This document shows, one piece after another, positions 1 through 64,000 of a stretch of DNA of 64,000 nucleotides (positions are counted from its first letter, which is position 1; every line of letters starts with the position of its first letter). A program made the translations under genes and the position numbers. The notes beneath the pieces were generated by a model, which saw nothing but the letters and a program-made list of their open reading frames with translations, ran no database searches and was not told the DNA's origin. Source of the stretch: Prolixibacteraceae bacterium (GTDB lineage: Bacteria; Bacteroidota; Bacteroidia; Bacteroidales; Prolixibacteraceae); contig JAQUIJ010000002.1 in the NCBI GenBank assembly GCA_028683385.1, forward strand, positions 434,001 through 498,000. Reading direction: 5' to 3'.

Positions 1-1003
1 AAGGCAGCGAACCCGGATTCCAGATTTCGATTCTGTTTTTAAACAACATAACCTGCACGCTGGCATTGCTGGTGTAGTCGCGGTGAGCAATTGCATTAAC
101 AATGGCTTCGGCAATTACTTCTTTCGGTATTTCGTAACTGCCGGGTATTTGAACATGTTCGGCACGGGTTCCCACGCGATAGTCGAGTTTCGAAAGCACA
201 AAATCAACCGCCTGATCAACCAGATCAAAAACAGTTCCCTTAAATACTTTGTACGAAGCCATTGGTTTTTCAACCACCGTGCCGTGAAAGGAAGCGCACC
301 TCACTTCTGAATTGATAAAGAAATGCTGAGGCGCTTTCCCAAACAGAAGCAATGCCGCATGAGACACTCGTTGCTGACTGATTAAGTTGAGGTGAGAAAG
401 TGTTTTTTCTACCGAATCGGTTTCCTTTAGTGGAAAACCTCGTTTGGATTGGGCGGATCGGATAAACTGGGTAATTTTATCGTTATCCAGATCGTCCATG
501 CGAGCCTTTTGGCTTAGTGTTGCATCAAACGGAACTGAGCGTATGATTTCCTTTTCTTCGAGGTATCTGACCAAGGCCGCATATACCGATGCTTTCAGGT
601 CGTCGGGGCCTGAAAATGTTTTGCGAACCAGGTGATGTTGAGCTTTCTGAATGAATGCCAGTTCTTTCGGATGGCGTTCGCTGTCGGGTTGATGCGATAA
701 AAAAATCAACCTTGTCAGGCGACATTGAGTGGCCTGGTTAAATTCCAGTTCAGTAGGAGAGACTCCGTCTGAATTTTCAGAACCATATTCTTTACCAAGT
801 AAACCCAGGTAAATGTGACTAAATTCAACTTCGCGTAAATAAACCTGATCGGCACGTTGATCGATGGCTGGTAATTGCTCGAAAATAAACGGGTCGAAGA
901 AACGACCTAACAGAGGGTCAGACAAGATGTATTCGGCAAGGGCTTTTCGCTCCCTGCTAAATTCATTCTGAACACTACTGATAAATATTTTAAGTCGTTG
1001 CAT
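1..1003 (-). CDS. DUF4062 / RecG-like ATPase fusion protein (partial, runs off left edge)
   Basis: The ATG is at 1003 and the frame stays open to base 1, giving 334 codons without a stop, so the C-terminus lies outside the window. The first ~120 residues start MQRLKIFISSVQNEFSRER, the signature of DUF4062, a TIR-like domain often found in conflict and STAND proteins. From about residue 165 the protein matches the Schlafen/AlbA_2-associated 'RecG-like' regulators: FDATL, then DDLDNDKI, then the HATPase_c_4 box EAIVNAIAHRDY and IEIWNPGSLP at the edge. DUF4062 appears to sit where AlbA_2 normally is. It lies directly downstream of the type I R subunit on the same strand, separated by 187 bp holding a palindromic repeat. 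Function is inferred: a regulator or defence accessory of the restriction locus. Confidence 0.8.
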   Translation of the reverse strand, partial: MQRLKIFISSVQNEFSRERKALAEYILSDPLLGRFFDPFIFEQLPAIDQRADQVYLREVEFSHIYLGLLGKEYGSENSDGVSPTELEFNQATQCRLTRLIFLSHQPDSERHPKELAFIQKAQHHLVRKTFSGPDDLKASVYAALVRYLEEKEIIRSVPFDATLSQKARMDDLDNDKITQFIRSAQSKRGFPLKETDSVEKTLSHLNLISQQRVSHAALLLFGKAPQHFFINSEVRCASFHGTVVEKPMASYKVFKGTVFDLVDQAVDFVLSKLDYRVGTRAEHVQIPGSYEIPKEVIAEAIVNAIAHRDYTSNASVQVMLFKNRIEIWNPGSLP

Positions 1004-1059
1004 GGCGAACTGAGCAATAGGAATTATTTATTGTTGTATTTTAAGAGTACTCACCCCTC

Positions 1060-1138
1060 CGTCCGCAAGGCGGCCGTTCCGCCCCTCTCTCGCGAGAGAG
1101 GGGCAAAGCCCCGAGCATTCGGGGCGCGGGGGTGAGTC
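1060..1138. repeat. Intergenic palindromic repeat (nested inverted repeats)
   Basis: Two perfect hairpins sit side by side: cccctctct-cgcg-agagagggg and ccccgagcattcgggg. They are bracketed by complementary outer ends (actcacccct and gggggtgagt). The GC-rich block contrasts with AT-rich flanks and fills the gap between the R subunit and the DUF4062 gene. It resembles the short interspersed palindromes common in Bacteroidota. It could act as a terminator or mRNA-stabilising element. Confidence 0.7.
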
Positions 1139-1190
1139 CGGATTAAAACATAAATTAAAGGGTGACATTATTTCATTTTAATTACTTAAA

Positions 1191-3725
1191 TCAGGCTGCA
1201 AATTTATCAAGATTGATGTAATCTTTAATGTACAGCGGAATCATTTCGCGATATTGGGCTGCCACTTCTTTAAATTGCGAAATGGTGAGTGTCGGGTGGG
1301 TTTGCAGTGCATGAAAATCCTTCGATTCGATGATTTTACGGATTTCGCCATCAACAATATATGCTTTGAAGAAATACTTCAGTGCCCGCAGGTTTACATC
1401 TTCGCCGGGCGGATAAATCGAAATGAACTTATCGAATTCTTCTTCCAGCAGTTCGTCTTTCGATTTAAACTTCGGGATAATCCCAAAAATCTTTTCTACC
1501 ATTTCGCGGATGGATACTTTCCGGTCGATTTTGGCGGCTTTTCTCAATTTTTCGAGGTTGAAATATTCTTCGGGTTTGTCGAAAATTTCGCTCTGTATGT
1601 GCGAAATAACCTGTTCCCAGTTGCCCAGTTCTACGTTCTTTTTGATGATGTCGTCCATCGCAATGCGGTCTTCGAATTTCTTAAACAGCATGCGGTCGAT
1701 TTTCATTCCTTCGTATCCGATTTGTTGCTCGTGCAAAACGGCCAGTGGGTCGGGAATAAAGCTGGTGTACTTGTCAATGTCAACACCAGTTCCGCCGCCA
1801 CCAACTCCTGCACCCATTTTTGGTTTTGGAAGTTTTATTTTTTCGTCGTAATCAAACTTTTCTTCAAAATATTCGCAGTTGGCAAAGAAATCGAAGAGTT
1901 TAAAAAACGCTTTTTCGTGTTTTACGGTTTCGTCCTCGTTCAGCTCATTTCTTTGCTTGAATTCAAACGTGTTTTTGCGTGTTCCACGTCCTTTAATCTG
2001 AACAAAATCCGAAGGGCTGAAGATAGGGCGCATCATGCAAAGGTTCAATAAATCGGGGCAATCGTATCCTGTCGTCATCATCCCCACGGTGACACAAATA
2101 CGGGTTTTGCTGGTTTTATAACCTTCGAGCCAGACGGATTTGCCACTGAGTCTGTTCTCCGTAAAATTGATGGTCATTTGTTGGGCGTCGCTCACCTGCG
2201 AAGTCACCTGAACAGCAAAATCCGAATTGTATTTATCGGGGAAGAGCTGGTCGGCCAGTTCGTTCAGAATCTCGGTCAACTTTCGCGCGTGGTTTTGGCT
2301 AACTGCAAAGACGATGGTTTTCCCAATTTCATTGGTAATTGGATCGCGCAGGGCGTTTCCCAAAAAGGTTTGGCAAAATACCCGATTGGTTTTATCCGAA
2401 AAGAATTTGCGCTCGAAATCGCCTGAAACGAAAGTTTCGGTTTCTTCGCCTTCTTCGGTGGTCAGGGCAACGGAATAACCTTCATCCGAAAGCAATTGTG
2501 TGGTAATTTCAGTACGTGCATCCAATACTCTGGGATTTACCAAGTAGCCGTCTTTTACTCCTTCGAGCAACGAATAACGGAAAGTTGGTTCGCCGCCCTC
2601 GCAACCAAAAGTTGCATAAGTATCGCGCAACATCCGGCGTTCAATTTCGCGGGGATCGTTTTCTCTTACCTGGTTCGGATCAACTCCTTTTAAATAATCT
2701 TTTGGAGTGGCCGTTAAACCCAATTTATAGCCGTGGAAATATTCGAAAACTGCACGTGCATTGCCCGAAATGGAACGGTGCGATTCGTCAGAAATAATCA
2801 AATCGAAATCGGTGGGCGAAAATTGGGTGCGATATTTATTGTCGAACATCAGCGACTGGATAGTGGTGACCACAATATCGGCCTTTCGCCAATCGCTTTT
2901 GTGTTCTTTAAAAATGAAGGTCGTGTAATCGGGCTTTAGGTAGTTGGTAAATGCTTTCCAGGCTTGGTCTTCAAGCTCTAACCGGTCGACCAGAAATAGA
3001 ACTTTTCGGGCGTTCCGTGTTCTCAGGAATAATCGGATAACTGCTGCTGCGGTTAAGGTTTTGCCTGTTCCTGTTGCCATTTCAAATAAAAAACGATCTT
3101 TCCCCTCACGAACGGCCTTCTGCAAATGCTGAATCGCATCCAACTGATACAGTCTTAAAAAGCGGAGTCCATTCGTCCGGATAAAGTCCTTGCTTTTTTC
3201 GATGTTGCCGTTCCATCCTGGCCGCTGGGCATAATCGGGCATTTGAACCGTTACAATGTAATCGATGTCGACGGGTTCGGTGGCCAGCGCATTTCGGTCA
3301 GGATTCCATTCCTTTATCGCACCAATTTCACCAGGCGATGGAAACTTATAAATGGGTATTGGATTGCCTTTTTTAAGGTTCCACAAATAATGCACAATTC
3401 CATTCGAGAGAATTATAAATTGTACCCCGACAGTGTTGGCGTATTTGCGTGCTTGTTCCTTGGCTACCAATGGGTGCAAACTCTCTTTTTTTGCTTCCAG
3501 AACGCAAACTGGACTGCTGTTGTTATCGAGGAGTAAAAAGTCGAGTGAGCCTGATTTTACTTTTTCATAATCGTTTCCCCAGGCGTCAACTTCTTTTTGA
3601 GTGATTTTTATACGATTTTCGAGTAAGATGTTTGCTTTCCCTTCGCTACTGTCGAAGAATCGCCAACCGGCTTCTTCAAGCAGTTGGTTTATTTTAATTC
3701 TTGCATGTGCTTCGTTTTGTAACAT
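1191..3725 (-). CDS. hsdR: Type I restriction-modification system R subunit, EcoEI-like (DEAD/DEAH helicase)
   Basis: 844 residues from the ATG at 3725. The frame extends upstream only to a TTG at 3809, and family members begin near the (M)NEAHARIKINQLLEEAGW segment, so 3725 is chosen. The N-terminus holds the HsdR nuclease fold with DFLLLD...VLEAKK (the D...ExK catalytic pattern). The helicase follows: Walker A ATGTGKT near residue 217, DESH near 310, LGLTATP, then TTGYDCPDL and the arginine-finger motif GRGTRKN near 578. The tail resembles the EcoEI R C-terminal domain. It would translocate and cut DNA with HsdM and HsdS, neither of which is in the window; they may lie beyond the left edge, past the DUF4062 gene. 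A solitary helicase-nuclease is the alternative. Confidence 0.88.
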   Translation of the reverse strand: MLQNEAHARIKINQLLEEAGWRFFDSSEGKANILLENRIKITQKEVDAWGNDYEKVKSGSLDFLLLDNNSSPVCVLEAKKESLHPLVAKEQARKYANTVGVQFIILSNGIVHYLWNLKKGNPIPIYKFPSPGEIGAIKEWNPDRNALATEPVDIDYIVTVQMPDYAQRPGWNGNIEKSKDFIRTNGLRFLRLYQLDAIQHLQKAVREGKDRFLFEMATGTGKTLTAAAVIRLFLRTRNARKVLFLVDRLELEDQAWKAFTNYLKPDYTTFIFKEHKSDWRKADIVVTTIQSLMFDNKYRTQFSPTDFDLIISDESHRSISGNARAVFEYFHGYKLGLTATPKDYLKGVDPNQVRENDPREIERRMLRDTYATFGCEGGEPTFRYSLLEGVKDGYLVNPRVLDARTEITTQLLSDEGYSVALTTEEGEETETFVSGDFERKFFSDKTNRVFCQTFLGNALRDPITNEIGKTIVFAVSQNHARKLTEILNELADQLFPDKYNSDFAVQVTSQVSDAQQMTINFTENRLSGKSVWLEGYKTSKTRICVTVGMMTTGYDCPDLLNLCMMRPIFSPSDFVQIKGRGTRKNTFEFKQRNELNEDETVKHEKAFFKLFDFFANCEYFEEKFDYDEKIKLPKPKMGAGVGGGGTGVDIDKYTSFIPDPLAVLHEQQIGYEGMKIDRMLFKKFEDRIAMDDIIKKNVELGNWEQVISHIQSEIFDKPEEYFNLEKLRKAAKIDRKVSIREMVEKIFGIIPKFKSKDELLEEEFDKFISIYPPGEDVNLRALKYFFKAYIVDGEIRKIIESKDFHALQTHPTLTISQFKEVAAQYREMIPLYIKDYINLDKFAA

Positions 3726-3849
3726 CAACCAAGTCTCGTTATTTATTTGAATGCAAGATACATTTATTTGATGACTCTTATTATGTATGTTTTTTGAAAT
3801 AGCGTGCAATTTTCAGGAATGCGTTTAAATCGATTTAGCAACTTGTTTT

Positions 3850-3883
3850 TTTGATTCAAACCGCATCATTTTATGTAATTTTG
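3850..3883 (+). promoter_or_regulatory. Candidate Bacteroidota promoter for mtgA
   Basis: TAATTTTG at 3876-3883 fits the -7 consensus TAnnTTTG, with TTTG 22 bases upstream. Transcription would start near 3890, about 20 bases before the mtgA ATG. Confidence 0.45.
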
Positions 3884-3908
3884 TTCTTTCAAATCTCATC
3901 CTGAAAGA

Positions 3909-4607
3909 ATGAAAAACTCACTTGGTAAAACAATCTTCCGGTTTCTGTGGAAAGCGGCCCTTTGGTTCGTTGGGCTATCTATCTTTTCGGTTGTTGTCTT
4001 TCGGTTTGTACCGGTACCAATAACTCCACTGATGCTGATTCGCTGTGGGGAACAGGCTTTTAGCGATGATCCCATTCGTTTAAAGCACGACTGGGTTTCA
4101 TTGGACGAGATTTCGAAGAATTTGCCTTTGGCAGTCGTTTGCAGCGAGGATCAGAATTTCATGAACCATTCGGGATTTGACATGAAAGCCATTGAGCGCT
4201 CTGTTGACGCTGTCAAGCGGGGTGCCAAAAGGGTTCGGGGCGCCAGTACCATTTCGCAGCAAACCGCAAAAAACGTTTTTCTATGGCCAGGCAGAAGCTG
4301 GATTCGCAAAGGCTTTGAGGTTTATTTTACCGTTTTGATTGAATTCGGTTGGGGCAAGGAACGCATTATGGAAGTTTACCTGAATAGCATCGAAATGGGA
4401 AAAGGAATTTATGGTGCCGAGGCTGCTGCTGAATTTTACTGGCATACTTCTGCTAAGAATCTCTCCCGGACACAGGCTGCCGCCCTTGCAGCTATACTGC
4501 CAAATCCACGAAAATACAGCGCCAATCCGCCGGGACCTTACGTTCAGGACCGAATTGGCTGGATTGTCGATCAAATGGGGCAGTGGGGAGCTTTGAGGTT
4601 TAAATAG
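3909..4607 (+). CDS. mtgA: Monofunctional biosynthetic peptidoglycan transglycosylase
   Basis: 232 residues, the usual length for MtgA. One membrane anchor lies near residues 12-32, followed by a GT51 glycosyltransferase domain. Visible motifs are SEDQNF (catalytic Glu, about residue 80), GASTISQQTAKN (about 110-121), and the later block ERIMEVYLNSIEMG...GIYGAEAAA. It polymerises lipid II into glycan strands on the outer face of the inner membrane and has no transpeptidase domain. It stands alone, diverging from the restriction gene, and is followed by a clear terminator at 4673. The ATG at 3909 sits just downstream of a good promoter box. Confidence 0.94.
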   Translation: MKNSLGKTIFRFLWKAALWFVGLSIFSVVVFRFVPVPITPLMLIRCGEQAFSDDPIRLKHDWVSLDEISKNLPLAVVCSEDQNFMNHSGFDMKAIERSVDAVKRGAKRVRGASTISQQTAKNVFLWPGRSWIRKGFEVYFTVLIEFGWGKERIMEVYLNSIEMGKGIYGAEAAAEFYWHTSAKNLSRTQAAALAAILPNPRKYSANPPGPYVQDRIGWIVDQMGQWGALRFK

Positions 4608-4672
4608 AACAATTTCCCTTTTTAAGCAAATCTTAAGAAACCAAAGCAGTTGGAATCTGTTATACTATTTCG

Positions 4673-4695
4673 TCCGAATTTATTCGGATTTTTTT
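4673..4695 (+). terminator. Rho-independent terminator after mtgA
   Basis: A 7-bp perfect stem, tccgaat/attcgga, with a 2-base loop is followed directly by seven T residues. Confidence 0.7.
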
Positions 4696-4766
4696 GTGGC
4701 CGACATATTGAAAATTAAATTTCTATCGTTACTATTTAGACTGATTCCAAACTAAACAATTGAATT

Positions 4767-4850
4767 ATGGGACAAGCATGTTGCTTCACCACTGAAAACC
4801 TGGTACAGAATCTCAGCAACACGGAGTTCCATACCGCTTTTAAAAATTAA
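4767..4850 (+). CDS. Possible 27-residue small ORF upstream of ccsA
   Basis: An ATG-to-TAA reading frame between the mtgA terminator and ccsA encodes 27 residues beginning MGQACCFTTEN and ending in AFKN. It is flanked by two near-identical direct repeats, aaaattaaatttctatcgtt (4711-4730) and aaaattaaattactatcgta (4843-4862). The second copy overlaps the ccsA start. It contains adjacent cysteines but no other recognisable feature. It may be a small protein, a leader peptide or chance. Confidence 0.25.
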   Translation: MGQACCFTTENLVQNLSNTEFHTAFKN

Positions 4851-4861
4851 ATTACTATCGT

Positions 4862-7800
4862 ATGAATAAGATCCTGAATTTCTTTTTTTCATTCCCTTTC
4901 ATGGGTTTTTTGTTGCTGGTTATGGCTTTTTCGATGGGTATTGCCACTTTCGTCGAAAACTATTATGGAACCGAAGCTGCACAAAGTTTAATTTATAAAT
5001 CGTTTTGGTTTAGTTCGGTTTTGGTGCTTCTGGCCATCAACCTTGCCGTTAATTTCGTCAGACATAAAATGTACACCCGTCAACGAATTTCGGTGGGGAT
5101 ATTTCATATTTCGTTTATCATTATCCTGATTGGCGCTGGCATTACCCGATACATCAGTTTCGAAGGGGTGATGCATATTCGCGAAGGTCAGACTTCCGAT
5201 TTTATACTTTCTTCCGAAGATAACCTGACCGTTAAAAGTGGCAATCAAATCGTCAGTAATCCGGTACTTTTTTCAGAAATTACTCCACACGATTTTGATG
5301 AAAATATTGTCGTTGAGGGTCGTAAGGTCAGGGTCAAATCGGTTGGGTTTATAAAGAATGCAGTTCAAACGGTAAAAGAGGATCCTTCAGGAAAAGAGAT
5401 GATTGATTTTGTGGTTTCGCAAGGTCAGGGGCGCGAAAATTACGTTTTCTCGAAAGGAAATATCCTGAATCTGGGGAATATTCAACTTGGATTTGAACAG
5501 CCTGGCGCAAACTTTCAGTTTATCGATCGCAACGGTAGTTTGTTTCTGGCAGCGGATCGTACGGTTGAAATTCGTTCGATGACTGGTGGCGAAACAAAAG
5601 TTGTGAATGCAAATGATACGATTCCTGTTGAAACCATGCAGCTTTATGCCATTGATGGTTACATGCTTTTGATTAAAAATTTCTATACGCACGCCATTTC
5701 GGTGGTTGAAAAAGATCCTTCAGGAAATGAAGGTATTGATGCGGTTACCATGGAAATTACTGATGGCGCCAACAAACAAACGGTGAACGTAATGGGAAAA
5801 CATGGCATGAGAGGCGAACCTTTTATGGTTCAGGTAGGAAATTCTAAACTTGAAATATCTTACGGAGCTGACCCGATTTACCTGCCTTTTGCTTTGCAGT
5901 TAACTGATTTTCAGATGGAAAAATATCCCGGATCGATGAGTCCATCGTCGTATGCCAGTGAGCTGGTTTTGATTGATACTGAGCGTAATGTTAAACGAAA
6001 TGTCAGGGTTTTTATGAATAACACGTTGAATTACGGTGGCTATAAGTTCTTTCAGTCTTCGTACGATCAGGACGAAGGTGGAACCGTGCTTTCTGTGAAT
6101 GCCGATCAGTTGGGAACTACGGTTACTTACCTCGGCTATATTCTGCTTGGACTTGGTTTTGTTTTGGCCTTATTCAGTAAAACCTCGCGTTTCCATTCGT
6201 TGGTTCAACGTTTAAAGCAGTATTCCAAACCGGTTGGTCTGGTTGTATTTGCTTTATTATTTCTGAATTTAGGTTCAGCAAAAGCAGATAGTTCAGAGTT
6301 GTCGCCTATTCCAAGAATTGATCAGGCTGTTTTAACTGATTTTTCAAGATTATGGATTCAGGAGCAGGATGGACGGATTGAGCCGGTTTCAACGCTGTCA
6401 TCAGAAATACTTCGGAAAGTAGCGCGTAAATCCAGTTTTGAAGGGCGTTCGCCTGAAGAAGTAATGCTTGGATTGTATTTATATCCTGAATATTGGCGAA
6501 ATGTATCTTTGGTTTATGTCACCAATAATCAATTGAAATCGTTGCTTGGGGTAACCGAAAGCCGTATTCCGTTGACGGCGCTATTCGATGATAAGGGAGC
6601 CTATAAATTGATGGAGCCTGTTAAAGCCGCATTCGCTAAAATGCCGGCTTCCAGAAATGTTTACGAAAAGGAAATCATCAATTTGGATGAACGGGTTAAT
6701 GTTTGTTTCATGGTAATTAACGGCGATGCGTTTGCGCTCTTCCCCGGAGTGACAAAAGACGTCAAGTGGGCATTCCCAGGGAATAGCCCTGCAGGATTAA
6801 CAAATGAAGAGTCGTTGTTTGTCAACAAGGGTTTCGAGCTCCTGAAAGAAGCAATGAATGGACAAGGCCAAATTAGTGCCCGACAGATTATGGCAAGCAT
6901 TGCATCGTACCAAACGAAATATGGATCAAGTTATTTACCATCCAACTCAAAAAAAGAAGTTGAGATTTTCTATAATTCACTCAATCCGTTTAAACGGGTT
7001 TTTCCAATTTACCTGACGGTTGGATTTGTATTGCTGATTGTTTTGTTTGTCAATATATTCAGGCAAAAGGTGATGAGCTCAAAGGTCAGGATTGGCTTTA
7101 CAGCGATTATTGTGCTGGGATTTATACTTCACACCGTTGGATTGGCTCTGCGTTGGTATATTGCTGGTCATGCACCGTGGTCGAACGGCTACGAATCGAT
7201 GGTTTACGTGGCTTGGGCTTCGATGCTTGCTGGTGTCATTTTTGGACGGAAATACCCGATGGTTATTGCCACTTCGGCCATGCTTTCAGGAATTATATTG
7301 TTTGTGGCCCACCTCAACTGGATGAACCCTGAAATTACGCATCTGGTTCCGGTTTTGAATTCGTATTGGCTGATGATTCATGTGGCTGTAATTACTGCAA
7401 GTTATGGATTTATTGGGATGAGTGCTTTTATTGGCCTGTTAGTTCTGATTTTGTTTAGCCTCAGTAACCCGAAGAATAGTAAAAATGTAAAGAATATAAT
7501 TCTTCAACTTACTACAATTAGCGAGATGTCGGTAACCGTTGGGTTGTATATGCTAACAATTGGTACATTTCTGGGCGGTGTTTGGGCTAACGAGAGTTGG
7601 GGCCGATACTGGGGTTGGGATTCGAAGGAAACCTGGGCGCTGGTTACTGTTGTCGTTTATTCATTCGTTGCTCATATGCGCCTGATTCCTTCATTAAAAG
7701 GTATTTACAATTACACAGTTGCCACGGTGGTCGGTTTTTCTTCGGTGCTGATGACCTATTTTGGCGTGAACTATTACCTGAGTGGTTTGCATTCGTATGG

Positions 7801-7918
7801 TCGTGGCTCGATCGATGGCATGCACTGGTCGGTGTATGTATTTGCCGGAATCGTAGTTGCCCTTTTAATCTCATCAAATCTCAAACAGAAAAATTTGGAT
7901 TTCGAAAATACAAAATAG
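4862..7918 (+). CDS. ccsA: Fused cytochrome c biogenesis protein CcsBA (ResB-CcsA), system II
   Basis: 1018 residues combining the two halves of the system II haem-lyase. The N-terminal ResB/CcsB-like half has early membrane helices and a long periplasmic stretch, followed by a helix near residue 425. The C-terminal CcsA half is a run of helices from about residue 705. It carries the typical HTVGLALRWYIAGHAPWSNG stretch and the tryptophan-rich WWD-type haem site (NESWGRYWGWDSKETW) near residue 910, followed by a conserved His (AHMRLIP). It exports haem and ligates it to CxxCH apocytochromes in the periplasm. The haem lipoproteins at 29734-31111 are plausible clients. The fusion is usual for Bacteroidota. 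Confidence 0.93.
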   Translation: MNKILNFFFSFPFMGFLLLVMAFSMGIATFVENYYGTEAAQSLIYKSFWFSSVLVLLAINLAVNFVRHKMYTRQRISVGIFHISFIIILIGAGITRYISFEGVMHIREGQTSDFILSSEDNLTVKSGNQIVSNPVLFSEITPHDFDENIVVEGRKVRVKSVGFIKNAVQTVKEDPSGKEMIDFVVSQGQGRENYVFSKGNILNLGNIQLGFEQPGANFQFIDRNGSLFLAADRTVEIRSMTGGETKVVNANDTIPVETMQLYAIDGYMLLIKNFYTHAISVVEKDPSGNEGIDAVTMEITDGANKQTVNVMGKHGMRGEPFMVQVGNSKLEISYGADPIYLPFALQLTDFQMEKYPGSMSPSSYASELVLIDTERNVKRNVRVFMNNTLNYGGYKFFQSSYDQDEGGTVLSVNADQLGTTVTYLGYILLGLGFVLALFSKTSRFHSLVQRLKQYSKPVGLVVFALLFLNLGSAKADSSELSPIPRIDQAVLTDFSRLWIQEQDGRIEPVSTLSSEILRKVARKSSFEGRSPEEVMLGLYLYPEYWRNVSLVYVTNNQLKSLLGVTESRIPLTALFDDKGAYKLMEPVKAAFAKMPASRNVYEKEIINLDERVNVCFMVINGDAFALFPGVTKDVKWAFPGNSPAGLTNEESLFVNKGFELLKEAMNGQGQISARQIMASIASYQTKYGSSYLPSNSKKEVEIFYNSLNPFKRVFPIYLTVGFVLLIVLFVNIFRQKVMSSKVRIGFTAIIVLGFILHTVGLALRWYIAGHAPWSNGYESMVYVAWASMLAGVIFGRKYPMVIATSAMLSGIILFVAHLNWMNPEITHLVPVLNSYWLMIHVAVITASYGFIGMSAFIGLLVLILFSLSNPKNSKNVKNIILQLTTISEMSVTVGLYMLTIGTFLGGVWANESWGRYWGWDSKETWALVTVVVYSFVAHMRLIPSLKGIYNYTVATVVGFSSVLMTYFGVNYYLSGLHSYGRGSIDGMHWSVYVFAGIVVALLISSNLKQKNLDFENTK

Positions 7919-7962
7919 TACTATCTTTAAAGTCTTGTTGATTGAACTAAAGGATAAGACTT

Positions 7963-9828
7963 ATGGCAATTGAGGTAAAAAGAACCTTTGACATTCTTGA
8001 ATTTTGTCTCAGTAAATTTTCCAGAAAAGATGCTTTGGGTGGGAAAAATGGCGGCGATTGGTATGTATATAGTACTGCCGAATATGTCGAGAAATCGCAT
8101 CAGTTTGCAATTGGGTTAATGGCTTTGGGCCTGAAAAAAGGCGATAAAGTTGCTACCGTAACTACCAACCGGCCTGAATGGAACTTTGCCGACATGGGAC
8201 TGGCAATGACAGGAATTGTTCATGTTCCGATTTATCCGACTATTGGAGAAGATGAATACAGTTACATTCTGGAACATGCCGAAATAAAGCTTCTGCTGGT
8301 TGGCGACCGGAAATTGTACGAAAAATTAAGTCCGATTGCCGCGCAATTGCCCGCAATTACACTCATCTATTCATTCGATGAGGTGGAAGGCGTCCCTAAT
8401 TTTGACGAAATTCTGCAATTGGGAAAAGATCATCAGGAGGAATTTGGCGGTCAACTCGAAGAAATCAAAAGAGCTGTTGATCCTGAAGATTTGGCGACTA
8501 TTATTTACACCTCCGGAACTACAGGAGTTCCCAAGGGGGTGATGCTGACACATACCAATTTGGTGTCGAATTTTCTGGCCCATTCAAAGATGCACAATCT
8601 GGGAATAGATCACCGGGTGATTAGCTTCCTGCCGCTTTGCCATGTGTACGAACGCAGCGTGAATTATCATTTTCAGTACAAGGGAATGGGGATTTATTAC
8701 GTTGGAAATCTCGGGCAGATTGTTTCGGCGATCAAAGAAATAAAACCTCACATGTTTAATTCGGTTCCGCGTTTGCTCGAAAGGGTTTACGATGGATTTG
8801 TATCTAAAGGTAAGGAACTGACGGGATTGAAAAAGGTGGTTTATTTTTGGGCGCTCAGCCTGACCCGGCATTTTGAATACAACAAAAAATACAATTTGTT
8901 CCTGAAAATCAGGATTAAACTGGCAGATAAGCTAATCTATTCTAAATGGCGCGAAGCCCTTGGGGGCAACATTGTTTACGTGGTTTCGGGTGGTGCTGCG
9001 CTGCAACCGCGTATTGCGCGCGTTTTGGGAATGGCCGGAATGCTTAATCTGGAAGGGTATGGATTGACAGAAACCTCTCCGGTGATAGCCGTTAATAATC
9101 CGGCAACCCGCGAAATGAAAATTGGTACGGTTGGCGCTATATTGGAAAATGTGGAAGTGAAATTCGCCGACGACGGTGAAATCCTTGTGAAAGGTCCCAG
9201 TGTGATGAAAGGCTATTACAAAGCTCCGGAATTAACTGCCGAAGTTATTGATGAGGAAGGCTGGTTTCATACCGGCGATATTGGTATTTTGGAAGACGAT
9301 AAATTCCTGAAAATTACCGATCGCAAAAAGGAAATGTTCAAGCTTTCAGGCGGAAAGTATATTGCTCCGCAGATGATCGAGAACAAGATGAAAGCTTCGT
9401 TTTTTATTGAACAGGTGATGGTGATCGGTGCAGGTGAAAAGTTTGCCAGCGCCTTGATTTCGCCAAATTTCATGTATCTGCACGATTGGTGCAGCCAGCG
9501 AAAAATACACTTTCAGAACAACGAACAACTGATACAGAAGCCGGAAGTACTCGCTCAGTTTCAACGCGAAGTAGTTGCGATTAATAAAACCCTTGGCGAA
9601 CATGAGGAAATTAAGCGTTTCCGCTTGGTATATGATGAATGGACACCACAAGGCGGTGAGTTATCTCCAACCTTAAAGCTTAAAAGAAACTATGTCTCGG
9701 CGAAATACAAATCGATTATCGATGAGATTTATTCGGTACAGAAAATACAACCTGGAGGACGATTCCGTTTGCCAAAAATTAACCTGAACTTTGATATTAA
9801 TGAGTTTATCAAGCGGCTGAAATTGTAA
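7963..9828 (+). CDS. Long-chain acyl-CoA synthetase (AMP-binding enzyme)
   Basis: 621 residues, the usual length for FadD15-type long-chain fatty acid CoA ligases. The adenylation motifs are intact: phosphate-binding loop IIYTSGTTGVPKG near residue 185, YGLTETSP near 365, GWFHTGDIG near 428, and DRKKEMFKLSGGKYIAP near 450. It activates fatty acids as acyl-adenylates and then acyl-CoA, for beta-oxidation or lipid synthesis. It follows ccsA by 44 bases on the same strand, so the two could share a transcript, although their functions are not obviously linked. The start ATG at 7963 gives MAIEVKRTFDIL. Confidence 0.93.
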   Translation: MAIEVKRTFDILEFCLSKFSRKDALGGKNGGDWYVYSTAEYVEKSHQFAIGLMALGLKKGDKVATVTTNRPEWNFADMGLAMTGIVHVPIYPTIGEDEYSYILEHAEIKLLLVGDRKLYEKLSPIAAQLPAITLIYSFDEVEGVPNFDEILQLGKDHQEEFGGQLEEIKRAVDPEDLATIIYTSGTTGVPKGVMLTHTNLVSNFLAHSKMHNLGIDHRVISFLPLCHVYERSVNYHFQYKGMGIYYVGNLGQIVSAIKEIKPHMFNSVPRLLERVYDGFVSKGKELTGLKKVVYFWALSLTRHFEYNKKYNLFLKIRIKLADKLIYSKWREALGGNIVYVVSGGAALQPRIARVLGMAGMLNLEGYGLTETSPVIAVNNPATREMKIGTVGAILENVEVKFADDGEILVKGPSVMKGYYKAPELTAEVIDEEGWFHTGDIGILEDDKFLKITDRKKEMFKLSGGKYIAPQMIENKMKASFFIEQVMVIGAGEKFASALISPNFMYLHDWCSQRKIHFQNNEQLIQKPEVLAQFQREVVAINKTLGEHEEIKRFRLVYDEWTPQGGELSPTLKLKRNYVSAKYKSIIDEIYSVQKIQPGGRFRLPKINLNFDINEFIKRLKL

Positions 9829-9926
9829 ATGAGTTCATTGAACTTGGATCTCATCATTTGAAATCCAAAAAATAGTGTTGATTTATAGAGCTTGTTTTCG
9901 TTTAGACATGAGATTCTTATGTATAA

Positions 9927-9957
9927 TTGACTTTCTGGCTTCGATTGCATAAATTTG
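9927..9957 (+). promoter_or_regulatory. Candidate Bacteroidota promoter for the SGNH-like lipoprotein gene
   Basis: TTG at 9927-9929, a 20-base spacer and TAAATTTG at 9950-9957 match the Bacteroidota promoter layout. The predicted start near 9964 leaves no leader for the ATG at 9967, so it favours the in-frame ATG at 9997. Confidence 0.5.
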
Positions 9958-9996
9958 ATATACTGAATGCTAATTGTGGAACCTAAATTTGAGAAA

Positions 9997-10836
9997 ATGA
10001 GACGATCTTCTTTATTTTTATTGTTCCTGGTATTTTTATTAGGATGCCATTCTTCTAATACGAAAACTGAAAATAAAATGAGTTCAAAGGTTAATATAAT
10101 TTTCTTGCACCACAGTACTGGTAAGAATATCTGGAGAGGTGAAACATCCCGTATGACCTATAAAATCTTTAAAAAAGGCGATGTTCAAAAGTGGTTTTCC
10201 AGATTTAATAAGAATTATGGAACTGATTATCAGATTGAGGAAGTTTACTTTCCCAATAATGAGGGTGGCTATGGTTGGAAAAACTATCCTTACGATTACT
10301 ACAATATTTGGATTAAAAATGAAGGCGATAAAACCTTCATGAACGAACCAACTCTTGAATTACTGACAAAAAAATACAATGTTATTATTTGGAAGCACTG
10401 CTATCCAGTTAGTAATATTTTGCCGGATACAGGTAAAGGGGATGTCGATTCGGAAGAAAAGCGAATTGAAAATTACAAACTTCAATATAGTTTGTTGAAA
10501 GAAAAAATGAGATCATTCCCGAATACTAAATTTATTGTTTGGACTGGAGCGGCTTTGACCAAAGAGAGTACTACCCCGGAAAATGCCGAAAGAGCAAAAG
10601 AATTTTTTAATTGGGTTAAAGAACAGTGGGATGAACCGGGAGATAATATATTCTTATGGGATTTTAGAGAACTTGAAACGGAAAATGGATTGTATTTGAA
10701 GGATGAATACGCTGCAAGTCCTGCCGATTCGCATCCTGGCAAAGCCTTTGCGTCAAAGGTTGCCCCATATATGTGTCAAAGAATTGTTGATGTTGTAGAA
10801 GGGAGAGGAGACGTCGCTTCAAAAACGGGACAATAG
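9997..10836 (+). CDS. Putative SGNH-like hydrolase lipoprotein
   Basis: 279 residues from the ATG at 9997. An in-frame ATG at 9967 would add ten residues but would bury the signal peptide and sit on the predicted transcription start. The N-terminus is a lipoprotein signal: two arginines, a hydrophobic core and the lipobox LLGC with Cys17, so it should be membrane-anchored. The body starts IIFLHHSTGKNIW, where Ser40 could be a nucleophile, and ends with DSHPGKAFASKV, where Asp244 and His246 resemble the D-x-x-H block of SGNH/GDSL esterases. Substrate unknown; carbohydrate or lipid deacylation is a guess. It lies 83 bases upstream of the propeller sensor kinase on the same strand. Confidence 0.65.
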   Translation: MRRSSLFLLFLVFLLGCHSSNTKTENKMSSKVNIIFLHHSTGKNIWRGETSRMTYKIFKKGDVQKWFSRFNKNYGTDYQIEEVYFPNNEGGYGWKNYPYDYYNIWIKNEGDKTFMNEPTLELLTKKYNVIIWKHCYPVSNILPDTGKGDVDSEEKRIENYKLQYSLLKEKMRSFPNTKFIVWTGAALTKESTTPENAERAKEFFNWVKEQWDEPGDNIFLWDFRELETENGLYLKDEYAASPADSHPGKAFASKVAPYMCQRIVDVVEGRGDVASKTGQ

Positions 10837-10919
10837 AGAATGAGCTATCTCTGATGAAATTTCTTCTTCTTTTTGAAGAACTAGATATACAATCTTGGTT
10901 AATGAGATGATTGGAATTT

Positions 10920-13900
10920 ATGAAGAGACTCCTAAGTATACTTATTTTCAGTTTTATACTGTTGATTAATGGTTATTCTCAGCATTATATCTTTACCAAT
11001 TATTCAATCAATAACGGACTTTCCCAAAGTGTAGTTAATTGCCTTTTTCAGGATTCGAAAGGTTATATCTGGATTGGCACCCAGAACGGACTTAACCGCT
11101 TTAATGGCGAAACATTTGATGTTTTTAGTTATAATCCTGCCGACTCCGGTTCTATTTCGAACAACTGGGTTTATGCCATCGCAGAAGATACTCACGGAAA
11201 TTTATGGGTTGGCACAAAAGACGGATTAAATAAATATCTGCCTGATCAGAACAAATTTCAACGAATTGCCTATCAGACCAGCTTCACTTATGATATTACC
11301 CAATACAGTTATGATGTTATTTGTTTGAAGAATGGCCAGGTTTTAATCAATACTCCACCAGTTATTTCTATTTATGATCCTCAAAAAGAAAGTTTTACAC
11401 ATTTTCAAAGTAAACTGAAATATGACGGATCGGTAAAGGATGTTAAAATACCAATCGTTGAAGATGAGGATGGTCAGATTTGGATTGGCTCCACCAAAGG
11501 GTTGGCTGCATTTTCCCTTCAAACAAAGGGATTTCGCTATTTTTCATTCAAAAAGAATCGTGACGTTGTTGATGATGTTAGTGTTACAGCAATATTCAAA
11601 GATAAAAAGGGGAAACTTTGGGTTGGGACCACTTCCGGATTGTTTAACTACAATTCTGTTTCAAATCATTTTGAAGAATTTCAATTCTCCCGGGGGGCGT
11701 CCAAGAGAGTTTTTTTTGAAAATATTTGTATACGATCAATTCTTGAAGATAAAAGCGGTAACCTGATCATTGGTACTGAAGGTAACGGTTTGTATGTTGT
11801 TTCGCTGTATTCAAGCCTGGTTGCCGTTCAAAATTACACCACCGATAACAGCGAAATAGGCCATAATATTGTACAATCGCTAATCATCGATCGGTCCGAA
11901 AATCTTTGGATTGGCACCTTGCAGGGGATCAGTAAAACCGATTTAAAGAAAAAGAAATTTAGTCTTTATCGGAAAAGTAATTCACCAAACTCATTAGATC
12001 TTTTGGGAAATGTGATTGCATCTTTGTACAAAGACGATGATGGTACACTGTGGGTGGGAAATTGGGGGCAGGGATTGAACCTGATAAACCGAAATACTGG
12101 TGAGGTAGAACATTTTTCAACCCAGCTAACCGGAAATCATCACCTGTCGAATGACTTTATCCATGTGATCTTTAAAGACTCCGAGCATCGTATTTGGCTG
12201 GGAACACGCAACGGAATCCTTATCTATGACCAGCCAGACAATAAATTTGTTCCCTGGCAGGAGTATTTCAAAAACACAGCATTGCCAACATTTAATCAGC
12301 TTCGGATATACATGATTATTCAGGACCGATCGTCTAATTACTGGATTGGCACCCAGAATGGACTTTATAAAATCAATCTTGAAAAATCGTCTGTCGAAGT
12401 TTTTCAGAAAGAACTCGACCTGAATCATCAGTTGAGTTCAAATCTGATCTATTGTTTACTTGAAGATTCCGATGGCCTGATTTGGATTGCCACAGTTAGT
12501 GGATTAGATGTGTACAATCCGGTTACACATGAAATAAAGCACTTCAGGAAAGAAGAAAAAGGATTGAGTGACGATTTTGTTATATCGCTTTGCGAAAATC
12601 GCAATGGCCGAATATGGATTGGCACCAGCACGTATGTAAATGTGTACAGTAAAAAGGACTCAACGTTCACCTATTATTCGCAGGAACAGGGTTTGCCAAA
12701 CAACCGGATATTTGAAATCATAAAAGATAAAAAGAACGATCTGTGGGTTGCCACTGGAAAAGGATTATGCCGGTTTGACGAAAAACAAAACTCCTTTCAC
12801 ACCTTTACTCTTGAAGATGGGTTACAGAGCCTTGAGTTCAATTTAAGGGCAGCGTATGCTTGCCCCGATGGCGAAATGTTAATGGGTGGCATGAATGGCT
12901 TTAATTCTTTTTATCCCGATTCTATTTCTAAGAATCCATATATTCCAAACCTGGTTTTTACCGCTTTCTATAAGACAAAAGGCAATTCCAAAGAGTATGT
13001 CAATTTGAATGAATCTCCGGAAGTTGTACTAAATCATACTGTTAATTCTTTTACTATCGAATTTGCGGCGTTGGAATACACCAATCCCCAACGAAACAAC
13101 TATGCCTATCAAATGGAAGGGATTTCTGATGAATGGGTGAATATCGGGAACCGGAAATTTGTTCCGTTTTCAGCGCTTCAGGCAGGTGAGTATACCTTTA
13201 AAGTAAGAGGATCAAATAACGACGGTGTATGGAATAATAACGAAATAAGCATCAAAATCAGGATTCTTCCTCCCTGGTGGAAAAGTATTTATGCCTATTT
13301 CTCATACCTGGTTTTAATTGTTTTGGCTATATTTATTTACATAAAATTACGTGAAAGAAAACTAAAGCATGACAAAAAGATCCTAAAACAAAAAGTGAAA
13401 GAACGTACACTTCAGATTGAGGAAAAGAATCGGTTAATCGTTTCACAAAACCAGGAATTGAAAGAGCTGAATCGTACCAAGGATAAGCTTTTCTCCATCA
13501 TTGGCCACGATCTTGGTAACCAGTTCAATATTATTGTTGGTTATTCGGAAGTTCTGCTTTCTGATTTTAAAAAGTTGGATGCCAGTAAGGTTGAATATCA
13601 TTTAAACAATATTAATAAATCATCCATACATGCCTATGAATTGCTGGAAAACCTGTTGACATGGTCGAAAATGCAAACCAATTCGATACAATTCAATCCG
13701 CAACAATTTCATATTCAGGAGAAAATAGCAGAGTCACTTGAATTAATGGAAGGAGCATGCACGAAAAAGCACATTCAGATTAAAGTCATCGGGAAGAAAG
13801 ATCTATCGGTTTTCGCCGATGTAAACATGTTTTCAACCGTATTTCGGAATTTAGTTTCAAATGCTATCAAATTTACACGCGAGAATGGAAGTATTTCAAT

Positions 13901-14162
13901 ATCCATTCAAAAGAAGGATGACTTTTGCGAAATTGTGGTAAAGGATAACGGTATAGGAATTTCAGAGGATAACATCCGGAAAATATTCCGGATAGACAGT
14001 AACCATTCGACTTTAGGAACAAATGGAGAAAAAGGAACAGGCTTAGGATTAGTTCTTTGCAAGGAATTTGTTGAGAAGCATAATGGAAAAATTTCGGTCG
14101 AAAGCGTGGTCGGAAAAGGAAGTAAATTTAGTTTTACCTTACCCATGGAAAATCAATTTTGA
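10920..14162 (+). CDS. Membrane sensor histidine kinase with two-component-regulator propeller
   Basis: 1080 residues from the ATG at 10920; the TTG nine bases earlier is less likely. A signal peptide is followed by about 14 propeller repeats of the type GYIWIGTQNGLNRF up to about residue 660. A Y_Y_Y domain comes next (about 685-780), then one membrane helix (about 790-810) and a coiled coil. The kinase core has the H box SIIGHDLGNQFN near 860, N box NAIKFT near 980, VKDNGIGISEDN, and GTGLGL near 1040. Unlike hybrid regulators of this group it has no receiver or AraC domain, so its partner regulator must be encoded elsewhere. Such periplasmic propellers usually sense glycan fragments; the ligand here is unknown. 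Confidence 0.93.
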   Translation: MKRLLSILIFSFILLINGYSQHYIFTNYSINNGLSQSVVNCLFQDSKGYIWIGTQNGLNRFNGETFDVFSYNPADSGSISNNWVYAIAEDTHGNLWVGTKDGLNKYLPDQNKFQRIAYQTSFTYDITQYSYDVICLKNGQVLINTPPVISIYDPQKESFTHFQSKLKYDGSVKDVKIPIVEDEDGQIWIGSTKGLAAFSLQTKGFRYFSFKKNRDVVDDVSVTAIFKDKKGKLWVGTTSGLFNYNSVSNHFEEFQFSRGASKRVFFENICIRSILEDKSGNLIIGTEGNGLYVVSLYSSLVAVQNYTTDNSEIGHNIVQSLIIDRSENLWIGTLQGISKTDLKKKKFSLYRKSNSPNSLDLLGNVIASLYKDDDGTLWVGNWGQGLNLINRNTGEVEHFSTQLTGNHHLSNDFIHVIFKDSEHRIWLGTRNGILIYDQPDNKFVPWQEYFKNTALPTFNQLRIYMIIQDRSSNYWIGTQNGLYKINLEKSSVEVFQKELDLNHQLSSNLIYCLLEDSDGLIWIATVSGLDVYNPVTHEIKHFRKEEKGLSDDFVISLCENRNGRIWIGTSTYVNVYSKKDSTFTYYSQEQGLPNNRIFEIIKDKKNDLWVATGKGLCRFDEKQNSFHTFTLEDGLQSLEFNLRAAYACPDGEMLMGGMNGFNSFYPDSISKNPYIPNLVFTAFYKTKGNSKEYVNLNESPEVVLNHTVNSFTIEFAALEYTNPQRNNYAYQMEGISDEWVNIGNRKFVPFSALQAGEYTFKVRGSNNDGVWNNNEISIKIRILPPWWKSIYAYFSYLVLIVLAIFIYIKLRERKLKHDKKILKQKVKERTLQIEEKNRLIVSQNQELKELNRTKDKLFSIIGHDLGNQFNIIVGYSEVLLSDFKKLDASKVEYHLNNINKSSIHAYELLENLLTWSKMQTNSIQFNPQQFHIQEKIAESLELMEGACTKKHIQIKVIGKKDLSVFADVNMFSTVFRNLVSNAIKFTRENGSISISIQKKDDFCEIVVKDNGIGISEDNIRKIFRIDSNHSTLGTNGEKGTGLGLVLCKEFVEKHNGKISVESVVGKGSKFSFTLPMENQF

Positions 14163-14213
14163 ACTAAATTAGGTTGGGAAAGATATTGTGAGGCAAATAA
14201 ATATAATATTCAA

Positions 14214-14591
14214 ATGAACTCAAACGCACCAATCACCATTGACGAGTATATTGCAGGTTTTCCTGTTGATATACAGTTGATTCTGGATCAAGTCAGATCT
14301 ACGATCAAACAAGCGGCACCAGACGCAGAAGAATCTATTTGCTACGGTATGCCTGCCTACAAAGCTTACGGAAAACCTTTGGTGTATTTTGCTGCATTTA
14401 AAAATCACATTGGCTTTTATGCCACACCAAGCGGACATGCTGAATTTGCTAAAGAACTTTCGAAGTACAAGCAGGGGAAGGGGTCTGTCCAGTTTCCGAT
14501 TGATCAGCCCATGCCATTAACTTTAATCGCCCAGATCGTTGAATTCAGAGTGATTGAGAATCAGGAAAAGGCGAAAGCCAAAAGGAAATAG
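14214..14591 (+). CDS. DUF1801 family protein
   Basis: 125 residues of the DUF1801 / YdhG-like family: TIDEYIAGFP at the start, then AAPDAEESICYGMPAYK and the GHIGFYATPSG-like segment (here NHIGFYATPSG). These are small soluble proteins related to the frataxin-like fold, and their biochemical role is not established. It follows the kinase by 51 bases and ends at a bidirectional terminator shared with the convergent DEAD-box helicase. Confidence 0.88.
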   Translation: MNSNAPITIDEYIAGFPVDIQLILDQVRSTIKQAAPDAEESICYGMPAYKAYGKPLVYFAAFKNHIGFYATPSGHAEFAKELSKYKQGKGSVQFPIDQPMPLTLIAQIVEFRVIENQEKAKAKRK

Positions 14592-14595
14592 GTAA

Positions 14596-14637
14596 AAAAA
14601 TCCCGAATCTCAAGTTAACCTGAAATCCGGGATTTTT
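14596..14637. terminator. Bidirectional terminator between DUF1801 gene and DEAD-box helicase
   Basis: A perfect 10-bp stem, aaaaatcccg/cgggattttt, has A-rich and T-rich ends suited to both convergent genes. Confidence 0.75.
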
Positions 14638-14657
14638 AAATCTGATACTATCGTGTG

Positions 14658-16433
14658 TTAGTTTCTTCTGCGTCTTGGGCGATCGCTACGGTCGTTAAAA
14701 CCACCTTCGCGACTGCGTCCTTCTCTTGGACGTCCACCGCCATATCCGCCACCGCTGCTTTCTCTGCGGAATGATCCGCCTTCGCGTGATGATGCTGGTT
14801 GTCCTTCGATGGATTGCACTTTGCCAATGTTGATGACATGGCCTTCAATCACCTGGTTATTCAATGCATTTACCAGATCTTTTTCGAATGCGCTGTCAAC
14901 CTCGAAGAACGAGAATTTACGTTGAATGTCAATTTTCCCGATTTCGATGTTCCGACGGTTCGAATATTCGTTAATCAGGCCAATCAAACCCGAAGCATTC
15001 AGGTTTTGTTTCTTTCCGGCATTAATGAATAACTTGGTAAAGCTCATGCGGTCGCCACTGCGTTCACTTCCGCGGTCGTTTCGTCCCATCGAATCGCGTC
15101 CTGCTTCAACCCTGATGTTCAAATCGCGTGCATTTTTATAGTAGTCAAGCAATTCGTTGAATTCGAGCGAAACAAAGTGTTTCACAATATCGCTGTGGGT
15201 CATTCCTTCGAATTGATCCAGAATCTGTGGAAGGTATTTCTCAACCTGGCCACTGCTGATGTCAACGTTCTTTACCCGTTCAATGAGATGAAACAATTGT
15301 TTTTCAACAATTTCTTCGCCACCCGGAACCATTTTGCGTTCAAATTTCTTGCGCGAAAGTTTTTCGATCTGTTTTAAACGTCCAGTTTCCTTCATGTTGA
15401 TGATGGTAACTGAAATACCGCTTTTGCCGGCTCTTCCGGTACGTCCGCTGCGGTGAATATACACTTCCGGATCGTCAGGCATCGAATAATTGATAACATG
15501 GCTCAATTCAGTCACGTCTAATCCACGGGCAGCAACGTCGGTTGCAACCAGCATTTGTATTTGTTTGCTTCGGAAACGTGCCATCACCTGGTCGCGCTGA
15601 GCCTGCGAAAGATCGCCATGCAAAGCGTCGGCATTGTATCCGTCGGCCATAAACATCTCGGCAACATCACGGGTTTCCATGCGGGTGCGGCAGAATACAA
15701 TGGCATAACAGTCAGGGTAATTATCTGCAATACGTTTCAACGTTGCATATTTATCTTTGGCATGAACCACATAATAATGATGTTCAACGTTTTCAGCTCC
15801 TGCATTACGTTTGCCAACCGACATTTCCAGCGCATTGTTCAGGTATTTCGATTTGATTTCAGAAATACCCAAAGGCATTGTTGCCGAAAACAGTAAAGTT
15901 TGTTTCTCTGCCGGTGTGGTAGCCAGAATGGCATCCAGTTCTTCTTTGAATCCCATGGTCAGCATTTCGTCAGCTTCGTCCAGAATCATCCAGCGAATGG
16001 CCGAAATATTGAGCAATTTCCGGCGAATCAGGTCATGAACACGTCCGGGAGTACCCACAACGATTTGTCCGCCCGATTTGAGTTCCCTGATTTGTTTGGT
16101 AATATCGGCACCACCATATACCGGAATGGTTTTAAAACCAGGAATATATGCCGAAAACTTGTCGAGGTCGCGGGTGATTTGCAGACACAATTCACGCGTT
16201 GGGCAAAGAATCAGCGACTGCACCTCTTTGATCTGCATCGAGATGTTGTTAATTACTGGTAGCCCGAATGCGGCAGTTTTACCTGTTCCGGTTTGTGCTA
16301 AAGCTACTAAATCTTGTGTTGAATTGATCAGGTGCGAAATGGTTTGCTCCTGAATAGGCGTAGGATTCTCAAATCCCATTTCTGCGATCGCCTTCAAAAT
16401 TTCCGGTTTGAGGCCGGTTTCTTCAAATGTCAT
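14658..16433 (-). CDS. deaD: DEAD-box ATP-dependent RNA helicase (CsdA/DeaD type)
   Basis: 591 residues. The RecA-like core shows the Q motif (NPTPIQEQTI), AQTGTGKT near residue 46, PTRELC, DEAD near 152, SAT near 184, VATDVAARGLDV and HRSGRTGRAG. A linker region is followed by a DbpA-like RNA-binding domain (about 475-550, with INIGKVQSIEG). The tail is rich in Gly, Arg and Ser, as in cold-shock helicases that unwind structured RNA during ribosome assembly. The leader is about 110 bases long with a small hairpin, which would fit cold-responsive control, but this is inference. It stands alone, convergent with the DUF1801 gene. Confidence 0.93.
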   Translation of the reverse strand: MTFEETGLKPEILKAIAEMGFENPTPIQEQTISHLINSTQDLVALAQTGTGKTAAFGLPVINNISMQIKEVQSLILCPTRELCLQITRDLDKFSAYIPGFKTIPVYGGADITKQIRELKSGGQIVVGTPGRVHDLIRRKLLNISAIRWMILDEADEMLTMGFKEELDAILATTPAEKQTLLFSATMPLGISEIKSKYLNNALEMSVGKRNAGAENVEHHYYVVHAKDKYATLKRIADNYPDCYAIVFCRTRMETRDVAEMFMADGYNADALHGDLSQAQRDQVMARFRSKQIQMLVATDVAARGLDVTELSHVINYSMPDDPEVYIHRSGRTGRAGKSGISVTIINMKETGRLKQIEKLSRKKFERKMVPGGEEIVEKQLFHLIERVKNVDISSGQVEKYLPQILDQFEGMTHSDIVKHFVSLEFNELLDYYKNARDLNIRVEAGRDSMGRNDRGSERSGDRMSFTKLFINAGKKQNLNASGLIGLINEYSNRRNIEIGKIDIQRKFSFFEVDSAFEKDLVNALNNQVIEGHVINIGKVQSIEGQPASSREGGSFRRESSGGGYGGGRPREGRSREGGFNDRSDRPRRRRN

Positions 16434-16550
16434 AAATTTCCTTTAAAATTGTGAATCAGTAATACACTGATCCTTGCCAATGGAAGGAGACGGGTTGATG
16501 CTCCTGCCTTAAACCAGGCAAAAAGGAAATCCGACCCCTAAAATCTGCCG

Positions 16551-16577
16551 CAAAAGTAGTTTAATTTTTTGAAAAAA
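16551..16577 (-). promoter_or_regulatory. Candidate promoter and long leader of the DEAD-box helicase
   Basis: On the minus strand TACTTTTG (16551-16558) fits TAnnTTTG, with TTTTTTC 12 bases upstream as a weak -33 element. The ~110-base leader contains the stem tgcct/aggca at 16505-16520. Confidence 0.4.
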
Positions 16578-16745
16578 TGTTATTCGGCATTTTTTGCATT
16601 CGAACAATGTCCCGTTTTAACACAAAGAAAATATTGAAGGATCAAATGGTCAAATGGTTATATGGTTTGGTTGTCAAATCGATTTTTTCACAACTATTTA
16701 GCCATTTAGCCATTAAACCATCAACCCATTTCTCCCTTTTAGGTT

Positions 16746-16753
16746 TATCTTTG
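16746..16753 (+). promoter_or_regulatory. Candidate -7 promoter box for the 16779 lipoprotein
   Basis: TATCTTTG matches TAnnTTTG 25 bases before the ATG. No clear -33 TTG is visible. Confidence 0.35.
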
Positions 16754-16778
16754 AACCCTGAATTGAAGCAAAAATACC

Positions 16779-18662
16779 ATGAGTAAAATTAATGTGCGTT
16801 TGAGGCTGACAACGTTCGCGATAGCTGCGTTTTTTCTGGGCTTAGCCTCCTGTGGCAATCGGTCAGAGGGCGGAAAAGCGGTTCCCGATTCAAAATCTTC
16901 GGTTGAGGCTCCTGAAGAAGTGAATCAGGATGACGATTCACATGCCGTTGTTGCGGTGCTGGTTTCTCCTGAAAATCCGCGACCCGGACAAATGTTTCGC
17001 GTCATGGTCACTGGTGGAAAAGACATCAGGAAAGCGGATGTCAAGGTGAGCAGTCCTTCCGGAGAACTCAAATCGGAGAAAAGCAAAAATGGAGATGGTT
17101 TGCCATACTGGCAGATTGCTGAATTTAAAGCCGGATCGGAAGGTAAGTATCATGTTTCTGTTGATGGAAATAGCGCCGCCAGTTTGGATTTCCAGGTAAC
17201 TGCAAAACCATCGCAGTCATCGTCAAATATGGTGTGGAATACCAGGCAAGGTTGGAATGGCAAAACAGAAGCGCTCTATTCGGCCTGGATAAATGCTTTG
17301 TTTCAGGATTCGAATGAAAGTGCATCGTGGAAAGCTTTGAACGAAGCGACCGAGAATAAGGAAAATAACTTTTTACACAATTATCTGTCGTTGGGAGAGG
17401 ATGATGCTTCGGGGAAAAATAAGGTGCTAATGACGCCAGATTGTGCCGATAACCCTTTTTATCTGCGGGCTTATTTTTCATGGAAACTTGGGCTGCCTTT
17501 TGGCTATCATGAATGTGATCGTGGTTACCTGGGTAAAGCTCCCCATACCGGACGCTGGATTACCAATGAGACTATTATCTCTAAAACGAATCCGACACAG
17601 AAGTTCAATACTTTTGCCCGAATGATTATGAATGGCGTTCATTCGGGAACTGCCCGTACTGCTTTTGCCGACGAAAGTTCCGACTATTATCCCGTTCCGC
17701 TTACTCACGCAGCATTACGGCCGGGAGTTGTATTTGCCGATCCGTATGGTCATACATTAATTCTTGTACGGACCATTCCTCAAACCAGCGACAGTCCGGG
17801 AGTACTTCTTGCAGTTGATGCGCAACCTGACAAAACAGTCGCAATTAAGCGGTTTTGGAAAGGTAATTTTCTATTCAATACCAACGGAAAAGAGGTCATT
17901 GGGGAGCCCGGATTTAAAGCCTTTCGCCCGATTGCTGCTAATAATGGGAAATTAAGGCTTTTGAAGTCGAATGAGATCAATGCAAATTCTGAATTAGTTC
18001 CCTTTTCACTTCAGCAAAAGGGAATGGAAAGCGCTAAATTTTATCACTCCATGGAACGGGTTATCAATCCCAAGCCGATGGATCCGGAAATGGCATTGCT
18101 TGATTTGATCAATGCACTGAATGAGCAGTTGAATGTTCGGGTTAACTCGGTTGGAAATGGCGAAGAATACATGAAATCACATCCTGGTACAGTTGTTCCG
18201 ATGCCGGGCAGTACTTCAGGAGTATTTCAGGCAGGTGGACAATGGGAAGATTTCTCGACGCCAAACCGCGATCTTCGTTTGTTGATTGCAATGGATGCGG
18301 TTCAGGATTTTCCGAATAAGATTGTTCGTTCACCTGAAGACTATAAATTGCCCATGCTTCAATCTCCTGAAAAAGCAAAGAAGAATCTGGAAGAGCTTTT
18401 AGCGAAAAAAACGAATGAACTTTCAATTACCTATATCCGCTCGAATGGCAGCAAGCAAACGCTGACGATTGCAGAAATCCTGAAACGAAAAGATGCTTTT
18501 GAAATGGCATATAACCCCAATGACGGTCCCGAAATTCGTTGGGGTGCGCCCGAAAAAAGCGAAGAACGTTCAACCTGCAAACGCCACGTGCCGGGCAATC
18601 AACTGGCAACTATGAATAAAGTTCGTGTGTGGTTTCAGAAACGATTGCATCCGCCGACTTAA
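16779..18662 (+). CDS. Large lipoprotein with possible papain-like cysteine-hydrolase core
   Basis: 627 residues with a lipoprotein signal ending in LASC (Cys25), so it is probably anchored in the envelope. A negatively charged linker is followed by an Ig-like stretch (about 55-140, VLVSPENPRPGQMFRV). The central part has TPDCADNPFYLRAYFSWKLG with Cys222, and later DPYGHTLILV with His325. This Cys...His order and spacing resembles NlpC/P60 or transglutaminase-like folds, but I cannot confirm catalysis. The remaining ~250 residues are unassigned. It is flanked by an imperfect AT-rich repeat upstream and a palindromic repeat downstream, and has no obvious operon partner. Confidence 0.7.
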   Translation: MSKINVRLRLTTFAIAAFFLGLASCGNRSEGGKAVPDSKSSVEAPEEVNQDDDSHAVVAVLVSPENPRPGQMFRVMVTGGKDIRKADVKVSSPSGELKSEKSKNGDGLPYWQIAEFKAGSEGKYHVSVDGNSAASLDFQVTAKPSQSSSNMVWNTRQGWNGKTEALYSAWINALFQDSNESASWKALNEATENKENNFLHNYLSLGEDDASGKNKVLMTPDCADNPFYLRAYFSWKLGLPFGYHECDRGYLGKAPHTGRWITNETIISKTNPTQKFNTFARMIMNGVHSGTARTAFADESSDYYPVPLTHAALRPGVVFADPYGHTLILVRTIPQTSDSPGVLLAVDAQPDKTVAIKRFWKGNFLFNTNGKEVIGEPGFKAFRPIAANNGKLRLLKSNEINANSELVPFSLQQKGMESAKFYHSMERVINPKPMDPEMALLDLINALNEQLNVRVNSVGNGEEYMKSHPGTVVPMPGSTSGVFQAGGQWEDFSTPNRDLRLLIAMDAVQDFPNKIVRSPEDYKLPMLQSPEKAKKNLEELLAKKTNELSITYIRSNGSKQTLTIAEILKRKDAFEMAYNPNDGPEIRWGAPEKSEERSTCKRHVPGNQLATMNKVRVWFQKRLHPPT

Positions 18663-18667
18663 GATAT

Positions 18668-18734
18668 CGTCACCCCGAACTTGTTTCGGGGTCTCATCAT
18701 TTAATTGAGATGCTGAACCAAGTTCAGCATGACG
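18668..18734. repeat. Interspersed palindromic repeat between convergent genes
   Basis: The outer arms cgtca/tgacg enclose two hairpins, ccccgaacttgtttcgggg and tgctgaaccaagttcagca. This is a familiar type of Bacteroidota intergenic repeat and may double as a bidirectional terminator. Confidence 0.75.
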
Positions 18735-18743
18735 CTTTATTAA

Positions 18744-19172
18744 TTATTCTTCCATAATCAAACTTCCCTGTTCGTCGAATTCCCAGAAGGGCGCCCAGGC
18801 AATTTCCCACGTGTGTCCATCAGGATCGGCAAAATACGAATCGTATCCGCCCCAGAACGTGTCGCGCGGTTCAACCAACGATTTTGCTCCCGCAGCAATT
18901 GCTTTTTGATGAGTTTCTTTCAATTCTTCTCTGGTCCTGGTATTGATGGCAAGCGTAACTCCGGAAAATCCCGTGCGTTCGGCAGGTATTCCCGCATCTT
19001 CAGCCAATAGATCCAATGGATAAAGTCCGAGTACAATTCCGCCGTGATGTAAAAATACAATTTGGTCGCTGCTGCCTTTTGCCGGCTTCCAGCCAAAAGC
19101 ATCCTGATAAAACTGGCGCGACCGCGGAAGGTCAGCAACTCCAAGTGTAACGATGTTTAAACGTGGATTCAT
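18744..19172 (-). CDS. VOC family protein (glyoxalase/bleomycin-resistance-like)
   Basis: 142 residues with the vicinal-oxygen-chelate pattern: NIVTLGVADLPRSRQFYQDA at the start, FLHHGGIVLGLYP in the middle and YFADPDGHTWEIAWAP at the end. These are usually homodimeric metalloenzymes or binding proteins of wide substrate range. The specific substrate cannot be read from the sequence. It is a single gene, convergent with the preceding lipoprotein across a palindromic repeat. Confidence 0.88.
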   Translation of the reverse strand: MNPRLNIVTLGVADLPRSRQFYQDAFGWKPAKGSSDQIVFLHHGGIVLGLYPLDLLAEDAGIPAERTGFSGVTLAINTRTREELKETHQKAIAAGAKSLVEPRDTFWGGYDSYFADPDGHTWEIAWAPFWEFDEQGSLIMEE

Positions 19173-19320
19173 AGCTATCTAATTTTATTATAAATCACAG
19201 GACTTGGCTACGCTTTACCTTGTGCTGAAACAAGTCATCTTTTCTTTTTAGGGACAAAGCCCCGTTATGTGAAAGCATAGGACGAAATGTAATGAAGTCC
19301 TATGAAATCGAAATAGTCGA

Positions 19321-19587
19321 CTACATCCTCCTCATCCGGAAAAACTCCATCAACTCTTCCTTTCGTTCTCGCGGCAAATTGTGCCAGCGCATTCCTTGCA
19401 CTGCACCTTCTAAAGCTTGTAACATGCTCAAACAAGCAGTCTCATCGATGGTTTGCAGCCGAATAAAAGCCTGTTCACTGCCAACTGCTTTTAGTTCTTC
19501 CGGAGTGGTAATCCCAACCTGAATGAGTTTTTCTGCAACCACTTTGCCAATGTTTGGCATTTCGGTTAATTTGATTAGTTGATCCAT
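19321..19587 (-). CDS. TfoX C-terminal domain-like helix-hairpin-helix protein
   Basis: 88 residues from the ATG at 19587. The frame extends to a TTG at 19611, which I reject because MDQLIKLTEMPNIGKVVAEK starts exactly at the family domain. The helix-hairpin-helix (PNIGKVVAEKLIQVGI) and the pattern LQALEGAVQGMRWHNLP match TfoX_C. The N-terminal TfoX half is absent, as in many stand-alone versions. The role is unknown. A hairpin with an 8-bp stem (cataggac/gtcctatg, 19276-19304) lies just after its stop codon, without a T run. Confidence 0.8.
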   Translation of the reverse strand: MDQLIKLTEMPNIGKVVAEKLIQVGITTPEELKAVGSEQAFIRLQTIDETACLSMLQALEGAVQGMRWHNLPRERKEELMEFFRMRRM

Positions 19588-19777
19588 CGGATTGGTTTTT
19601 TGATTTTTCAACGAAGATAATCAATTCAGAATTGCTTTCATGGGAAACAATACGTAGCGAGAATTTCAGGTATTTTCTCTAATGTTTGTTAATGAGTTTA
19701 TTTTAACCACCGATCTGCTTTTCAGTCGTCTGGATTTTTGGTTTATTTATACTGAATTCCTAAATCGGCTTAATTCT

Positions 19778-20554
19778 ATGAGTAAATCGTGTATTCTCTT
19801 CTGCAATTGCGGTGCGGGTGTAATTCCTTCGGAAAAATCGCAACAAATTAAATCCAGTCTTGAAACTCTTTGCGCTGACGTTTATCAGCTCGATGATTTT
19901 TGTGGAATTGTTTTGGGGCGAAAGGATTTTATTCAGGCCATCGAACAGAAATACAAACGAAAGGTAATGATAGCCTGTTATCCACGTGCTATCAAAAGTC
20001 TTTTGGCTCAAAATAATTTGGAACTTTCAGGCTTGGAAGTTTTAAATTTCAGGGAATTGTCGGCTGGTGAAATAGATTCAAAACTCAAGAGTAATTTAGG
20101 TTTCGTTGAGGGAACCGCGAGAGAAGATACGATCATTAGTGGTCTGGATGTTCCGGCATGGTACCCGGTAGTCGATCAGCCGTTGTGCATCGATTGTGGA
20201 AAGTGTTTCAAATTCTGTTTGTTTGGGGTTTATACGTTTGGCGATAAAAAGCTGAAAGTAGTCAATCCGCTGGCCTGTAAAAATAATTGCCCGGCTTGCG
20301 GTCGGAATTGCCCGACTTCAGCCATCATTTTCCCTCGACTGAAAGAAGGTGGTGTCTTAGCAGGTGCAGAACCCGGAGCGGAGCCTCAGTTTAAAGGAAT
20401 TTCGGCTGATAGTAATATGATCGCGACACTAAATCAACGCTCGGCACTGCGACGGAATATTTTCAGGACTGGATTGATTGAACAGGCCGAAGCTGAGCGA
20501 AATAAGGCGCTAGACGAATTAAAAAATACTATTTTCCCTGATAAGAAGCTCTGA
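19778..20554 (+). CDS. HdrA-like N-domain plus 2[4Fe-4S] ferredoxin protein
   Basis: 258 residues from the ATG at 19778; an earlier in-frame ATG at 19682 would add an unlikely hydrophobic leader. The N-terminal part (CILFCNCGAGVIPSEK...) resembles the first domain of heterodisulfide-reductase subunit A. At residues ~136-180 are two iron-sulfur sites: CIDCGKCFKFC (CxxCxxCxxxC) and CKNNCPACGRNCP (CxxxCxxCxxxCP). It probably carries electrons. It lies 121 bases upstream of a radical SAM gene, and supplying electrons to that enzyme is a reasonable inference. First gene of the probable terpenoid cluster. Confidence 0.78.
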   Translation: MSKSCILFCNCGAGVIPSEKSQQIKSSLETLCADVYQLDDFCGIVLGRKDFIQAIEQKYKRKVMIACYPRAIKSLLAQNNLELSGLEVLNFRELSAGEIDSKLKSNLGFVEGTAREDTIISGLDVPAWYPVVDQPLCIDCGKCFKFCLFGVYTFGDKKLKVVNPLACKNNCPACGRNCPTSAIIFPRLKEGGVLAGAEPGAEPQFKGISADSNMIATLNQRSALRRNIFRTGLIEQAEAERNKALDELKNTIFPDKKL

Positions 20555-20670
20555 AAGAGCTTAATTTGAATAACCGCGGGCGTAGCCCGTGGAAAACGAC
20601 CGATTGAATAACAGAACCCTGAAAGGGTTCAATATAAAAACAGACGCAATATATTGCGTCTCTACAAAAT
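20540..20670. repeat. Cluster of three interspersed palindromic repeats
   Basis: Three units lie in tandem between the ferredoxin and radical SAM genes. They are agctctgaaagagctt, which overlaps the end of the ferredoxin gene, with ccgcgggcgtagcccgtgg; aaccctgaaagggtt; and agacgcaatatattgcgtct. All are common Bacteroidota intergenic palindromes. The gap carries no separate gene. Confidence 0.75.
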
Positions 20671-20675
20671 ATAGA

Positions 20676-21857
20676 ATGGGTTTATTAAAAAACATACTGA
20701 TCCGGAGCGACCGTAAATGCCTGTACAAGTTCGTGGTGAATATGGGTATTAAAGGATCCATGTCGTTTGCCCGATTTCAGAAACGGCAAAAGAAAGGCGA
20801 ATTTTTTCCAGCCTTTAACTTTATTTCGGTTACCGATGATTGCAACCTGAATTGCCAGGGATGCTGGGTGATGGGAAAGGAGAAAAACAGTCGTTTGAAG
20901 CCTGAACAAGTTGACCGGATTATCGATGATACAAAAAAAATGGGCTCGTATTTCTTCGGAATTCTGGGCGGCGAACCATTGCTTTACAAACCGCTTCCTG
21001 AAATATTTAAAAAACATTCAGACTGCTACTTTCAGTTGTTTACCAACGGGACGCTTCTTACTCCTGAAGTGGCGGAAACATTGCGCCAGTGTGCTAATGT
21101 GACTCCGCTCATCAGTTTTGAAGGTGACGAGCAAGTTGCCGACGTGCGTCGCGGTGGAAAAGATGTGTTTCAATCGGCGAATGTTGGCATTGATAATTGC
21201 GTTAAAGCCGGTTTGATTACCGGAGTGGCCATCAGCGTTTGCAAGTCAAACCTCGAAATGGCTGTTTCGCCCCAATTTATCCAATCGTTGATCGACAAAG
21301 GAGTAGCTTATTTGTGGTATTACATTTACCGCCCGGTTGGACATCAACCCAACTACGAACTGGCACTCAGCTCGGATGAAATCCGGCAACTTCGTCAGCA
21401 CATGGTCGATGCCCGAATGAAATACAGCATCGCCATTATCGATACCTATTGGGACGCTGATGGAAACGGCATGTGTCCGGCTGCCGAAGGACTGAGCCAC
21501 CACATCAATGCTTCAGGATATGTTGAACCATGCCCGGTTATTCAGTTTGCCTCCGATCACGTCGACGACAAACCCTTGGATCGATTGTACGCTGAATCCG
21601 GATTTTTAAGCGATTTCCGAACTCAGATTCAACAAAAGACAAAAGGTTGCGTTGTGATGGAAGATCCGCGCTGGCTGGCCGAATTTGTGAAAAAGCATGA
21701 TGCAAAAAACACGTCAGGAAGAAAGGGCGAACCCGAACGATTACGAATGGCTCCTGTAACCAATAGTCATGGTTCGTGCGAAGTCATTCCGGAGAAAAGC
21801 TGGATTTATCGCTTTGCCAAACGAAGGGCGTTTTTTGGGTTGGGAGCTTATGGATAA
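20676..21857 (+). CDS. Radical SAM protein of the terpenoid cluster
   Basis: 393 residues from the ATG at 20676; the frame opens at a GTG at 20589 inside a repeat, which I reject. The radical SAM motif is CNLNCQGCW with Cys56, Cys60 and Cys63 (CxxxCxxC), followed by GILGGEPLLY (SAM-binding GGEP). The C-terminal half has cysteines in GMCPAAEG and VEPCPVIQF that could hold an auxiliary cluster (SPASM-like), but the pattern is incomplete. It would generate a 5'-deoxyadenosyl radical; the substrate is unknown. Neighbours are a ferredoxin and a DUF116-prenyl synthase, so a terpenoid substrate or precursor is plausible, by rough analogy with HpnH of hopanoid synthesis. It is not clearly HpnH itself. 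Confidence 0.85.
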   Translation: MGLLKNILIRSDRKCLYKFVVNMGIKGSMSFARFQKRQKKGEFFPAFNFISVTDDCNLNCQGCWVMGKEKNSRLKPEQVDRIIDDTKKMGSYFFGILGGEPLLYKPLPEIFKKHSDCYFQLFTNGTLLTPEVAETLRQCANVTPLISFEGDEQVADVRRGGKDVFQSANVGIDNCVKAGLITGVAISVCKSNLEMAVSPQFIQSLIDKGVAYLWYYIYRPVGHQPNYELALSSDEIRQLRQHMVDARMKYSIAIIDTYWDADGNGMCPAAEGLSHHINASGYVEPCPVIQFASDHVDDKPLDRLYAESGFLSDFRTQIQQKTKGCVVMEDPRWLAEFVKKHDAKNTSGRKGEPERLRMAPVTNSHGSCEVIPEKSWIYRFAKRRAFFGLGAYG

Positions 21858-21880
21858 AGAAGTTCCGAGCGAACTAGAGT

Positions 21881-21925
21881 TTGGAGTGCTTAGAGTACTT
21901 CAGAGCTAACTCTAGGCACTCCGAA
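21881..21925. repeat. Imperfect inverted repeat before the DUF116-prenyl synthase gene
   Basis: Arms ttggagtgcttagagt (21881-21896) and actctaggcactccgaa (21909-21925) can pair with about two mismatches around a 12-base loop. It looks like another interspersed intergenic repeat. Confidence 0.55.
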
Positions 21926-21950
21926 TTTTAGGCACTTCGAACTTTAATTT

Positions 21951-23522
21951 ATGAAGGTAAAAGAAAAAATATTGGCAGTTCCTGAGGAGGCTTTAACGCG
22001 GAATCGGTTGAGGAAAGCGGCTCGCGAACGGATCGCTGAAAGGGGAATTTTGCCTCCCGCAAGCTTTGCTTTGATTAGTCAGTTGGCTGACGAAGTGATT
22101 GCACTGACACAAACCGACATCAGTTTTAAGGAATTTACGATGGTGGTTTGCGGAAATGAGATTTGGCGACCAATTGTTGCGGCTACTCCATATAACCGCC
22201 GGCTTTTACTTTTGCCTCAATGCCTGAAAAATAATAGCAACTGCAACGCGGTGATCGACGAACTGGGTTTGATTTGTGCCGGATGCCAAAGTTGCCAGAT
22301 TGATTCCATTTTGCAAAAGGCCGAATCGCTTGGTTATGCTACGCTTGTAGCTGAGGGAACGACAGTCGCCGTTAGTCTGGTTCAGGAAGGAACCATTGAT
22401 GCGGTGATTGGCGTAAGTTGCATGTCGGTACTTCAGAAATCGTTTGAGCCGGTCTCTCGCGCCGCCGTTCCTGTAATTGGCATTCCGCTTTTGTTCGAAG
22501 GTTGCGCCGAAACTGATGTTGACGGGCGTTGGCTGAATGATGAACTGATCGCATTTCAGGAAAATGAACAGTTTCGGAGCATATCGGTTTCAACCTTGAA
22601 GGAAGCTATAGCACACTTTTTTACTGAAGGCACTCTTGTCAAAGCTTTTGGTTCAACCGATGACCGCACCTGTCAATTGGCCATTCAGTCGATGTTAACA
22701 GGTGGCCAGCGGATTCGTCCGTTGTTGACGGCATTGGCTTATTCGGCCTACGCTGCAATTGTTTCTGACGAATTAATGGCTTCGCTTTCGCTGGTGGTTG
22801 AATGTTTCCACAAGGCATCGCTCATTCACGACGATGTGGAAGACAACGACGATTTCCGTTACGACACCGAAACCATTCACAAGCAAAATGGTATCCCGGT
22901 TGCCATTAATACCGGCGATTTTTTGCTTGGAAAAGGCTACGAACTGTTGGGGAAACTTCCACTCGAACCAACCAAAATGGCTGCTTGTTATCAGTTGGTG
23001 GCATCGGGACATGTGGCTTTATCGCTTGGACAAGGAGCCGATTTGCTTGCCAGTTCGCATAAAACCATTCTTCCGATCAATCAACAACTCGAAATTTTTG
23101 AACGGAAAACCGGCTCGGCTATTCAGGTGGCTTTGCTCCTTGGCGCTGTTGCTGCCCATGCTCCTGAATGTGACTTGGCTATTTTGAAAACTTTTTCAAG
23201 TTATTTTGGAATGGCCTACCAGATCAAAGACGATCTGGATGAATTCCTTGAAGCCAACGAACATACCTATCCAGCGGATTATCCTTTGCTGCTTTCAATT
23301 TTGGCTGAAAATCTGGACGAATCTCAACGAATAAACCTTCGGTTTCTTTATACTGAAAACGATCGTTTGCAGATTTCAGCATTGATCCGTGATAATGAAA
23401 TCGATCTGAAAGCTGAAATTTTACTTCAGGAATACACCGATAAAGCTTACCGGGAACTCGACAAAATTGAGAACCTGAAGATGAGGTTGAGTTTATACAC
23501 CGTGCTTGGCAAAATATTCTGA
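21951..23522 (+). CDS. DUF116 - polyprenyl synthetase fusion protein
   Basis: 523 residues. Residues ~60-215 are a DUF116 domain with its cysteine pattern (LPQCLKNNSNC, then CAGCQSCQID), a probable metal or Fe-S site. Residues ~225-523 are a trans-isoprenyl diphosphate synthase: GGQRIRPLLTALAY, first aspartate motif DDVEDND near 294, GQGADLL, and second motif YQIKDDLDEF near 427. Two canonical positions differ: the RRG after the first motif reads FRYD, and the second motif is DDLDE rather than DDxxD. It should still condense IPP with an allylic diphosphate, but chain length cannot be predicted. A fusion of these two domains is unusual. The stop lies ten bases before the next gene. Confidence 0.85.
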   Translation: MKVKEKILAVPEEALTRNRLRKAARERIAERGILPPASFALISQLADEVIALTQTDISFKEFTMVVCGNEIWRPIVAATPYNRRLLLLPQCLKNNSNCNAVIDELGLICAGCQSCQIDSILQKAESLGYATLVAEGTTVAVSLVQEGTIDAVIGVSCMSVLQKSFEPVSRAAVPVIGIPLLFEGCAETDVDGRWLNDELIAFQENEQFRSISVSTLKEAIAHFFTEGTLVKAFGSTDDRTCQLAIQSMLTGGQRIRPLLTALAYSAYAAIVSDELMASLSLVVECFHKASLIHDDVEDNDDFRYDTETIHKQNGIPVAINTGDFLLGKGYELLGKLPLEPTKMAACYQLVASGHVALSLGQGADLLASSHKTILPINQQLEIFERKTGSAIQVALLLGAVAAHAPECDLAILKTFSSYFGMAYQIKDDLDEFLEANEHTYPADYPLLLSILAENLDESQRINLRFLYTENDRLQISALIRDNEIDLKAEILLQEYTDKAYRELDKIENLKMRLSLYTVLGKIF

Positions 23523-23532
23523 AATTTAGGTC

Positions 23533-24468
23533 GTGACTAATTCTCCAAACGTTCCCTTCTATCGGCAGATGATTGTATTGCTGCGGAATGCGATGAACTT
23601 GCTGGACGAGCAGGGTAGGGAAGAGGTGCTGAAATTTATCATCAGTCAACAAAATTCGGATGGTGGTTTTCGGGATCGTGGCGGACGGTCGGATTTGTAT
23701 TATTCGCTGTTTGGCGGGTTGATGCTCGGAGCATGGGGCAAAGGGCATGGGGCAAAGGGCAATGGGTCAGAAGACCGGAGTCAGAAGACGGGAGTCTGGA
23801 GACTGGATACCGGAGCGGCGTTCCCTGAGCTTGTCGAAGGGACAATCCTGAAACTAAAACAATTTATTGCAGGTCAGTCAAATACTGATGTTCCAGGTTT
23901 TATCGAAAAATGTTGTTTGATACTACTTCAAAAGGAATTAAAGGCCGGAAGTAACTCTCGACTCAAGGCATTGATTTCATTAGGAAAATCGTTTTGGAAA
24001 GAACGTGGTTCAATCAATATTTCATACCGAAGTTTTGTGTTGTTCCTGACATTGGAGGCTGTTTTGCCCTTTCGAAAAATTCTGAAAGTTGGCGCAAAAA
24101 AAATGTTAGCGAGAACAATGATTGATCAACATTCGCCTTGCTCCGAAGTGGCAGCAAAAGTTTTCCTGCAAAAAATGATGAATCAGGATGGATCAGGAGA
24201 TCAGGAATTGCTGAAGTCGTTTACTTGCGAAACTGGCGGATTCAAGGCTTTTGCACATCTCAATAATGCCGATATGTTGTCAACCGCGGTGGCCTTGTTT
24301 GCACTCAATTATTCCGGCTGCGATTTGCGATTGCTGAAGCCTGTCTGCCTCGATTTCATTGGACAAAACTTCTCGGATGGAGCTTTCCTTTCCGGCGATG
24401 GCGACCCAACTGCCGATGTGGAATATACATTTTACGGTTTGCTGGCGCTGGGAGTTTTGGCAGTGTAG
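23533..24468 (+). CDS. Prenyltransferase / terpene-cyclase-like alpha-barrel protein
   Basis: 311 residues starting at a GTG ten bases after the upstream stop, so translation is probably coupled. It has the repeats of the squalene-cyclase/protein-prenyltransferase barrel: QQNSDGGFRDRGGRSDLYYS near residue 38, CETGGFKAFAHLNNADML near 235 and PTADVEYTFYGLLALG at the end. It is half the length of a two-barrel cyclase and no DxDD is visible. Residues ~67-105 are out of character (GHGAKGNGSEDRSQKTG), because an interspersed DNA repeat block lies in frame here (23731-23845). It may be an accessory or degenerate barrel, or may pair with the cyclase at 26043. Confidence 0.72.
   Translation: MTNSPNVPFYRQMIVLLRNAMNLLDEQGREEVLKFIISQQNSDGGFRDRGGRSDLYYSLFGGLMLGAWGKGHGAKGNGSEDRSQKTGVWRLDTGAAFPELVEGTILKLKQFIAGQSNTDVPGFIEKCCLILLQKELKAGSNSRLKALISLGKSFWKERGSINISYRSFVLFLTLEAVLPFRKILKVGAKKMLARTMIDQHSPCSEVAAKVFLQKMMNQDGSGDQELLKSFTCETGGFKAFAHLNNADMLSTAVALFALNYSGCDLRLLKPVCLDFIGQNFSDGAFLSGDGDPTADVEYTFYGLLALGVLAV
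23731..23845 (+). repeat. In-frame repeat block inside the barrel protein gene
   Basis: Two exact tandem 14-mers gcatggggcaaagg (23731-23744, 23745-23758) lead into a degenerate ggagtc/agac stretch. The block ends in ttccctgagcttgtcgaagg (23821-23840), with the hairpin tccct/aggga. The last element is a well-known intergenic palindrome. The whole block adds no stop codon and keeps the frame. Confidence 0.7.
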
Positions 24469-24621
24469 ATGTTTCTGCAAGGGCCAGTTGTTCAAAATAA
24501 ATTGTCTTATCTACCAATAATTCTAATAATTATATTCTTCTTTTCAATTTATCAAATAAAATGTTATAATTTAGGTTGTTGTTAACTGTATGAAAAATCC
24601 ACAATCTAAAAACCTACACAA

Positions 24622-25908
24622 ATGTTTAAAAAAGGTAATTTAACTATATTGTTTGTTTTGATATTCTTCTTTTTAAAAGCTCAAGATTATCAGATTATTT
24701 TTTCTGGAACTGGATCATCCACTAATGTTGATAGCGTAATGGTGGAAAATATTACGCGAAGTAAAAGAATCACTGTTAAGGGGAATGAAATTCTTCATTT
24801 GACTTCAATAAGTACTGATGTCATTCCTATACAGGAAAATACTGCAAGAACCTTAAATATTTTTCCAAATCCTATGGTTGAAGCTAGCACGATAGTTTTT
24901 CAAGCTATAGCTTCAGGAGTATCGCAAATTGAAGTATTTGATTGTAGTGGAAAAATCATTTCGTATAAACAGGATATATTAGAAACAGGATTCCATACAT
25001 TCAAGATATCAGGTTTAAGCAAGGGTGTATATTCAATACGGGTAAATTCTCTGGCTTATTCGTATTCAGGTAAATTGGTTAGTGTTTGTACGAATAAATC
25101 TCATTGTGAAATCTCGGAGATAGGGTATCAGCCTTTGCCTTCTTCAAGGGTCCCCAATCTAAAAAATGCTACATCGGAAAAACTAATGAAATATACCGAT
25201 GGAGATAGGTTGATAATGACAGGTATGTCAGGTAAATTCAGTACGATCATAACCGATATTCCGACTCAAAATAAAACGATAACTTTTAATTTTATGCCCT
25301 GTGCCGACGGGGATGGAAATAACTATCCAGTTGTACAAATTGGCACACAGATATGGATGGGCGAAAATCTACGAACAACCAAATTAAATGATGGGACTGA
25401 TATTCCTAATATTACAAAAGATTCGGATTGGGGAGCTTTAACAATACCTGGGTATTGCTGGGCAAATAATGATGAAGTAAATAAGAGTCCTTATGGCGGT
25501 TTGTATAATTGGGTTGCGGTGAATACTGGGAAACTTGCTCCTAAGGGCTGGCATGTTCCAACAGATAACGAATGGTATGATTTAATCAGAAATCTGGGAG
25601 GTTCATCTTTGATGGTATGTATGCTTCAGGAAACTGGGAATAAACATCGAGATACAGACGCATTCAATTCTTCTAATGCTACAAATGAAACAGGGTTTTC
25701 TATGGTGCCAGGAGGTATGAGAATTGGAGGTTCGGCTGGTACAGGAGTATTTTCTGGTTTTAAGAATTACGGCTATTATTGGTCATCTACATTTGATGGA
25801 ACATACCCTCAAGGTGAAGCCGCTCATAGCAGATTTATTATGAATGACTTTGTGAATTTGGGAATGTTGTTGAAGGATGGATTGTCTATACGATGTATAA
25901 AAGATTAA
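24622..25908 (+). CDS. Secreted FISUMP-domain protein with internal sorting-like module
   Basis: 428 residues with a signal peptide (hydrophobic to about residue 20). Residues ~78-155 look like a T9SS type A sorting domain (LNIFPNPMVEAS...FHTFKISGLSKGVYSIRV), but in the middle of the protein rather than at the end. Residues ~230-428 are the Fibrobacter succinogenes major paralogous domain: VQIGTQIWMGENLRTTKLND, PKGWHVPTDNEW, YYWSST and the final LSIRCIKD. Function unknown; probably a surface or secreted lipoprotein-like domain. It sits between two terpene genes but has 150 bp of AT-rich sequence upstream, so it is probably transcribed separately. Confidence 0.8.
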   Translation: MFKKGNLTILFVLIFFFLKAQDYQIIFSGTGSSTNVDSVMVENITRSKRITVKGNEILHLTSISTDVIPIQENTARTLNIFPNPMVEASTIVFQAIASGVSQIEVFDCSGKIISYKQDILETGFHTFKISGLSKGVYSIRVNSLAYSYSGKLVSVCTNKSHCEISEIGYQPLPSSRVPNLKNATSEKLMKYTDGDRLIMTGMSGKFSTIITDIPTQNKTITFNFMPCADGDGNNYPVVQIGTQIWMGENLRTTKLNDGTDIPNITKDSDWGALTIPGYCWANNDEVNKSPYGGLYNWVAVNTGKLAPKGWHVPTDNEWYDLIRNLGGSSLMVCMLQETGNKHRDTDAFNSSNATNETGFSMVPGGMRIGGSAGTGVFSGFKNYGYYWSSTFDGTYPQGEAAHSRFIMNDFVNLGMLLKDGLSIRCIKD

Positions 25909-26042
25909 GGGATTTATATCTTGTGCATTAGATAAATTTTAGAGAAATGTTAGTTTTCAAAGGCTTATTTCATTTTACCTGACAACATAGTCTAAAACAA
26001 TATGATATCTTTTGTACTTTGCACTCCACACTGTATTTTTCT

Positions 26043-27842
26043 ATGGAAACATCATTTCAATCTCAATTCTCCGAACTTAGCGCTATTCTTCTCCAAAAAC
26101 GCAATGCTTCTGGCTATTGGGAAGGTCGGCTTTCGTCGAGTGCATTGGGTGTGGCAGTGGCCATCACGGCATTGCATTTTTACGATGCTATTCTAAATAA
26201 ATCCGAGATTTTATCAGGAATAGCATGGCTGCACTCAAACATCAACAATGAAGGTGGATTTGGCGATTCTCCTGAAAGTGTGAGTAACGTGAGTACCAGT
26301 TTGCTTTGTTATTCTGCGGTAAAAGTTTGTAGTACGAACGATCAGAACCGATCTCTGCTCCTGAAAATTGGTGATTATCTGCGTTTGCAAAATATTGATG
26401 TCAATTCGGAACAACTTATTCCGGCAATACTTGAATTCTATAAAACCGACCGTACTTTTTCGGTTCCAATCCTGACGATGTGCGCATTGTGCGATGTTCC
26501 CGGTAAGGAAGCGTTTGATTCGATTCCTCAATTGCCTTTTGAACTTTCGTTGTTACCACGGTCATTTTATCGGATGCTTAATCTGAGTGTGGTGAGTTAT
26601 GCCATTCCGGCTTTGATTGCTGTTGGTATTGCCATTTTTAGATTTAAGAAAAGAAAAAATCCGTTGATGCGATGGATTCGTGAAGCCTCGGTCAAAAAGT
26701 CACTTGCTTTACTGCGAAAGATTCAGCCGCACAGTGGAGGATATCTGGAAGCCATTCCATTGACGGCATTTGTATGTTTGTGCCTGGTTGAGTCGGGTTA
26801 TCGTAATCTGGAAGTAGTGCACGATGGAATGAACTTTCTGAAACGGACTCAACGGGAAGACGGAAGCTGGCCAATTGACATTGATCTCTCAACCTGGATT
26901 ACCACACTGGCTGTAAAATCGCTAAGGAGTAATTTGGATAACGTTTTAACGTCAGCAGAAAAGCAACAAATCACCAATCATTTGCTGACGATTCAGAATA
27001 AGCAAATCCATCCGTTTAATGGAACTCAATCCGGAGGCTGGGGTTGGACTTCGCATGCGGGTTCGGTGCCCGATGGCGATGACACTCCCGGAACAATCCT
27101 GGCATTATTGGCGTTGAATCAAGATGGTCCGCTAGTTGTTCAGGATGCCGTTTTTGCGGGTGTTGGCTGGCTGCGTCGATTGCAGAACAGCGATGGTGGT
27201 TTCCCTACTTTTTCGCGTGGTTGGGGCAAGTTGCCGTTCGATCAGAGTTGTTCTGATTTAACCGGGCATGTGATTCTGGCGATGGCCAAAACAGCTCACT
27301 TATTTGGCAATTCGCTCAGCCAGAAGCAACATTCGGAAATTAAAAAATCATTTGTCCGATCGGTTATTTATCTTGAGAAGCATCAGGACAAATCCGGATT
27401 TTGGCTGCCTTTGTGGTTCGGAAATCAGAATACACCCGGTCATACCAATCCGGTTTATGGTACTGCCCGTGTTACTTCTTACCTGAATGAAACTTTGAAT
27501 ACTAAATTTGGTAATGAATACGAAATAATCCTGAAACGAATGATTAATCGTGGTTGCCAATATCTCGTTTCAGTACAAAATCAGGATGGAAGCTGGGGTG
27601 GAGCAAAAGCTATTTCAGGAAGTATTGAAGAAACGGCTCTCGCAGTTACGGCACTTGTCCAGAATGGCTTTCGGGAGGAGTGTGCTTCAGGAATGAACTG
27701 GTTGTATGAAAAAACAAAATCCGACGGGATTGTTGCCTCACCCATCGGATTGTACTTCGCTTCTTTGTGGTATGATGAAGAAATGTATTCTATAACAGCG
27801 TATTTGGAATGTTTGTCGGCAAGTATGGAGACTATTTTGTGA
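26043..27842 (+). CDS. Class II terpene cyclase (squalene-hopene cyclase-like)
   Basis: 599 residues from the ATG at 26043; the frame opens at a TTG eight codons earlier. The protein has the two-barrel layout of squalene-hopene and class II diterpene cyclases. The acid motif DxDD is present as VPDGDDTPGTI (Asp344-Asp347). QW-type repeats are seen at QREDGSWPIDIDLSTW near 278, QNSDGGF near 382 and QNQDGSWGG near 515. A late NPVYGTARVTSYL corresponds to the NYIYGT region of hopene cyclases. It would cyclise a polyprenyl substrate by protonation, probably at the membrane, perhaps made by the DUF116-fused prenyl synthase. It ends with an 11-base convergent overlap with the next operon. Confidence 0.85.
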   Translation: METSFQSQFSELSAILLQKRNASGYWEGRLSSSALGVAVAITALHFYDAILNKSEILSGIAWLHSNINNEGGFGDSPESVSNVSTSLLCYSAVKVCSTNDQNRSLLLKIGDYLRLQNIDVNSEQLIPAILEFYKTDRTFSVPILTMCALCDVPGKEAFDSIPQLPFELSLLPRSFYRMLNLSVVSYAIPALIAVGIAIFRFKKRKNPLMRWIREASVKKSLALLRKIQPHSGGYLEAIPLTAFVCLCLVESGYRNLEVVHDGMNFLKRTQREDGSWPIDIDLSTWITTLAVKSLRSNLDNVLTSAEKQQITNHLLTIQNKQIHPFNGTQSGGWGWTSHAGSVPDGDDTPGTILALLALNQDGPLVVQDAVFAGVGWLRRLQNSDGGFPTFSRGWGKLPFDQSCSDLTGHVILAMAKTAHLFGNSLSQKQHSEIKKSFVRSVIYLEKHQDKSGFWLPLWFGNQNTPGHTNPVYGTARVTSYLNETLNTKFGNEYEIILKRMINRGCQYLVSVQNQDGSWGGAKAISGSIEETALAVTALVQNGFREECASGMNWLYEKTKSDGIVASPIGLYFASLWYDEEMYSITAYLECLSASMETIL

Positions 27843-28260
27843 CCACAACTGCCGGACTCACTTTGATTTCCATCAAATATCCTTTGCAAACTCCTTTAAC
27901 AGTAACCGGATTACCAGTCTGGAGCGCCTCAATAACAGATGGATTGGCTGCCGACCAACTGCTATCGAGTTGACAACTGATTCCTGCCATTTCATCTTCC
28001 AATACCAACAGGTTAGTGCCGTTTGGAAGCTTATTTTTGGCTACCAGTTTGCCACTTATTTCAAGCACTTTTTCGCTGTATTTGGTAGTCGCCGTTGCTT
28101 CCTCTTTCTGAAATTCGTCCATCAACGTTGAAGCTTCCGTTTTAAATTCTGCGTCCAGTTTATTCACATCAGCGTGAGGCTTAAAAAACATTTTCAGGCC
28201 AATACCTGCTCCGATAACGATTACAGTCAAAACAAGAATGATTGCGTATTTGATTTTCAT
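27832..28260 (-). CDS. Membrane-anchored OB-fold (tRNA_anti-like) protein
   Basis: 142 residues: an N-terminal membrane helix (about 4-24), a helical charged stretch, then a small OB-fold domain (VLEISGKLVAKNKL ... VTVKGVCKGYLMEIKV) resembling the tRNA_anti-like family. Proteins of this kind occur with YceI in Bacteroidota, but their function is unknown. It is the last gene of the five-gene operon, 11 bases after yceI, and overlaps the end of the terpene cyclase by 11 bases. Confidence 0.7.
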   Translation of the reverse strand: MKIKYAIILVLTVIVIGAGIGLKMFFKPHADVNKLDAEFKTEASTLMDEFQKEEATATTKYSEKVLEISGKLVAKNKLPNGTNLLVLEDEMAGISCQLDSSWSAANPSVIEALQTGNPVTVKGVCKGYLMEIKVSPAVVVTK

Positions 28261-28271
28261 GAGCTTGTATT

Positions 28272-28823
28272 TTATTGACCGTAAGGTAAATAACTGGCTT
28301 TTACTGTGATTTCCATTTCCTTGCCAATTTTGTCGCGAACCAGTGATGGTATAGCAATGCCGTAATCTTCAGGAGTTACTTTAAACTTCGAAGTTGCTAC
28401 CAATTTGCCACCTTCCATTCCGATTGTTCCGGGAACTGTGATTGTTTTGTCAACACCATGCACGTTTAAAACGCCAGTAATTTTGATGTTGGCAACTGGG
28501 GCGATAAGCATTTCTTTTTTGAATCCTTCAATGGTTCCTTTGAATTTTGCCTTAGGGAATTTGGTGCTTTCCATATAATTCTCGTTGAAATGCTCTTCCA
28601 TCAAGGCGCGTTTGAAATGAAATGTAGTCATTAGTGCCTGGAAAACAATTTCTCCGTTTGACGAATCAAGGATTGTTACGGCCTCGTTGCTCTCGCCAAG
28701 GATGTCTTCCATTGGAGTTGATGAGTAGAATGAGATGTAGGCGTTTTTGGCAATAAATTTGCCTTGGCTAAATGCACCAAATGATGCTCCAAGCACGATC
28801 AGCACTAAAAAAATCTTTTTCAT
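28272..28823 (-). CDS. YceI family periplasmic protein
   Basis: 183 residues with a signal peptide (to about residue 20, ...GAFSQG). The YceI lipocalin-like barrel is recognisable from PKAKFKGTIEGF, TGVLNVHGVDKTITVPGTI and FKVTPEDYGI. YceI proteins bind isoprenoid lipids such as polyprenyl chains; this is of interest because the terpene cyclase lies next door, but the two are on opposite strands. It lies two bases after the DUF5777 gene. Confidence 0.9.
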   Translation of the reverse strand: MKKIFLVLIVLGASFGAFSQGKFIAKNAYISFYSSTPMEDILGESNEAVTILDSSNGEIVFQALMTTFHFKRALMEEHFNENYMESTKFPKAKFKGTIEGFKKEMLIAPVANIKITGVLNVHGVDKTITVPGTIGMEGGKLVATSKFKVTPEDYGIAIPSLVRDKIGKEMEITVKASYLPYGQ

Positions 28824-28825
28824 TG

Positions 28826-29722
28826 TTATCTGTCTTTTTGAAATGAAAATACTCTTGAAATATTGAATCCTAAGTGAATTCCTTTGTCGAACCAGTCGTC
28901 GGTTGTTTGAGGAATGAATGAGCCTTCGCGCATACCCAATGAATTGGTCAGCATAATCTGAAATACGTGACCGCCGGTTTCAATATCAACACCTACCGAG
29001 GCTGAATTGTAGTATTTGGTATCCTGGAATTTGTTGTTTGGGTTGTAATTGTAGTAGTACTCAGCGTTCAGCGAAAGTCGTTTTGAAAGTTTATATCGGG
29101 CGCCAAATCCCATGGCATAAACATCATTCATATCAAGTTCTGTTTTAACCAGATTACGGTGAATGAAGGTTGGCGAAAGTTGAAATGAGAATTTGTCATT
29201 AAACTTACGGGCAATCAGCAATTGATGGACAAATGCCAGCCTTGACGAAAAGTAATTGGTTCGTGTCGGATCTTGAAATTTAAGTGTATTCAACTCGACA
29301 GAAGTGAAGTAGCTCAACGAAACAGGCATCCATTTTGCTCCTGAAGATTGACGCAATAAACGGAATTTTGCAAATGAATCATAGGTTTTGTTTAAGCTTC
29401 CACGACCGGCACCAAGCATTAACCAGTCGGTTACTCCATATTCAAGGCTGAAATGAATTTTCGATTGGTCGAGCCCGAATAACCCATATGCGCCATCGTT
29501 GAGAGGTCCAAAGCGGTGCGAGATGCGAAAATCCAGTTGCCTTTTCTTCATCTGTTCAATGGAGTGTCCGTTTATTATACGGCTGGCCTTGAAAGTCGCA
29601 GTTGCATAATCGATTGTTGGTTTTGTTTCGGCATTCAGTAAAGCATCCAGATCCTGACTGTATGTATTTCCTGAGAAAATCAAAAGAAATAATGCGATAA
29701 AAATATATTGTATTCGTTTCAT
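28826..29722 (-). CDS. DUF5777-like outer-membrane beta-barrel protein
   Basis: 298 residues with a signal peptide (to about residue 22, ...GNTYSQ). Alternating beta strands with many aromatic residues and the segment ISHRFGPLNDGAYGLFGLD, followed by a C-terminal strand ending in Phe-rich SRVFSF, suggest an outer-membrane barrel of the DUF5777 family. This family usually occurs with YceI and haem lipoproteins, as here. Possible porin for the adjacent redox lipoproteins; unproven. Confidence 0.78.
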   Translation of the reverse strand: MKRIQYIFIALFLLIFSGNTYSQDLDALLNAETKPTIDYATATFKASRIINGHSIEQMKKRQLDFRISHRFGPLNDGAYGLFGLDQSKIHFSLEYGVTDWLMLGAGRGSLNKTYDSFAKFRLLRQSSGAKWMPVSLSYFTSVELNTLKFQDPTRTNYFSSRLAFVHQLLIARKFNDKFSFQLSPTFIHRNLVKTELDMNDVYAMGFGARYKLSKRLSLNAEYYYNYNPNNKFQDTKYYNSASVGVDIETGGHVFQIMLTNSLGMREGSFIPQTTDDWFDKGIHLGFNISRVFSFQKDR

Positions 29723-29733
29723 TCGTCAGTGAT

Positions 29734-30117
29734 TTAGTTGTTTAATTTACCGTTGTCAATCCATTTCTGCAGTTTGCTGATTTCGCAATCGGTTAGCTTG
29801 CCACCACCTTGAGGCATTGCCTGGAATCCGGGCGTATGATTTATAGTTCCCATTAATTTCCCATTGTTTGCTGAGATAAGAACATCGGCATAGTTTTCAA
29901 GTTTTATTCCTCCACCTGAGTTCGCCGCTTTTGAATTTGAATGGCAAGACAAACATGAAGCTTGCAGAATTGGCTTAACTGTAGTGGCAAAGGTGACGTT
30001 TGACAGATCACATGAGGAGGAAACTTGTGGATATAGTTTTTCTTCCGTGTCGTAGTAACAGCCGGAAACAAAAGCAATCAACAGAATAAGGCTTATTTTT
30101 GTTATTTTATTCATCAT
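29734..30117 (-). CDS. Small c-type haem lipoprotein
   Basis: 127 residues with a lipobox FVSGC (Cys20). A single haem site CLSCH follows a VKPILQASC lead, and a late Met (GFQAMPQGG) could be the second iron ligand. The layout matches the third domain of the upstream 328-residue protein. It lies seven bases after that gene and 11 bases before the barrel gene. It would receive haem through CcsBA. Confidence 0.82.
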   Translation of the reverse strand: MMNKITKISLILLIAFVSGCYYDTEEKLYPQVSSSCDLSNVTFATTVKPILQASCLSCHSNSKAANSGGGIKLENYADVLISANNGKLMGTINHTPGFQAMPQGGGKLTDCEISKLQKWIDNGKLNN

Positions 30118-30124
30118 GCTGAGT

Positions 30125-31111
30125 TTAATTATATCCTTGATTAATCCATAATTCTACTTGTCTGACATCGCAGGTTGATAACGCATAATCCGGTGGCATA
30201 GCTTTATATCCTGATTTTCTTTTTAGGGCTCCAAGTAGTTTTCCGCTTTTTGCAACCGTTTGAACGTCGCTGGCTGTTAAAAGCTTTATGCCTCCTGAAG
30301 GGTTATTTGCTCCATGGCATGATACACAATCCAAGTCAATAATTGATTTAATATGACTTGCGTAATTGATTGCCCCAGTTGTGTCGCAAGGTGATGCACA
30401 CTCTTCATTTAGCCCTCCTCTTTTTATCCAGCTATAAATTGTGTCGATGGCTGTTTTGCTTAATGGAGAGTATGGTGCAGGAGGCATGAAATTATCAGAA
30501 GTTTGTTTTGCTATAATTGAATTGTATAATGGGCTTGATCCTGGGTTTCCCGGTTTGATTCGTTCCAAGGTTTTCGCATAACTGCTGAAATCAACTCCGT
30601 CCTTGTGTGTTGTTGCATTGTGACAACCTGAAACTGCACAACTACTCATTAAAATGGGTTGGATATCCCGATCGTAACATGCCCAAAGTGTTCCGGACTT
30701 GGTAGTCACTGCTGATCCTGTTGATCCACAAGTTGTTTCTTTAGCTCCTTGTTCGATCCATAAACGGATAGTTGTTCGTTTGTCGATTGGAAGTGCATTG
30801 TTAGGTGGCATTAACTGGAAAGTACTTGTAATGGCCTGATAGGCTTTGCTTTTGTCAGCATTCCCGGCAGTAATTGCTTTCATAATACCAGAGTAATCAG
30901 TGAAGTTATATCCGTGTCCACCTCCACTACTATGGCATCCTGTTGTTCCACAACTATTCTGAAATATTGGTAGTACTTCAGTTTGAAAACAAACTTCTGG
31001 AAATTGATCCGCCGGGATGCCATCATGTTTGCAAGAACTGACCAGAAATAGCATGAATCCACCACCGATCGTAAAAAACAATTTTAAGAATCCAATTCTA
31101 TTATCTTTCAT
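30125..31111 (-). CDS. Three-domain haem lipoprotein with CxxxxCH motifs
   Basis: 328 residues with a lipobox LVSSC (Cys27). Three similar domains each start with a cysteine haem motif and end with a Met-Pro pair: CGTTGCH...LMPP, CAVSGCH...FMPP, CVSCH...AMPP. The first two motifs have four residues between the cysteines (CxxxxCH), which is rare; the third is ordinary CxxCH. The repeated domains suggest internal duplication. First gene of the five-gene operon; probably an electron carrier on the periplasmic or outer-membrane face. Confidence 0.82.
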   Translation of the reverse strand: MKDNRIGFLKLFFTIGGGFMLFLVSSCKHDGIPADQFPEVCFQTEVLPIFQNSCGTTGCHSSGGGHGYNFTDYSGIMKAITAGNADKSKAYQAITSTFQLMPPNNALPIDKRTTIRLWIEQGAKETTCGSTGSAVTTKSGTLWACYDRDIQPILMSSCAVSGCHNATTHKDGVDFSSYAKTLERIKPGNPGSSPLYNSIIAKQTSDNFMPPAPYSPLSKTAIDTIYSWIKRGGLNEECASPCDTTGAINYASHIKSIIDLDCVSCHGANNPSGGIKLLTASDVQTVAKSGKLLGALKRKSGYKAMPPDYALSTCDVRQVELWINQGYN

Positions 31112-31143
31112 ATGTAAAATATTTATGACTTATAAAAACAATC

Positions 31144-31174
31144 ATACCATTAAAAGGATCATGCCTTTTTTTAG
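31144..31174 (-). terminator. Weak hairpin after the D-threonine aldolase-like gene
   Basis: Minus-strand stem aaaagg/cctttt with a 6-base loop lies about 110 bases past the stop of the 31277 gene. The T run is short. Confidence 0.3.
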
Positions 31175-31276
31175 AAATACAGTATTATTCTGTTAAAAAT
31201 GTTTAAAGGACAATAAGGTGCTAAATTCTGAATATATTCAAGAACCCGTTTGACGATGAAATTATTGTGTTACCTA

Positions 31277-32374
31277 CTAGTAAAAAGGAAGCATTTTAAT
31301 AATTTCGCCTTCAGTCGTGAGGTATTCTTTCATTAGGTTGGCTGTTAGGCAGGAATGTACAGGTATTATTTCAATCAGATTTCCTGGTTTGAAATAGCTT
31401 AAATCGCGAGGTGTAATTTTGAGAATTCCGTGTTCTTGTGAAAGCGCATGAAGATAATTCCGCTCATCTAAAAGTATTTTTTTGTCATTTTCTTCGACAA
31501 CAATTCTGCCGAAAAGAGGTTTCCCATCGATGTTGATGATCGAATCTTTTGCAAAATGGATAGCCCCGCCATAAATAACCACTTCATTACGTGATGGATG
31601 TACTGCAATGACTGGACAAACCATTCGAACAGCAATGTCGGTTAGTTGACAGACACCTAGTTTGAATTGTGTTAAGTCGTAAAAAACAAAATTTCCCGGG
31701 CGGATTTCATCAACCCCATCAAAATTATCGCAGATGCTGCACGATGGCGTATCTCCCATGGAAATCATCAGTTCTGGCCATTCGCTTCGGTACCTCATTT
31801 TTAAGGCTTTCATTTTGAGCAGGGCATCGAAGTGCCTGCTGAAAATATCGTGAGTTGAATTGGCGTGATACGTGTGTCCGGTGTGTGACAAGAATCCCTT
31901 GAATTGAAGGAGTGGAGATTTTTGTATGGTTTCCAGCAATTCATCAATCAGTTGAGTGCGGTTTGACTCAATTCCGGTACGATTGTAGCCGGTGTCAATT
32001 TTGATAAAAACTCCGGTATGCCAGGTGATTTTTTCCTGAAGTGCAGCTAACCCTTCTTTATTTTCGATCAAAAGATTCAGATTTATCCTGCCAGCAAGTT
32101 CGTTCATTTCCGGAATTTCCGGAATATTTACTGAAAACGCGATCGTAATGTCGTCCCAACCAATGTCAGCAAAGTAATTGGCCATTGTTAGCGACGATAC
32201 TGTGATGCATTTTACTCCTGCATCGCGAAACCATTCTCCGATTTCAGCAGATTGATGAGTTTTGAAATGGGGGCGGAAATTTAACCCATGATCATTTGCT
32301 TTACGAGCCATATTCTGGATGTTTCGTAACGCAATTTCTTTACTAAGTAGAAGGGTAGGTTTTGTAATTTCCAT
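31277..32374 (-). CDS. D-threonine aldolase / D-serine dehydratase-like PLP enzyme
   Basis: 365 residues of the alanine-racemase-fold family. The PLP lysine is in LNFRPHFKTHQS near residue 38. Further blocks are FIKIDTGYNRTGIES, FKGFLSHTGHTY and ISMGDTPSCS. The C-terminal domain ends with IIPVHSCLTANLM, whose His and Cys form the metal site of the D-serine dehydratase-like domain. It would cleave D-threonine or a related beta-hydroxy-D-amino acid; the exact substrate is not determined. Single gene between the haem operon and purA. Confidence 0.87.
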   Translation of the reverse strand: MEITKPTLLLSKEIALRNIQNMARKANDHGLNFRPHFKTHQSAEIGEWFRDAGVKCITVSSLTMANYFADIGWDDITIAFSVNIPEIPEMNELAGRINLNLLIENKEGLAALQEKITWHTGVFIKIDTGYNRTGIESNRTQLIDELLETIQKSPLLQFKGFLSHTGHTYHANSTHDIFSRHFDALLKMKALKMRYRSEWPELMISMGDTPSCSICDNFDGVDEIRPGNFVFYDLTQFKLGVCQLTDIAVRMVCPVIAVHPSRNEVVIYGGAIHFAKDSIINIDGKPLFGRIVVEENDKKILLDERNYLHALSQEHGILKITPRDLSYFKPGNLIEIIPVHSCLTANLMKEYLTTEGEIIKMLPFY

Positions 32375-32453
32375 TTCAGGCTAATAAACTGAATTACAAT
32401 CGCTCAATTCGTGTCCTAAAATAAGCAATACTTTGTGAATTCAAAAGTTTTAA

Positions 32454-32483
32454 GCAAAAGAAAGGAGCCAGATAACTGGCTCC
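32454..32483 (-). terminator. Terminator of purA
   Basis: On the minus strand the perfect 8-bp stem ggagccag/ctggctcc with a 4-base loop is followed by tttctttt. Confidence 0.85.
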
Positions 32484-32489
32484 CTATGT

Positions 32490-33764
32490 TTATTCTCCTA
32501 AGAAGATCGTTTGTGCTCTGTTTGGACCTACTGAAGCAATCGAAACCGGGACTCCAACCTGCTCTTCAATGAAATTGATGTAGTTGTTGAATTCTTCCGG
32601 AAATTCGTTTTGACTGGATAATTGTGTCAAATCGGTTTGCCATCCGGGTAGTTCAACGTACACAGGCTTTACACTGTCGTTAAGTTCGAATGGGAATTTA
32701 TCAACGACTTCGCCATTCATTTCGTAACCAACACAGATTTTAATGGTTTCAAATTTGTCAAGCACATCGGCTTTCATCATAATCAGTTCGGTTACACCAT
32801 TCAGCATAATGGAGTATTTCAAGGCTACCAAATCTAACCACCCACAACGGCGTGGACGACCAGTGGTTGAACCATATTCGCGGCCAACATCACGCATGTC
32901 TTGTCCGTCTTTATCAAATAGTTCGGTTGGGAATGGTCCCATTCCAACACGGGTGCAGTATGCTTTAAAAATTCCAAATACATCGCCGATTTTGTTCGGT
33001 GCAATTCCCAGACCTGTGCAAGCTCCGGCACAAATTGTGCTTGATGAAGTTACAAACGGATATGAGCCAAAGTCGATATCCAGCATGGTTCCCTGAGCGC
33101 CTTCAGCCAAAACTGATTTCCCATCAGCCAGGTTGTCGTTGATCAAATGTTCGGTATCAACAATGTTGAAGGTTTTGAGAACTTCAATGGCTTTCATCCA
33201 TTCCTTTTCGGTTTCAGCAAGAATGGTCTTGTAATCAAAGTGATAATAGTTTTCGAGCAAATCTTTGTGTGCCTGAACCCTAGCTGTATATTTTTCAGTG
33301 AAGTTTTCGAACAAATCTCCGACACGTAATCCGTCACGACCAATTTTGTCGCGGTAAGTTGGCCCAATTCCTTTTAGCGTTGAACCGATTTTGGTGGCGC
33401 CTTTGGCTTCTTCCGAGGCTGCGTCAAGTAACCGATGGGTTGGAAGAATTAGATGAGCTTTTTTCGATATATAAAGTGTTTTGTGAAGATCGACATTGTG
33501 TTTGCTGATCGATTCAATTTCCTTTTCAAAAGTGATCGGATCAATTACAACACCGTTGCCAATTACATTGAGTTTGTTTTCACGAAATATTCCGGAAGGA
33601 ATAGTGTGTAAAACTTGTTTGAAATTATTGATCTCCAATGTGTGACCTGCATTTGGCCCGCCCTGAAATCTGGAAATAATATCATATTTAGGGGTTAAAA
33701 CATCAACAATTTTCCCTTTGCCTTCGTCGCCCCACTGGAGGCCTAACAATACATCTACTTTCAT
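32490..33764 (-). CDS. purA: Adenylosuccinate synthase
   Basis: 424 residues from the ATG at 33764; the GTG ten codons upstream is rejected because MKVDVLLGLQWGDEGKGK is the family start. It shows the GTP/IMP loop GDEGKGK, FQGGPNAGHT, KGIGPTYRDK, QGTMLDIDFGSYPFVTSS and the C-terminal VSIASVGPNRAQTI. It joins IMP and aspartate using GTP, the first step from IMP to AMP in the cytoplasm. It ends at a strong terminator. Confidence 0.97.
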   Translation of the reverse strand: MKVDVLLGLQWGDEGKGKIVDVLTPKYDIISRFQGGPNAGHTLEINNFKQVLHTIPSGIFRENKLNVIGNGVVIDPITFEKEIESISKHNVDLHKTLYISKKAHLILPTHRLLDAASEEAKGATKIGSTLKGIGPTYRDKIGRDGLRVGDLFENFTEKYTARVQAHKDLLENYYHFDYKTILAETEKEWMKAIEVLKTFNIVDTEHLINDNLADGKSVLAEGAQGTMLDIDFGSYPFVTSSSTICAGACTGLGIAPNKIGDVFGIFKAYCTRVGMGPFPTELFDKDGQDMRDVGREYGSTTGRPRRCGWLDLVALKYSIMLNGVTELIMMKADVLDKFETIKICVGYEMNGEVVDKFPFELNDSVKPVYVELPGWQTDLTQLSSQNEFPEEFNNYINFIEEQVGVPVSIASVGPNRAQTIFLGE

Positions 33765-33967
33765 CTTCAAAATATTTAAGATCTGTTTAAACACGATAAT
33801 CCGCGAAAACTGAATTTTGTGTTTTCAATTTTCACGGAAATAATGGTCTTATTTGAGCGATAAAATTACAATTTATTTACTGAAGTAAGTTTAAAATAAA
33901 CACTTAAAAGAAGCCGATTATTAATTTGTTCTTTTTCTATTAATGAATTGTCGGGAAGTATTTGTTT

Positions 33968-34408
33968 TTACTTGCTGACGAATTGTCCATAGATGTAAAG
34001 TGTATGGTGGGATAATTTAAAATCGTTTTTCTGGCAGATGTCTTCAATAATTTCCTTGAGTCGCGGGTCGTAGAATTCATTCAGAGAACCATTACGGAGA
34101 TCAATTAAGTGGTCGTGTTGAGGAATGGCAAAAGCTTTTTCGAATTGCGCCAGATTTTTTCCAAACTGATGCCTGATGATAAGTTTGCAATCGAGCAGTA
34201 AATCCATTGTGTTGTATAAGGTAGCCCGGCTTACCCTATAGTTCTTGTTTTTCATCGAAATGTACAACGACTCAATGTCGAAATGCCCTTCTCTCGAATA
34301 TATTTCTTCCAGAATTGCAAACCGTTCAGGAGTTTTACGGTGTTCATTTTCTTCAAGATAATCGATAAACATGCGCTTGACCGCTTCTTTTGTTTTTTGG
34401 TTATTCAT
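33968..34408 (-). CDS. Fur family transcriptional regulator
   Basis: 146 residues. The winged helix has [14 protein letters not shown] and the recognition segment [13 protein letters not shown]. The dimerisation domain keeps the metal-binding HDHLID, but the usual CxxC zinc cysteines after this block are absent ([11 protein letters not shown]). Classic Fur, Zur or PerR cannot be separated on this evidence. A TAnnTTTG box lies 26 bases upstream. It lies between relA/spoT and purA. Confidence 0.87.
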
Positions 34409-34433
34409 ATTTAAACCAATTAAGAATAAGGAT

Positions 34434-34441
34434 CAAAAATA
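34434..34441 (-). promoter_or_regulatory. Candidate -7 promoter box for the Fur family gene
   Basis: TATTTTTG on the minus strand matches TAnnTTTG, giving a leader of about 20 bases. No clear -33 element. Confidence 0.35.
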
Positions 34442-34475
34442 GCACTTTTTTAGAACTTTATGCGAAGCTGGTTAT

Positions 34476-36695
34476 TTATTGCTGAATTTTTTCAATTCGT
34501 TCAACCGTGTCCATCCCCTTGATTTTCATTAATCGGGATATCAGTTCATTTAAATCCTGAACACTATGAATATAGAGGTACAAATCACCTTCAAAAATAC
34601 CATCGTGGGTATCAAAATGAACTGTGCGCATGTTGATGTCGCTTTGCTTTGAAATGATGGTGGTTATTTCATTGACAACACCCACGCGATCGAATCCGCT
34701 AAGTTTAATCCGTGATAGATATGATAGTTTTTTGAATTTGGTCCATTCAGCCGTAATGATGCTATCTCCCTGTTGAGACATGATTTTGAGAGCTTCGGGG
34801 CAATTTCTTTTATGAATAATGATGTGTTCATCATCTGAAACGTACCCGACAACATCGTCACCCGGAATTGGATTGCAACATTTGGCCAGCGTATAGTTGA
34901 GTTCTTCCGGATCTTCTTTCAGGATAAAGGGTGCCTTTTTGTTGATTTTGCCAGTTGACGTGGGTTCCTCTTTTTTGGTAGAGAATGATAATTTCCAGAA
35001 TTTTGCGAGTTTATTCTCTCTTCGTGTTTGCAATACTTCGTCGAGGTTGTCGAGTTCCAAAAAACCCATTCCAACTTGCGCATACAACTGCTCTTTGTTG
35101 GTCAGGCTGTAATATGCGCTCAGTTTTTTTAGGGTATCAGATGAAGGTTGAATTTTATATTTGGCCAATTGATCCTCAATGATTTTACGCCCTTGTTCGA
35201 TGTGCTTTTTCCGGTCGAGCTTGAATGATTGTTTTACTTTTGTTTTTGCTTTGGCAGTAATTATAAAATTGAGCCAGCTAAGTTGCGGCGTTTGTGTTTT
35301 TGAAGAAAGAATTTCAACCTGATCGCCACTTTGAAGGGCATGGGAAACAGGAACAAGTTTGTGGTTAATTTTTGCTCCAATGCAATGATTTCCAAGTTCT
35401 GTATGTATTTCGTAGGCAAAATCGATAATGGTGGCATTCTTGGGTAGGTTCACCATTCGGCCTTTGGGTGTGAAGACAATAATTTCGGAAGAAAAAAGGT
35501 TCATTTTAAATTCATCCAGAAATTCAAGAGCATCCGATTCCGGATTCTGGAGCATATCCTTAATCTTCTGCAACCATCGGTCTAATTCGTTTTCAACGTC
35601 ATTAATATTCTTGTATTTGTAATGGGCAGCAAATCCTCGTTCGGCAATTTCGTCCATTCGTTGTGTTCGAATCTGGATTTCAACCCATTTGCCCTGGGGC
35701 CCCATTACGGTAACGTGCAGAGCTTCATAGCCATTTGCCTTTGGGATCGTTATCCAATCACGGATGCGGTCAGGCTTCGGTTTGTATATGTCGGTTACCA
35801 GCGACAAAATATCGAAGCACTGTCGCTTTTCAGAAACATTGCTCTTGGGATTGAAGACAATTCGAACAGCCAATAAATCATAAACTTCATCAAACGAAAC
35901 CCCTTTTGTTTGCATTTTATTCCAGATGGAGTAGGTTGATTTCAGTCTTTCTGTAATATTGAAATCAACTCCTTCCCGTTTCAGTTGCTCGTCAATTGGC
36001 CTGATAAATTCGGTTACCAGGTAATCTCTTTTTTCACGCTGGTTTTGAAGCCTGAACTGAATTTGGTTATAGGCGTCAGGGTGTTTGTATTTCAGGCTTA
36101 AATCTTCCAGTTCTGATTTGATAGCATATAACCCCAATCGATGGGCGAGGGGAGCGAATATGTAAAGGGTTTCGGCAGCAATTTTTAGTTGTTTGTTCGG
36201 AGCCATCGAATCTAGTGTTCGCATATTGTGCAGTCGATCAGCAAGTTTTATTAGGATAACCCGAACATCATCAGAAAGGGTCATCAGCATTTTCCGGAAG
36301 TTGTTGGCTTGCTTGGAGTCGTGCTGTGGTGTAAACTCGTCGGTGAGTTTTGTCAAACCATCAACAATTGAAGCTACTTTTTCACCAAACAGGTTACTGA
36401 TGTCTTCTAGCGTAAAATCAGTGTCTTCAACAACATCATGGCACAAGGCAGCAATGATTGATGTAGCGCTTAGCCCGATTTCTTCAACTACAATTTTAGC
36501 AACTGCCAGTGGATGAATGATGTATGGTTCTCCTGATTTCCGTTTTACCCCGGCATGTGCATTGTTCGCGAATTCAAATGCTTTTTGTATACGAACCTTT
36601 CCTTCGTCCGAAACTTTGCGATCGCAAGCCTTCATCAAGTCATCAAAATAATCCTGAATTAATCGCTCTTCCGCTTTTGTCTGAAGTTTTGTCAT
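34476..36695 (-). CDS. RelA/SpoT bifunctional (p)ppGpp synthetase/hydrolase
   Basis: 739 residues in the Rel order: HD hydrolase domain (HAGVKRKSGEPYIIHPLAVA and ALCHDVVEDT, residues ~50-180), synthetase domain (YSIWNKMQTKGVSFDEVYDL and GYEALHVTVMGP, ~240-360), TGS (~400-460), and a C-terminal ACT domain (~660-735). The HD metal motif is intact, so hydrolysis is expected; the synthetase motifs are also present. It controls the stringent response. It lies 68 bases upstream of the Fur gene on the same strand. Confidence 0.95.
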   Translation of the reverse strand: MTKLQTKAEERLIQDYFDDLMKACDRKVSDEGKVRIQKAFEFANNAHAGVKRKSGEPYIIHPLAVAKIVVEEIGLSATSIIAALCHDVVEDTDFTLEDISNLFGEKVASIVDGLTKLTDEFTPQHDSKQANNFRKMLMTLSDDVRVILIKLADRLHNMRTLDSMAPNKQLKIAAETLYIFAPLAHRLGLYAIKSELEDLSLKYKHPDAYNQIQFRLQNQREKRDYLVTEFIRPIDEQLKREGVDFNITERLKSTYSIWNKMQTKGVSFDEVYDLLAVRIVFNPKSNVSEKRQCFDILSLVTDIYKPKPDRIRDWITIPKANGYEALHVTVMGPQGKWVEIQIRTQRMDEIAERGFAAHYKYKNINDVENELDRWLQKIKDMLQNPESDALEFLDEFKMNLFSSEIIVFTPKGRMVNLPKNATIIDFAYEIHTELGNHCIGAKINHKLVPVSHALQSGDQVEILSSKTQTPQLSWLNFIITAKAKTKVKQSFKLDRKKHIEQGRKIIEDQLAKYKIQPSSDTLKKLSAYYSLTNKEQLYAQVGMGFLELDNLDEVLQTRRENKLAKFWKLSFSTKKEEPTSTGKINKKAPFILKEDPEELNYTLAKCCNPIPGDDVVGYVSDDEHIIIHKRNCPEALKIMSQQGDSIITAEWTKFKKLSYLSRIKLSGFDRVGVVNEITTIISKQSDINMRTVHFDTHDGIFEGDLYLYIHSVQDLNELISRLMKIKGMDTVERIEKIQQ

Positions 36696-36978
36696 TTATG
36701 ATTCCTTCTGTGCTCTGTCTAAATTAATGCTAAATAGTAAAGATATATTTTTTCCGAAAATATAGATGGTTAAGAATCCATATTCAAGTTTATAAGAACA
36801 AATATTTAAAGTTTAGGTTGATTTTAACTATTGAGGTGCGTTGAGTTTTATCTAATCAATTGCCTGAGTTGATAAAGTAAGTGGCCAGATGAATGCCAAT
36901 TCAGAAACAATGCCTTATCCATCGAGGGTAAGAATTGCTCCAAATTATTGCGTGTATAAGGAATAATCATTGAATCCG

Positions 36979-38226
36979 TTATTCGAAACGAAGACTTTCT
37001 ATTGGGTCAAGTTTTGAGGCTTTCTGAGCGGGATAATATCCGGAAATTACACCAACGAAGAAACATAAAATTACACCAACAAGGATCCAGACCCAAGGAA
37101 TGAAGAATGGCGTGCCGATCATCATGGCAACGCCGTTTCCAGCCAATATTCCCAGAATGATACCTACAATTCCTCCAATCTGTCCGATAACAACCGATTC
37201 AATTAAAAATTGCTGCTTCACAATTTTCGATGTTGCACCAATTGCTTTGCGGATGCCAATTTCACGAGTTCGTTCGGTAACTGAAACGAGCATGATATTC
37301 ATAAGCCCAACGGCAGCACCGAATAGTGTAATAAGACCGATGATGGTAGCAACGAGGGTTATGTTCTTTATGTTCTTAAGAAGTATATTGACCAGATTAT
37401 CACTTTTTTCGATGTTGAAATCACTTTCGTCGGCAGGATTAAGGTTTCTGATCACCCTGAATATTCCTTCAGCTTCTCCAGTTGCAGGATCAACCATCTC
37501 ATTATTGCTTACCTTAATTTGGATCGAAAAATTCATTTGCGGACGTGAAAAATAACTCCTTACATTGGTAAACGGAAGTAAACACATTTGATCTCCACCC
37601 GATCCAAATCCTTGTCCCTTCGATGCAAGAACCCCAATTACCCGATATTTTCCACCTCCAATACTTATTGTTTTTTGCAGCGGGTTTTCGCCTTTTTTGA
37701 ATAACTTCTTAATTATTCCATCACCAATGATTACTACATTCCTTCCTGAATTAATTTCTTCTTCAGTAAAATTACGTCCGGTTTTAATTTCATTTCCTGA
37801 TGTAAACAGGTAATTTTCATCAACACCCTGCACCGATACATTAGGATTTGTTTTCTCCGACTCATATTTTATGGTTGCGGTTCCAGTGGCATTGGTCGAA
37901 ATAGAAACTGACGCAGGGAAAACAAACTTTTCTTTGAACTCCTTTGCCTGATAATAGCTTATAAAAGAATAATTTCTGGTACGATAGCGTTTGTCTCCAA
38001 CCTGAATACGCATTCCTCTTGAATTGATCGTGAACGTATTTGCGCCCATAAACGTAAATTCCTTTGTTATCGAATTTTTTATCGAATCAATAGCTGTAAG
38101 AATCCCCACCAATGCTGTAATTCCTACAGCAATTATACATACAGTCAGTATTGTCCTAAGCAGATTACCGCGGATGGATTGTAGTGCTATATTCAGGTTT
38201 TCAAAAAAGAGTGTTCCTAATCTCAT
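36979..38226 (-). CDS. ABC transporter permease (MacB/FtsX type)
   Basis: 415 residues. One membrane helix near residues 20-42 is followed by a periplasmic MacB-like core ([26 protein letters not shown]) and three C-terminal helices (about 280-400) containing [18 protein letters not shown], the coupling helix of FtsX domains. It needs an ATPase partner, and none is adjacent in the window. Export of lipoproteins, peptides or toxic compounds is possible; the substrate is unknown. The gap to relA/spoT is 283 bp and holds only weak hairpins. Confidence 0.92.
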
Positions 38227-38576
38227 CGGTTATAAATTATGGGACTTCTAATAGGTCATACAAGTTTAAAAATAATTACATAAATTCTGTACTTGTGCAG
38301 GTGGTATAATAAATGTTGGTTCGGAAATCTTAAAGGATGTTTTAACGACCAATTGGAACATATATTCGATTTTTCAAGAAACAGATTTTTTGTGATTTTT
38401 CACATTGCTTTATAACTTCCAGATATGCAGGTTGATATAAGTGCTTTGATTGAAAATTAATCTTTTTTAACATTTATGAACTAACTTTTTGTTTTGCATT
38501 TCTGTATAGGAGTTACAATTTGAACTTAATTTGAAATGAATATTAAGAATAATCAATCACAAATAATTCTTGATTT
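38227..38576. other. Non-coding region between divergent genes (350 bp)
   Basis: AT-rich spacer that must hold the promoters of the ABC permease (minus) and the pRiA4b-like gene (plus). I see no ORF, RNA gene or strong TAnnTTTG box in it. Confidence 0.5.
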
Positions 38577-39089
38577 ATGATTTGTATTTTCGAAATTTCA
38601 TCTTTAGAGGATCCTAATTTTAAACGATTGATTCATGTTGGATCCGAAAATACCTTTGAAGACCTGCATCGGACAATACAAAACACTTCTTATTTCGATA
38701 CTTCTCAGTTGGCTTCTTTTTTTATAACGGACGATCATTGGAAACGACAGGTTGAGATCAGTCCTCTTGATTCAGGTAAAAAGAGTATGAAAGTACTTAG
38801 TATGCGAAATACAAAATTAAATGAATACATATCGGAAATCGGGCAAAAGTTAGTTTACGTCTTTGATTTCTTTAATGACCGTTTTTTATACATAGAATTA
38901 AAGGAGAAACTTATGAAAACTGATTTAAAAGAACCATTTGTTGCTTATGAGAAAGGCAATGCGCCAAGTCAATTTTTGATTAATGATCTGGAAAGTCCTG
39001 GAGTCGAGATGATGGAGAAGGACGAATCTTATAAGAGTTTTGGGGATCTGGAAGACTATTATGAGATTTTCGGGGAAATGGATGCATAA
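38577..39089 (+). CDS. pRiA4b ORF-3-like protein
   Basis: 170 residues resembling the plasmid pRiA4b ORF-3 family: FKRLIHVGSENTFEDLHRTI at the start, ASFFITDDHW, and VYVFDFFNDRFLYIEL. The second half is acidic and ends in DLEDYYEIFGEMDA. The family is found on plasmids and chromosomes and its function is not known. Single gene with its own terminator. Confidence 0.8.
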   Translation: MICIFEISSLEDPNFKRLIHVGSENTFEDLHRTIQNTSYFDTSQLASFFITDDHWKRQVEISPLDSGKKSMKVLSMRNTKLNEYISEIGQKLVYVFDFFNDRFLYIELKEKLMKTDLKEPFVAYEKGNAPSQFLINDLESPGVEMMEKDESYKSFGDLEDYYEIFGEMDA

Positions 39090-39094
39090 CAAAT

Positions 39095-39122
39095 GGGGAC
39101 TTTATGGTCCCCTTCTTTTTTT
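39095..39122 (+). terminator. Terminator of the pRiA4b-like gene
   Basis: The stem ggggac/gtcccc with a 6-base loop is followed by ttcttttttttg. Confidence 0.8.
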
Positions 39123-39133
39123 GTATTAATCCC

Positions 39134-39141
39134 TATCTTTG
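39134..39141 (+). promoter_or_regulatory. Candidate -7 promoter box for miaA
   Basis: TATCTTTG matches TAnnTTTG 22 bases before the miaA ATG, just after the upstream terminator. Confidence 0.4.
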
Positions 39142-39162
39142 TTGCTCAACCAATTGATCAGG

Positions 39163-40071
39163 ATGGATACATTAATTATAGTTTTGGGACCTACAGGAGT
39201 TGGAAAATCAGATATTAGTATTCAATTAGCCAAACATTATCATTCGGAAATTGTATCAGCCGATTCGCGGCAATTTTTCCGGGAACTTTCCATTGGCACG
39301 GCGGTTCCTTCTACCGATGATTTGAAAATGGTACCGCATCATTTCATCCAGACCAAATCAATCCACGATTATTACAATGTAAGTGAGTACGAAGTTGAAG
39401 CGTTGCAGCTTATTGGTGAGCTTTTTACCAGAATGAATCCTATCGTGCTTACTGGTGGTTCAATGTTGTACGTCGATACTATTTGCAACGGGATTGATGA
39501 TATTCCTACCGTTGATCCTGAAATCAGGGATGAAGTAATCGGATGGTATGAGAAAAATGGGATTGAAGCTTTGCGACAAAGGTTACTTGAAGTTGATCCT
39601 GAATATTATCAGATTGTCGATCTGAATAACCCGAAGCGAATGCTCCATGCAGTTGAAATTCATCAAATGACCCGATTGCCGTTTACCTCCTTCCGCAAAA
39701 AGATTGTCAAAGAAAGGCCATTTCGAATTATAAAAGTCGGAATTAATCAGGATCGGAAAATATTATACGACCGGATAAATCAACGTGTTTTGAGGATGAT
39801 CGATGCTGGACTTCTGGAAGAAGCGAAGTCTGTTTATCCACACCGGAAGCTCAACTCATTGAACACGGTTGGATATAAAGAATTGTTCTCATTTTTTGAT
39901 GGAGATTGTACATTCGCCGAGGCAATTGACTTGATTCAACGGAATACGCGCAAATATGCGAGGAAGCAATTGACCTGGTTTCGGCGCGATCAACAGATCG
40001 AGTGGTTTGAACCCAACCAGATTTCAGAAATAGTTGACTTTGTTGACCAAAGAATGAACCATAATGAATGA
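39163..40071 (+). CDS. miaA: tRNA dimethylallyltransferase
   Basis: 302 residues from the ATG at 39163; an in-frame TTG at 39139 is rejected because MDTLIIVLGPTGVGKS is the family start. P-loop GPTGVGKSD, SADSRQFFRELSIGTA, the HHFIQTKSI segment and LTGGSMLYVDTI match MiaA. It prenylates adenosine 37 of tRNAs that read UNN codons, using dimethylallyl diphosphate. It overlaps the next gene by eight bases and starts a four-gene operon. Confidence 0.95.
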   Translation: MDTLIIVLGPTGVGKSDISIQLAKHYHSEIVSADSRQFFRELSIGTAVPSTDDLKMVPHHFIQTKSIHDYYNVSEYEVEALQLIGELFTRMNPIVLTGGSMLYVDTICNGIDDIPTVDPEIRDEVIGWYEKNGIEALRQRLLEVDPEYYQIVDLNNPKRMLHAVEIHQMTRLPFTSFRKKIVKERPFRIIKVGINQDRKILYDRINQRVLRMIDAGLLEEAKSVYPHRKLNSLNTVGYKELFSFFDGDCTFAEAIDLIQRNTRKYARKQLTWFRRDQQIEWFEPNQISEIVDFVDQRMNHNE

Positions 40072-40534
40072 TCAGCTGCCCTCTCAATTTACAATTCGTG
40101 TTTATGTGCTGATTGTGAATGACAAAAAAGAAGTTCTCGTCACTGACGAATTCCAGCTGGACATGAAAATGACAAAATTTCCAGGAGGTGGAATGAATTT
40201 TGGCGAAGGACCTATTGATTGCCTGAAAAGGGAATTGCGTGAAGAGTGTAATCAGGAAATTGAAGATATTCAGCATTTTTACACTACCGATTTTTATCAG
40301 AAGGCCTTGTTTTGGGAAGGTTATCAACTGATGAGTATTTATTATCTGGCGAAGATTAAAGATCCTGTAAAGTTTAAACTTTCAATTAACCCTTTTGATT
40401 TTCCGGATTTGGTGAATGGAAATCAGTCATTCCGATGGATTTCGGTTGAGAAAATTATTCCTGATGATTTTACTTTCCCAATTGATAAACATGTTGCACT
40501 TTTGTTAAAAGATTATTTGACAGGGAAATGTTAA
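40064..40534 (+). CDS. Nudix hydrolase
   Basis: 156 residues with a full Nudix box in GGMNFGEGPIDCLKRELREE (GX5EX7REUXEE). It would hydrolyse a nucleoside diphosphate linked to another moiety; the substrate is not evident. The start overlaps miaA by eight bases and the end overlaps the glycosyltransferase by seven, so translation is coupled. A nucleotide-sugar role would fit the downstream genes, but this is inference. Confidence 0.9.
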   Translation: MNDQLPSQFTIRVYVLIVNDKKEVLVTDEFQLDMKMTKFPGGGMNFGEGPIDCLKRELREECNQEIEDIQHFYTTDFYQKALFWEGYQLMSIYYLAKIKDPVKFKLSINPFDFPDLVNGNQSFRWISVEKIIPDDFTFPIDKHVALLLKDYLTGKC

Positions 40535-41676
40535 AAACCATCAAGATTATTGGTCCTGCTTATCCTTATCGAGGAGGTATTGCAACTACGAACGAAAGGT
40601 TGGCGCAGGAATTTGCCTCAATGGGTTTTGATGTCGGGATGGAGACTTTTATTCTTCAATATCCATCTTTCCTTTTTCCGGGGAAAACACAATATAACGA
40701 CAAACCTGCTCCTGAAAACTTAAATATTAAGCGTACCATAAATTCAATTAATCCTTTAAACTGGCTAAAAGTTGGACGAAGGATTGCCCGTGAAAAACCC
40801 GATTTGGTCATTGTCCGTTACTGGTTGCCTTTTCTGGCTCCATGTCTTGGGGCAATTTCAGGTTTAATCCGGAAAAACAAACACACTATTATTATATGTC
40901 TTGCAGATAATGTTATTCCTCACGAACACCGTCCAGGAGATCGTTTGCTGACCAACTATTTTATGCAGCGAATTGATGGCTTGATTGCCATGTCGCAAAG
41001 TGTATTGAAAGACGGAAACTCCTTCCGTAAAAATTTACCTCAGGGATTTTGCCCTCATCCAATTTTCGATAATTATGGCGAGAAGTTGTCGTTCGAACTG
41101 GCCAAACAAAAACTGAAATTGGATCCAAATGTCCGGTATCTGCTTTTCTTTGGATTCATTCGTGATTACAAAGGACTTGATCTGTTAATCAGCGCTTTTG
41201 CGGATGAGCGATTGCGTAAATTCCCGGTCAAGCTTTTGGTTGCTGGTGAGTATTATTCGAGTCCGGAGCCGTATCTCAAATTAATTAAGGACAATAATCT
41301 GGAAGATTTTATTGAGTTGAGAACTGATTTTATTCCGGATGACGAGGTGAACCTTTATTTTAGTGCGGCAGACATGGTTGTTCAGCCCTATAAAAGTGCT
41401 ACTCAAAGTGGCGTGACTCAAATCGGGTATCACTTTAACAAACCTATGCTGGTAACCAATGTGGGTGGTTTGTCCGAGATTATTCCCGACGGAAAAATTG
41501 GATATGTGGTTGAACCGAATAATTTGGAGATCGCCAATGCCTTGGTCGATTTTTATGAAAACGATCGGATTGCCGAATTTGAAGCAAACATCATAGAAGA
41601 GAAAAAGAAATTTTCCTGGTCGAATATGGCAAATGCCTTCTTGTCCGTTTACAATAAAATAAAGAATCCGGAATGA
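40528..41676 (+). CDS. Family 4 glycosyltransferase
   Basis: 382 residues with a GT-B layout. The N-terminal domain starts IIGPAYPYRGGIATTNERLA; the C-terminal donor-binding domain contains LLFFGFIRDYKGLDLLISAF and VQPYKSATQSGVTQIGYHF. It transfers a sugar from a nucleotide donor, probably to an envelope glycan, given gmhA downstream (4-base overlap). Acceptor unknown. Confidence 0.9.
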   Translation: MLKTIKIIGPAYPYRGGIATTNERLAQEFASMGFDVGMETFILQYPSFLFPGKTQYNDKPAPENLNIKRTINSINPLNWLKVGRRIAREKPDLVIVRYWLPFLAPCLGAISGLIRKNKHTIIICLADNVIPHEHRPGDRLLTNYFMQRIDGLIAMSQSVLKDGNSFRKNLPQGFCPHPIFDNYGEKLSFELAKQKLKLDPNVRYLLFFGFIRDYKGLDLLISAFADERLRKFPVKLLVAGEYYSSPEPYLKLIKDNNLEDFIELRTDFIPDDEVNLYFSAADMVVQPYKSATQSGVTQIGYHFNKPMLVTNVGGLSEIIPDGKIGYVVEPNNLEIANALVDFYENDRIAEFEANIIEEKKKFSWSNMANAFLSVYNKIKNPE

Positions 41677-42239
41677 TAATTAAACGCATCCAACAATCGA
41701 TCGAGCTTAAGACAAAGATTCTTTCTGATGGGATTTTAATTGAAAGAATCAGGGACGCATCAGAACTTATTATTAATGCATACCGATCAGGAAATAAAAC
41801 CCTCTTTTGCGGAAATGGAGGAAGTGCCTCCGATGCTCAGCACCTGGCAGCTGAATTATCCGGCAAATTTTACCTGGATCGTCTACCAATTCATGCCGAT
41901 GTTTGTCATGGGAACAGTTCGTTTATGACGGCTGTTTCTAATGATTATGGTTTTGAAACCGCTTATGCAAGGTATATTCAGGCTGTTGGCAAAATGGGAG
42001 ATGTATTAGTTGCCATTTCCACCTCAGGAAATTCAGAAAATATCATTCAGGCTATTCATGAAGCTCGCAAAATTGGTTTTAAATGTATTTGTTTAACTGG
42101 AACATCAGGAGGCAGAATATCTGAATTGGCTGATGTGTTGATCAATGTGCCGTCAACTGATACTCCCCGAATCCAGGAAGTCCAAATTTTAATCGGACAT
42201 ATTATTTGTGAATTGGTTGAAACTGAATTGTTCGGTTAG
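41673..42239 (+). CDS. gmhA: D-sedoheptulose 7-phosphate isomerase
   Basis: 188 residues, one SIS domain. Motifs: CGNGGSASDAQHLAAELSGKF near residue 46, TAVSNDYGFETAYARYI, AISTSGNSENI and the late RIQEVQILIGHIICELVE. It makes D-glycero-D-manno-heptose 7-phosphate, the first step toward the ADP-heptose of lipopolysaccharide cores. No other heptose gene is in the window. Last gene of the miaA operon. Confidence 0.92.
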   Translation: MIIKRIQQSIELKTKILSDGILIERIRDASELIINAYRSGNKTLFCGNGGSASDAQHLAAELSGKFYLDRLPIHADVCHGNSSFMTAVSNDYGFETAYARYIQAVGKMGDVLVAISTSGNSENIIQAIHEARKIGFKCICLTGTSGGRISELADVLINVPSTDTPRIQEVQILIGHIICELVETELFG

Positions 42240-42249
42240 TCCAAACAAA

Positions 42250-42275
42250 AAAGGCAGCTCTTTCGAACTGCCTTT
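42250..42275. terminator. Bidirectional terminator between gmhA and gap
   Basis: Stem aaaggcag/ctgccttt with a 10-base loop lies between two convergent genes, 11 bases after gmhA. Confidence 0.8.
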
Positions 42276-42298
42276 GGTATTTTATCTGAAATTCAGAA

Positions 42299-43369
<1,071 letters not shown>

Positions 43370-43496
43370 TTAGGCCATACAAAATAACTACTTAAATTCA
43401 GAAACTTCAAATTTATTTCTGAAGATGACATTTTTTGTTGCAGAGTTTAATTTTTAGTTAATGTTGAGAATTGTCAAAAAGCCTTGTCGAATCGTC

Positions 43497-43536
43497 ATGC
43501 TAAACTTCCTGCCAGACGGCCGGCTGGGTTTAAGCA
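43497..43536. repeat. Hairpin repeat in the gap upstream region
   Basis: Outer arms atgctaaact and gtttaagcat enclose an inner GC-rich hairpin gccag...ctggg. It resembles the 'gtcatgctgaac' repeat family at 18668-18734. Confidence 0.55.
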
Positions 43537-44159
43537 TCTTTTCGTATTTTGGAACGAATATTATTATACGAACGAGTTTGACTTTGGTACAGTCGTCGAC
43601 TTGCCAATTCATTTTTTTTCTCCTTTAGATGCCGAAATCACTGGTAAATCTCCGGAGTGAATTCAAATATTCAATTCTCAGAGGCTTCAAAAATCAATAT
43701 TTAACTTAAATCTAGCGCATTATAGCCATTTTGCCTGTTCGTTTGATTGAGTATTCTGTGTAAAAGATCAAATTCAGTCCCAGGTTTTTAAATTTTCACA
43801 TCGAATTTCCAGAATATTGCAACCCAAATTAGAATTGTTTATTGTTTATTTTGACTTCTTGTTTTTGATTTTTTCCTTTAAGGTGAATAGTTTTTGCATC
43901 TTCGGTATGCTATTTTAAATATAATTGTTGAGTTTGAATTGGAAAATAATCGGGATTTCTATTTTTTATGTGAATAATTAGTGTAATTTTATCAAGGTTT
44001 GAAGGTGATGAAAGCACACTCATCTTTAATCGGTTAAATACTAATAAATGAGATTATGAGTGGTTTTGTTTTTGACTCAGGATGAGTGAAAACTTCGCAA
44101 TACGTAGGAAAACAAGTGCATCTGGCTGATAAATATTTTATTATTATCAGTCAATATTG

Positions 44160-44190
44160 TTGTACATTGCTGATAATTTTTATACGTTTG
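44160..44190 (+). promoter_or_regulatory. Candidate promoter for the Ig-repeat surface protein
   Basis: TTG at 44160-44162, a 20-base spacer and TACGTTTG at 44183-44190 fit the Bacteroidota promoter. The leader would be about 100 bases. Confidence 0.5.
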
Positions 44191-44296
44191 CATTATAAAC
44201 TGTCTAATTTTATACGGGACAATAAATAATTAAGATAAAAATGAATTATAAAATTCAATCAATCAATCAATTAAGTTTAATTAAAAAACAAATGCT

Positions 44297-47200
44297 ATGA
44301 GAAAATCATTTACTCGGCTTTTAAGTCTTGTGATGTTTTTGACGCTTCTTAGTACTGTTTCTATGGCTGCTTTAACTTCGGTTTGGCCATCGGGAGCAAC
44401 GGCTTTGACAAAAACTACAGACAAAATTCTGGTTATTTACCCGGAGGCTGTTCAGGCCAGTACGGGTTCTGTTCGCGTTACCAAAACAGTTGGTGGCGCA
44501 TTGGTGGCTGTATTGCCAGCTACTGACAGCCGTATTTCCTATGCAAAGGGCGATACTGTTGTTATTGATCTAAGTGCAAGCTTACAAGAGTTAACTGACT
44601 ATACAGTTAAACTTGATGCTAATACTTTTAAAACGGTTGCCGATGGTTCTGAACAGCTCACTTATACGTGGTCTTTCAAAACTGGAGATTATACTGCTCC
44701 GACGTTGGTATCTGTAGTCCCAGTTACAGGGACTACCCTTGAGACTTCTCAGACTACTGTGGCGCTTAAAATGACCTTTGAAGATGCATCCTTAGTTCTT
44801 GCAGGAACTGGTAAAGTTGCCATTTACAAAGCTGATGGAAATCTTTGGGATTTTATTTCAGTAACAACTGCTACTTCTGTTAGTCATACTACTGGAACTA
44901 ATCTTTGGGAGTTTACTTTGCCTACAAGCCGCGTTCTGGAAGACAATGTTACATATAATGTAACTATAACTGCCGGAACAGTAACTGATGATGGAAAGCG
45001 TGCTGACCTCTTACCGAATGCTTTTGCTGGTTTAACCAATCGTGCTCTCTGGACATTTACGACTAAAGATTATACGGCTCCTGGGTTTGCTACTGATTAT
45101 CCTAAAATTGGTATTGTTACCAATACTGCTGCCGGTGTTTTGATTAAAACCTTAGAAGCTGGTGTAGCTTATGCTGTTATTAATACCTCTCCCTCTACTC
45201 TTACTCCTGAGGCTATTAAAAATGCTTCTGGTGTTCAATCAGTTGCTATTACTACAGCCGGAACTGAATATGCGATCAATTTTATAACAGGACTTTCACA
45301 AGGAACACAGTATTATATACATGTAGCTACCGAAAATAGTGATGGCGTTTTAAGTCTTCTTGAAGCACAGGTCGCTCCATTTACATCTGAAATTACAGCT
45401 CCAACTTTGGTCGCAGTTAAATATCAAACTGTTGATGGTACTGTTGCTACCGGAACTGTGACTTCGAATGTTGTAACAACTGCCACTGGTACTCTTATTC
45501 CTACTAGTTTTGGTGGTGGTAAAGCAGTTCCTCAGGATGTTAATAATATCGTATTGGATTTTAGCGAGCCCGTTAAAATTGGTGCAGGTAATGTTATTAT
45601 CTATAAAGCTTCAGATAATACTATTTTTTCTACTGTGGCTGCTGCTAGTCTTACTGTTGACGCTACCGATCTTTCGTTGGTCAATGTTCCTGTTTCGGGA
45701 TTACAAAATAATACGAAATATTACATTACTATTCCAAATACGATAGTTCTGGATGTTTACAATAATGCGTACGGTGGTATCTATACTGTTAGCGGAATGC
45801 CATTCCAGACTAATGATATTGTAGCTCCTACATTTACATATACACCTGTTGAAGGCGCTTCAAATCAACTACAAGATGTAAATGTCGTACTTACTTTTAA
45901 TGAGTTGATACGTACTTACGGTACATATTCGTTGACCACAGCAATATCTGTAGAACAACAGAATCCGGAAACCGGCGTTATAAGTACGGTTACATGTGCA
46001 ATTACTTCTTCTGACAATGATGGCAAGTTTACAACAATAACTCTTGATCCGGAATCTTCTTTATTAAGCAGCGCTGTAGTTACTGTAAAAATTGCTCTAA
46101 ATTCATTAGCTGATATTGGCAATAATGTTGTTGATGTGGCTGGACAAGGAATTAATTTCGTTGTTGAAGATAAAGTGGCACCTTTAATTACTTCTTGGTC
46201 GACTTTGGCAGCACCTGCTGATAGTGTGGTCTTAACGTTTAATGAAGCTATTTATTTAGCTGGAGGTGGCACAATTACTGATGCTACACTATCTTCAATA
46301 CTGACGGTTAAGCAAACCGACATTAATGGTGTTAATGTGGCATATACCGCTACAATTGATGCAACGAAGTCGATTATCACGATTATCCCAAGTACTCCAT
46401 GGCTTAGTGAAACCCAATATTATTTTGCGATAAGTTCTTCGCTTCAGGATGCAGCAGGAAATCTTTTCCTCGGCGCTGGTAGAACTTCGACAAGTACAAT
46501 TGCTGATGTTACTTCAGCAACTGTAGATTTGAGTAGTGTGGCTGGTTTAAATATTTTACCTGGTGCTGATGTTTTTTTGAAATTCTATGAAGGATTAGTA
46601 CTTGAACCGCGCGTAAAAATATTTTCTAATAATGTATGGACCGATTATTCTTCTGCTAGTGCTGCTACTGTCGCTACAGCAATGCAAAAGGTTATTGTTC
46701 TGAAAGAAGGTAGTGCAACTGGTCCTGATGTGGCATTTACAGTTACTTCTACTGATAAAGCTTCATTTAAGATTAGTGCAAATTTGGTTGGAAATGCAAC
46801 TTATTATTTAGGGATAGGAGCTTCTACAACTGATGCCTTTGACAATGTTAATGAGGCTAAGTTTGTAACATTTTCTACCATTTTTGATGGGGTTCCTTCT
46901 ATTTTAAGCTTGAGTCCGCTTGATGGAGCTGTTCAGGTAGGCGCCGCTTCTAACTTTGTAATTACATACGATACTCCGGTACTTAAAAAAGCTGGTGGTA
47001 TTGTACCCGGTGATATTTATATCACTGACGGTACGACCTCGGTTCCAGTTACTGATGCTGAAGTTACTATTGTTGGTAGTGTGGTTACTATTAATCCTGA
47101 AGCCGATCTTGCAACCGATAAGAGTTATGATATTGTAATTGACGCTGGTGTATTTACTAATTTAAATAAGGTAACTTCTGTTAGTGGTGCCATTGCTTCA

Positions 47201-50200
47201 GACTCCTGGGATTTCCTAACCAACGATACAAAATTAGGTATTACTGGTTTATCGCCTGACAATATGACCTCTCCAACTATCGATGCTCAACTGGTAATGA
47301 CTTTTAACGAACCTGTTGTTAAAGCTTTAGGTACTTTCAAAATTTGGAATACTGTGACCAATACTTTGGTTGAGAGTATTGATGTGATCTCAAGTCAGGT
47401 TGTTTTAAGTGATGACCAATTGACAGTTACGATTACTCCTTCAGCAAACTTTAGCTACAACACTACTTATTATATTGAAGTAACTCCAGGTGCTTTGAAA
47501 GATGTATATGGTAACGGAAATTTGGAAATCTATGGAACAACTAATTCTGATGATCTTACAAACTGGACGTTTGGTACGCCTAATCCTGCGTTGACTATCG
47601 ATACTGTTTTATCCACACCTGCTTCTGGTTCCGACAAAGTTGCTGCTAACGCTAATATTGTGATTACGTTTAATCGCGAAATCGCTGCTGTTGTTGGAAA
47701 TAATTCTGTGGGTTACTTTGAAGGGACAACTGCGACTACTGCTCAATCTTATATCTTCGGCAGTTCGAATGTAATAATCAGTGGAAAGACTTTAACAATT
47801 ACTCATGCTGATAAATTATTCCCTGCTTTAACTGATATTTATTTGTATTTACCTGCAAATGTAATTCAAGCAGCAAATGATGAAAACATTCGGAATAGTC
47901 TTGTAGATCGTACTCATAATGCTTATTCTTTCAATACTGGTGATGTGAATGCCCCTGTTCCAACATTTACACCTGTGAGCTTCGCAACTAGTCAGGTTTA
48001 TTCTGCTGTTGATTCGAATATTACCATCACATTTGATGAAGATATATTCTTGGCTGGAGGTACACCTGTTTCTAGTGGTGATGTAACTTCTGGTGGTTTA
48101 TTTAGTATTATTCCTGATGGCAGTAGTACTTCTATACCTTTTGTAGGTACAATTTCTGGTCGAACTGTTACGTTGGATCCAACCAGCGACTTAAGCCAGT
48201 TTACTGAGTACACGATTACAGTTAATGCAAACAAGATTAAAGATTCAAACGGGTTATATATTACTTCTGCAATTTCTTCAACTTTTAAAACTGTTGATAT
48301 CTCGGCTCCTGTAATTACTTCGTTTGTTTTGGATGGCGGTAATACGCTGATTTCTGTTCCTCAGATTTCGATAACGGATCCAAATAACAGTAAGTTTTAC
48401 TATTTGCTTCGTGCAACATCGACTGATTTGGCTCCAACTGCTGATGTAATTAAGGCTTCAAATACCTTAGAGGTTGTTGGTAGTGTTGTATCTACTTTTA
48501 ACATTGATTTATTATTGCCATCAACAGAATATCAGTTCTACTATGTTTCTGAAGATTCTTTTGGAAATACTTCTGAAGTTGCTGTGCTTGTCGCTTCAAC
48601 TGATGACACTGTGGCTCCATTGTTGGTTTCGACTTACCCTGCTGTTGGTAGTGTTAATGTTGACGTTCCTTCTACTGGTATTGTTGTAACTTTAACATTC
48701 AATGAAAATGTGGTTAAAGGAACTGGTGTAATTACTGTTCGTGATTATGCAACTCAGGCTGTTTTGGCTGTATTAAACCAAGATGCTCTTGGAGTATTAA
48801 CAGATTTGACAACGTTGAATTTAACTATCCCAGTAAGTGCTGTAACTAGTGCTGCGCAGAAATTTTATGTTGAAATCTCGGCTGGAACAATTGAAGATGC
48901 AGCAGGCAATGATTATGCTGGTGCTTTTGGACAAAATACACTTTCGTATACTACCGAAGACAATTTAGCACCTGCTGTTGATGTGGCTCTTAGTACAATT
49001 GGTACTGATGTCGCTTTGAATTCAACTATTACTGTCGCCTTTACAGAAGATGTTAAAGCTGGAACTGGAAATTTGATTTTGTATACTGGTTCTGTGGTCG
49101 ATGCTGACAATGCGATTCAGGTATTTACTGCTGCTGAAGCTACATTTAGTGGAAATACGGCTACTGTTAAGCCAACTGCAAGCCTGATTAATAGTCAAGC
49201 TTATATAGTAAGTACTGAACTTGGTTTTGCTGTTGACTTGTCGAGTAATGCAAATCCTAATGCTTTAAATACTGGTGTTCAATTTACTGCTACACCTGAT
49301 GTTTTATTATCGGTATCATCTGTTGATCCCGCTGGTGGTGATTTGCCTGTTAATAAATCTACTTTAGTTGATATTACTGTTAAATTTAACGGTAATGTTT
49401 ATCTTACTGTAGCAGGTTATCACAAACCTTTGGCTTTAATGACTCAGGCTGAATTATTGGCACACGTTTCGTTAGTTGATGGTAATGGTACTGTTGTTCC
49501 TATTACTCGAATCGATAAAGATGGTGCTGATGGTATAATAGTTATTCCTGGTACTTTATATGATCAAACAAATTATACCTTAACTATTAGTGGTTTTGAG
49601 AATAGCGCTGGTACGGTAATGACTAGTTATGTTGTCAATTATCTGACTGACGATGCAACTCCTCCTACTATTGTTTTCAGTCCTGCATTCGAAACTTCAG
49701 ATGTTAATCCTGCAACTGCATTAACACTAACTTTTTCTGAAGCTGTTGTTGATGATGCGATTAATCCAAATGCCAGTATTTATTCTTACATTGACAATAC
49801 CAATGTTAGTAACTTTGTTTTCCTAAAGGAAGCTACTGTTGGAGGAGCTGATGTAGAATTTACTGCAACTATTTCAGGAAAAGTAATAACTATCGTTCCT
49901 TCTGCTGCGCTTATTTCTGGAGCTAAATATTATTATGGTCTTAAACGTACGGTTGAAGATTTGTCAGGAGCTGCTATTTTGGCAACCTCACTAGATACGG
50001 ATGGCCATACAATTACAACAGGTATTGAAGAATCGACTTATGTATATTTTACAGCGGCTGATTATACTGTACCTGCATTATTAGATTTAACGACAACAAA
50101 TTTTTCACCATATTTAACTGGAGCATATGCTACTTCTGAAATGTATGTTATTTTCAGTGAAGCTGTGACTGTTTCTACTGGTTCGATTGTTATCCGTCGT

Positions 50201-51679
50201 GAAGATGGTACAATTTTCCAATCGGTATCTGGTACAGGCTTAAGCATTGATGTTGATAATGCAGCAAAACTGAATATCGCGCACAATGATTTTGAACCTT
50301 TCACCAATTATTTTGTAGAAATTGGCGCTTCTGTTGTTGTTGATGCTTCTGGTAATGCTAATGTGAAGTTCTCTGATCCTGCAACTGGATGGTTATTTAC
50401 AACAAACGATACTTATGCGCTTACTGCCTCTGTTACTCCAATGGGAGATAACACACCTCGTATTGTTAATTTGCAGATGATGTTCAACAAGGACGTTATT
50501 TCTGGTGTAGCTAATAAATTCATCGCTGTTTATAAAGCTGATGGTACTGCCGTAAGTCAAATCGCTACTGAAGATTTGGTTGCTAACGAAAGAACAGTTG
50601 TAATTCCTGTAGCTCTTGACGCTAATCAATCGTATTATGCTCGCGTTGAAGCTGGTGCATTTGTAGATGGTTCAGGTAATTTATTTGCTGGCATCATGGA
50701 TAATAGCTGGGTATTCTCAACAGTTGATAATATCGCTCCTCAGGTGGTTTCTTTAGCTCCTGCTGACAATGCTCTTAGTGTTGATGCACAAACATCTGCG
50801 TTTACAATGACTTTTGATCGTGACATAGCTGTGGGTACAGGTGTTATTTCTGTACGTTATGCTGTTGATGGTAAAGTGTTTGAAGATGTTGACGTTACAA
50901 AAGCTGTGGTGAGTGATAAAACTTTAACTTTTAATGTTTCTAAAGTTTTGGATGCTAATACAGCGTTCTATGTTATTGTTCCTGTTGGTGCTATTACGAA
51001 TACAGAAGTTACTAAAGATTCATTTGCTGGTATTTTGAATACTTACACCTGGAACTTTACTACTACTACTGACAAAACAGCTCCTAAGTTGTTAACTTGG
51101 ACTCCTAACGCTACAACTATTACTGACAACCACCCAACTTTAGTCATGACTTTTGACGAAGCTGTTGTTCTTGGTGCTGGTAATGTGAAAATCGTTAAGA
51201 AATCTGATAACGTAATTGCTTTAACTATTCCGGTTACTGCTGCTATGGTTAGCGACAAAACTGTTACTGTATCTTACGTTTACAATGAAACGACTGGTGG
51301 TCTTGACAAAGATACTGACTACTATGTATTAGTAGATGGTGGTATTGTTAAAGATTTAGCTGGAAATGCTTTCGCTGGTGTAACTGCTAGTACTACTTGG
51401 ACTTTCAAAACAGGTGCTGACTGGCAAACTCCAGTTGTTCCTGAAATAAGTGATTCTCAGTTTAAGGTTTATCCAAACCCATTTGTTGATTATGTGACTG
51501 TATCTAACGCTTCTGAACTTTCTAAAGTGGTTGTTTCTAACATCGCTGGACAGATTGTGAAAGAAGTTGTAGCTCCAGAAAGCACAATTCAATTAAACGA
51601 ACTACGCAGTGGAGTTTACTTCATCACTCTTTATCAAGATGGTGCTGTAATCAAAACTGTTAAGATTCTTAAAAGGTAA
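44297..51679 (+). CDS. Giant secreted protein with ~20 SbsA-type Ig-like repeats and T9SS sorting domain
   Basis: 2460 residues. A signal peptide (about 1-24, ...LSTVSMAA) is followed by roughly 20 copies of a ~115-residue bacterial Ig-like (SbsA) module. Each opens near (D)xxAPTLVSxxP, continues into VxLTFNExV...GTGxIxI and ends in YxVxIxxGxxxDxxGNxF...WxFxT. The last ~75 residues form a T9SS type A sorting domain (FKVYPNPFVDYVTV...LRSGVYFITL...VKILKR), so export across the outer membrane and anchoring or release at the surface are expected. No catalytic domain is visible, so an adhesin or structural stalk is likely. It has its own promoter region and terminator. The frame is intact throughout. 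Confidence 0.93.
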   Translation: MRKSFTRLLSLVMFLTLLSTVSMAALTSVWPSGATALTKTTDKILVIYPEAVQASTGSVRVTKTVGGALVAVLPATDSRISYAKGDTVVIDLSASLQELTDYTVKLDANTFKTVADGSEQLTYTWSFKTGDYTAPTLVSVVPVTGTTLETSQTTVALKMTFEDASLVLAGTGKVAIYKADGNLWDFISVTTATSVSHTTGTNLWEFTLPTSRVLEDNVTYNVTITAGTVTDDGKRADLLPNAFAGLTNRALWTFTTKDYTAPGFATDYPKIGIVTNTAAGVLIKTLEAGVAYAVINTSPSTLTPEAIKNASGVQSVAITTAGTEYAINFITGLSQGTQYYIHVATENSDGVLSLLEAQVAPFTSEITAPTLVAVKYQTVDGTVATGTVTSNVVTTATGTLIPTSFGGGKAVPQDVNNIVLDFSEPVKIGAGNVIIYKASDNTIFSTVAAASLTVDATDLSLVNVPVSGLQNNTKYYITIPNTIVLDVYNNAYGGIYTVSGMPFQTNDIVAPTFTYTPVEGASNQLQDVNVVLTFNELIRTYGTYSLTTAISVEQQNPETGVISTVTCAITSSDNDGKFTTITLDPESSLLSSAVVTVKIALNSLADIGNNVVDVAGQGINFVVEDKVAPLITSWSTLAAPADSVVLTFNEAIYLAGGGTITDATLSSILTVKQTDINGVNVAYTATIDATKSIITIIPSTPWLSETQYYFAISSSLQDAAGNLFLGAGRTSTSTIADVTSATVDLSSVAGLNILPGADVFLKFYEGLVLEPRVKIFSNNVWTDYSSASAATVATAMQKVIVLKEGSATGPDVAFTVTSTDKASFKISANLVGNATYYLGIGASTTDAFDNVNEAKFVTFSTIFDGVPSILSLSPLDGAVQVGAASNFVITYDTPVLKKAGGIVPGDIYITDGTTSVPVTDAEVTIVGSVVTINPEADLATDKSYDIVIDAGVFTNLNKVTSVSGAIASDSWDFLTNDTKLGITGLSPDNMTSPTIDAQLVMTFNEPVVKALGTFKIWNTVTNTLVESIDVISSQVVLSDDQLTVTITPSANFSYNTTYYIEVTPGALKDVYGNGNLEIYGTTNSDDLTNWTFGTPNPALTIDTVLSTPASGSDKVAANANIVITFNREIAAVVGNNSVGYFEGTTATTAQSYIFGSSNVIISGKTLTITHADKLFPALTDIYLYLPANVIQAANDENIRNSLVDRTHNAYSFNTGDVNAPVPTFTPVSFATSQVYSAVDSNITITFDEDIFLAGGTPVSSGDVTSGGLFSIIPDGSSTSIPFVGTISGRTVTLDPTSDLSQFTEYTITVNANKIKDSNGLYITSAISSTFKTVDISAPVITSFVLDGGNTLISVPQISITDPNNSKFYYLLRATSTDLAPTADVIKASNTLEVVGSVVSTFNIDLLLPSTEYQFYYVSEDSFGNTSEVAVLVASTDDTVAPLLVSTYPAVGSVNVDVPSTGIVVTLTFNENVVKGTGVITVRDYATQAVLAVLNQDALGVLTDLTTLNLTIPVSAVTSAAQKFYVEISAGTIEDAAGNDYAGAFGQNTLSYTTEDNLAPAVDVALSTIGTDVALNSTITVAFTEDVKAGTGNLILYTGSVVDADNAIQVFTAAEATFSGNTATVKPTASLINSQAYIVSTELGFAVDLSSNANPNALNTGVQFTATPDVLLSVSSVDPAGGDLPVNKSTLVDITVKFNGNVYLTVAGYHKPLALMTQAELLAHVSLVDGNGTVVPITRIDKDGADGIIVIPGTLYDQTNYTLTISGFENSAGTVMTSYVVNYLTDDATPPTIVFSPAFETSDVNPATALTLTFSEAVVDDAINPNASIYSYIDNTNVSNFVFLKEATVGGADVEFTATISGKVITIVPSAALISGAKYYYGLKRTVEDLSGAAILATSLDTDGHTITTGIEESTYVYFTAADYTVPALLDLTTTNFSPYLTGAYATSEMYVIFSEAVTVSTGSIVIRREDGTIFQSVSGTGLSIDVDNAAKLNIAHNDFEPFTNYFVEIGASVVVDASGNANVKFSDPATGWLFTTNDTYALTASVTPMGDNTPRIVNLQMMFNKDVISGVANKFIAVYKADGTAVSQIATEDLVANERTVVIPVALDANQSYYARVEAGAFVDGSGNLFAGIMDNSWVFSTVDNIAPQVVSLAPADNALSVDAQTSAFTMTFDRDIAVGTGVISVRYAVDGKVFEDVDVTKAVVSDKTLTFNVSKVLDANTAFYVIVPVGAITNTEVTKDSFAGILNTYTWNFTTTTDKTAPKLLTWTPNATTITDNHPTLVMTFDEAVVLGAGNVKIVKKSDNVIALTIPVTAAMVSDKTVTVSYVYNETTGGLDKDTDYYVLVDGGIVKDLAGNAFAGVTASTTWTFKTGADWQTPVVPEISDSQFKVYPNPFVDYVTVSNASELSKVVVSNIAGQIVKEVVAPESTIQLNELRSGVYFITLYQDGAVIKTVKILKR

Positions 51680-51697
51680 TGCCGAATTGATTGATTT

Positions 51698-51728
51698 AAA
51701 AAGGGAAGCTTGCGGGCTTCCCTTTTTT
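51698..51728 (+). terminator. Terminator of the Ig-repeat protein gene
   Basis: The 12-bp stem aaaaagggaagc/gcttcccttttt with a 6-base loop ends in a T run. Confidence 0.9.
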
Positions 51729-51748
51729 ATTTATAGATACTCTTAGAT

Positions 51749-52492
51749 ATGGAATTTTTAAAATCACATCGTACGATCAGAAAGTACAAACCAACTGCTG
51801 TTGCTGAAGATATTCTTAATGATATTTTGGAATCTGGCATTCGCTCGTCGAATACCGGGAATATGCAGCTTTATAGCATCATTGTTACAAGAAATACTGA
51901 CAAGAAAGAAGATCTGGCTCCGTTTCACTTTAACCAACCGATGGTGAAGGAAGCCCCTTTGATTCTGACTATTTGTTTCGATGTTAACCGATTTAAAACA
52001 TGGTGTCAGGCAAATGTTGCCAAGGTGGATTTTACTAGTCTATTATGGCTTTTAAATGGCACTATTGATTCTTCAATTCTGGCTCAAAATATTTGTGTGG
52101 CTGCTGAAAGCTACGGATTAGGTATTTGTTATCTGGGAACTACATTATACAATGCCACTGAAATTAGTAAAGTTCTCCATTTGCCAGAAGGAGTTATTCC
52201 TATTACAACTTTAACGATGGGTTATCCTGAGGTTGTTCCTGAATTAACTGATCGTTTACCCTTGGATTCTGTTGTACACTATGAACAGTATCAGAATTAT
52301 TCGGTAGAGACGATCAGGGAGATGTATGAGTTTAAAGAGAATTTGGAATCTTCGAAGAAATTTGTTGAGGAGAATGGAAGGGAAAACCTGGCTCAGGTTT
52401 ATACTGATGTTCGATATAAAAGTGCTGACAGTAAGTTTTTCTCTCAGAAGTTGCTGAAAATGCTGACAGAGCAAGGATTTGTTTTTGAATAG
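51749..52492 (+). CDS. Nitroreductase family protein
   Basis: 247 residues of the FMN-dependent NfsA-like nitroreductase group. It starts with the FMN-binding block FLKSHRTIRKYKPTAV, then SSNTGNMQLYS, and has the middle signature AAESYGLGICYLGT and TMGYPEVVPE. It reduces nitro compounds, quinones or flavins with NAD(P)H; the natural substrate is unknown. Single gene downstream of the giant protein, convergent with the LytTR regulator 12 bases away. Confidence 0.88.
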   Translation: MEFLKSHRTIRKYKPTAVAEDILNDILESGIRSSNTGNMQLYSIIVTRNTDKKEDLAPFHFNQPMVKEAPLILTICFDVNRFKTWCQANVAKVDFTSLLWLLNGTIDSSILAQNICVAAESYGLGICYLGTTLYNATEISKVLHLPEGVIPITTLTMGYPEVVPELTDRLPLDSVVHYEQYQNYSVETIREMYEFKENLESSKKFVEENGRENLAQVYTDVRYKSADSKFFSQKLLKMLTEQGFVFE

Positions 52493-52504
52493 CTTTTCTG
52501 ACCT

Positions 52505-53209
52505 TTATATTGAGATGTTACTAATCTTTGAAAAGAAATCTGTTCTGTAATTGCTACCTATTGTAAGTTTTACGCTTGGTAACTCAACCATATTTCCTTC
52601 GATAGCAATTATCTTCATCCGATTTATGATGTGCGATTTATGTATCCTGTAGAAATCACTTGCTGGAAGTAGTTCTTCCATCTTCTTCATCGAAAGATTC
52701 GTAACCAAATGTGACTTTTCAGTATAAATTTTGATGTAATCGCCCAAGCCTTCAATGTATAGTATTTCGCTGAACTTAACCTGATACGTTTTTTTGTTTG
52801 ATTTTATAAATACGGATTCAGCTTTTTCTTCGGGTGTTGTTTTTTTTGTCAATTGAAACTGGTACTCTGCTTTTTGAAATGCTTTTAGAAAACGGGCGAA
52901 TGAGAAAGGCTTTACCAGGTAATCTAATACGTTTAATTCATATCCTTCCATGGCATATTCGCTGTAGGCAGTGGTTAATATGACTAATGGAGGTTTCTTC
53001 AGCATTTTTAAGAATTCAATGCCTGACAGTTTGGGCATGTTTATGTCCAAAAAAATCAAATCAATAGTTTGTTTTTCAATGATTTCTATGGCATCTACTG
53101 CATTCTTGCAAAATCCTACGACTTCAATCGATTTGATATCTTCCGTATATTTCCGGAGAACATTCTGGGCTAACGGCTCGTCGTCAATAATTAATGTTTT
53201 TAAGATCAT
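52505..53209 (-). CDS. LytTR family response regulator
   Basis: 234 residues. The receiver domain has IIDDEPLA and DLIFLDINMP with Asp55 as the phosphate acceptor, then TTAYSEYAMEGY and VLDYLVKPF. The C-terminal LytTR DNA-binding domain shows LYIEGLGDYIKIYTEK and FYRIHKSHIINRMKI. It lies 16 bases downstream of the histidine kinase and is its probable partner. Target genes are not evident. Confidence 0.95.
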   Translation of the reverse strand: MILKTLIIDDEPLAQNVLRKYTEDIKSIEVVGFCKNAVDAIEIIEKQTIDLIFLDINMPKLSGIEFLKMLKKPPLVILTTAYSEYAMEGYELNVLDYLVKPFSFARFLKAFQKAEYQFQLTKKTTPEEKAESVFIKSNKKTYQVKFSEILYIEGLGDYIKIYTEKSHLVTNLSMKKMEELLPASDFYRIHKSHIINRMKIIAIEGNMVELPSVKLTIGSNYRTDFFSKISNISI

Positions 53210-53225
53210 TTAATGCCCTTTTTGA

Positions 53226-54272
53226 TCATTGTTTAAGTTGAACTTCAAGTAGTATTGAAAACGTATTGTCTGTTCTGATTACTTCATATTTGTATTCGTT
53301 GGGCAAATATAAATATTCAAGTCTGCGTTCTATGTTTTTAAGCCCAATTCCAGAGCTTTTACTCGTTTTGCTTAGTTGTGTGCAGTCAAAGTTGTTCTCA
53401 ATCTTAAATCGCATCGTATTCTGCTGAAAATAAATGAATACATGAATGTACGGTAACGGAGCAGGATTTCTTAATCCATGTTTGAAGGCATTATCAATAA
53501 ACGGTTCGAAAATTAAAGGAATAACCTTTCTATCCGGAACATCACCTTCAATTGAGTATTGAATTTCAATTTCATTGTTTAATCTGATCTTTTGCAATTC
53601 GATGAAATTACTCAGAAAACTCAGTTCATCTTTTACGGGTATAAAGTTTTCCCTGGATTCGTACAGTACATGGCGCATTAAATCTGATAGTTTCAGTATA
53701 ATTTCTGGTGTTCGTGGTGAATTTATTAGCGACAATGAATAGATGTTGTTCAGACTGTTGAATAGAAAGTGTGGATTTAATTGTGATTTTAGGGTATTTA
53801 ATTCTGCCTCAAGTTTTTCACGCTCTATTTGCGTGATTTTCAGTTTTATTTCCTGAAGCTTTAACCAATCCTTAATGAATTTAAACAGTGAGGTTATTCC
53901 AACATAAAACAAGGCCGTAAAGAAATGTGAAGAAAACATATTCCTAAACTGATCTGAAAAACTCCTTGTTTTTAGTAGGTAAGCGAAAATTAATTGTATT
54001 AAAATTGCTGAAATTGAAAGTAAAATTATTAACCAGAAGGTATAGAATATGTAGTTTTTATTCTTAAGAAACTTCGGAATTAAGAGATACAAATTGAAAT
54101 AAACGGCCAAGGCAAAGCCAATATTTGGAATTATAGCACGCAGGAAAAGATCGGTATTCAGGGTTAGTTTGTGATCGGATGCAACATAAAAAGCTGAGAT
54201 TGCAAAAATGATGCTGCAAATCCAGAATAATAGATGACTATAGATTTTAAATTTATCGTATCTGTTTACCAT
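53226..54272 (-). CDS. LytS/YehU-type sensor histidine kinase
   Basis: 348 residues. Four N-terminal membrane helices (about 12-135) are followed by a coiled coil and the His-kinase domain of the LytS group: SQLNPHFLFNSLNNIYSLS with the phosphorylated His, FIDNAFKHG (N box) and SSGIGLKNIERRLEYLY. It has no periplasmic sensory domain of note, so it may sense a membrane signal. It forms a two-component pair with the downstream LytTR regulator, and starts eight bases after the glycosyltransferase gene ends. Confidence 0.93.
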   Translation of the reverse strand: MVNRYDKFKIYSHLLFWICSIIFAISAFYVASDHKLTLNTDLFLRAIIPNIGFALAVYFNLYLLIPKFLKNKNYIFYTFWLIILLSISAILIQLIFAYLLKTRSFSDQFRNMFSSHFFTALFYVGITSLFKFIKDWLKLQEIKLKITQIEREKLEAELNTLKSQLNPHFLFNSLNNIYSLSLINSPRTPEIILKLSDLMRHVLYESRENFIPVKDELSFLSNFIELQKIRLNNEIEIQYSIEGDVPDRKVIPLIFEPFIDNAFKHGLRNPAPLPYIHVFIYFQQNTMRFKIENNFDCTQLSKTSKSSGIGLKNIERRLEYLYLPNEYKYEVIRTDNTFSILLEVQLKQ

Positions 54273-54280
54273 TGAAATCT

Positions 54281-54991
54281 TTAGATTCGGTCGAGGCGTT
54301 TGATCAGTTTTTGATAATAGTATTTGATAGGATTTTTATATTTTAATTGTTTCCAGGGCCTACTGCTATGCGGTTTGTGCAAAACTCCTTCGTTGACAAG
54401 GAGGTAATTGTTTAATCCCAATTGAAGTGATTTGTGCGATATTGAAACATCGTACCAATGTTTTTCGGTTGACAGTGTTTTGAAATCGTACTTCTTCAGT
54501 AATTCGTTGGTAATTAAAGTGCAACAAAAACTTAAACTATGCCTTGTTTTAGCGATCTCTTTTCTCGTTCTTTTGAAATTCAGGTATGGAAAATTAATTT
54601 TTCCTTCGCTATCTCTGGTTACCGACCCAACCATGCCACACTCCGGAAGCTCCTTCGATTGCCTGACTAATTCGCTTAAGGTATTGTTTTGTACTTCTAC
54701 GTCAGACTCGACGATAATGAGTGGAAGATTGAGTTTTAATGCTTTTTCTTGTGCCAGTTGGAGAACAAGTCGATAGTTTGGCGATGGCGTATTGGTTATT
54801 TCGGCAAGATTAATCAGTTCAAAATTGTATTGAACGCTTAGTGATTTGAGATTATTTGTTGTTTCCTCCGTACTAAAATCGTTGAAAATACAATAAAGAA
54901 AATTACCAGTCGAGCTTTTGATGGATTCAATGGTTTCAGTCGTTGTTTTCAACGAATCTTTTACCGGAGTTATAACTAATGCTTCGTACAT
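54281..54991 (-). CDS. Family 2-like glycosyltransferase
   Basis: 236 residues with a GT-A fold start (YEALVITPVKDSLKTTTETI), and the acidic motif VESDVEVQ near residue 91 in place of DxD. The late block HWYDVSISHKSLQLGLNNY fits the acceptor side. The substrate is unknown. It is 18 bases after the Ldh gene and 8 bases before the kinase gene, so these genes may be one transcript of mixed function. Confidence 0.75.
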   Translation of the reverse strand: MYEALVITPVKDSLKTTTETIESIKSSTGNFLYCIFNDFSTEETTNNLKSLSVQYNFELINLAEITNTPSPNYRLVLQLAQEKALKLNLPLIIVESDVEVQNNTLSELVRQSKELPECGMVGSVTRDSEGKINFPYLNFKRTRKEIAKTRHSLSFCCTLITNELLKKYDFKTLSTEKHWYDVSISHKSLQLGLNNYLLVNEGVLHKPHSSRPWKQLKYKNPIKYYYQKLIKRLDRI

Positions 54992-55009
54992 AGAAGTTTT
55001 GTCTTTGAT

Positions 55010-56107
55010 TTAATTCTTGTTAACAAGGGTTTCATTAAAATTCAAACCGAATCGGGTAGCTAAATCCTTTAAATCAGCAACGACTTGCTCGTGTAAAGGT
55101 ATTCCATTTTTCTGACGTTCGGCGGTTAATTCGCGTTCGGGGTCACCGGGAATGAGAACGCGCTCTTGTCCGGTCGATGGTTCTGCGTTTCTGAAAGTTT
55201 CGATCCAGTTATCCATGTCTTTTTTAAATTCTTCTGCCGATCTGAAAGCGTCAATTCGGATGGCGCCCAGGAAATGCCCTATTCCTTTTCCAACTTGATT
55301 AGCCGGTGGGTCAAGGAAACTCACAAATGGTGGAACCCATGGACCATAATTGGCGCCTGATAACACCGCAGAAAAAATGTCGACCATGGCGCCCAGGCAA
55401 TAACCTTTATGTCCGCCGTGTTCACGGTCGCCACCGAGCGGAAGCATCGATCCTCCTTTTTTAAGCGAATATGCATCGGTGGTTGGATTGCCATCTTTAT
55501 CCTGAGTCCATCCCAGAGGTGCATCCAGTCCTTTGCGCTGTAAAACTTCTAATTTCCCATTGGCGACGGTAGTTGTCGCCATATCGATAACAAAGGGTGG
55601 CTGATTCAATGCAGGGATTGCTACTGCAATCGGATTCGTTCCCAGAAACCGACTTTTTGAAAAAGTAGGCGAAACAAGTGGGCTGGCATTTGTCATTGAA
55701 ATACCAATCATATCTTTTTCAAGAGCCATCATGGCATGGTATCCGGCAATTCCGTAATGATTCGAATTTTGAACGGCAACCCAGCCAGTCCCGGCTATTT
55801 TTGCTTTTTCGATAGCAATTTTCATGGCATGCGGAGCGGTAACCAAACCCAGACCCAAATCACCGTCCAATACCGCTGTGCTTGGCGTCTCGTGTATGAT
55901 TTTCATTTCTGGCGTTGCGTTCAACCGTTTAAGTTCCCAGAGGCGAACGTAACCACTCAGGCGGGCAACTCCGTGTGAATCCACACCACGTAAATCCGCC
56001 TGATTCAAACAGTCAGCAGCAATTTTTGCTTGATCCAATGGGCATCCCATTTGCACGAACACCTGTATTGTATATTCTTTTAAATATTCTGAATTGAAAA
56101 TGATCAT
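55010..56107 (-). CDS. Malate/L-lactate dehydrogenase family oxidoreductase (Ldh type)
   Basis: 365 residues from the ATG at 56107; an ATG at 56176 in the same frame adds 23 residues not expected in the family. Family marks: DLRGVDSHGVARLSGYV, VLDGDLGLGLV, VQNSNHYGIAGYHAM, SPTFSKSRFLGTNPIAVAIP and GHKGYCLGAMVDI. These enzymes reduce 2-oxoacids or act on ureidoglycolate with NAD(P)H and are unrelated to classical LDH. The exact substrate is not readable. Confidence 0.9.
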   Translation of the reverse strand: MIIFNSEYLKEYTIQVFVQMGCPLDQAKIAADCLNQADLRGVDSHGVARLSGYVRLWELKRLNATPEMKIIHETPSTAVLDGDLGLGLVTAPHAMKIAIEKAKIAGTGWVAVQNSNHYGIAGYHAMMALEKDMIGISMTNASPLVSPTFSKSRFLGTNPIAVAIPALNQPPFVIDMATTTVANGKLEVLQRKGLDAPLGWTQDKDGNPTTDAYSLKKGGSMLPLGGDREHGGHKGYCLGAMVDIFSAVLSGANYGPWVPPFVSFLDPPANQVGKGIGHFLGAIRIDAFRSAEEFKKDMDNWIETFRNAEPSTGQERVLIPGDPERELTAERQKNGIPLHEQVVADLKDLATRFGLNFNETLVNKN

Positions 56108-56211
56108 TTTAAAGTCTTTATGGCCAAGATTATCAGCCGGATAATTGGTCCTTGAGAATGTGCTATCAGCAAACATTCTGTTTAGGCCTGAAATATAAAT
56201 TAAGGGACAGA

Positions 56212-56973
56212 TTACTTTCGGTTAAAATCTCTTGCAGAAGCCTGATCAACAGGCATGATCAACAAATCGTCGATGTTAACGTGTGCAGGCCTTGACAACA
56301 CGAATAAAATTGTTTCGGCAATGTCTTTTCCTGACAGTGGCGTAAATCCTTTGTAAACCTGATTTGCTCTTTCCTGATCTCCTCTGAAACGAACCAATGA
56401 AAATTCGGTATCGACAGCTCCCGGAGCAATAGTTGTCACTTTAATTCCGAAGGGCATCAGTTCAATCCGCATCGATTTCGAAATGGCAGCAACGGCATGT
56501 TTTGTTCCGCAGTATACCGATCCATTGGGATACGACTCTTTACCCGCAATGGAAGTAATATTAATAATATGACCAGTTCTTCTTTCAACCATCCACGGCG
56601 AAACAATTCTGGTGGTGTACAGAAGTCCTTTGACGTTGGTATCGATCATTGCTTCCCAATCATCTACATCAGCCGAATTAACTGGAGCTAGTCCTGCTGC
56701 CAGCCCGGCATTGTTAATTAATAAATCAATTGCTCTCCATTCTTCCGGAATACTGTTTAAAGCTGCTTCAGTTTCAGCTTTTACCCTGATATCAAAATTT
56801 AATGGAAGGATTTTGCATCCGAATTCTGACTCTAGTTGATTTTTCAGGACAGTTAGCCGCTCATTTCTTCGTCCGGTGAGTATTAGGTTGTAATTATTTT
56901 GAGCAAGTAATAAAGCTGTTTCATAGCCGATACCTGCTGTGGCACCGGTGATTAAAGCTATTTTCTGATTCAT
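56212..56973 (-). CDS. Short-chain dehydrogenase/reductase (YdfG-like)
   Basis: 253 residues. Cofactor motif TGATAGIGYETA, then NNAGLAAG, the catalytic Ser in IINITSIAGKES and YCGTK (YxxxK). The closing segment FVLSRPAHVNIDDLLIMP is typical of the YdfG/3-hydroxy-acid dehydrogenase branch. It oxidises 3-hydroxy acids or similar with NADP+. Single gene, upstream of the Ldh gene on the same strand. Confidence 0.93.
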   Translation of the reverse strand: MNQKIALITGATAGIGYETALLLAQNNYNLILTGRRNERLTVLKNQLESEFGCKILPLNFDIRVKAETEAALNSIPEEWRAIDLLINNAGLAAGLAPVNSADVDDWEAMIDTNVKGLLYTTRIVSPWMVERRTGHIINITSIAGKESYPNGSVYCGTKHAVAAISKSMRIELMPFGIKVTTIAPGAVDTEFSLVRFRGDQERANQVYKGFTPLSGKDIAETILFVLSRPAHVNIDDLLIMPVDQASARDFNRK

Positions 56974-57045
56974 TGATGAATAGGGTTTTAATGAGGCCTA
57001 AAATTAAAAATTCTGCAAAACTTATGGAATAACAAACTACTTAAT

Positions 57046-57053
57046 TATTTTTG
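57046..57053 (+). promoter_or_regulatory. Candidate -7 promoter box for the AIRS-like gene
   Basis: TATTTTTG matches TAnnTTTG 30 bases before the ATG; no -33 TTG is visible. Confidence 0.35.
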
Positions 57054-57082
57054 TTTCTGCATTTAAAGCTAAAAGAAACATC

Positions 57083-58120
57083 ATGATCGAACAAAATAAC
57101 GAAACTCAGGAATTTGCAATCGACCAATTGCCCGAGGAACAAGACATTCAGGATATCGTGTTTAACCTGATGGTTGACCCAAATCTGGCACCGATTAACT
57201 ATTTCAATGATTTTACCGAAGAAGCAATTGATGTTTCCTCCATGTCAAACGATGAAAATGACGAAACAGGTATGTTTTGTTCTGAAAATGGACAAATGAT
57301 GGCTATTTCTACTCATGCATTGCACCATCATCTCGATGCTGATCCACAACAGGCAACTGAAATTCTCATTGCCCGGGCTGTGCGAAAAATGATTTGTTTT
57401 GGAGCTATACCTGAAGCCATAAGTTCATTTTTATATCACATCAATATTGGCGATCCGAACGGACAGTTTATTGCTGCAGGAGCTAAAAAAGGTCTTGAAA
57501 ATGCGTCTAAGAAATTTGGTATTAAGCTTACCGACCGGAAAATTAGATTTGATTATTTCTCAGCGCACGGTCCGGTTTATCCAACGATCATCATTTCAAT
57601 CATGGCTTCAATTCCTGATAAGGATAAGCTGGTAACTCATAGTTTCAAGAATAAAGGCAATAATTTATTCATGATTGGTAAGTCGTATGATGATGTGAAT
57701 TCGTCGGAATACCTGGAGTTTTACCATGAAATTTCGGATTCGTCGCTTCCTGCTTTTGATCTGGATACTGAAGTGAAACTTCATGATATTATGAAAATGC
57801 TTATTGAGGCAGGTTATATAACTTCGGCTAATCCTGTAAGCAAAGGTGGATTGTTCTTTACCCTTTTGCGTGCCGGAATGCCTCTGGAACTTGGATTTGA
57901 TATTACCACAGATGCTGAAGTCCGGAGAGATGCTTTTCTTTTTGGTGAAGCGATGGGCCGTATTGTCGTCGGAGTTGATCCAAAGAAAGTTGATGAGTTC
58001 GTTGATTTTATGTGTAGCCTCAAAGTCCCATTCTTTGCATTGGGTCATGTTACCAAAGGTGAAATCAGAATTGATGATGAGTCGTTTGGGTATATTGATA
58101 AAATGATTCCGGCAAACTAA
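57083..58120 (+). CDS. PurL/AIR-synthase-related protein (stand-alone)
   Basis: 345 residues. The first half has the AIRS N-domain trace (STHALHHHLDADPQQATEIL, then KMICFGAIPEAISSFLYHI), and the second half matches the C-terminal AIRS/PurL domain (NPVSKGGLFFTLLRAGMPLE, LFGEAMGRIVVGVDPKK, PFFALGHVTKGEI). Full PurL is about twice this length or longer and carries more domains, so this is a single AIRS unit, not PurL itself. The ATP-site residues look altered; catalysis is unproven. It could be a degenerate paralogue with a regulatory role. Confidence 0.72.
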   Translation: MIEQNNETQEFAIDQLPEEQDIQDIVFNLMVDPNLAPINYFNDFTEEAIDVSSMSNDENDETGMFCSENGQMMAISTHALHHHLDADPQQATEILIARAVRKMICFGAIPEAISSFLYHINIGDPNGQFIAAGAKKGLENASKKFGIKLTDRKIRFDYFSAHGPVYPTIIISIMASIPDKDKLVTHSFKNKGNNLFMIGKSYDDVNSSEYLEFYHEISDSSLPAFDLDTEVKLHDIMKMLIEAGYITSANPVSKGGLFFTLLRAGMPLELGFDITTDAEVRRDAFLFGEAMGRIVVGVDPKKVDEFVDFMCSLKVPFFALGHVTKGEIRIDDESFGYIDKMIPAN

Positions 58121-58161
58121 GTGAAGGTTATATCGTGTTTCGTGTTTCAAGTTTCGTGTTT

Positions 58162-58266
58162 TCCCGCAACCCGTAACGTTTTAAACAGAACACTGTTTCA
58201 TGATGCTGAATAACTGCTCCTTGTAACTCGTATCCCGCAACCCGTAACGTTTTAAACAGAACACTG
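58162..58266. repeat. 34-bp direct repeat pair upstream of ubiE
   Basis: Two exact 34-base copies start tcccgcaacccgtaacgttt (58162-58195 and 58233-58266), 71 bases apart start to start. They lie between the AIRS-like gene and ubiE. Confidence 0.85.
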
Positions 58267-58286
58267 CGACTGAACACTATAAATGT

Positions 58287-59009
58287 ATGCAAGTAATCCC
58301 GTATAAAGACTCCGACCACCAAAAGAAACAGCAGGTAGAGCAAATGTTTGATAATATTGCTCCGAAATACGATTTCTTAAATCATTTTCTTTCGCTTGGC
58401 ATCGATAAGCTTTGGCGAAAAAAGGCGATTCGCATTCTTTCGGCCTATAAATCCGATGTTTTGCTTGATGTGGCTACCGGAACTGGCGATTTTGCCGTTG
58501 CTGCTTCAAAGCTAAAACCTTCAAAAATAATTGGGTTCGATCTTTCGGAACAGATGCTGAATGTGGGTCGGACAAAGGTGAAACGCCTGGGTCTCGATCA
58601 GGTCATCGAATTTCAGAAGGGCGATTCAGAAGCAATGCCGTTCGCGGATGAACAATTTGATGCGATAACTGTCGCATTTGGCGTTCGTAATTTCGAGAAT
58701 CTTGAAAACGGGCTCAAAGAGTTTGTTCGGGTTTTAAAGTCTGATGGTGTGGTAATTATTCTTGAATTCTCGAAACCGAAGTATTTCCCGATGAAGCAAT
58801 TGTATTCATTTTATTTCTTCGGAATATTGCCATTGATCGGGAGAATGGTCTCCAAAGACAGTTCGGCTTACTCCTATTTGCCTGAATCTGTAATGGCTTT
58901 CCCAGATGATCAGAAGTTCTTGTCGATATTGCAAAAAGTTGGGTTCTCAAGAACAAGCCAGAAAAGGCTTAGTTTTGGAATTGCAACGATTTACATCGCT
59001 CAAAAATAA
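58287..59009 (+). CDS. ubiE: Demethylmenaquinone methyltransferase (UbiE/MenG)
   Basis: 240 residues. Start block MFDNIAPKYDFLNHFLSLGI, SAM-binding DVATGTGDFAVAA, GDSEAMPFADEQFDAITVAF, GVVIILEFSKP and late SYLPESVMAFPDDQKF match MenG/UbiE. It methylates demethylmenaquinone to menaquinone, the last step of quinone synthesis in Bacteroidota. Its next neighbour is porT, 40 bases away, a conserved pairing in this phylum. Confidence 0.94.
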   Translation: MQVIPYKDSDHQKKQQVEQMFDNIAPKYDFLNHFLSLGIDKLWRKKAIRILSAYKSDVLLDVATGTGDFAVAASKLKPSKIIGFDLSEQMLNVGRTKVKRLGLDQVIEFQKGDSEAMPFADEQFDAITVAFGVRNFENLENGLKEFVRVLKSDGVVIILEFSKPKYFPMKQLYSFYFFGILPLIGRMVSKDSSAYSYLPESVMAFPDDQKFLSILQKVGFSRTSQKRLSFGIATIYIAQK

Positions 59010-59029
59010 ATCACCATGCAATAATTTAG

Positions 59030-59037
59030 TAATTTTG
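59030..59037 (+). promoter_or_regulatory. Candidate -7 promoter box for porT
   Basis: TAATTTTG matches TAnnTTTG 13 bases before the ATG; the -33 element is not obvious. Confidence 0.3.
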
Positions 59038-59049
59038 TGGTTTCTTTGA

Positions 59050-59835
59050 ATGATAGATAACCGTTTTCTTGTGAAGAGATTTTTCTATATCCTGATTTTT
59101 TTGTTTGTTGGATTTACAGCTACAGCTCAGAGACTCTTATTAAAGAACCTGACAACCTTTGATGATAAACGGATACATTTCGGTTTTACCTTGGGTGTTA
59201 ATACGATTGATTTCGGGTTTTCGCATTATAACTTCGTTTCAGATAATCCGAAGTTCTTGTTATCTACGAATAGTATCGACACGCAGTATAAAACAACTAA
59301 AACCAAAGTGAGAGCCGATATCTCAACTTTAACACCAGGCTTCACGGTTGGAATTGTTACCAATCTTCGGTTATCCGAAAGTTTCGATCTAAGGTTCTTG
59401 CCTGGTATGTCATTTGGCGAGCGGAAATTGGTCTATAATATCCCAATTGTCGATATATCTGGTGAGACTACTAATCCAGCTTTTTATTCCATCAAATCAA
59501 CTTTTCTTGACTTCCCTTTGTTGTTGAAATACAAATCAAGAAAGATGAATAACCAAAGGCCCTATTTAATTGCAGGCGGAGCTTACCGTATCGATATCTC
59601 AAAAAGTGGATCAGAAGACCTGGTAAGGTTAAAACCTCTAAGTTCGTATCTTGAAGCCGGTGTCGGCTGGGATAGCTATCTGCAGTTTTTCAGGCTTTCA
59701 ACCGAGTTGAAGTTTAGTTTTGGCTTGAATAATGTTCTGGATACTGGTCCAAAGGAAACCCAGGCACAGGTTTATACCAATGCTTTTTCAAAATTATCAT
59801 CCAATATCTTCACCCTTAGTTTTCATTTCGAATAG
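59050..59835 (+). CDS. porT: PorT-like T9SS outer-membrane beta-barrel protein
   Basis: 261 residues with a signal peptide (about 1-26, ...GFTATAQ). Family marks are FDDKRIHFGFTLGVNTIDF near the start and a barrel of about eight strands with a final aromatic residue (TLSFHFE). The pairing with ubiE supports PorT, an outer-membrane component needed for type IX secretion. The giant Ig protein at 44297 would be a client of that system. Other small barrel families remain possible. Confidence 0.8.
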   Translation: MIDNRFLVKRFFYILIFLFVGFTATAQRLLLKNLTTFDDKRIHFGFTLGVNTIDFGFSHYNFVSDNPKFLLSTNSIDTQYKTTKTKVRADISTLTPGFTVGIVTNLRLSESFDLRFLPGMSFGERKLVYNIPIVDISGETTNPAFYSIKSTFLDFPLLLKYKSRKMNNQRPYLIAGGAYRIDISKSGSEDLVRLKPLSSYLEAGVGWDSYLQFFRLSTELKFSFGLNNVLDTGPKETQAQVYTNAFSKLSSNIFTLSFHFE

Positions 59836-59928
59836 TTTTGAAATGAGCATGACTCGCAATCTGAATCTTGATGATAGTCCAATATCATGCGAGTTCCATG
59901 TGACAAATAAAAAACAAATTATATACGA

Positions 59929-61488
59929 ATGAAACAGGAAATTAATATCTCGGTTTCGCCCAAACAGGCATCTTCTGAAGAGTTTTACAAACCCATTTTA
60001 GCTGAAAAACTTCATGTTGATGAAAGTCGGATTCAACTGGTAAATGTAAAGCGGAGGTCGATTGATGCACGTCAACGGGTAATTCGTATCAATTTGAGCG
60101 CTGACGTATATTTGGATGAACTTCCGGTAGAAGAAAAAATCGAATTTAAATACGATCTGGTTGATCAGAAACCTTCTGTAATCATTGTTGGCGCTGGGCC
60201 TGCCGGACTTTTTGCCGCCTTGCGCCTGATTGAACTGGGTTTTAAACCACTTATTTTCGAGCGTGGCAAGAATGTCAGCGACCGTAAACGCGACATCGCC
60301 AAGATTCATCGCGAACATTTGGTCGATCCCGATTCGAATTATGGATTTGGAGAGGGTGGGGCCGGAACATTCTCAGATGGAAAACTCTATAGCCGATCCA
60401 AGAAACGAGGCAATATCAGGCGCGTTTTGGAGATCTTTTACGCCAGCGGCGCGCTTCCCGAGATTCTGATTGATGCGCATCCGCATATTGGTACCAATAT
60501 GTTGCCCGGAATAATCACCAGTATCAGGAATAAAATTATTGAGGCCGGAGGTGAAATTCATTTCAACAGCCGTGTGGCCGATCTGCTTGTTGAAAACGAC
60601 AGATGCACCGGAATTATGCTTGCTGATTCGACAATTGTTGAAGCAGAAGCGGTTATTCTTGCTACCGGACATTCGGCCCGCGAAATCTACGAATTGTTAT
60701 ACGAAAGAGGTATTTCCATTGAGGCGAAGTCCTTCGCAGTTGGAGTTCGCGCAGAACACCCTCAAACGTTGATTGATTCGATTCAATACAATCAGCCAGT
60801 TCGTGGACCATATTTGCCACCGGCAACTTATTCGTTTGTTGAACAGGTCGATGGGAGAGGAGTTTATTCGTTTTGCATGTGTCCCGGTGGAATCATGGTA
60901 CCGGCAGCAACCGCGCCCGGTGAAATGGTTATTAACGGCATGTCGCCGACCCAACGGAATACACGGTTTGCCAATTCAGGAATGGTTGTTGAAATCAGGC
61001 CTGAAGATTTGAACGAATTCAGGCATTTGGGCGTATTTGCCGGATTGGAGTTTCAGCGGAATATCGAACGTTTATGCTTTTCGCTGAATGGAAAAACACA
61101 ATATGCGCCTGCTCAGCGAATGGCAGATTTTGTTGACAACCGCTTTTCTCAGGATTTACCTGAAACTTCGTATCATCCCGGATTGGTTTCGGTGCAGCTT
61201 CACGATAAATTGCCCAAACGAATACGGACAAGACTTCAGGAAGCATTTAAACTGATCGACAAAAAAGCTCATGGCTATTTGACCAACGAAGCCATTATTG
61301 TAGGAGTTGAATCGCGTACATCCTCGCCAATCCGGATTCCCAGGAAAGAGGACACTTTTGAACATGTTAAAGTTGCCGGACTTTATCCGTGTGGCGAAGG
61401 TGCCGGATATGCAGGTGGTATCGTTTCGTCGGCAATGGATGGCGAACGCTGCGCCGAAGCTTTTGCCGAGAATTTTTCTCGAAAATAA
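59929..61488 (+). CDS. FAD-dependent dehydrogenase (COG2509-like)
   Basis: 519 residues. An N-terminal module of ~85 residues precedes the Rossmann FAD motif VIIVGAGPAGLFAALRLIEL (about 84-103). Further blocks are YGFGEGGAGTFSDGKLYSRS, VILATGHSARE, GVRAEHPQ and the late PCGEGAGYAGGIVSSAMDG. The family is a widely conserved, poorly characterised FAD oxidoreductase; role and substrate are unknown. Single gene after porT; the gap to trmH carries palindromic repeats. Confidence 0.88.
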   Translation: MKQEINISVSPKQASSEEFYKPILAEKLHVDESRIQLVNVKRRSIDARQRVIRINLSADVYLDELPVEEKIEFKYDLVDQKPSVIIVGAGPAGLFAALRLIELGFKPLIFERGKNVSDRKRDIAKIHREHLVDPDSNYGFGEGGAGTFSDGKLYSRSKKRGNIRRVLEIFYASGALPEILIDAHPHIGTNMLPGIITSIRNKIIEAGGEIHFNSRVADLLVENDRCTGIMLADSTIVEAEAVILATGHSAREIYELLYERGISIEAKSFAVGVRAEHPQTLIDSIQYNQPVRGPYLPPATYSFVEQVDGRGVYSFCMCPGGIMVPAATAPGEMVINGMSPTQRNTRFANSGMVVEIRPEDLNEFRHLGVFAGLEFQRNIERLCFSLNGKTQYAPAQRMADFVDNRFSQDLPETSYHPGLVSVQLHDKLPKRIRTRLQEAFKLIDKKAHGYLTNEAIIVGVESRTSSPIRIPRKEDTFEHVKVAGLYPCGEGAGYAGGIVSSAMDGERCAEAFAENFSRK

Positions 61489-61503
61489 TTTTGAATTGGG
61501 TGG

Positions 61504-61545
61504 CGCGATTTCCAATCGCGGTAAATCGGAGATTGAAAATCTCCG
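61504..61545. repeat. Two palindromic repeats between convergent genes
   Basis: Hairpins cgcgatt-tcc-aatcgcg (61504-61520) and cggagatt-gaa-aatctccg (61527-61545) lie back to back four bases before the trmH stop codon. They resemble other intergenic palindromes of Bacteroidota and may terminate both genes. Confidence 0.75.
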
Positions 61546-61548
61546 CAC

Positions 61549-62310
61549 CTATCTCCTCCGGAATTCGCTACAGCAGATTGATGCCGCAATGGCCACATTC
61601 AACGATTCTGCTTTATTGGGGTTGGTTGAAAATGTTGGTATTGAAATTCTTCTGGTTACCAATCTGCTTGTTGATTCTGATATTCCGTTGCCCTCGTTTC
61701 CTAAAACAACGATTCCATTCTTGGTCAGCGGTTCGGTATAGATGTTATTTCCATCCATAAATGTTCCGTAAATTGGGATCTGGTTTTTTGAAGCTTTCAG
61801 CAGAAAGCTTTCGAGGTTGGTATAGTTTGTTTTTATCCTGAAAATGGCGCCCATGCTGGCCTGAACAACTTTCGGATTAAATACATCAACCGTATTTTCA
61901 GAACAAATCACCGTATTGATGCCAAACCAGTCTGCAATCCGGAGAATGGTGCCTAAATTCCCCGGATCCTGAATAAAATCGAGAGCCAGGCAAAGATCAG
62001 TGTTTAAATTCAGTTCCGGAGTATTCAGTTCTGGTTGCATAACAATGGCCAATGCCTCCTGTGGATTTTGAAGTAAACTGGCTTTTTGAATCGAATCTCT
62101 GTCGGCTTCAATTAGCTCTTTTGCTTTCGATCGTATTTCGGGATGTTGATTGGCAAACTGAGCCGTGCACACCAAAGTCTCAATTTGGTATTCCGAACGA
62201 AGTGCTTCTTCAACCATTTTGTTTCCTTCGACTAAAAAAAAACCGGATTCGTCCCTTTCTTTCTTCCGGTTTAGCGACTGTATCAGTTTAATTTTGTTCT
62301 TGCTCAACAT
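61549..62310 (-). CDS. TrmH/SpoU family RNA methyltransferase
   Basis: 253 residues. An N-terminal substrate-binding domain (ESGFFLVEGNKMVEEAL) is followed by the SPOUT core: DFIQDPGNLGTILRIADWFG, VVQASMGAIFRI and VLGNEGNGISE (knot motifs). It would 2'-O-methylate tRNA or rRNA ribose; the target nucleoside is not determined. It diverges from tamL, an arrangement common in Bacteroidota. Confidence 0.93.
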   Translation of the reverse strand: MLSKNKIKLIQSLNRKKERDESGFFLVEGNKMVEEALRSEYQIETLVCTAQFANQHPEIRSKAKELIEADRDSIQKASLLQNPQEALAIVMQPELNTPELNLNTDLCLALDFIQDPGNLGTILRIADWFGINTVICSENTVDVFNPKVVQASMGAIFRIKTNYTNLESFLLKASKNQIPIYGTFMDGNNIYTEPLTKNGIVVLGNEGNGISESTSRLVTRRISIPTFSTNPNKAESLNVAIAASICCSEFRRR

Positions 62311-62359
62311 ATTTTTCGGTTCTTCGTTCTAAAATGTAAAAATAAAAGGTCTGGAAGAC

Positions 62360-62388
62360 TTGCGAACCGAAAGCTCTGTTTATTTTTG
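62360..62388 (+). promoter_or_regulatory. Candidate promoter for tamL
   Basis: TTG at 62360-62362, an 18-base spacer and TATTTTTG at 62381-62388 fit the Bacteroidota promoter; the ATG lies 16 bases beyond. Confidence 0.5.
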
Positions 62389-62403
62389 TAAAAACATCAG
62401 ATC

Positions 62404-64000
62404 ATGTCATTTTTTCTTCAGACCAAATTTAATCATCTCCGGATTCTCAGTTTCATGGCTTGCATTATCCTGCTTGCTTCATGTAACTCAACCCGGTTTG
62501 TGCCTGAAGGTAAATATTTGCTCAACCGGATTTCTGTCCGTTCTGATAATAAAAGCCTGAAACGTGAAGAGTTGAAAATTCATGTCAGGCAAAAAGAAAA
62601 CCTGCGCATTTTGGGTCTGTTGAAATTTCATTTGGGTGTTTATAATTTATCGTCAGGAACAAAGGAAAACGACTGGCTTAAGCGTGTTGGAGAAGCGCCT
62701 GTGTTGTACGACGAGTTTCAGACACAGAAAAGCAAAGATCAGTTGCAGATTTTCCTGAAAAACAAAGGCTATTACAATGCGGTGGTGAAGGATTCTCTGG
62801 TGATCAATCCGGAAAAGAAAAAGCTTAACCTGATCTTCGATATCAAATCGGGAAAACCATACCGGATACGCAATTACACGTATTCCATCAAAGACAAATC
62901 GTTGCAGGGTATTTTGCTGAAGGATTCAGTTAGCCAATTACTCAAGCCAAACGATGTGTTTGATCTGGATGTTCTGAATGCCGAACGTCAGCGCATAGCA
63001 ACCTATTTGAAAAACCGTGGATATTTCAAATTTTCTGAAGAGTTCGTCAGTTTTCAGGCCGACACGAATTTCTACAGCCATCAGGTTGATTTGACGATTA
63101 ATGTCGATGATGCTCTTTTGAATAATGCTGAAACGGAAGTTGTTCCGCACCAGAAATATAAAATCAGGAATTACCTGATCTATCCCGCATTTAAGCCAAT
63201 TGATCTGAACGGCGACCAGCAAGAGCAAAAGCTGGATACCTTAATCGACAAGGATTACCGTTTTGTGTACCCCGGAAGACTTAAATACCGTCCCGTCTTG
63301 TTCTATAATGTGAACCGGATGAAAGACAGCACCTGGTATTGTTTGCAGAATGCCGAAAAAACCTATCGGGCACTGAACCGACTAAAGCAATTCAAGCTGA
63401 TCAATATTAGTTTTAACGAGACGGATCCGTTGCCTGGAGATTCGATACCGCTTCTCGATTGCAAAATGCAGCTTTCACCGCTTCCGAGTCAGAACTTCTC
63501 GGTTGATGTTGAAGGCACAAACTCGTCGGGTAACCTTGGGGTGGCCGGAACCCTGAATTATCAGCAGCGCAATGTTTTTGGCGGGGCCGAGGTGCTTGAT
63601 ATTCAATTGAGAGGTGCCAGAGAGCGGCAACAAGCTTTGCAGGGGAGTGACAGGTTTAATTTTAATACTCAGGAATTGGGCATTGAAACCAGTTTAACTA
63701 TTCCTAAATTCCTCAGCTTTATCAATGGGAATCGAAGGTTTTCGTTTCAAATTCCTGAAACAAGGTTCTCTGTCGGGTACAATTATCAAAACCGTCCCGA
63801 TTATACCCGAACGATTACAAACCTGAAGTTTGGTTACATTTGGAAGACTTCCGAATTTGTTTTTCATACCTTGAATTTGCTTGATTTGAATTACGTCAAC
63901 CTTTATAAGTTCAATGAGGCTTTCATTAATTCGATCAGGGACTTGTACATAAAAAGTAGTTTTACCGACCATCTGATTTCTGCGTCGAATTACAGTTGGA
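62404..64000 (+). CDS. tamL: TamL-type BamA/TamA family outer-membrane lipoprotein (partial, runs off right edge)
   Basis: 532 codons from the ATG at 62404 with no stop before the edge. The signal peptide ends in a lipobox LLASC (Cys27), which marks the Bacteroidota TamL variant of TamA. POTRA-like domains follow (FVPEGKYLLNRISVRSDN; LKNKGYYNAVVKDSLVI; GKPYRIRNYTYSI; LKNRGYFKFSEEFVSF). The beta-barrel begins near residue 360 (FSVDVEGTNSSGNLGVAG, NVFGGAEVLDIQLRGARE). It would work with TamB in envelope lipid or protein assembly. The C-terminal barrel lies outside the window. Confidence 0.88.
   Translation, partial: MSFFLQTKFNHLRILSFMACIILLASCNSTRFVPEGKYLLNRISVRSDNKSLKREELKIHVRQKENLRILGLLKFHLGVYNLSSGTKENDWLKRVGEAPVLYDEFQTQKSKDQLQIFLKNKGYYNAVVKDSLVINPEKKKLNLIFDIKSGKPYRIRNYTYSIKDKSLQGILLKDSVSQLLKPNDVFDLDVLNAERQRIATYLKNRGYFKFSEEFVSFQADTNFYSHQVDLTINVDDALLNNAETEVVPHQKYKIRNYLIYPAFKPIDLNGDQQEQKLDTLIDKDYRFVYPGRLKYRPVLFYNVNRMKDSTWYCLQNAEKTYRALNRLKQFKLINISFNETDPLPGDSIPLLDCKMQLSPLPSQNFSVDVEGTNSSGNLGVAGTLNYQQRNVFGGAEVLDIQLRGARERQQALQGSDRFNFNTQELGIETSLTIPKFLSFINGNRRFSFQIPETRFSVGYNYQNRPDYTRTITNLKFGYIWKTSEFVFHTLNLLDLNYVNLYKFNEAFINSIRDLYIKSSFTDHLISASNYSW

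Follow-up and report, generated by a model that had tools for sequence, protein, structure and literature searches.

The window analysed here, a 64,000-nucleotide stretch of a Prolixibacteraceae genome, carries an operon that appears to encode an undescribed pathway to cyclic terpenoids, one that needs neither oxygen nor squalene, the usual starting material. Five genes on the forward strand at 19778-27842 encode, in this order, a ferredoxin-like protein (19778-20554), a radical SAM enzyme (20676-21857, in a frame that opens at 20589), a DUF116-trans-polyprenyl diphosphate synthase fusion (21951-23522, with DUF116 at about 22101-22538 and the synthase at about 22674-23261), a single (alpha/alpha)6 toroid protein (23533-24468) and a class II cyclase of the squalene/hopene cyclase superfamily (26019-27842, with the DxDD motif at 27072-27083). 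By sequence, the component enzymes are members of known superfamilies, and their families and linkage would point to a cyclised terpenoid product on which the radical SAM enzyme acts. We consider it probable that the five genes form one pathway to a cyclised polyprenoid, in which squalene is bypassed and low-potential electrons replace oxygen. This proposal is based on gene order, co-occurrence (including after scattering of the genes), intact motifs and the absence of a PF00494 match from 44 of the 72 carriers tested.

The initial annotation had reported the five same-strand genes at these coordinates, which holds, but had omitted a sixth forward-strand gene (24622-25908) between the toroid and cyclase genes. 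It encodes a FISUMP/T9SS secreted protein, with Fib_succ_major and T9SS-tail matches in Pfam. Since a gene of this kind recurs at that position, among 60 loci scanned, only in L049 (3411-4649, 53% identity), a locus of the same genus, and in L113, a duplicate of L049 from the same contig, it is probably an insert outside the pathway. Upstream, a 627-aa protein is encoded at 16779-18662, and many loci of the genus likewise have it 5' of the operon; its sole Pfam match has an E value of 0.059, and no NCBIfam match was found up to E 0.1. The downstream region (27832-31111) is divergently oriented and encodes tRNA_anti-like, YceI and DUF5777 barrel proteins and two c-type cytochrome proteins. Members of the YceI family bind isoprenoids; among the loci scanned, this neighbour is confined to the genus.

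We delimited the protein families at E values of 1e-45 for the fusion, 1e-40 for the cyclase and 1e-50 for the radical SAM enzyme. The fusion (E 1e-45 or better) was present in 77 of 199 relatives, a set transcribed by hand, comprising 74 genomes of the same family and three from other families of the order (G135, G142 and G177). The cyclase was present in 76 relatives and the two together in 75, so the co-occurrence in related genomes that the initial annotation had put forward as its own test was found. Regions around the fusion were retrieved from 40 of the 77 Bacteroidota fusion genomes; on manual reading of their gene lists, 33 of these loci show the window's gene order, from ferredoxin through radical SAM, fusion and toroid to cyclase. 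Five loci end at contig ends (L097, L098, L104, L113 and L114), and L107 (G135), on a 3.3-kb contig, has no radical SAM gene within 1.4 kb upstream. An additional ORF separates the ferredoxin and radical SAM genes of L103, and L110 has its fusion gene split in two. L115 (G088:C14:45500-64977) retains adjacent ferredoxin and fusion genes along with a 40-residue cyclase-like remnant at 8926-9045 (16.3 bits), and its genome yielded no radical SAM or cyclase match genome-wide; loss, misassembly or another use of the ferredoxin-fusion pair are possible explanations. Among 18 further same-genus loci, also read manually, the full set of five genes is present in 11, another five are truncated, and two (L042 and L046) have the radical SAM, fusion, toroid and cyclase genes with no adjoining ferredoxin in 4.5 and 8.4 kb upstream, respectively. 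In several related loci, a CobW-type GTPase and an ArsP permease directly follow the cyclase (L100 4054-6264), followed by several PQQ_2 propellers.

The same gene set was found outside Bacteroidota, in a distantly related phylum. We sampled 288 genomes from the phylum to which a Kiritimatiella genome belongs (Verrucomicrobiota) and detected the fusion in 52, a radical SAM orthologue in 47, the cyclase in 52 and all three in 46. Every genome with the radical SAM orthologue had the fusion (47/47), and 50 of the 52 fusion genomes had the cyclase (Fisher p of 2e-45 or smaller for co-occurrence, a value that ignores kinship). The exceptions were five genomes with the fusion and no radical SAM match, two with the fusion and no cyclase, and two with the cyclase and no fusion. 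Some of these missing-partner cases may be assembly gaps, as may those in the Bacteroidota genomes G022, where the cyclase lies 1.6 kb from a contig end and the fusion has no match, and G002, which has the fusion and no cyclase match. Region-fetched loci from 40 of the 52 fusion genomes contained all five genes together in 15 cases, 14 of them in the window's order; L179, unlike the window, begins with the radical SAM gene. In three genomes (G681, G684 and G727), the fusion, radical SAM and cyclase genes are all present on three different contigs. Because the genes stay together in genomes even where they are scattered, their retention after the loss of linkage is strong evidence for one shared function, and their co-function is well supported. 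The recurrence of the order in other genera and in another phylum, together with the genome-wide co-occurrence, makes the arrangement more than chance.

An unrooted tree of 60 fusion proteins, from which L215 and L216 were left out, placed Bacteroidota sequences in two positions: a 22-row clade that includes the window, and L108 and L109, apart from it amid rows from the other phylum. The starred branches of this tree, several of whose branches are long, force two changes. L109 (G036) and L108 (G142) carry a divergent version of the operon. Since L109 comes from the window's own family and groups with the other phylum, transfer between phyla probably occurred at least once, L108 and L109 likely representing a second acquisition.

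Many operons of the other phylum adjoin a module that combines PQQ/NHL-type propellers with a NapH/NosR-like 4Fe-4S membrane protein and a 4Fe-4S ferredoxin whose N-terminus resembles a leader (L204 7642-11891; L189 12827-17941; L191 1559-6958). PQQ-type propellers occurred in 27 of the 40 fusion loci of that phylum but in none of 20 control stretches taken from its carrier genomes, the former count being biased upward because the model was trained on those 40 loci. PQQ_2 (Pfam) was found in the propeller proteins scanned from these loci, and 13 of the 40 loci have the NapH/NosR-like protein nearby, in many cases accompanied by an NHL-type propeller and a 4Fe-4S ferredoxin. Propellers were also present in 11 of 37 Bacteroidota loci. 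Such surroundings would suit an operon that makes a membrane redox lipid or a quinone-like, lipid-bound cofactor for a periplasmic electron chain, with the cyclase shaping its prenyl part. However, we regard this as unlikely: besides the inflation of the 27/40 count, the window, the 18 loci of its genus, L076 and L112 have no such propeller, and the matches listed for the five genes include no quinone-ring biosynthesis family.

Bacterial class II cyclases of the squalene cyclase superfamily commonly carry annotations as enzymes of hopanoids or squalene. The cyclase of the operon belongs to this superfamily, with 100.1 bits for SQHop_cyclase_C and 61.6 bits for SQHop_cyclase_N against Pfam cut-offs of 26.1 and 26.2. 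It did not reach the equivalog cut-off for squalene-hopene cyclase (TIGR01507, 74.8 versus 431.1 bits). The intact DxDD reported in the initial annotation stands: it lies in PDGDD at residues 351-355 (D352, D354 and D355) and, with the Asp/His partner D413 and H417, is kept in at least 95% of 73 rows. Both elements align with those of a Bradyrhizobium SHC. Altogether, 122 columns are kept in at least 95% of the 73 rows, and W466 and Y480 are further residues of note. Translation may start at ATG 26043 instead of TTG 26019.

The radical SAM enzyme is likewise a superfamily member (Radical_SAM PF04055, 59.6 bits; Pfam cut-off 29.5). Its CxxxCxxC motif (C85/C89/C92, 422-aa numbering) is kept in at least 95% of 76 rows, and the same alignment contains three more conserved Cys (C296, C315 and C354), which suggest one auxiliary Fe-S cluster. 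Most same-genus orthologues begin at the position of ATG 20676, so this codon (393 aa), rather than GTG 20589, is probably the start. The best NCBIfam match is NirJ2 (69.5 bits, not near the cut-off), and there is also a resemblance to the peptide maturase SkfB (63.7 bits). With 37.6 bits against a cut-off of 225.05, the enzyme did not reach the level of the HpnH adenosylhopane synthase (TIGR03470), in agreement with its earlier description as not clearly HpnH. The refuting condition of the initial annotation that the enzymes match only generic housekeeping families was not borne out either: none of the cyclase, radical SAM enzyme and prenyl synthase attains a curated NCBIfam equivalog cut-off. 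The orthologues collected exclude contig-edge ORFs, ORFs below 70% of the length and L113; alignments A1 to A5 comprise 24-26 chosen rows of the 47-57 collected, and A6 comprises 57 of 62.

None of the five genes belongs to PF00494, which we take to cover squalene synthase, HpnC/HpnD and phytoene synthase, in line with the initial observation that the cluster contains no squalene synthase. We searched for this family in 25 of the 77 Bacteroidota fusion genomes, in five fusion-less ones and, for the other phylum, in the 47 of its 52 carriers that gave a radical SAM match. It was not found in 44 of the 72 carriers, that is, 7/25 in Bacteroidota (all seven 98-100% complete) and 37/47 in the other phylum, while the same search gave a match in 7 of 14 control genomes. 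Given this absence from 44 of 72 carriers, the pathway overall is unlikely to need squalene from known enzymes, and squalene is unlikely to be its common substrate. The genome of the window itself has two PF00494 genes, with open frames of 284 and 325 aa, so squalene could be supplied there. A hopanoid-type pathway, in which squalene made elsewhere by a PF00494 enzyme is cyclised by the operon's cyclase and extended by its radical SAM enzyme, would thus be compatible with this genome and with the superfamily of the cyclase. It is nonetheless very unlikely, considering the PF00494-free carriers, the distance of both enzymes from the hopene cyclase and HpnH cut-offs, and the recurrence of the second PF00494 gene in G020, where neither the fusion nor the cyclase was found.

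The toroid protein has only sub-threshold Pfam matches (Prenyltrans and SQHop_N), although its fold is the (alpha/alpha)6 toroid of protein prenyltransferase beta subunits. It shares with protein geranylgeranyltransferase beta subunits both this fold and the motif GGF.DR..D..x.LFG, but the position of the motif His in those subunits is occupied by Tyr57 (26/26 rows). The Zn site of protein prenyltransferase beta subunits is formed by Asp, Cys and His, the motif His being a Zn ligand. A prenylated-peptide system, in which the toroid prenylates a peptide or protein whose maturation falls to the radical SAM enzyme, would fit the resemblance to beta subunits and to SkfB, but is highly improbable, as the flanking ORFs of at least 80-90 aa include no conserved small gene, Tyr57 stands at the motif His and the DxDD cyclase is left unexplained.

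Both halves of the fusion were identified by Pfam: DUF116 (PF01976) with 107.4 bits against a cut-off of 25, and polyprenyl_synt (PF00348) with 130.8 bits, above the cut-off. Seven Cys of the DUF116 half (C91, C98, C109, C112, C115, C157 and C185) are kept in at least 95% of 62 rows. In the synthase half, the first Asp-rich motif, DD..D, is present in 62/62 rows; the second has DD in 60/62 (two are gapped), with D or E four places further. The small residues A289/S290 ahead of the first motif are found in all 62 rows, and their equivalents in the two other synthases of the genome are A and T in one and F and T in the second. Unfused DUF116 genes were also seen in eight other Bacteroidota genomes (L138-L146), with varied neighbours. 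As for the ferredoxin-like protein, its best Pfam match is sub-threshold (Fer4_6, 23.4 bits; cut-off 25), and its HgcB/HdrA-type NCBIfam matches are all below their cut-offs. It has two complete 4Fe-4S motifs (C137/140/143/147 and C167/171/174/178) and four kept Cys in the N-terminal part (C9, C11, C42 and C67), all twelve being present in at least 95% of 70 rows.

Taken as a single pathway to a cyclised polyprenoid, the operon can be assigned a putative sequence of reactions, whose chain length, DUF116 role, step order and product we infer. From its motifs, the synthase half of the fusion would make a long (C25 or longer) all-trans polyprenyl diphosphate. The Cys-rich DUF116 half, probably an Fe-S redox domain fed by the ferredoxin, would perform or feed a reductive step on this chain, with diphosphate loss and the coupling of two chains as candidates. 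This step is the weakest of the scheme, and it is also the most interesting, since squalene synthase could here be replaced by a non-homologous activity. The conserved catalytic residues of the DxDD cyclase suggest that it protonates the terminal isoprene and closes the rings, while the toroid, judging by its fold, may bind and present the prenyl chain or act as a second cyclase-like unit. Finally, the radical SAM enzyme, with its one putative auxiliary cluster, would functionalise the product in an HpnH-like manner without being an HpnH.

The operon offers a cyclase family with fixed partners of its own, and more than half of the tested genomes show no gene of the squalene synthase family. 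DUF116, as well as an entire family of radical SAM enzymes, thereby gains a function that can be tested. The operon also predicts a lipid not yet seen in Bacteroidota and Verrucomicrobiota, which bears on hopanoid gene surveys and lipid biomarkers. More tentatively, the system could be an ancient anaerobic counterpart of hopanoid synthesis. The fusion and ferredoxin would then replace squalene synthase non-homologously, their Fe-S chemistry yielding a reduced or coupled polyprenoid, and the cyclase and radical SAM enzyme would turn it into a new class of polycyclic membrane or redox lipids in Bacteroidota, Verrucomicrobiota and, from the Pirellula fusion, Planctomycetota. In that case, the hydrocarbon core of these lipids would constitute a biomarker not yet recognised, provided that it persists in sediments.

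In print, our literature search found nothing on this system beyond a single sentence about the domain fusion (PMC5898192). The protein concerned, Psta_0175 of Pirellula staleyi, fuses the same two domains as the window protein; its DUF116 was judged flavodoxin-like, with a CxxCxxC motif and a predicted role in electron transfer, and section 13 of that account names the fusion alone, without operon, cyclase or radical SAM enzyme. The Bacillus C35 sesquarterpene pathway (HepS/HepT, YtpB and SqhC) draws its class II cyclase substrate from a polyprenyl diphosphate and not from squalene (PMC7839719), the route also proposed for the operon. However, it uses YtpB, to which no product of the five operon genes is similar. 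A protein of Bacillus velezensis (L281) encoded beside a superoxide dismutase gene, which we took for SqhC, is only 21% identical to the window cyclase, has Arg for the His of the D..H pair and is without the FGNQ..NP insert. Hopanoid biosynthesis (hpnCDE, shc and hpnH) has the pairing proposed for the operon, in which a radical SAM enzyme modifies the terpene that a class II DxDD cyclase has cyclised, HpnH attaching a 5'-deoxyadenosyl group to diploptene (PMC12583986). The operon differs from that system in that its cyclase and radical SAM enzyme score below the hopene cyclase and HpnH cut-offs, more than half of its tested carriers are without a PF00494 match (44/72), and it includes an extra ferredoxin, DUF116 and toroid.
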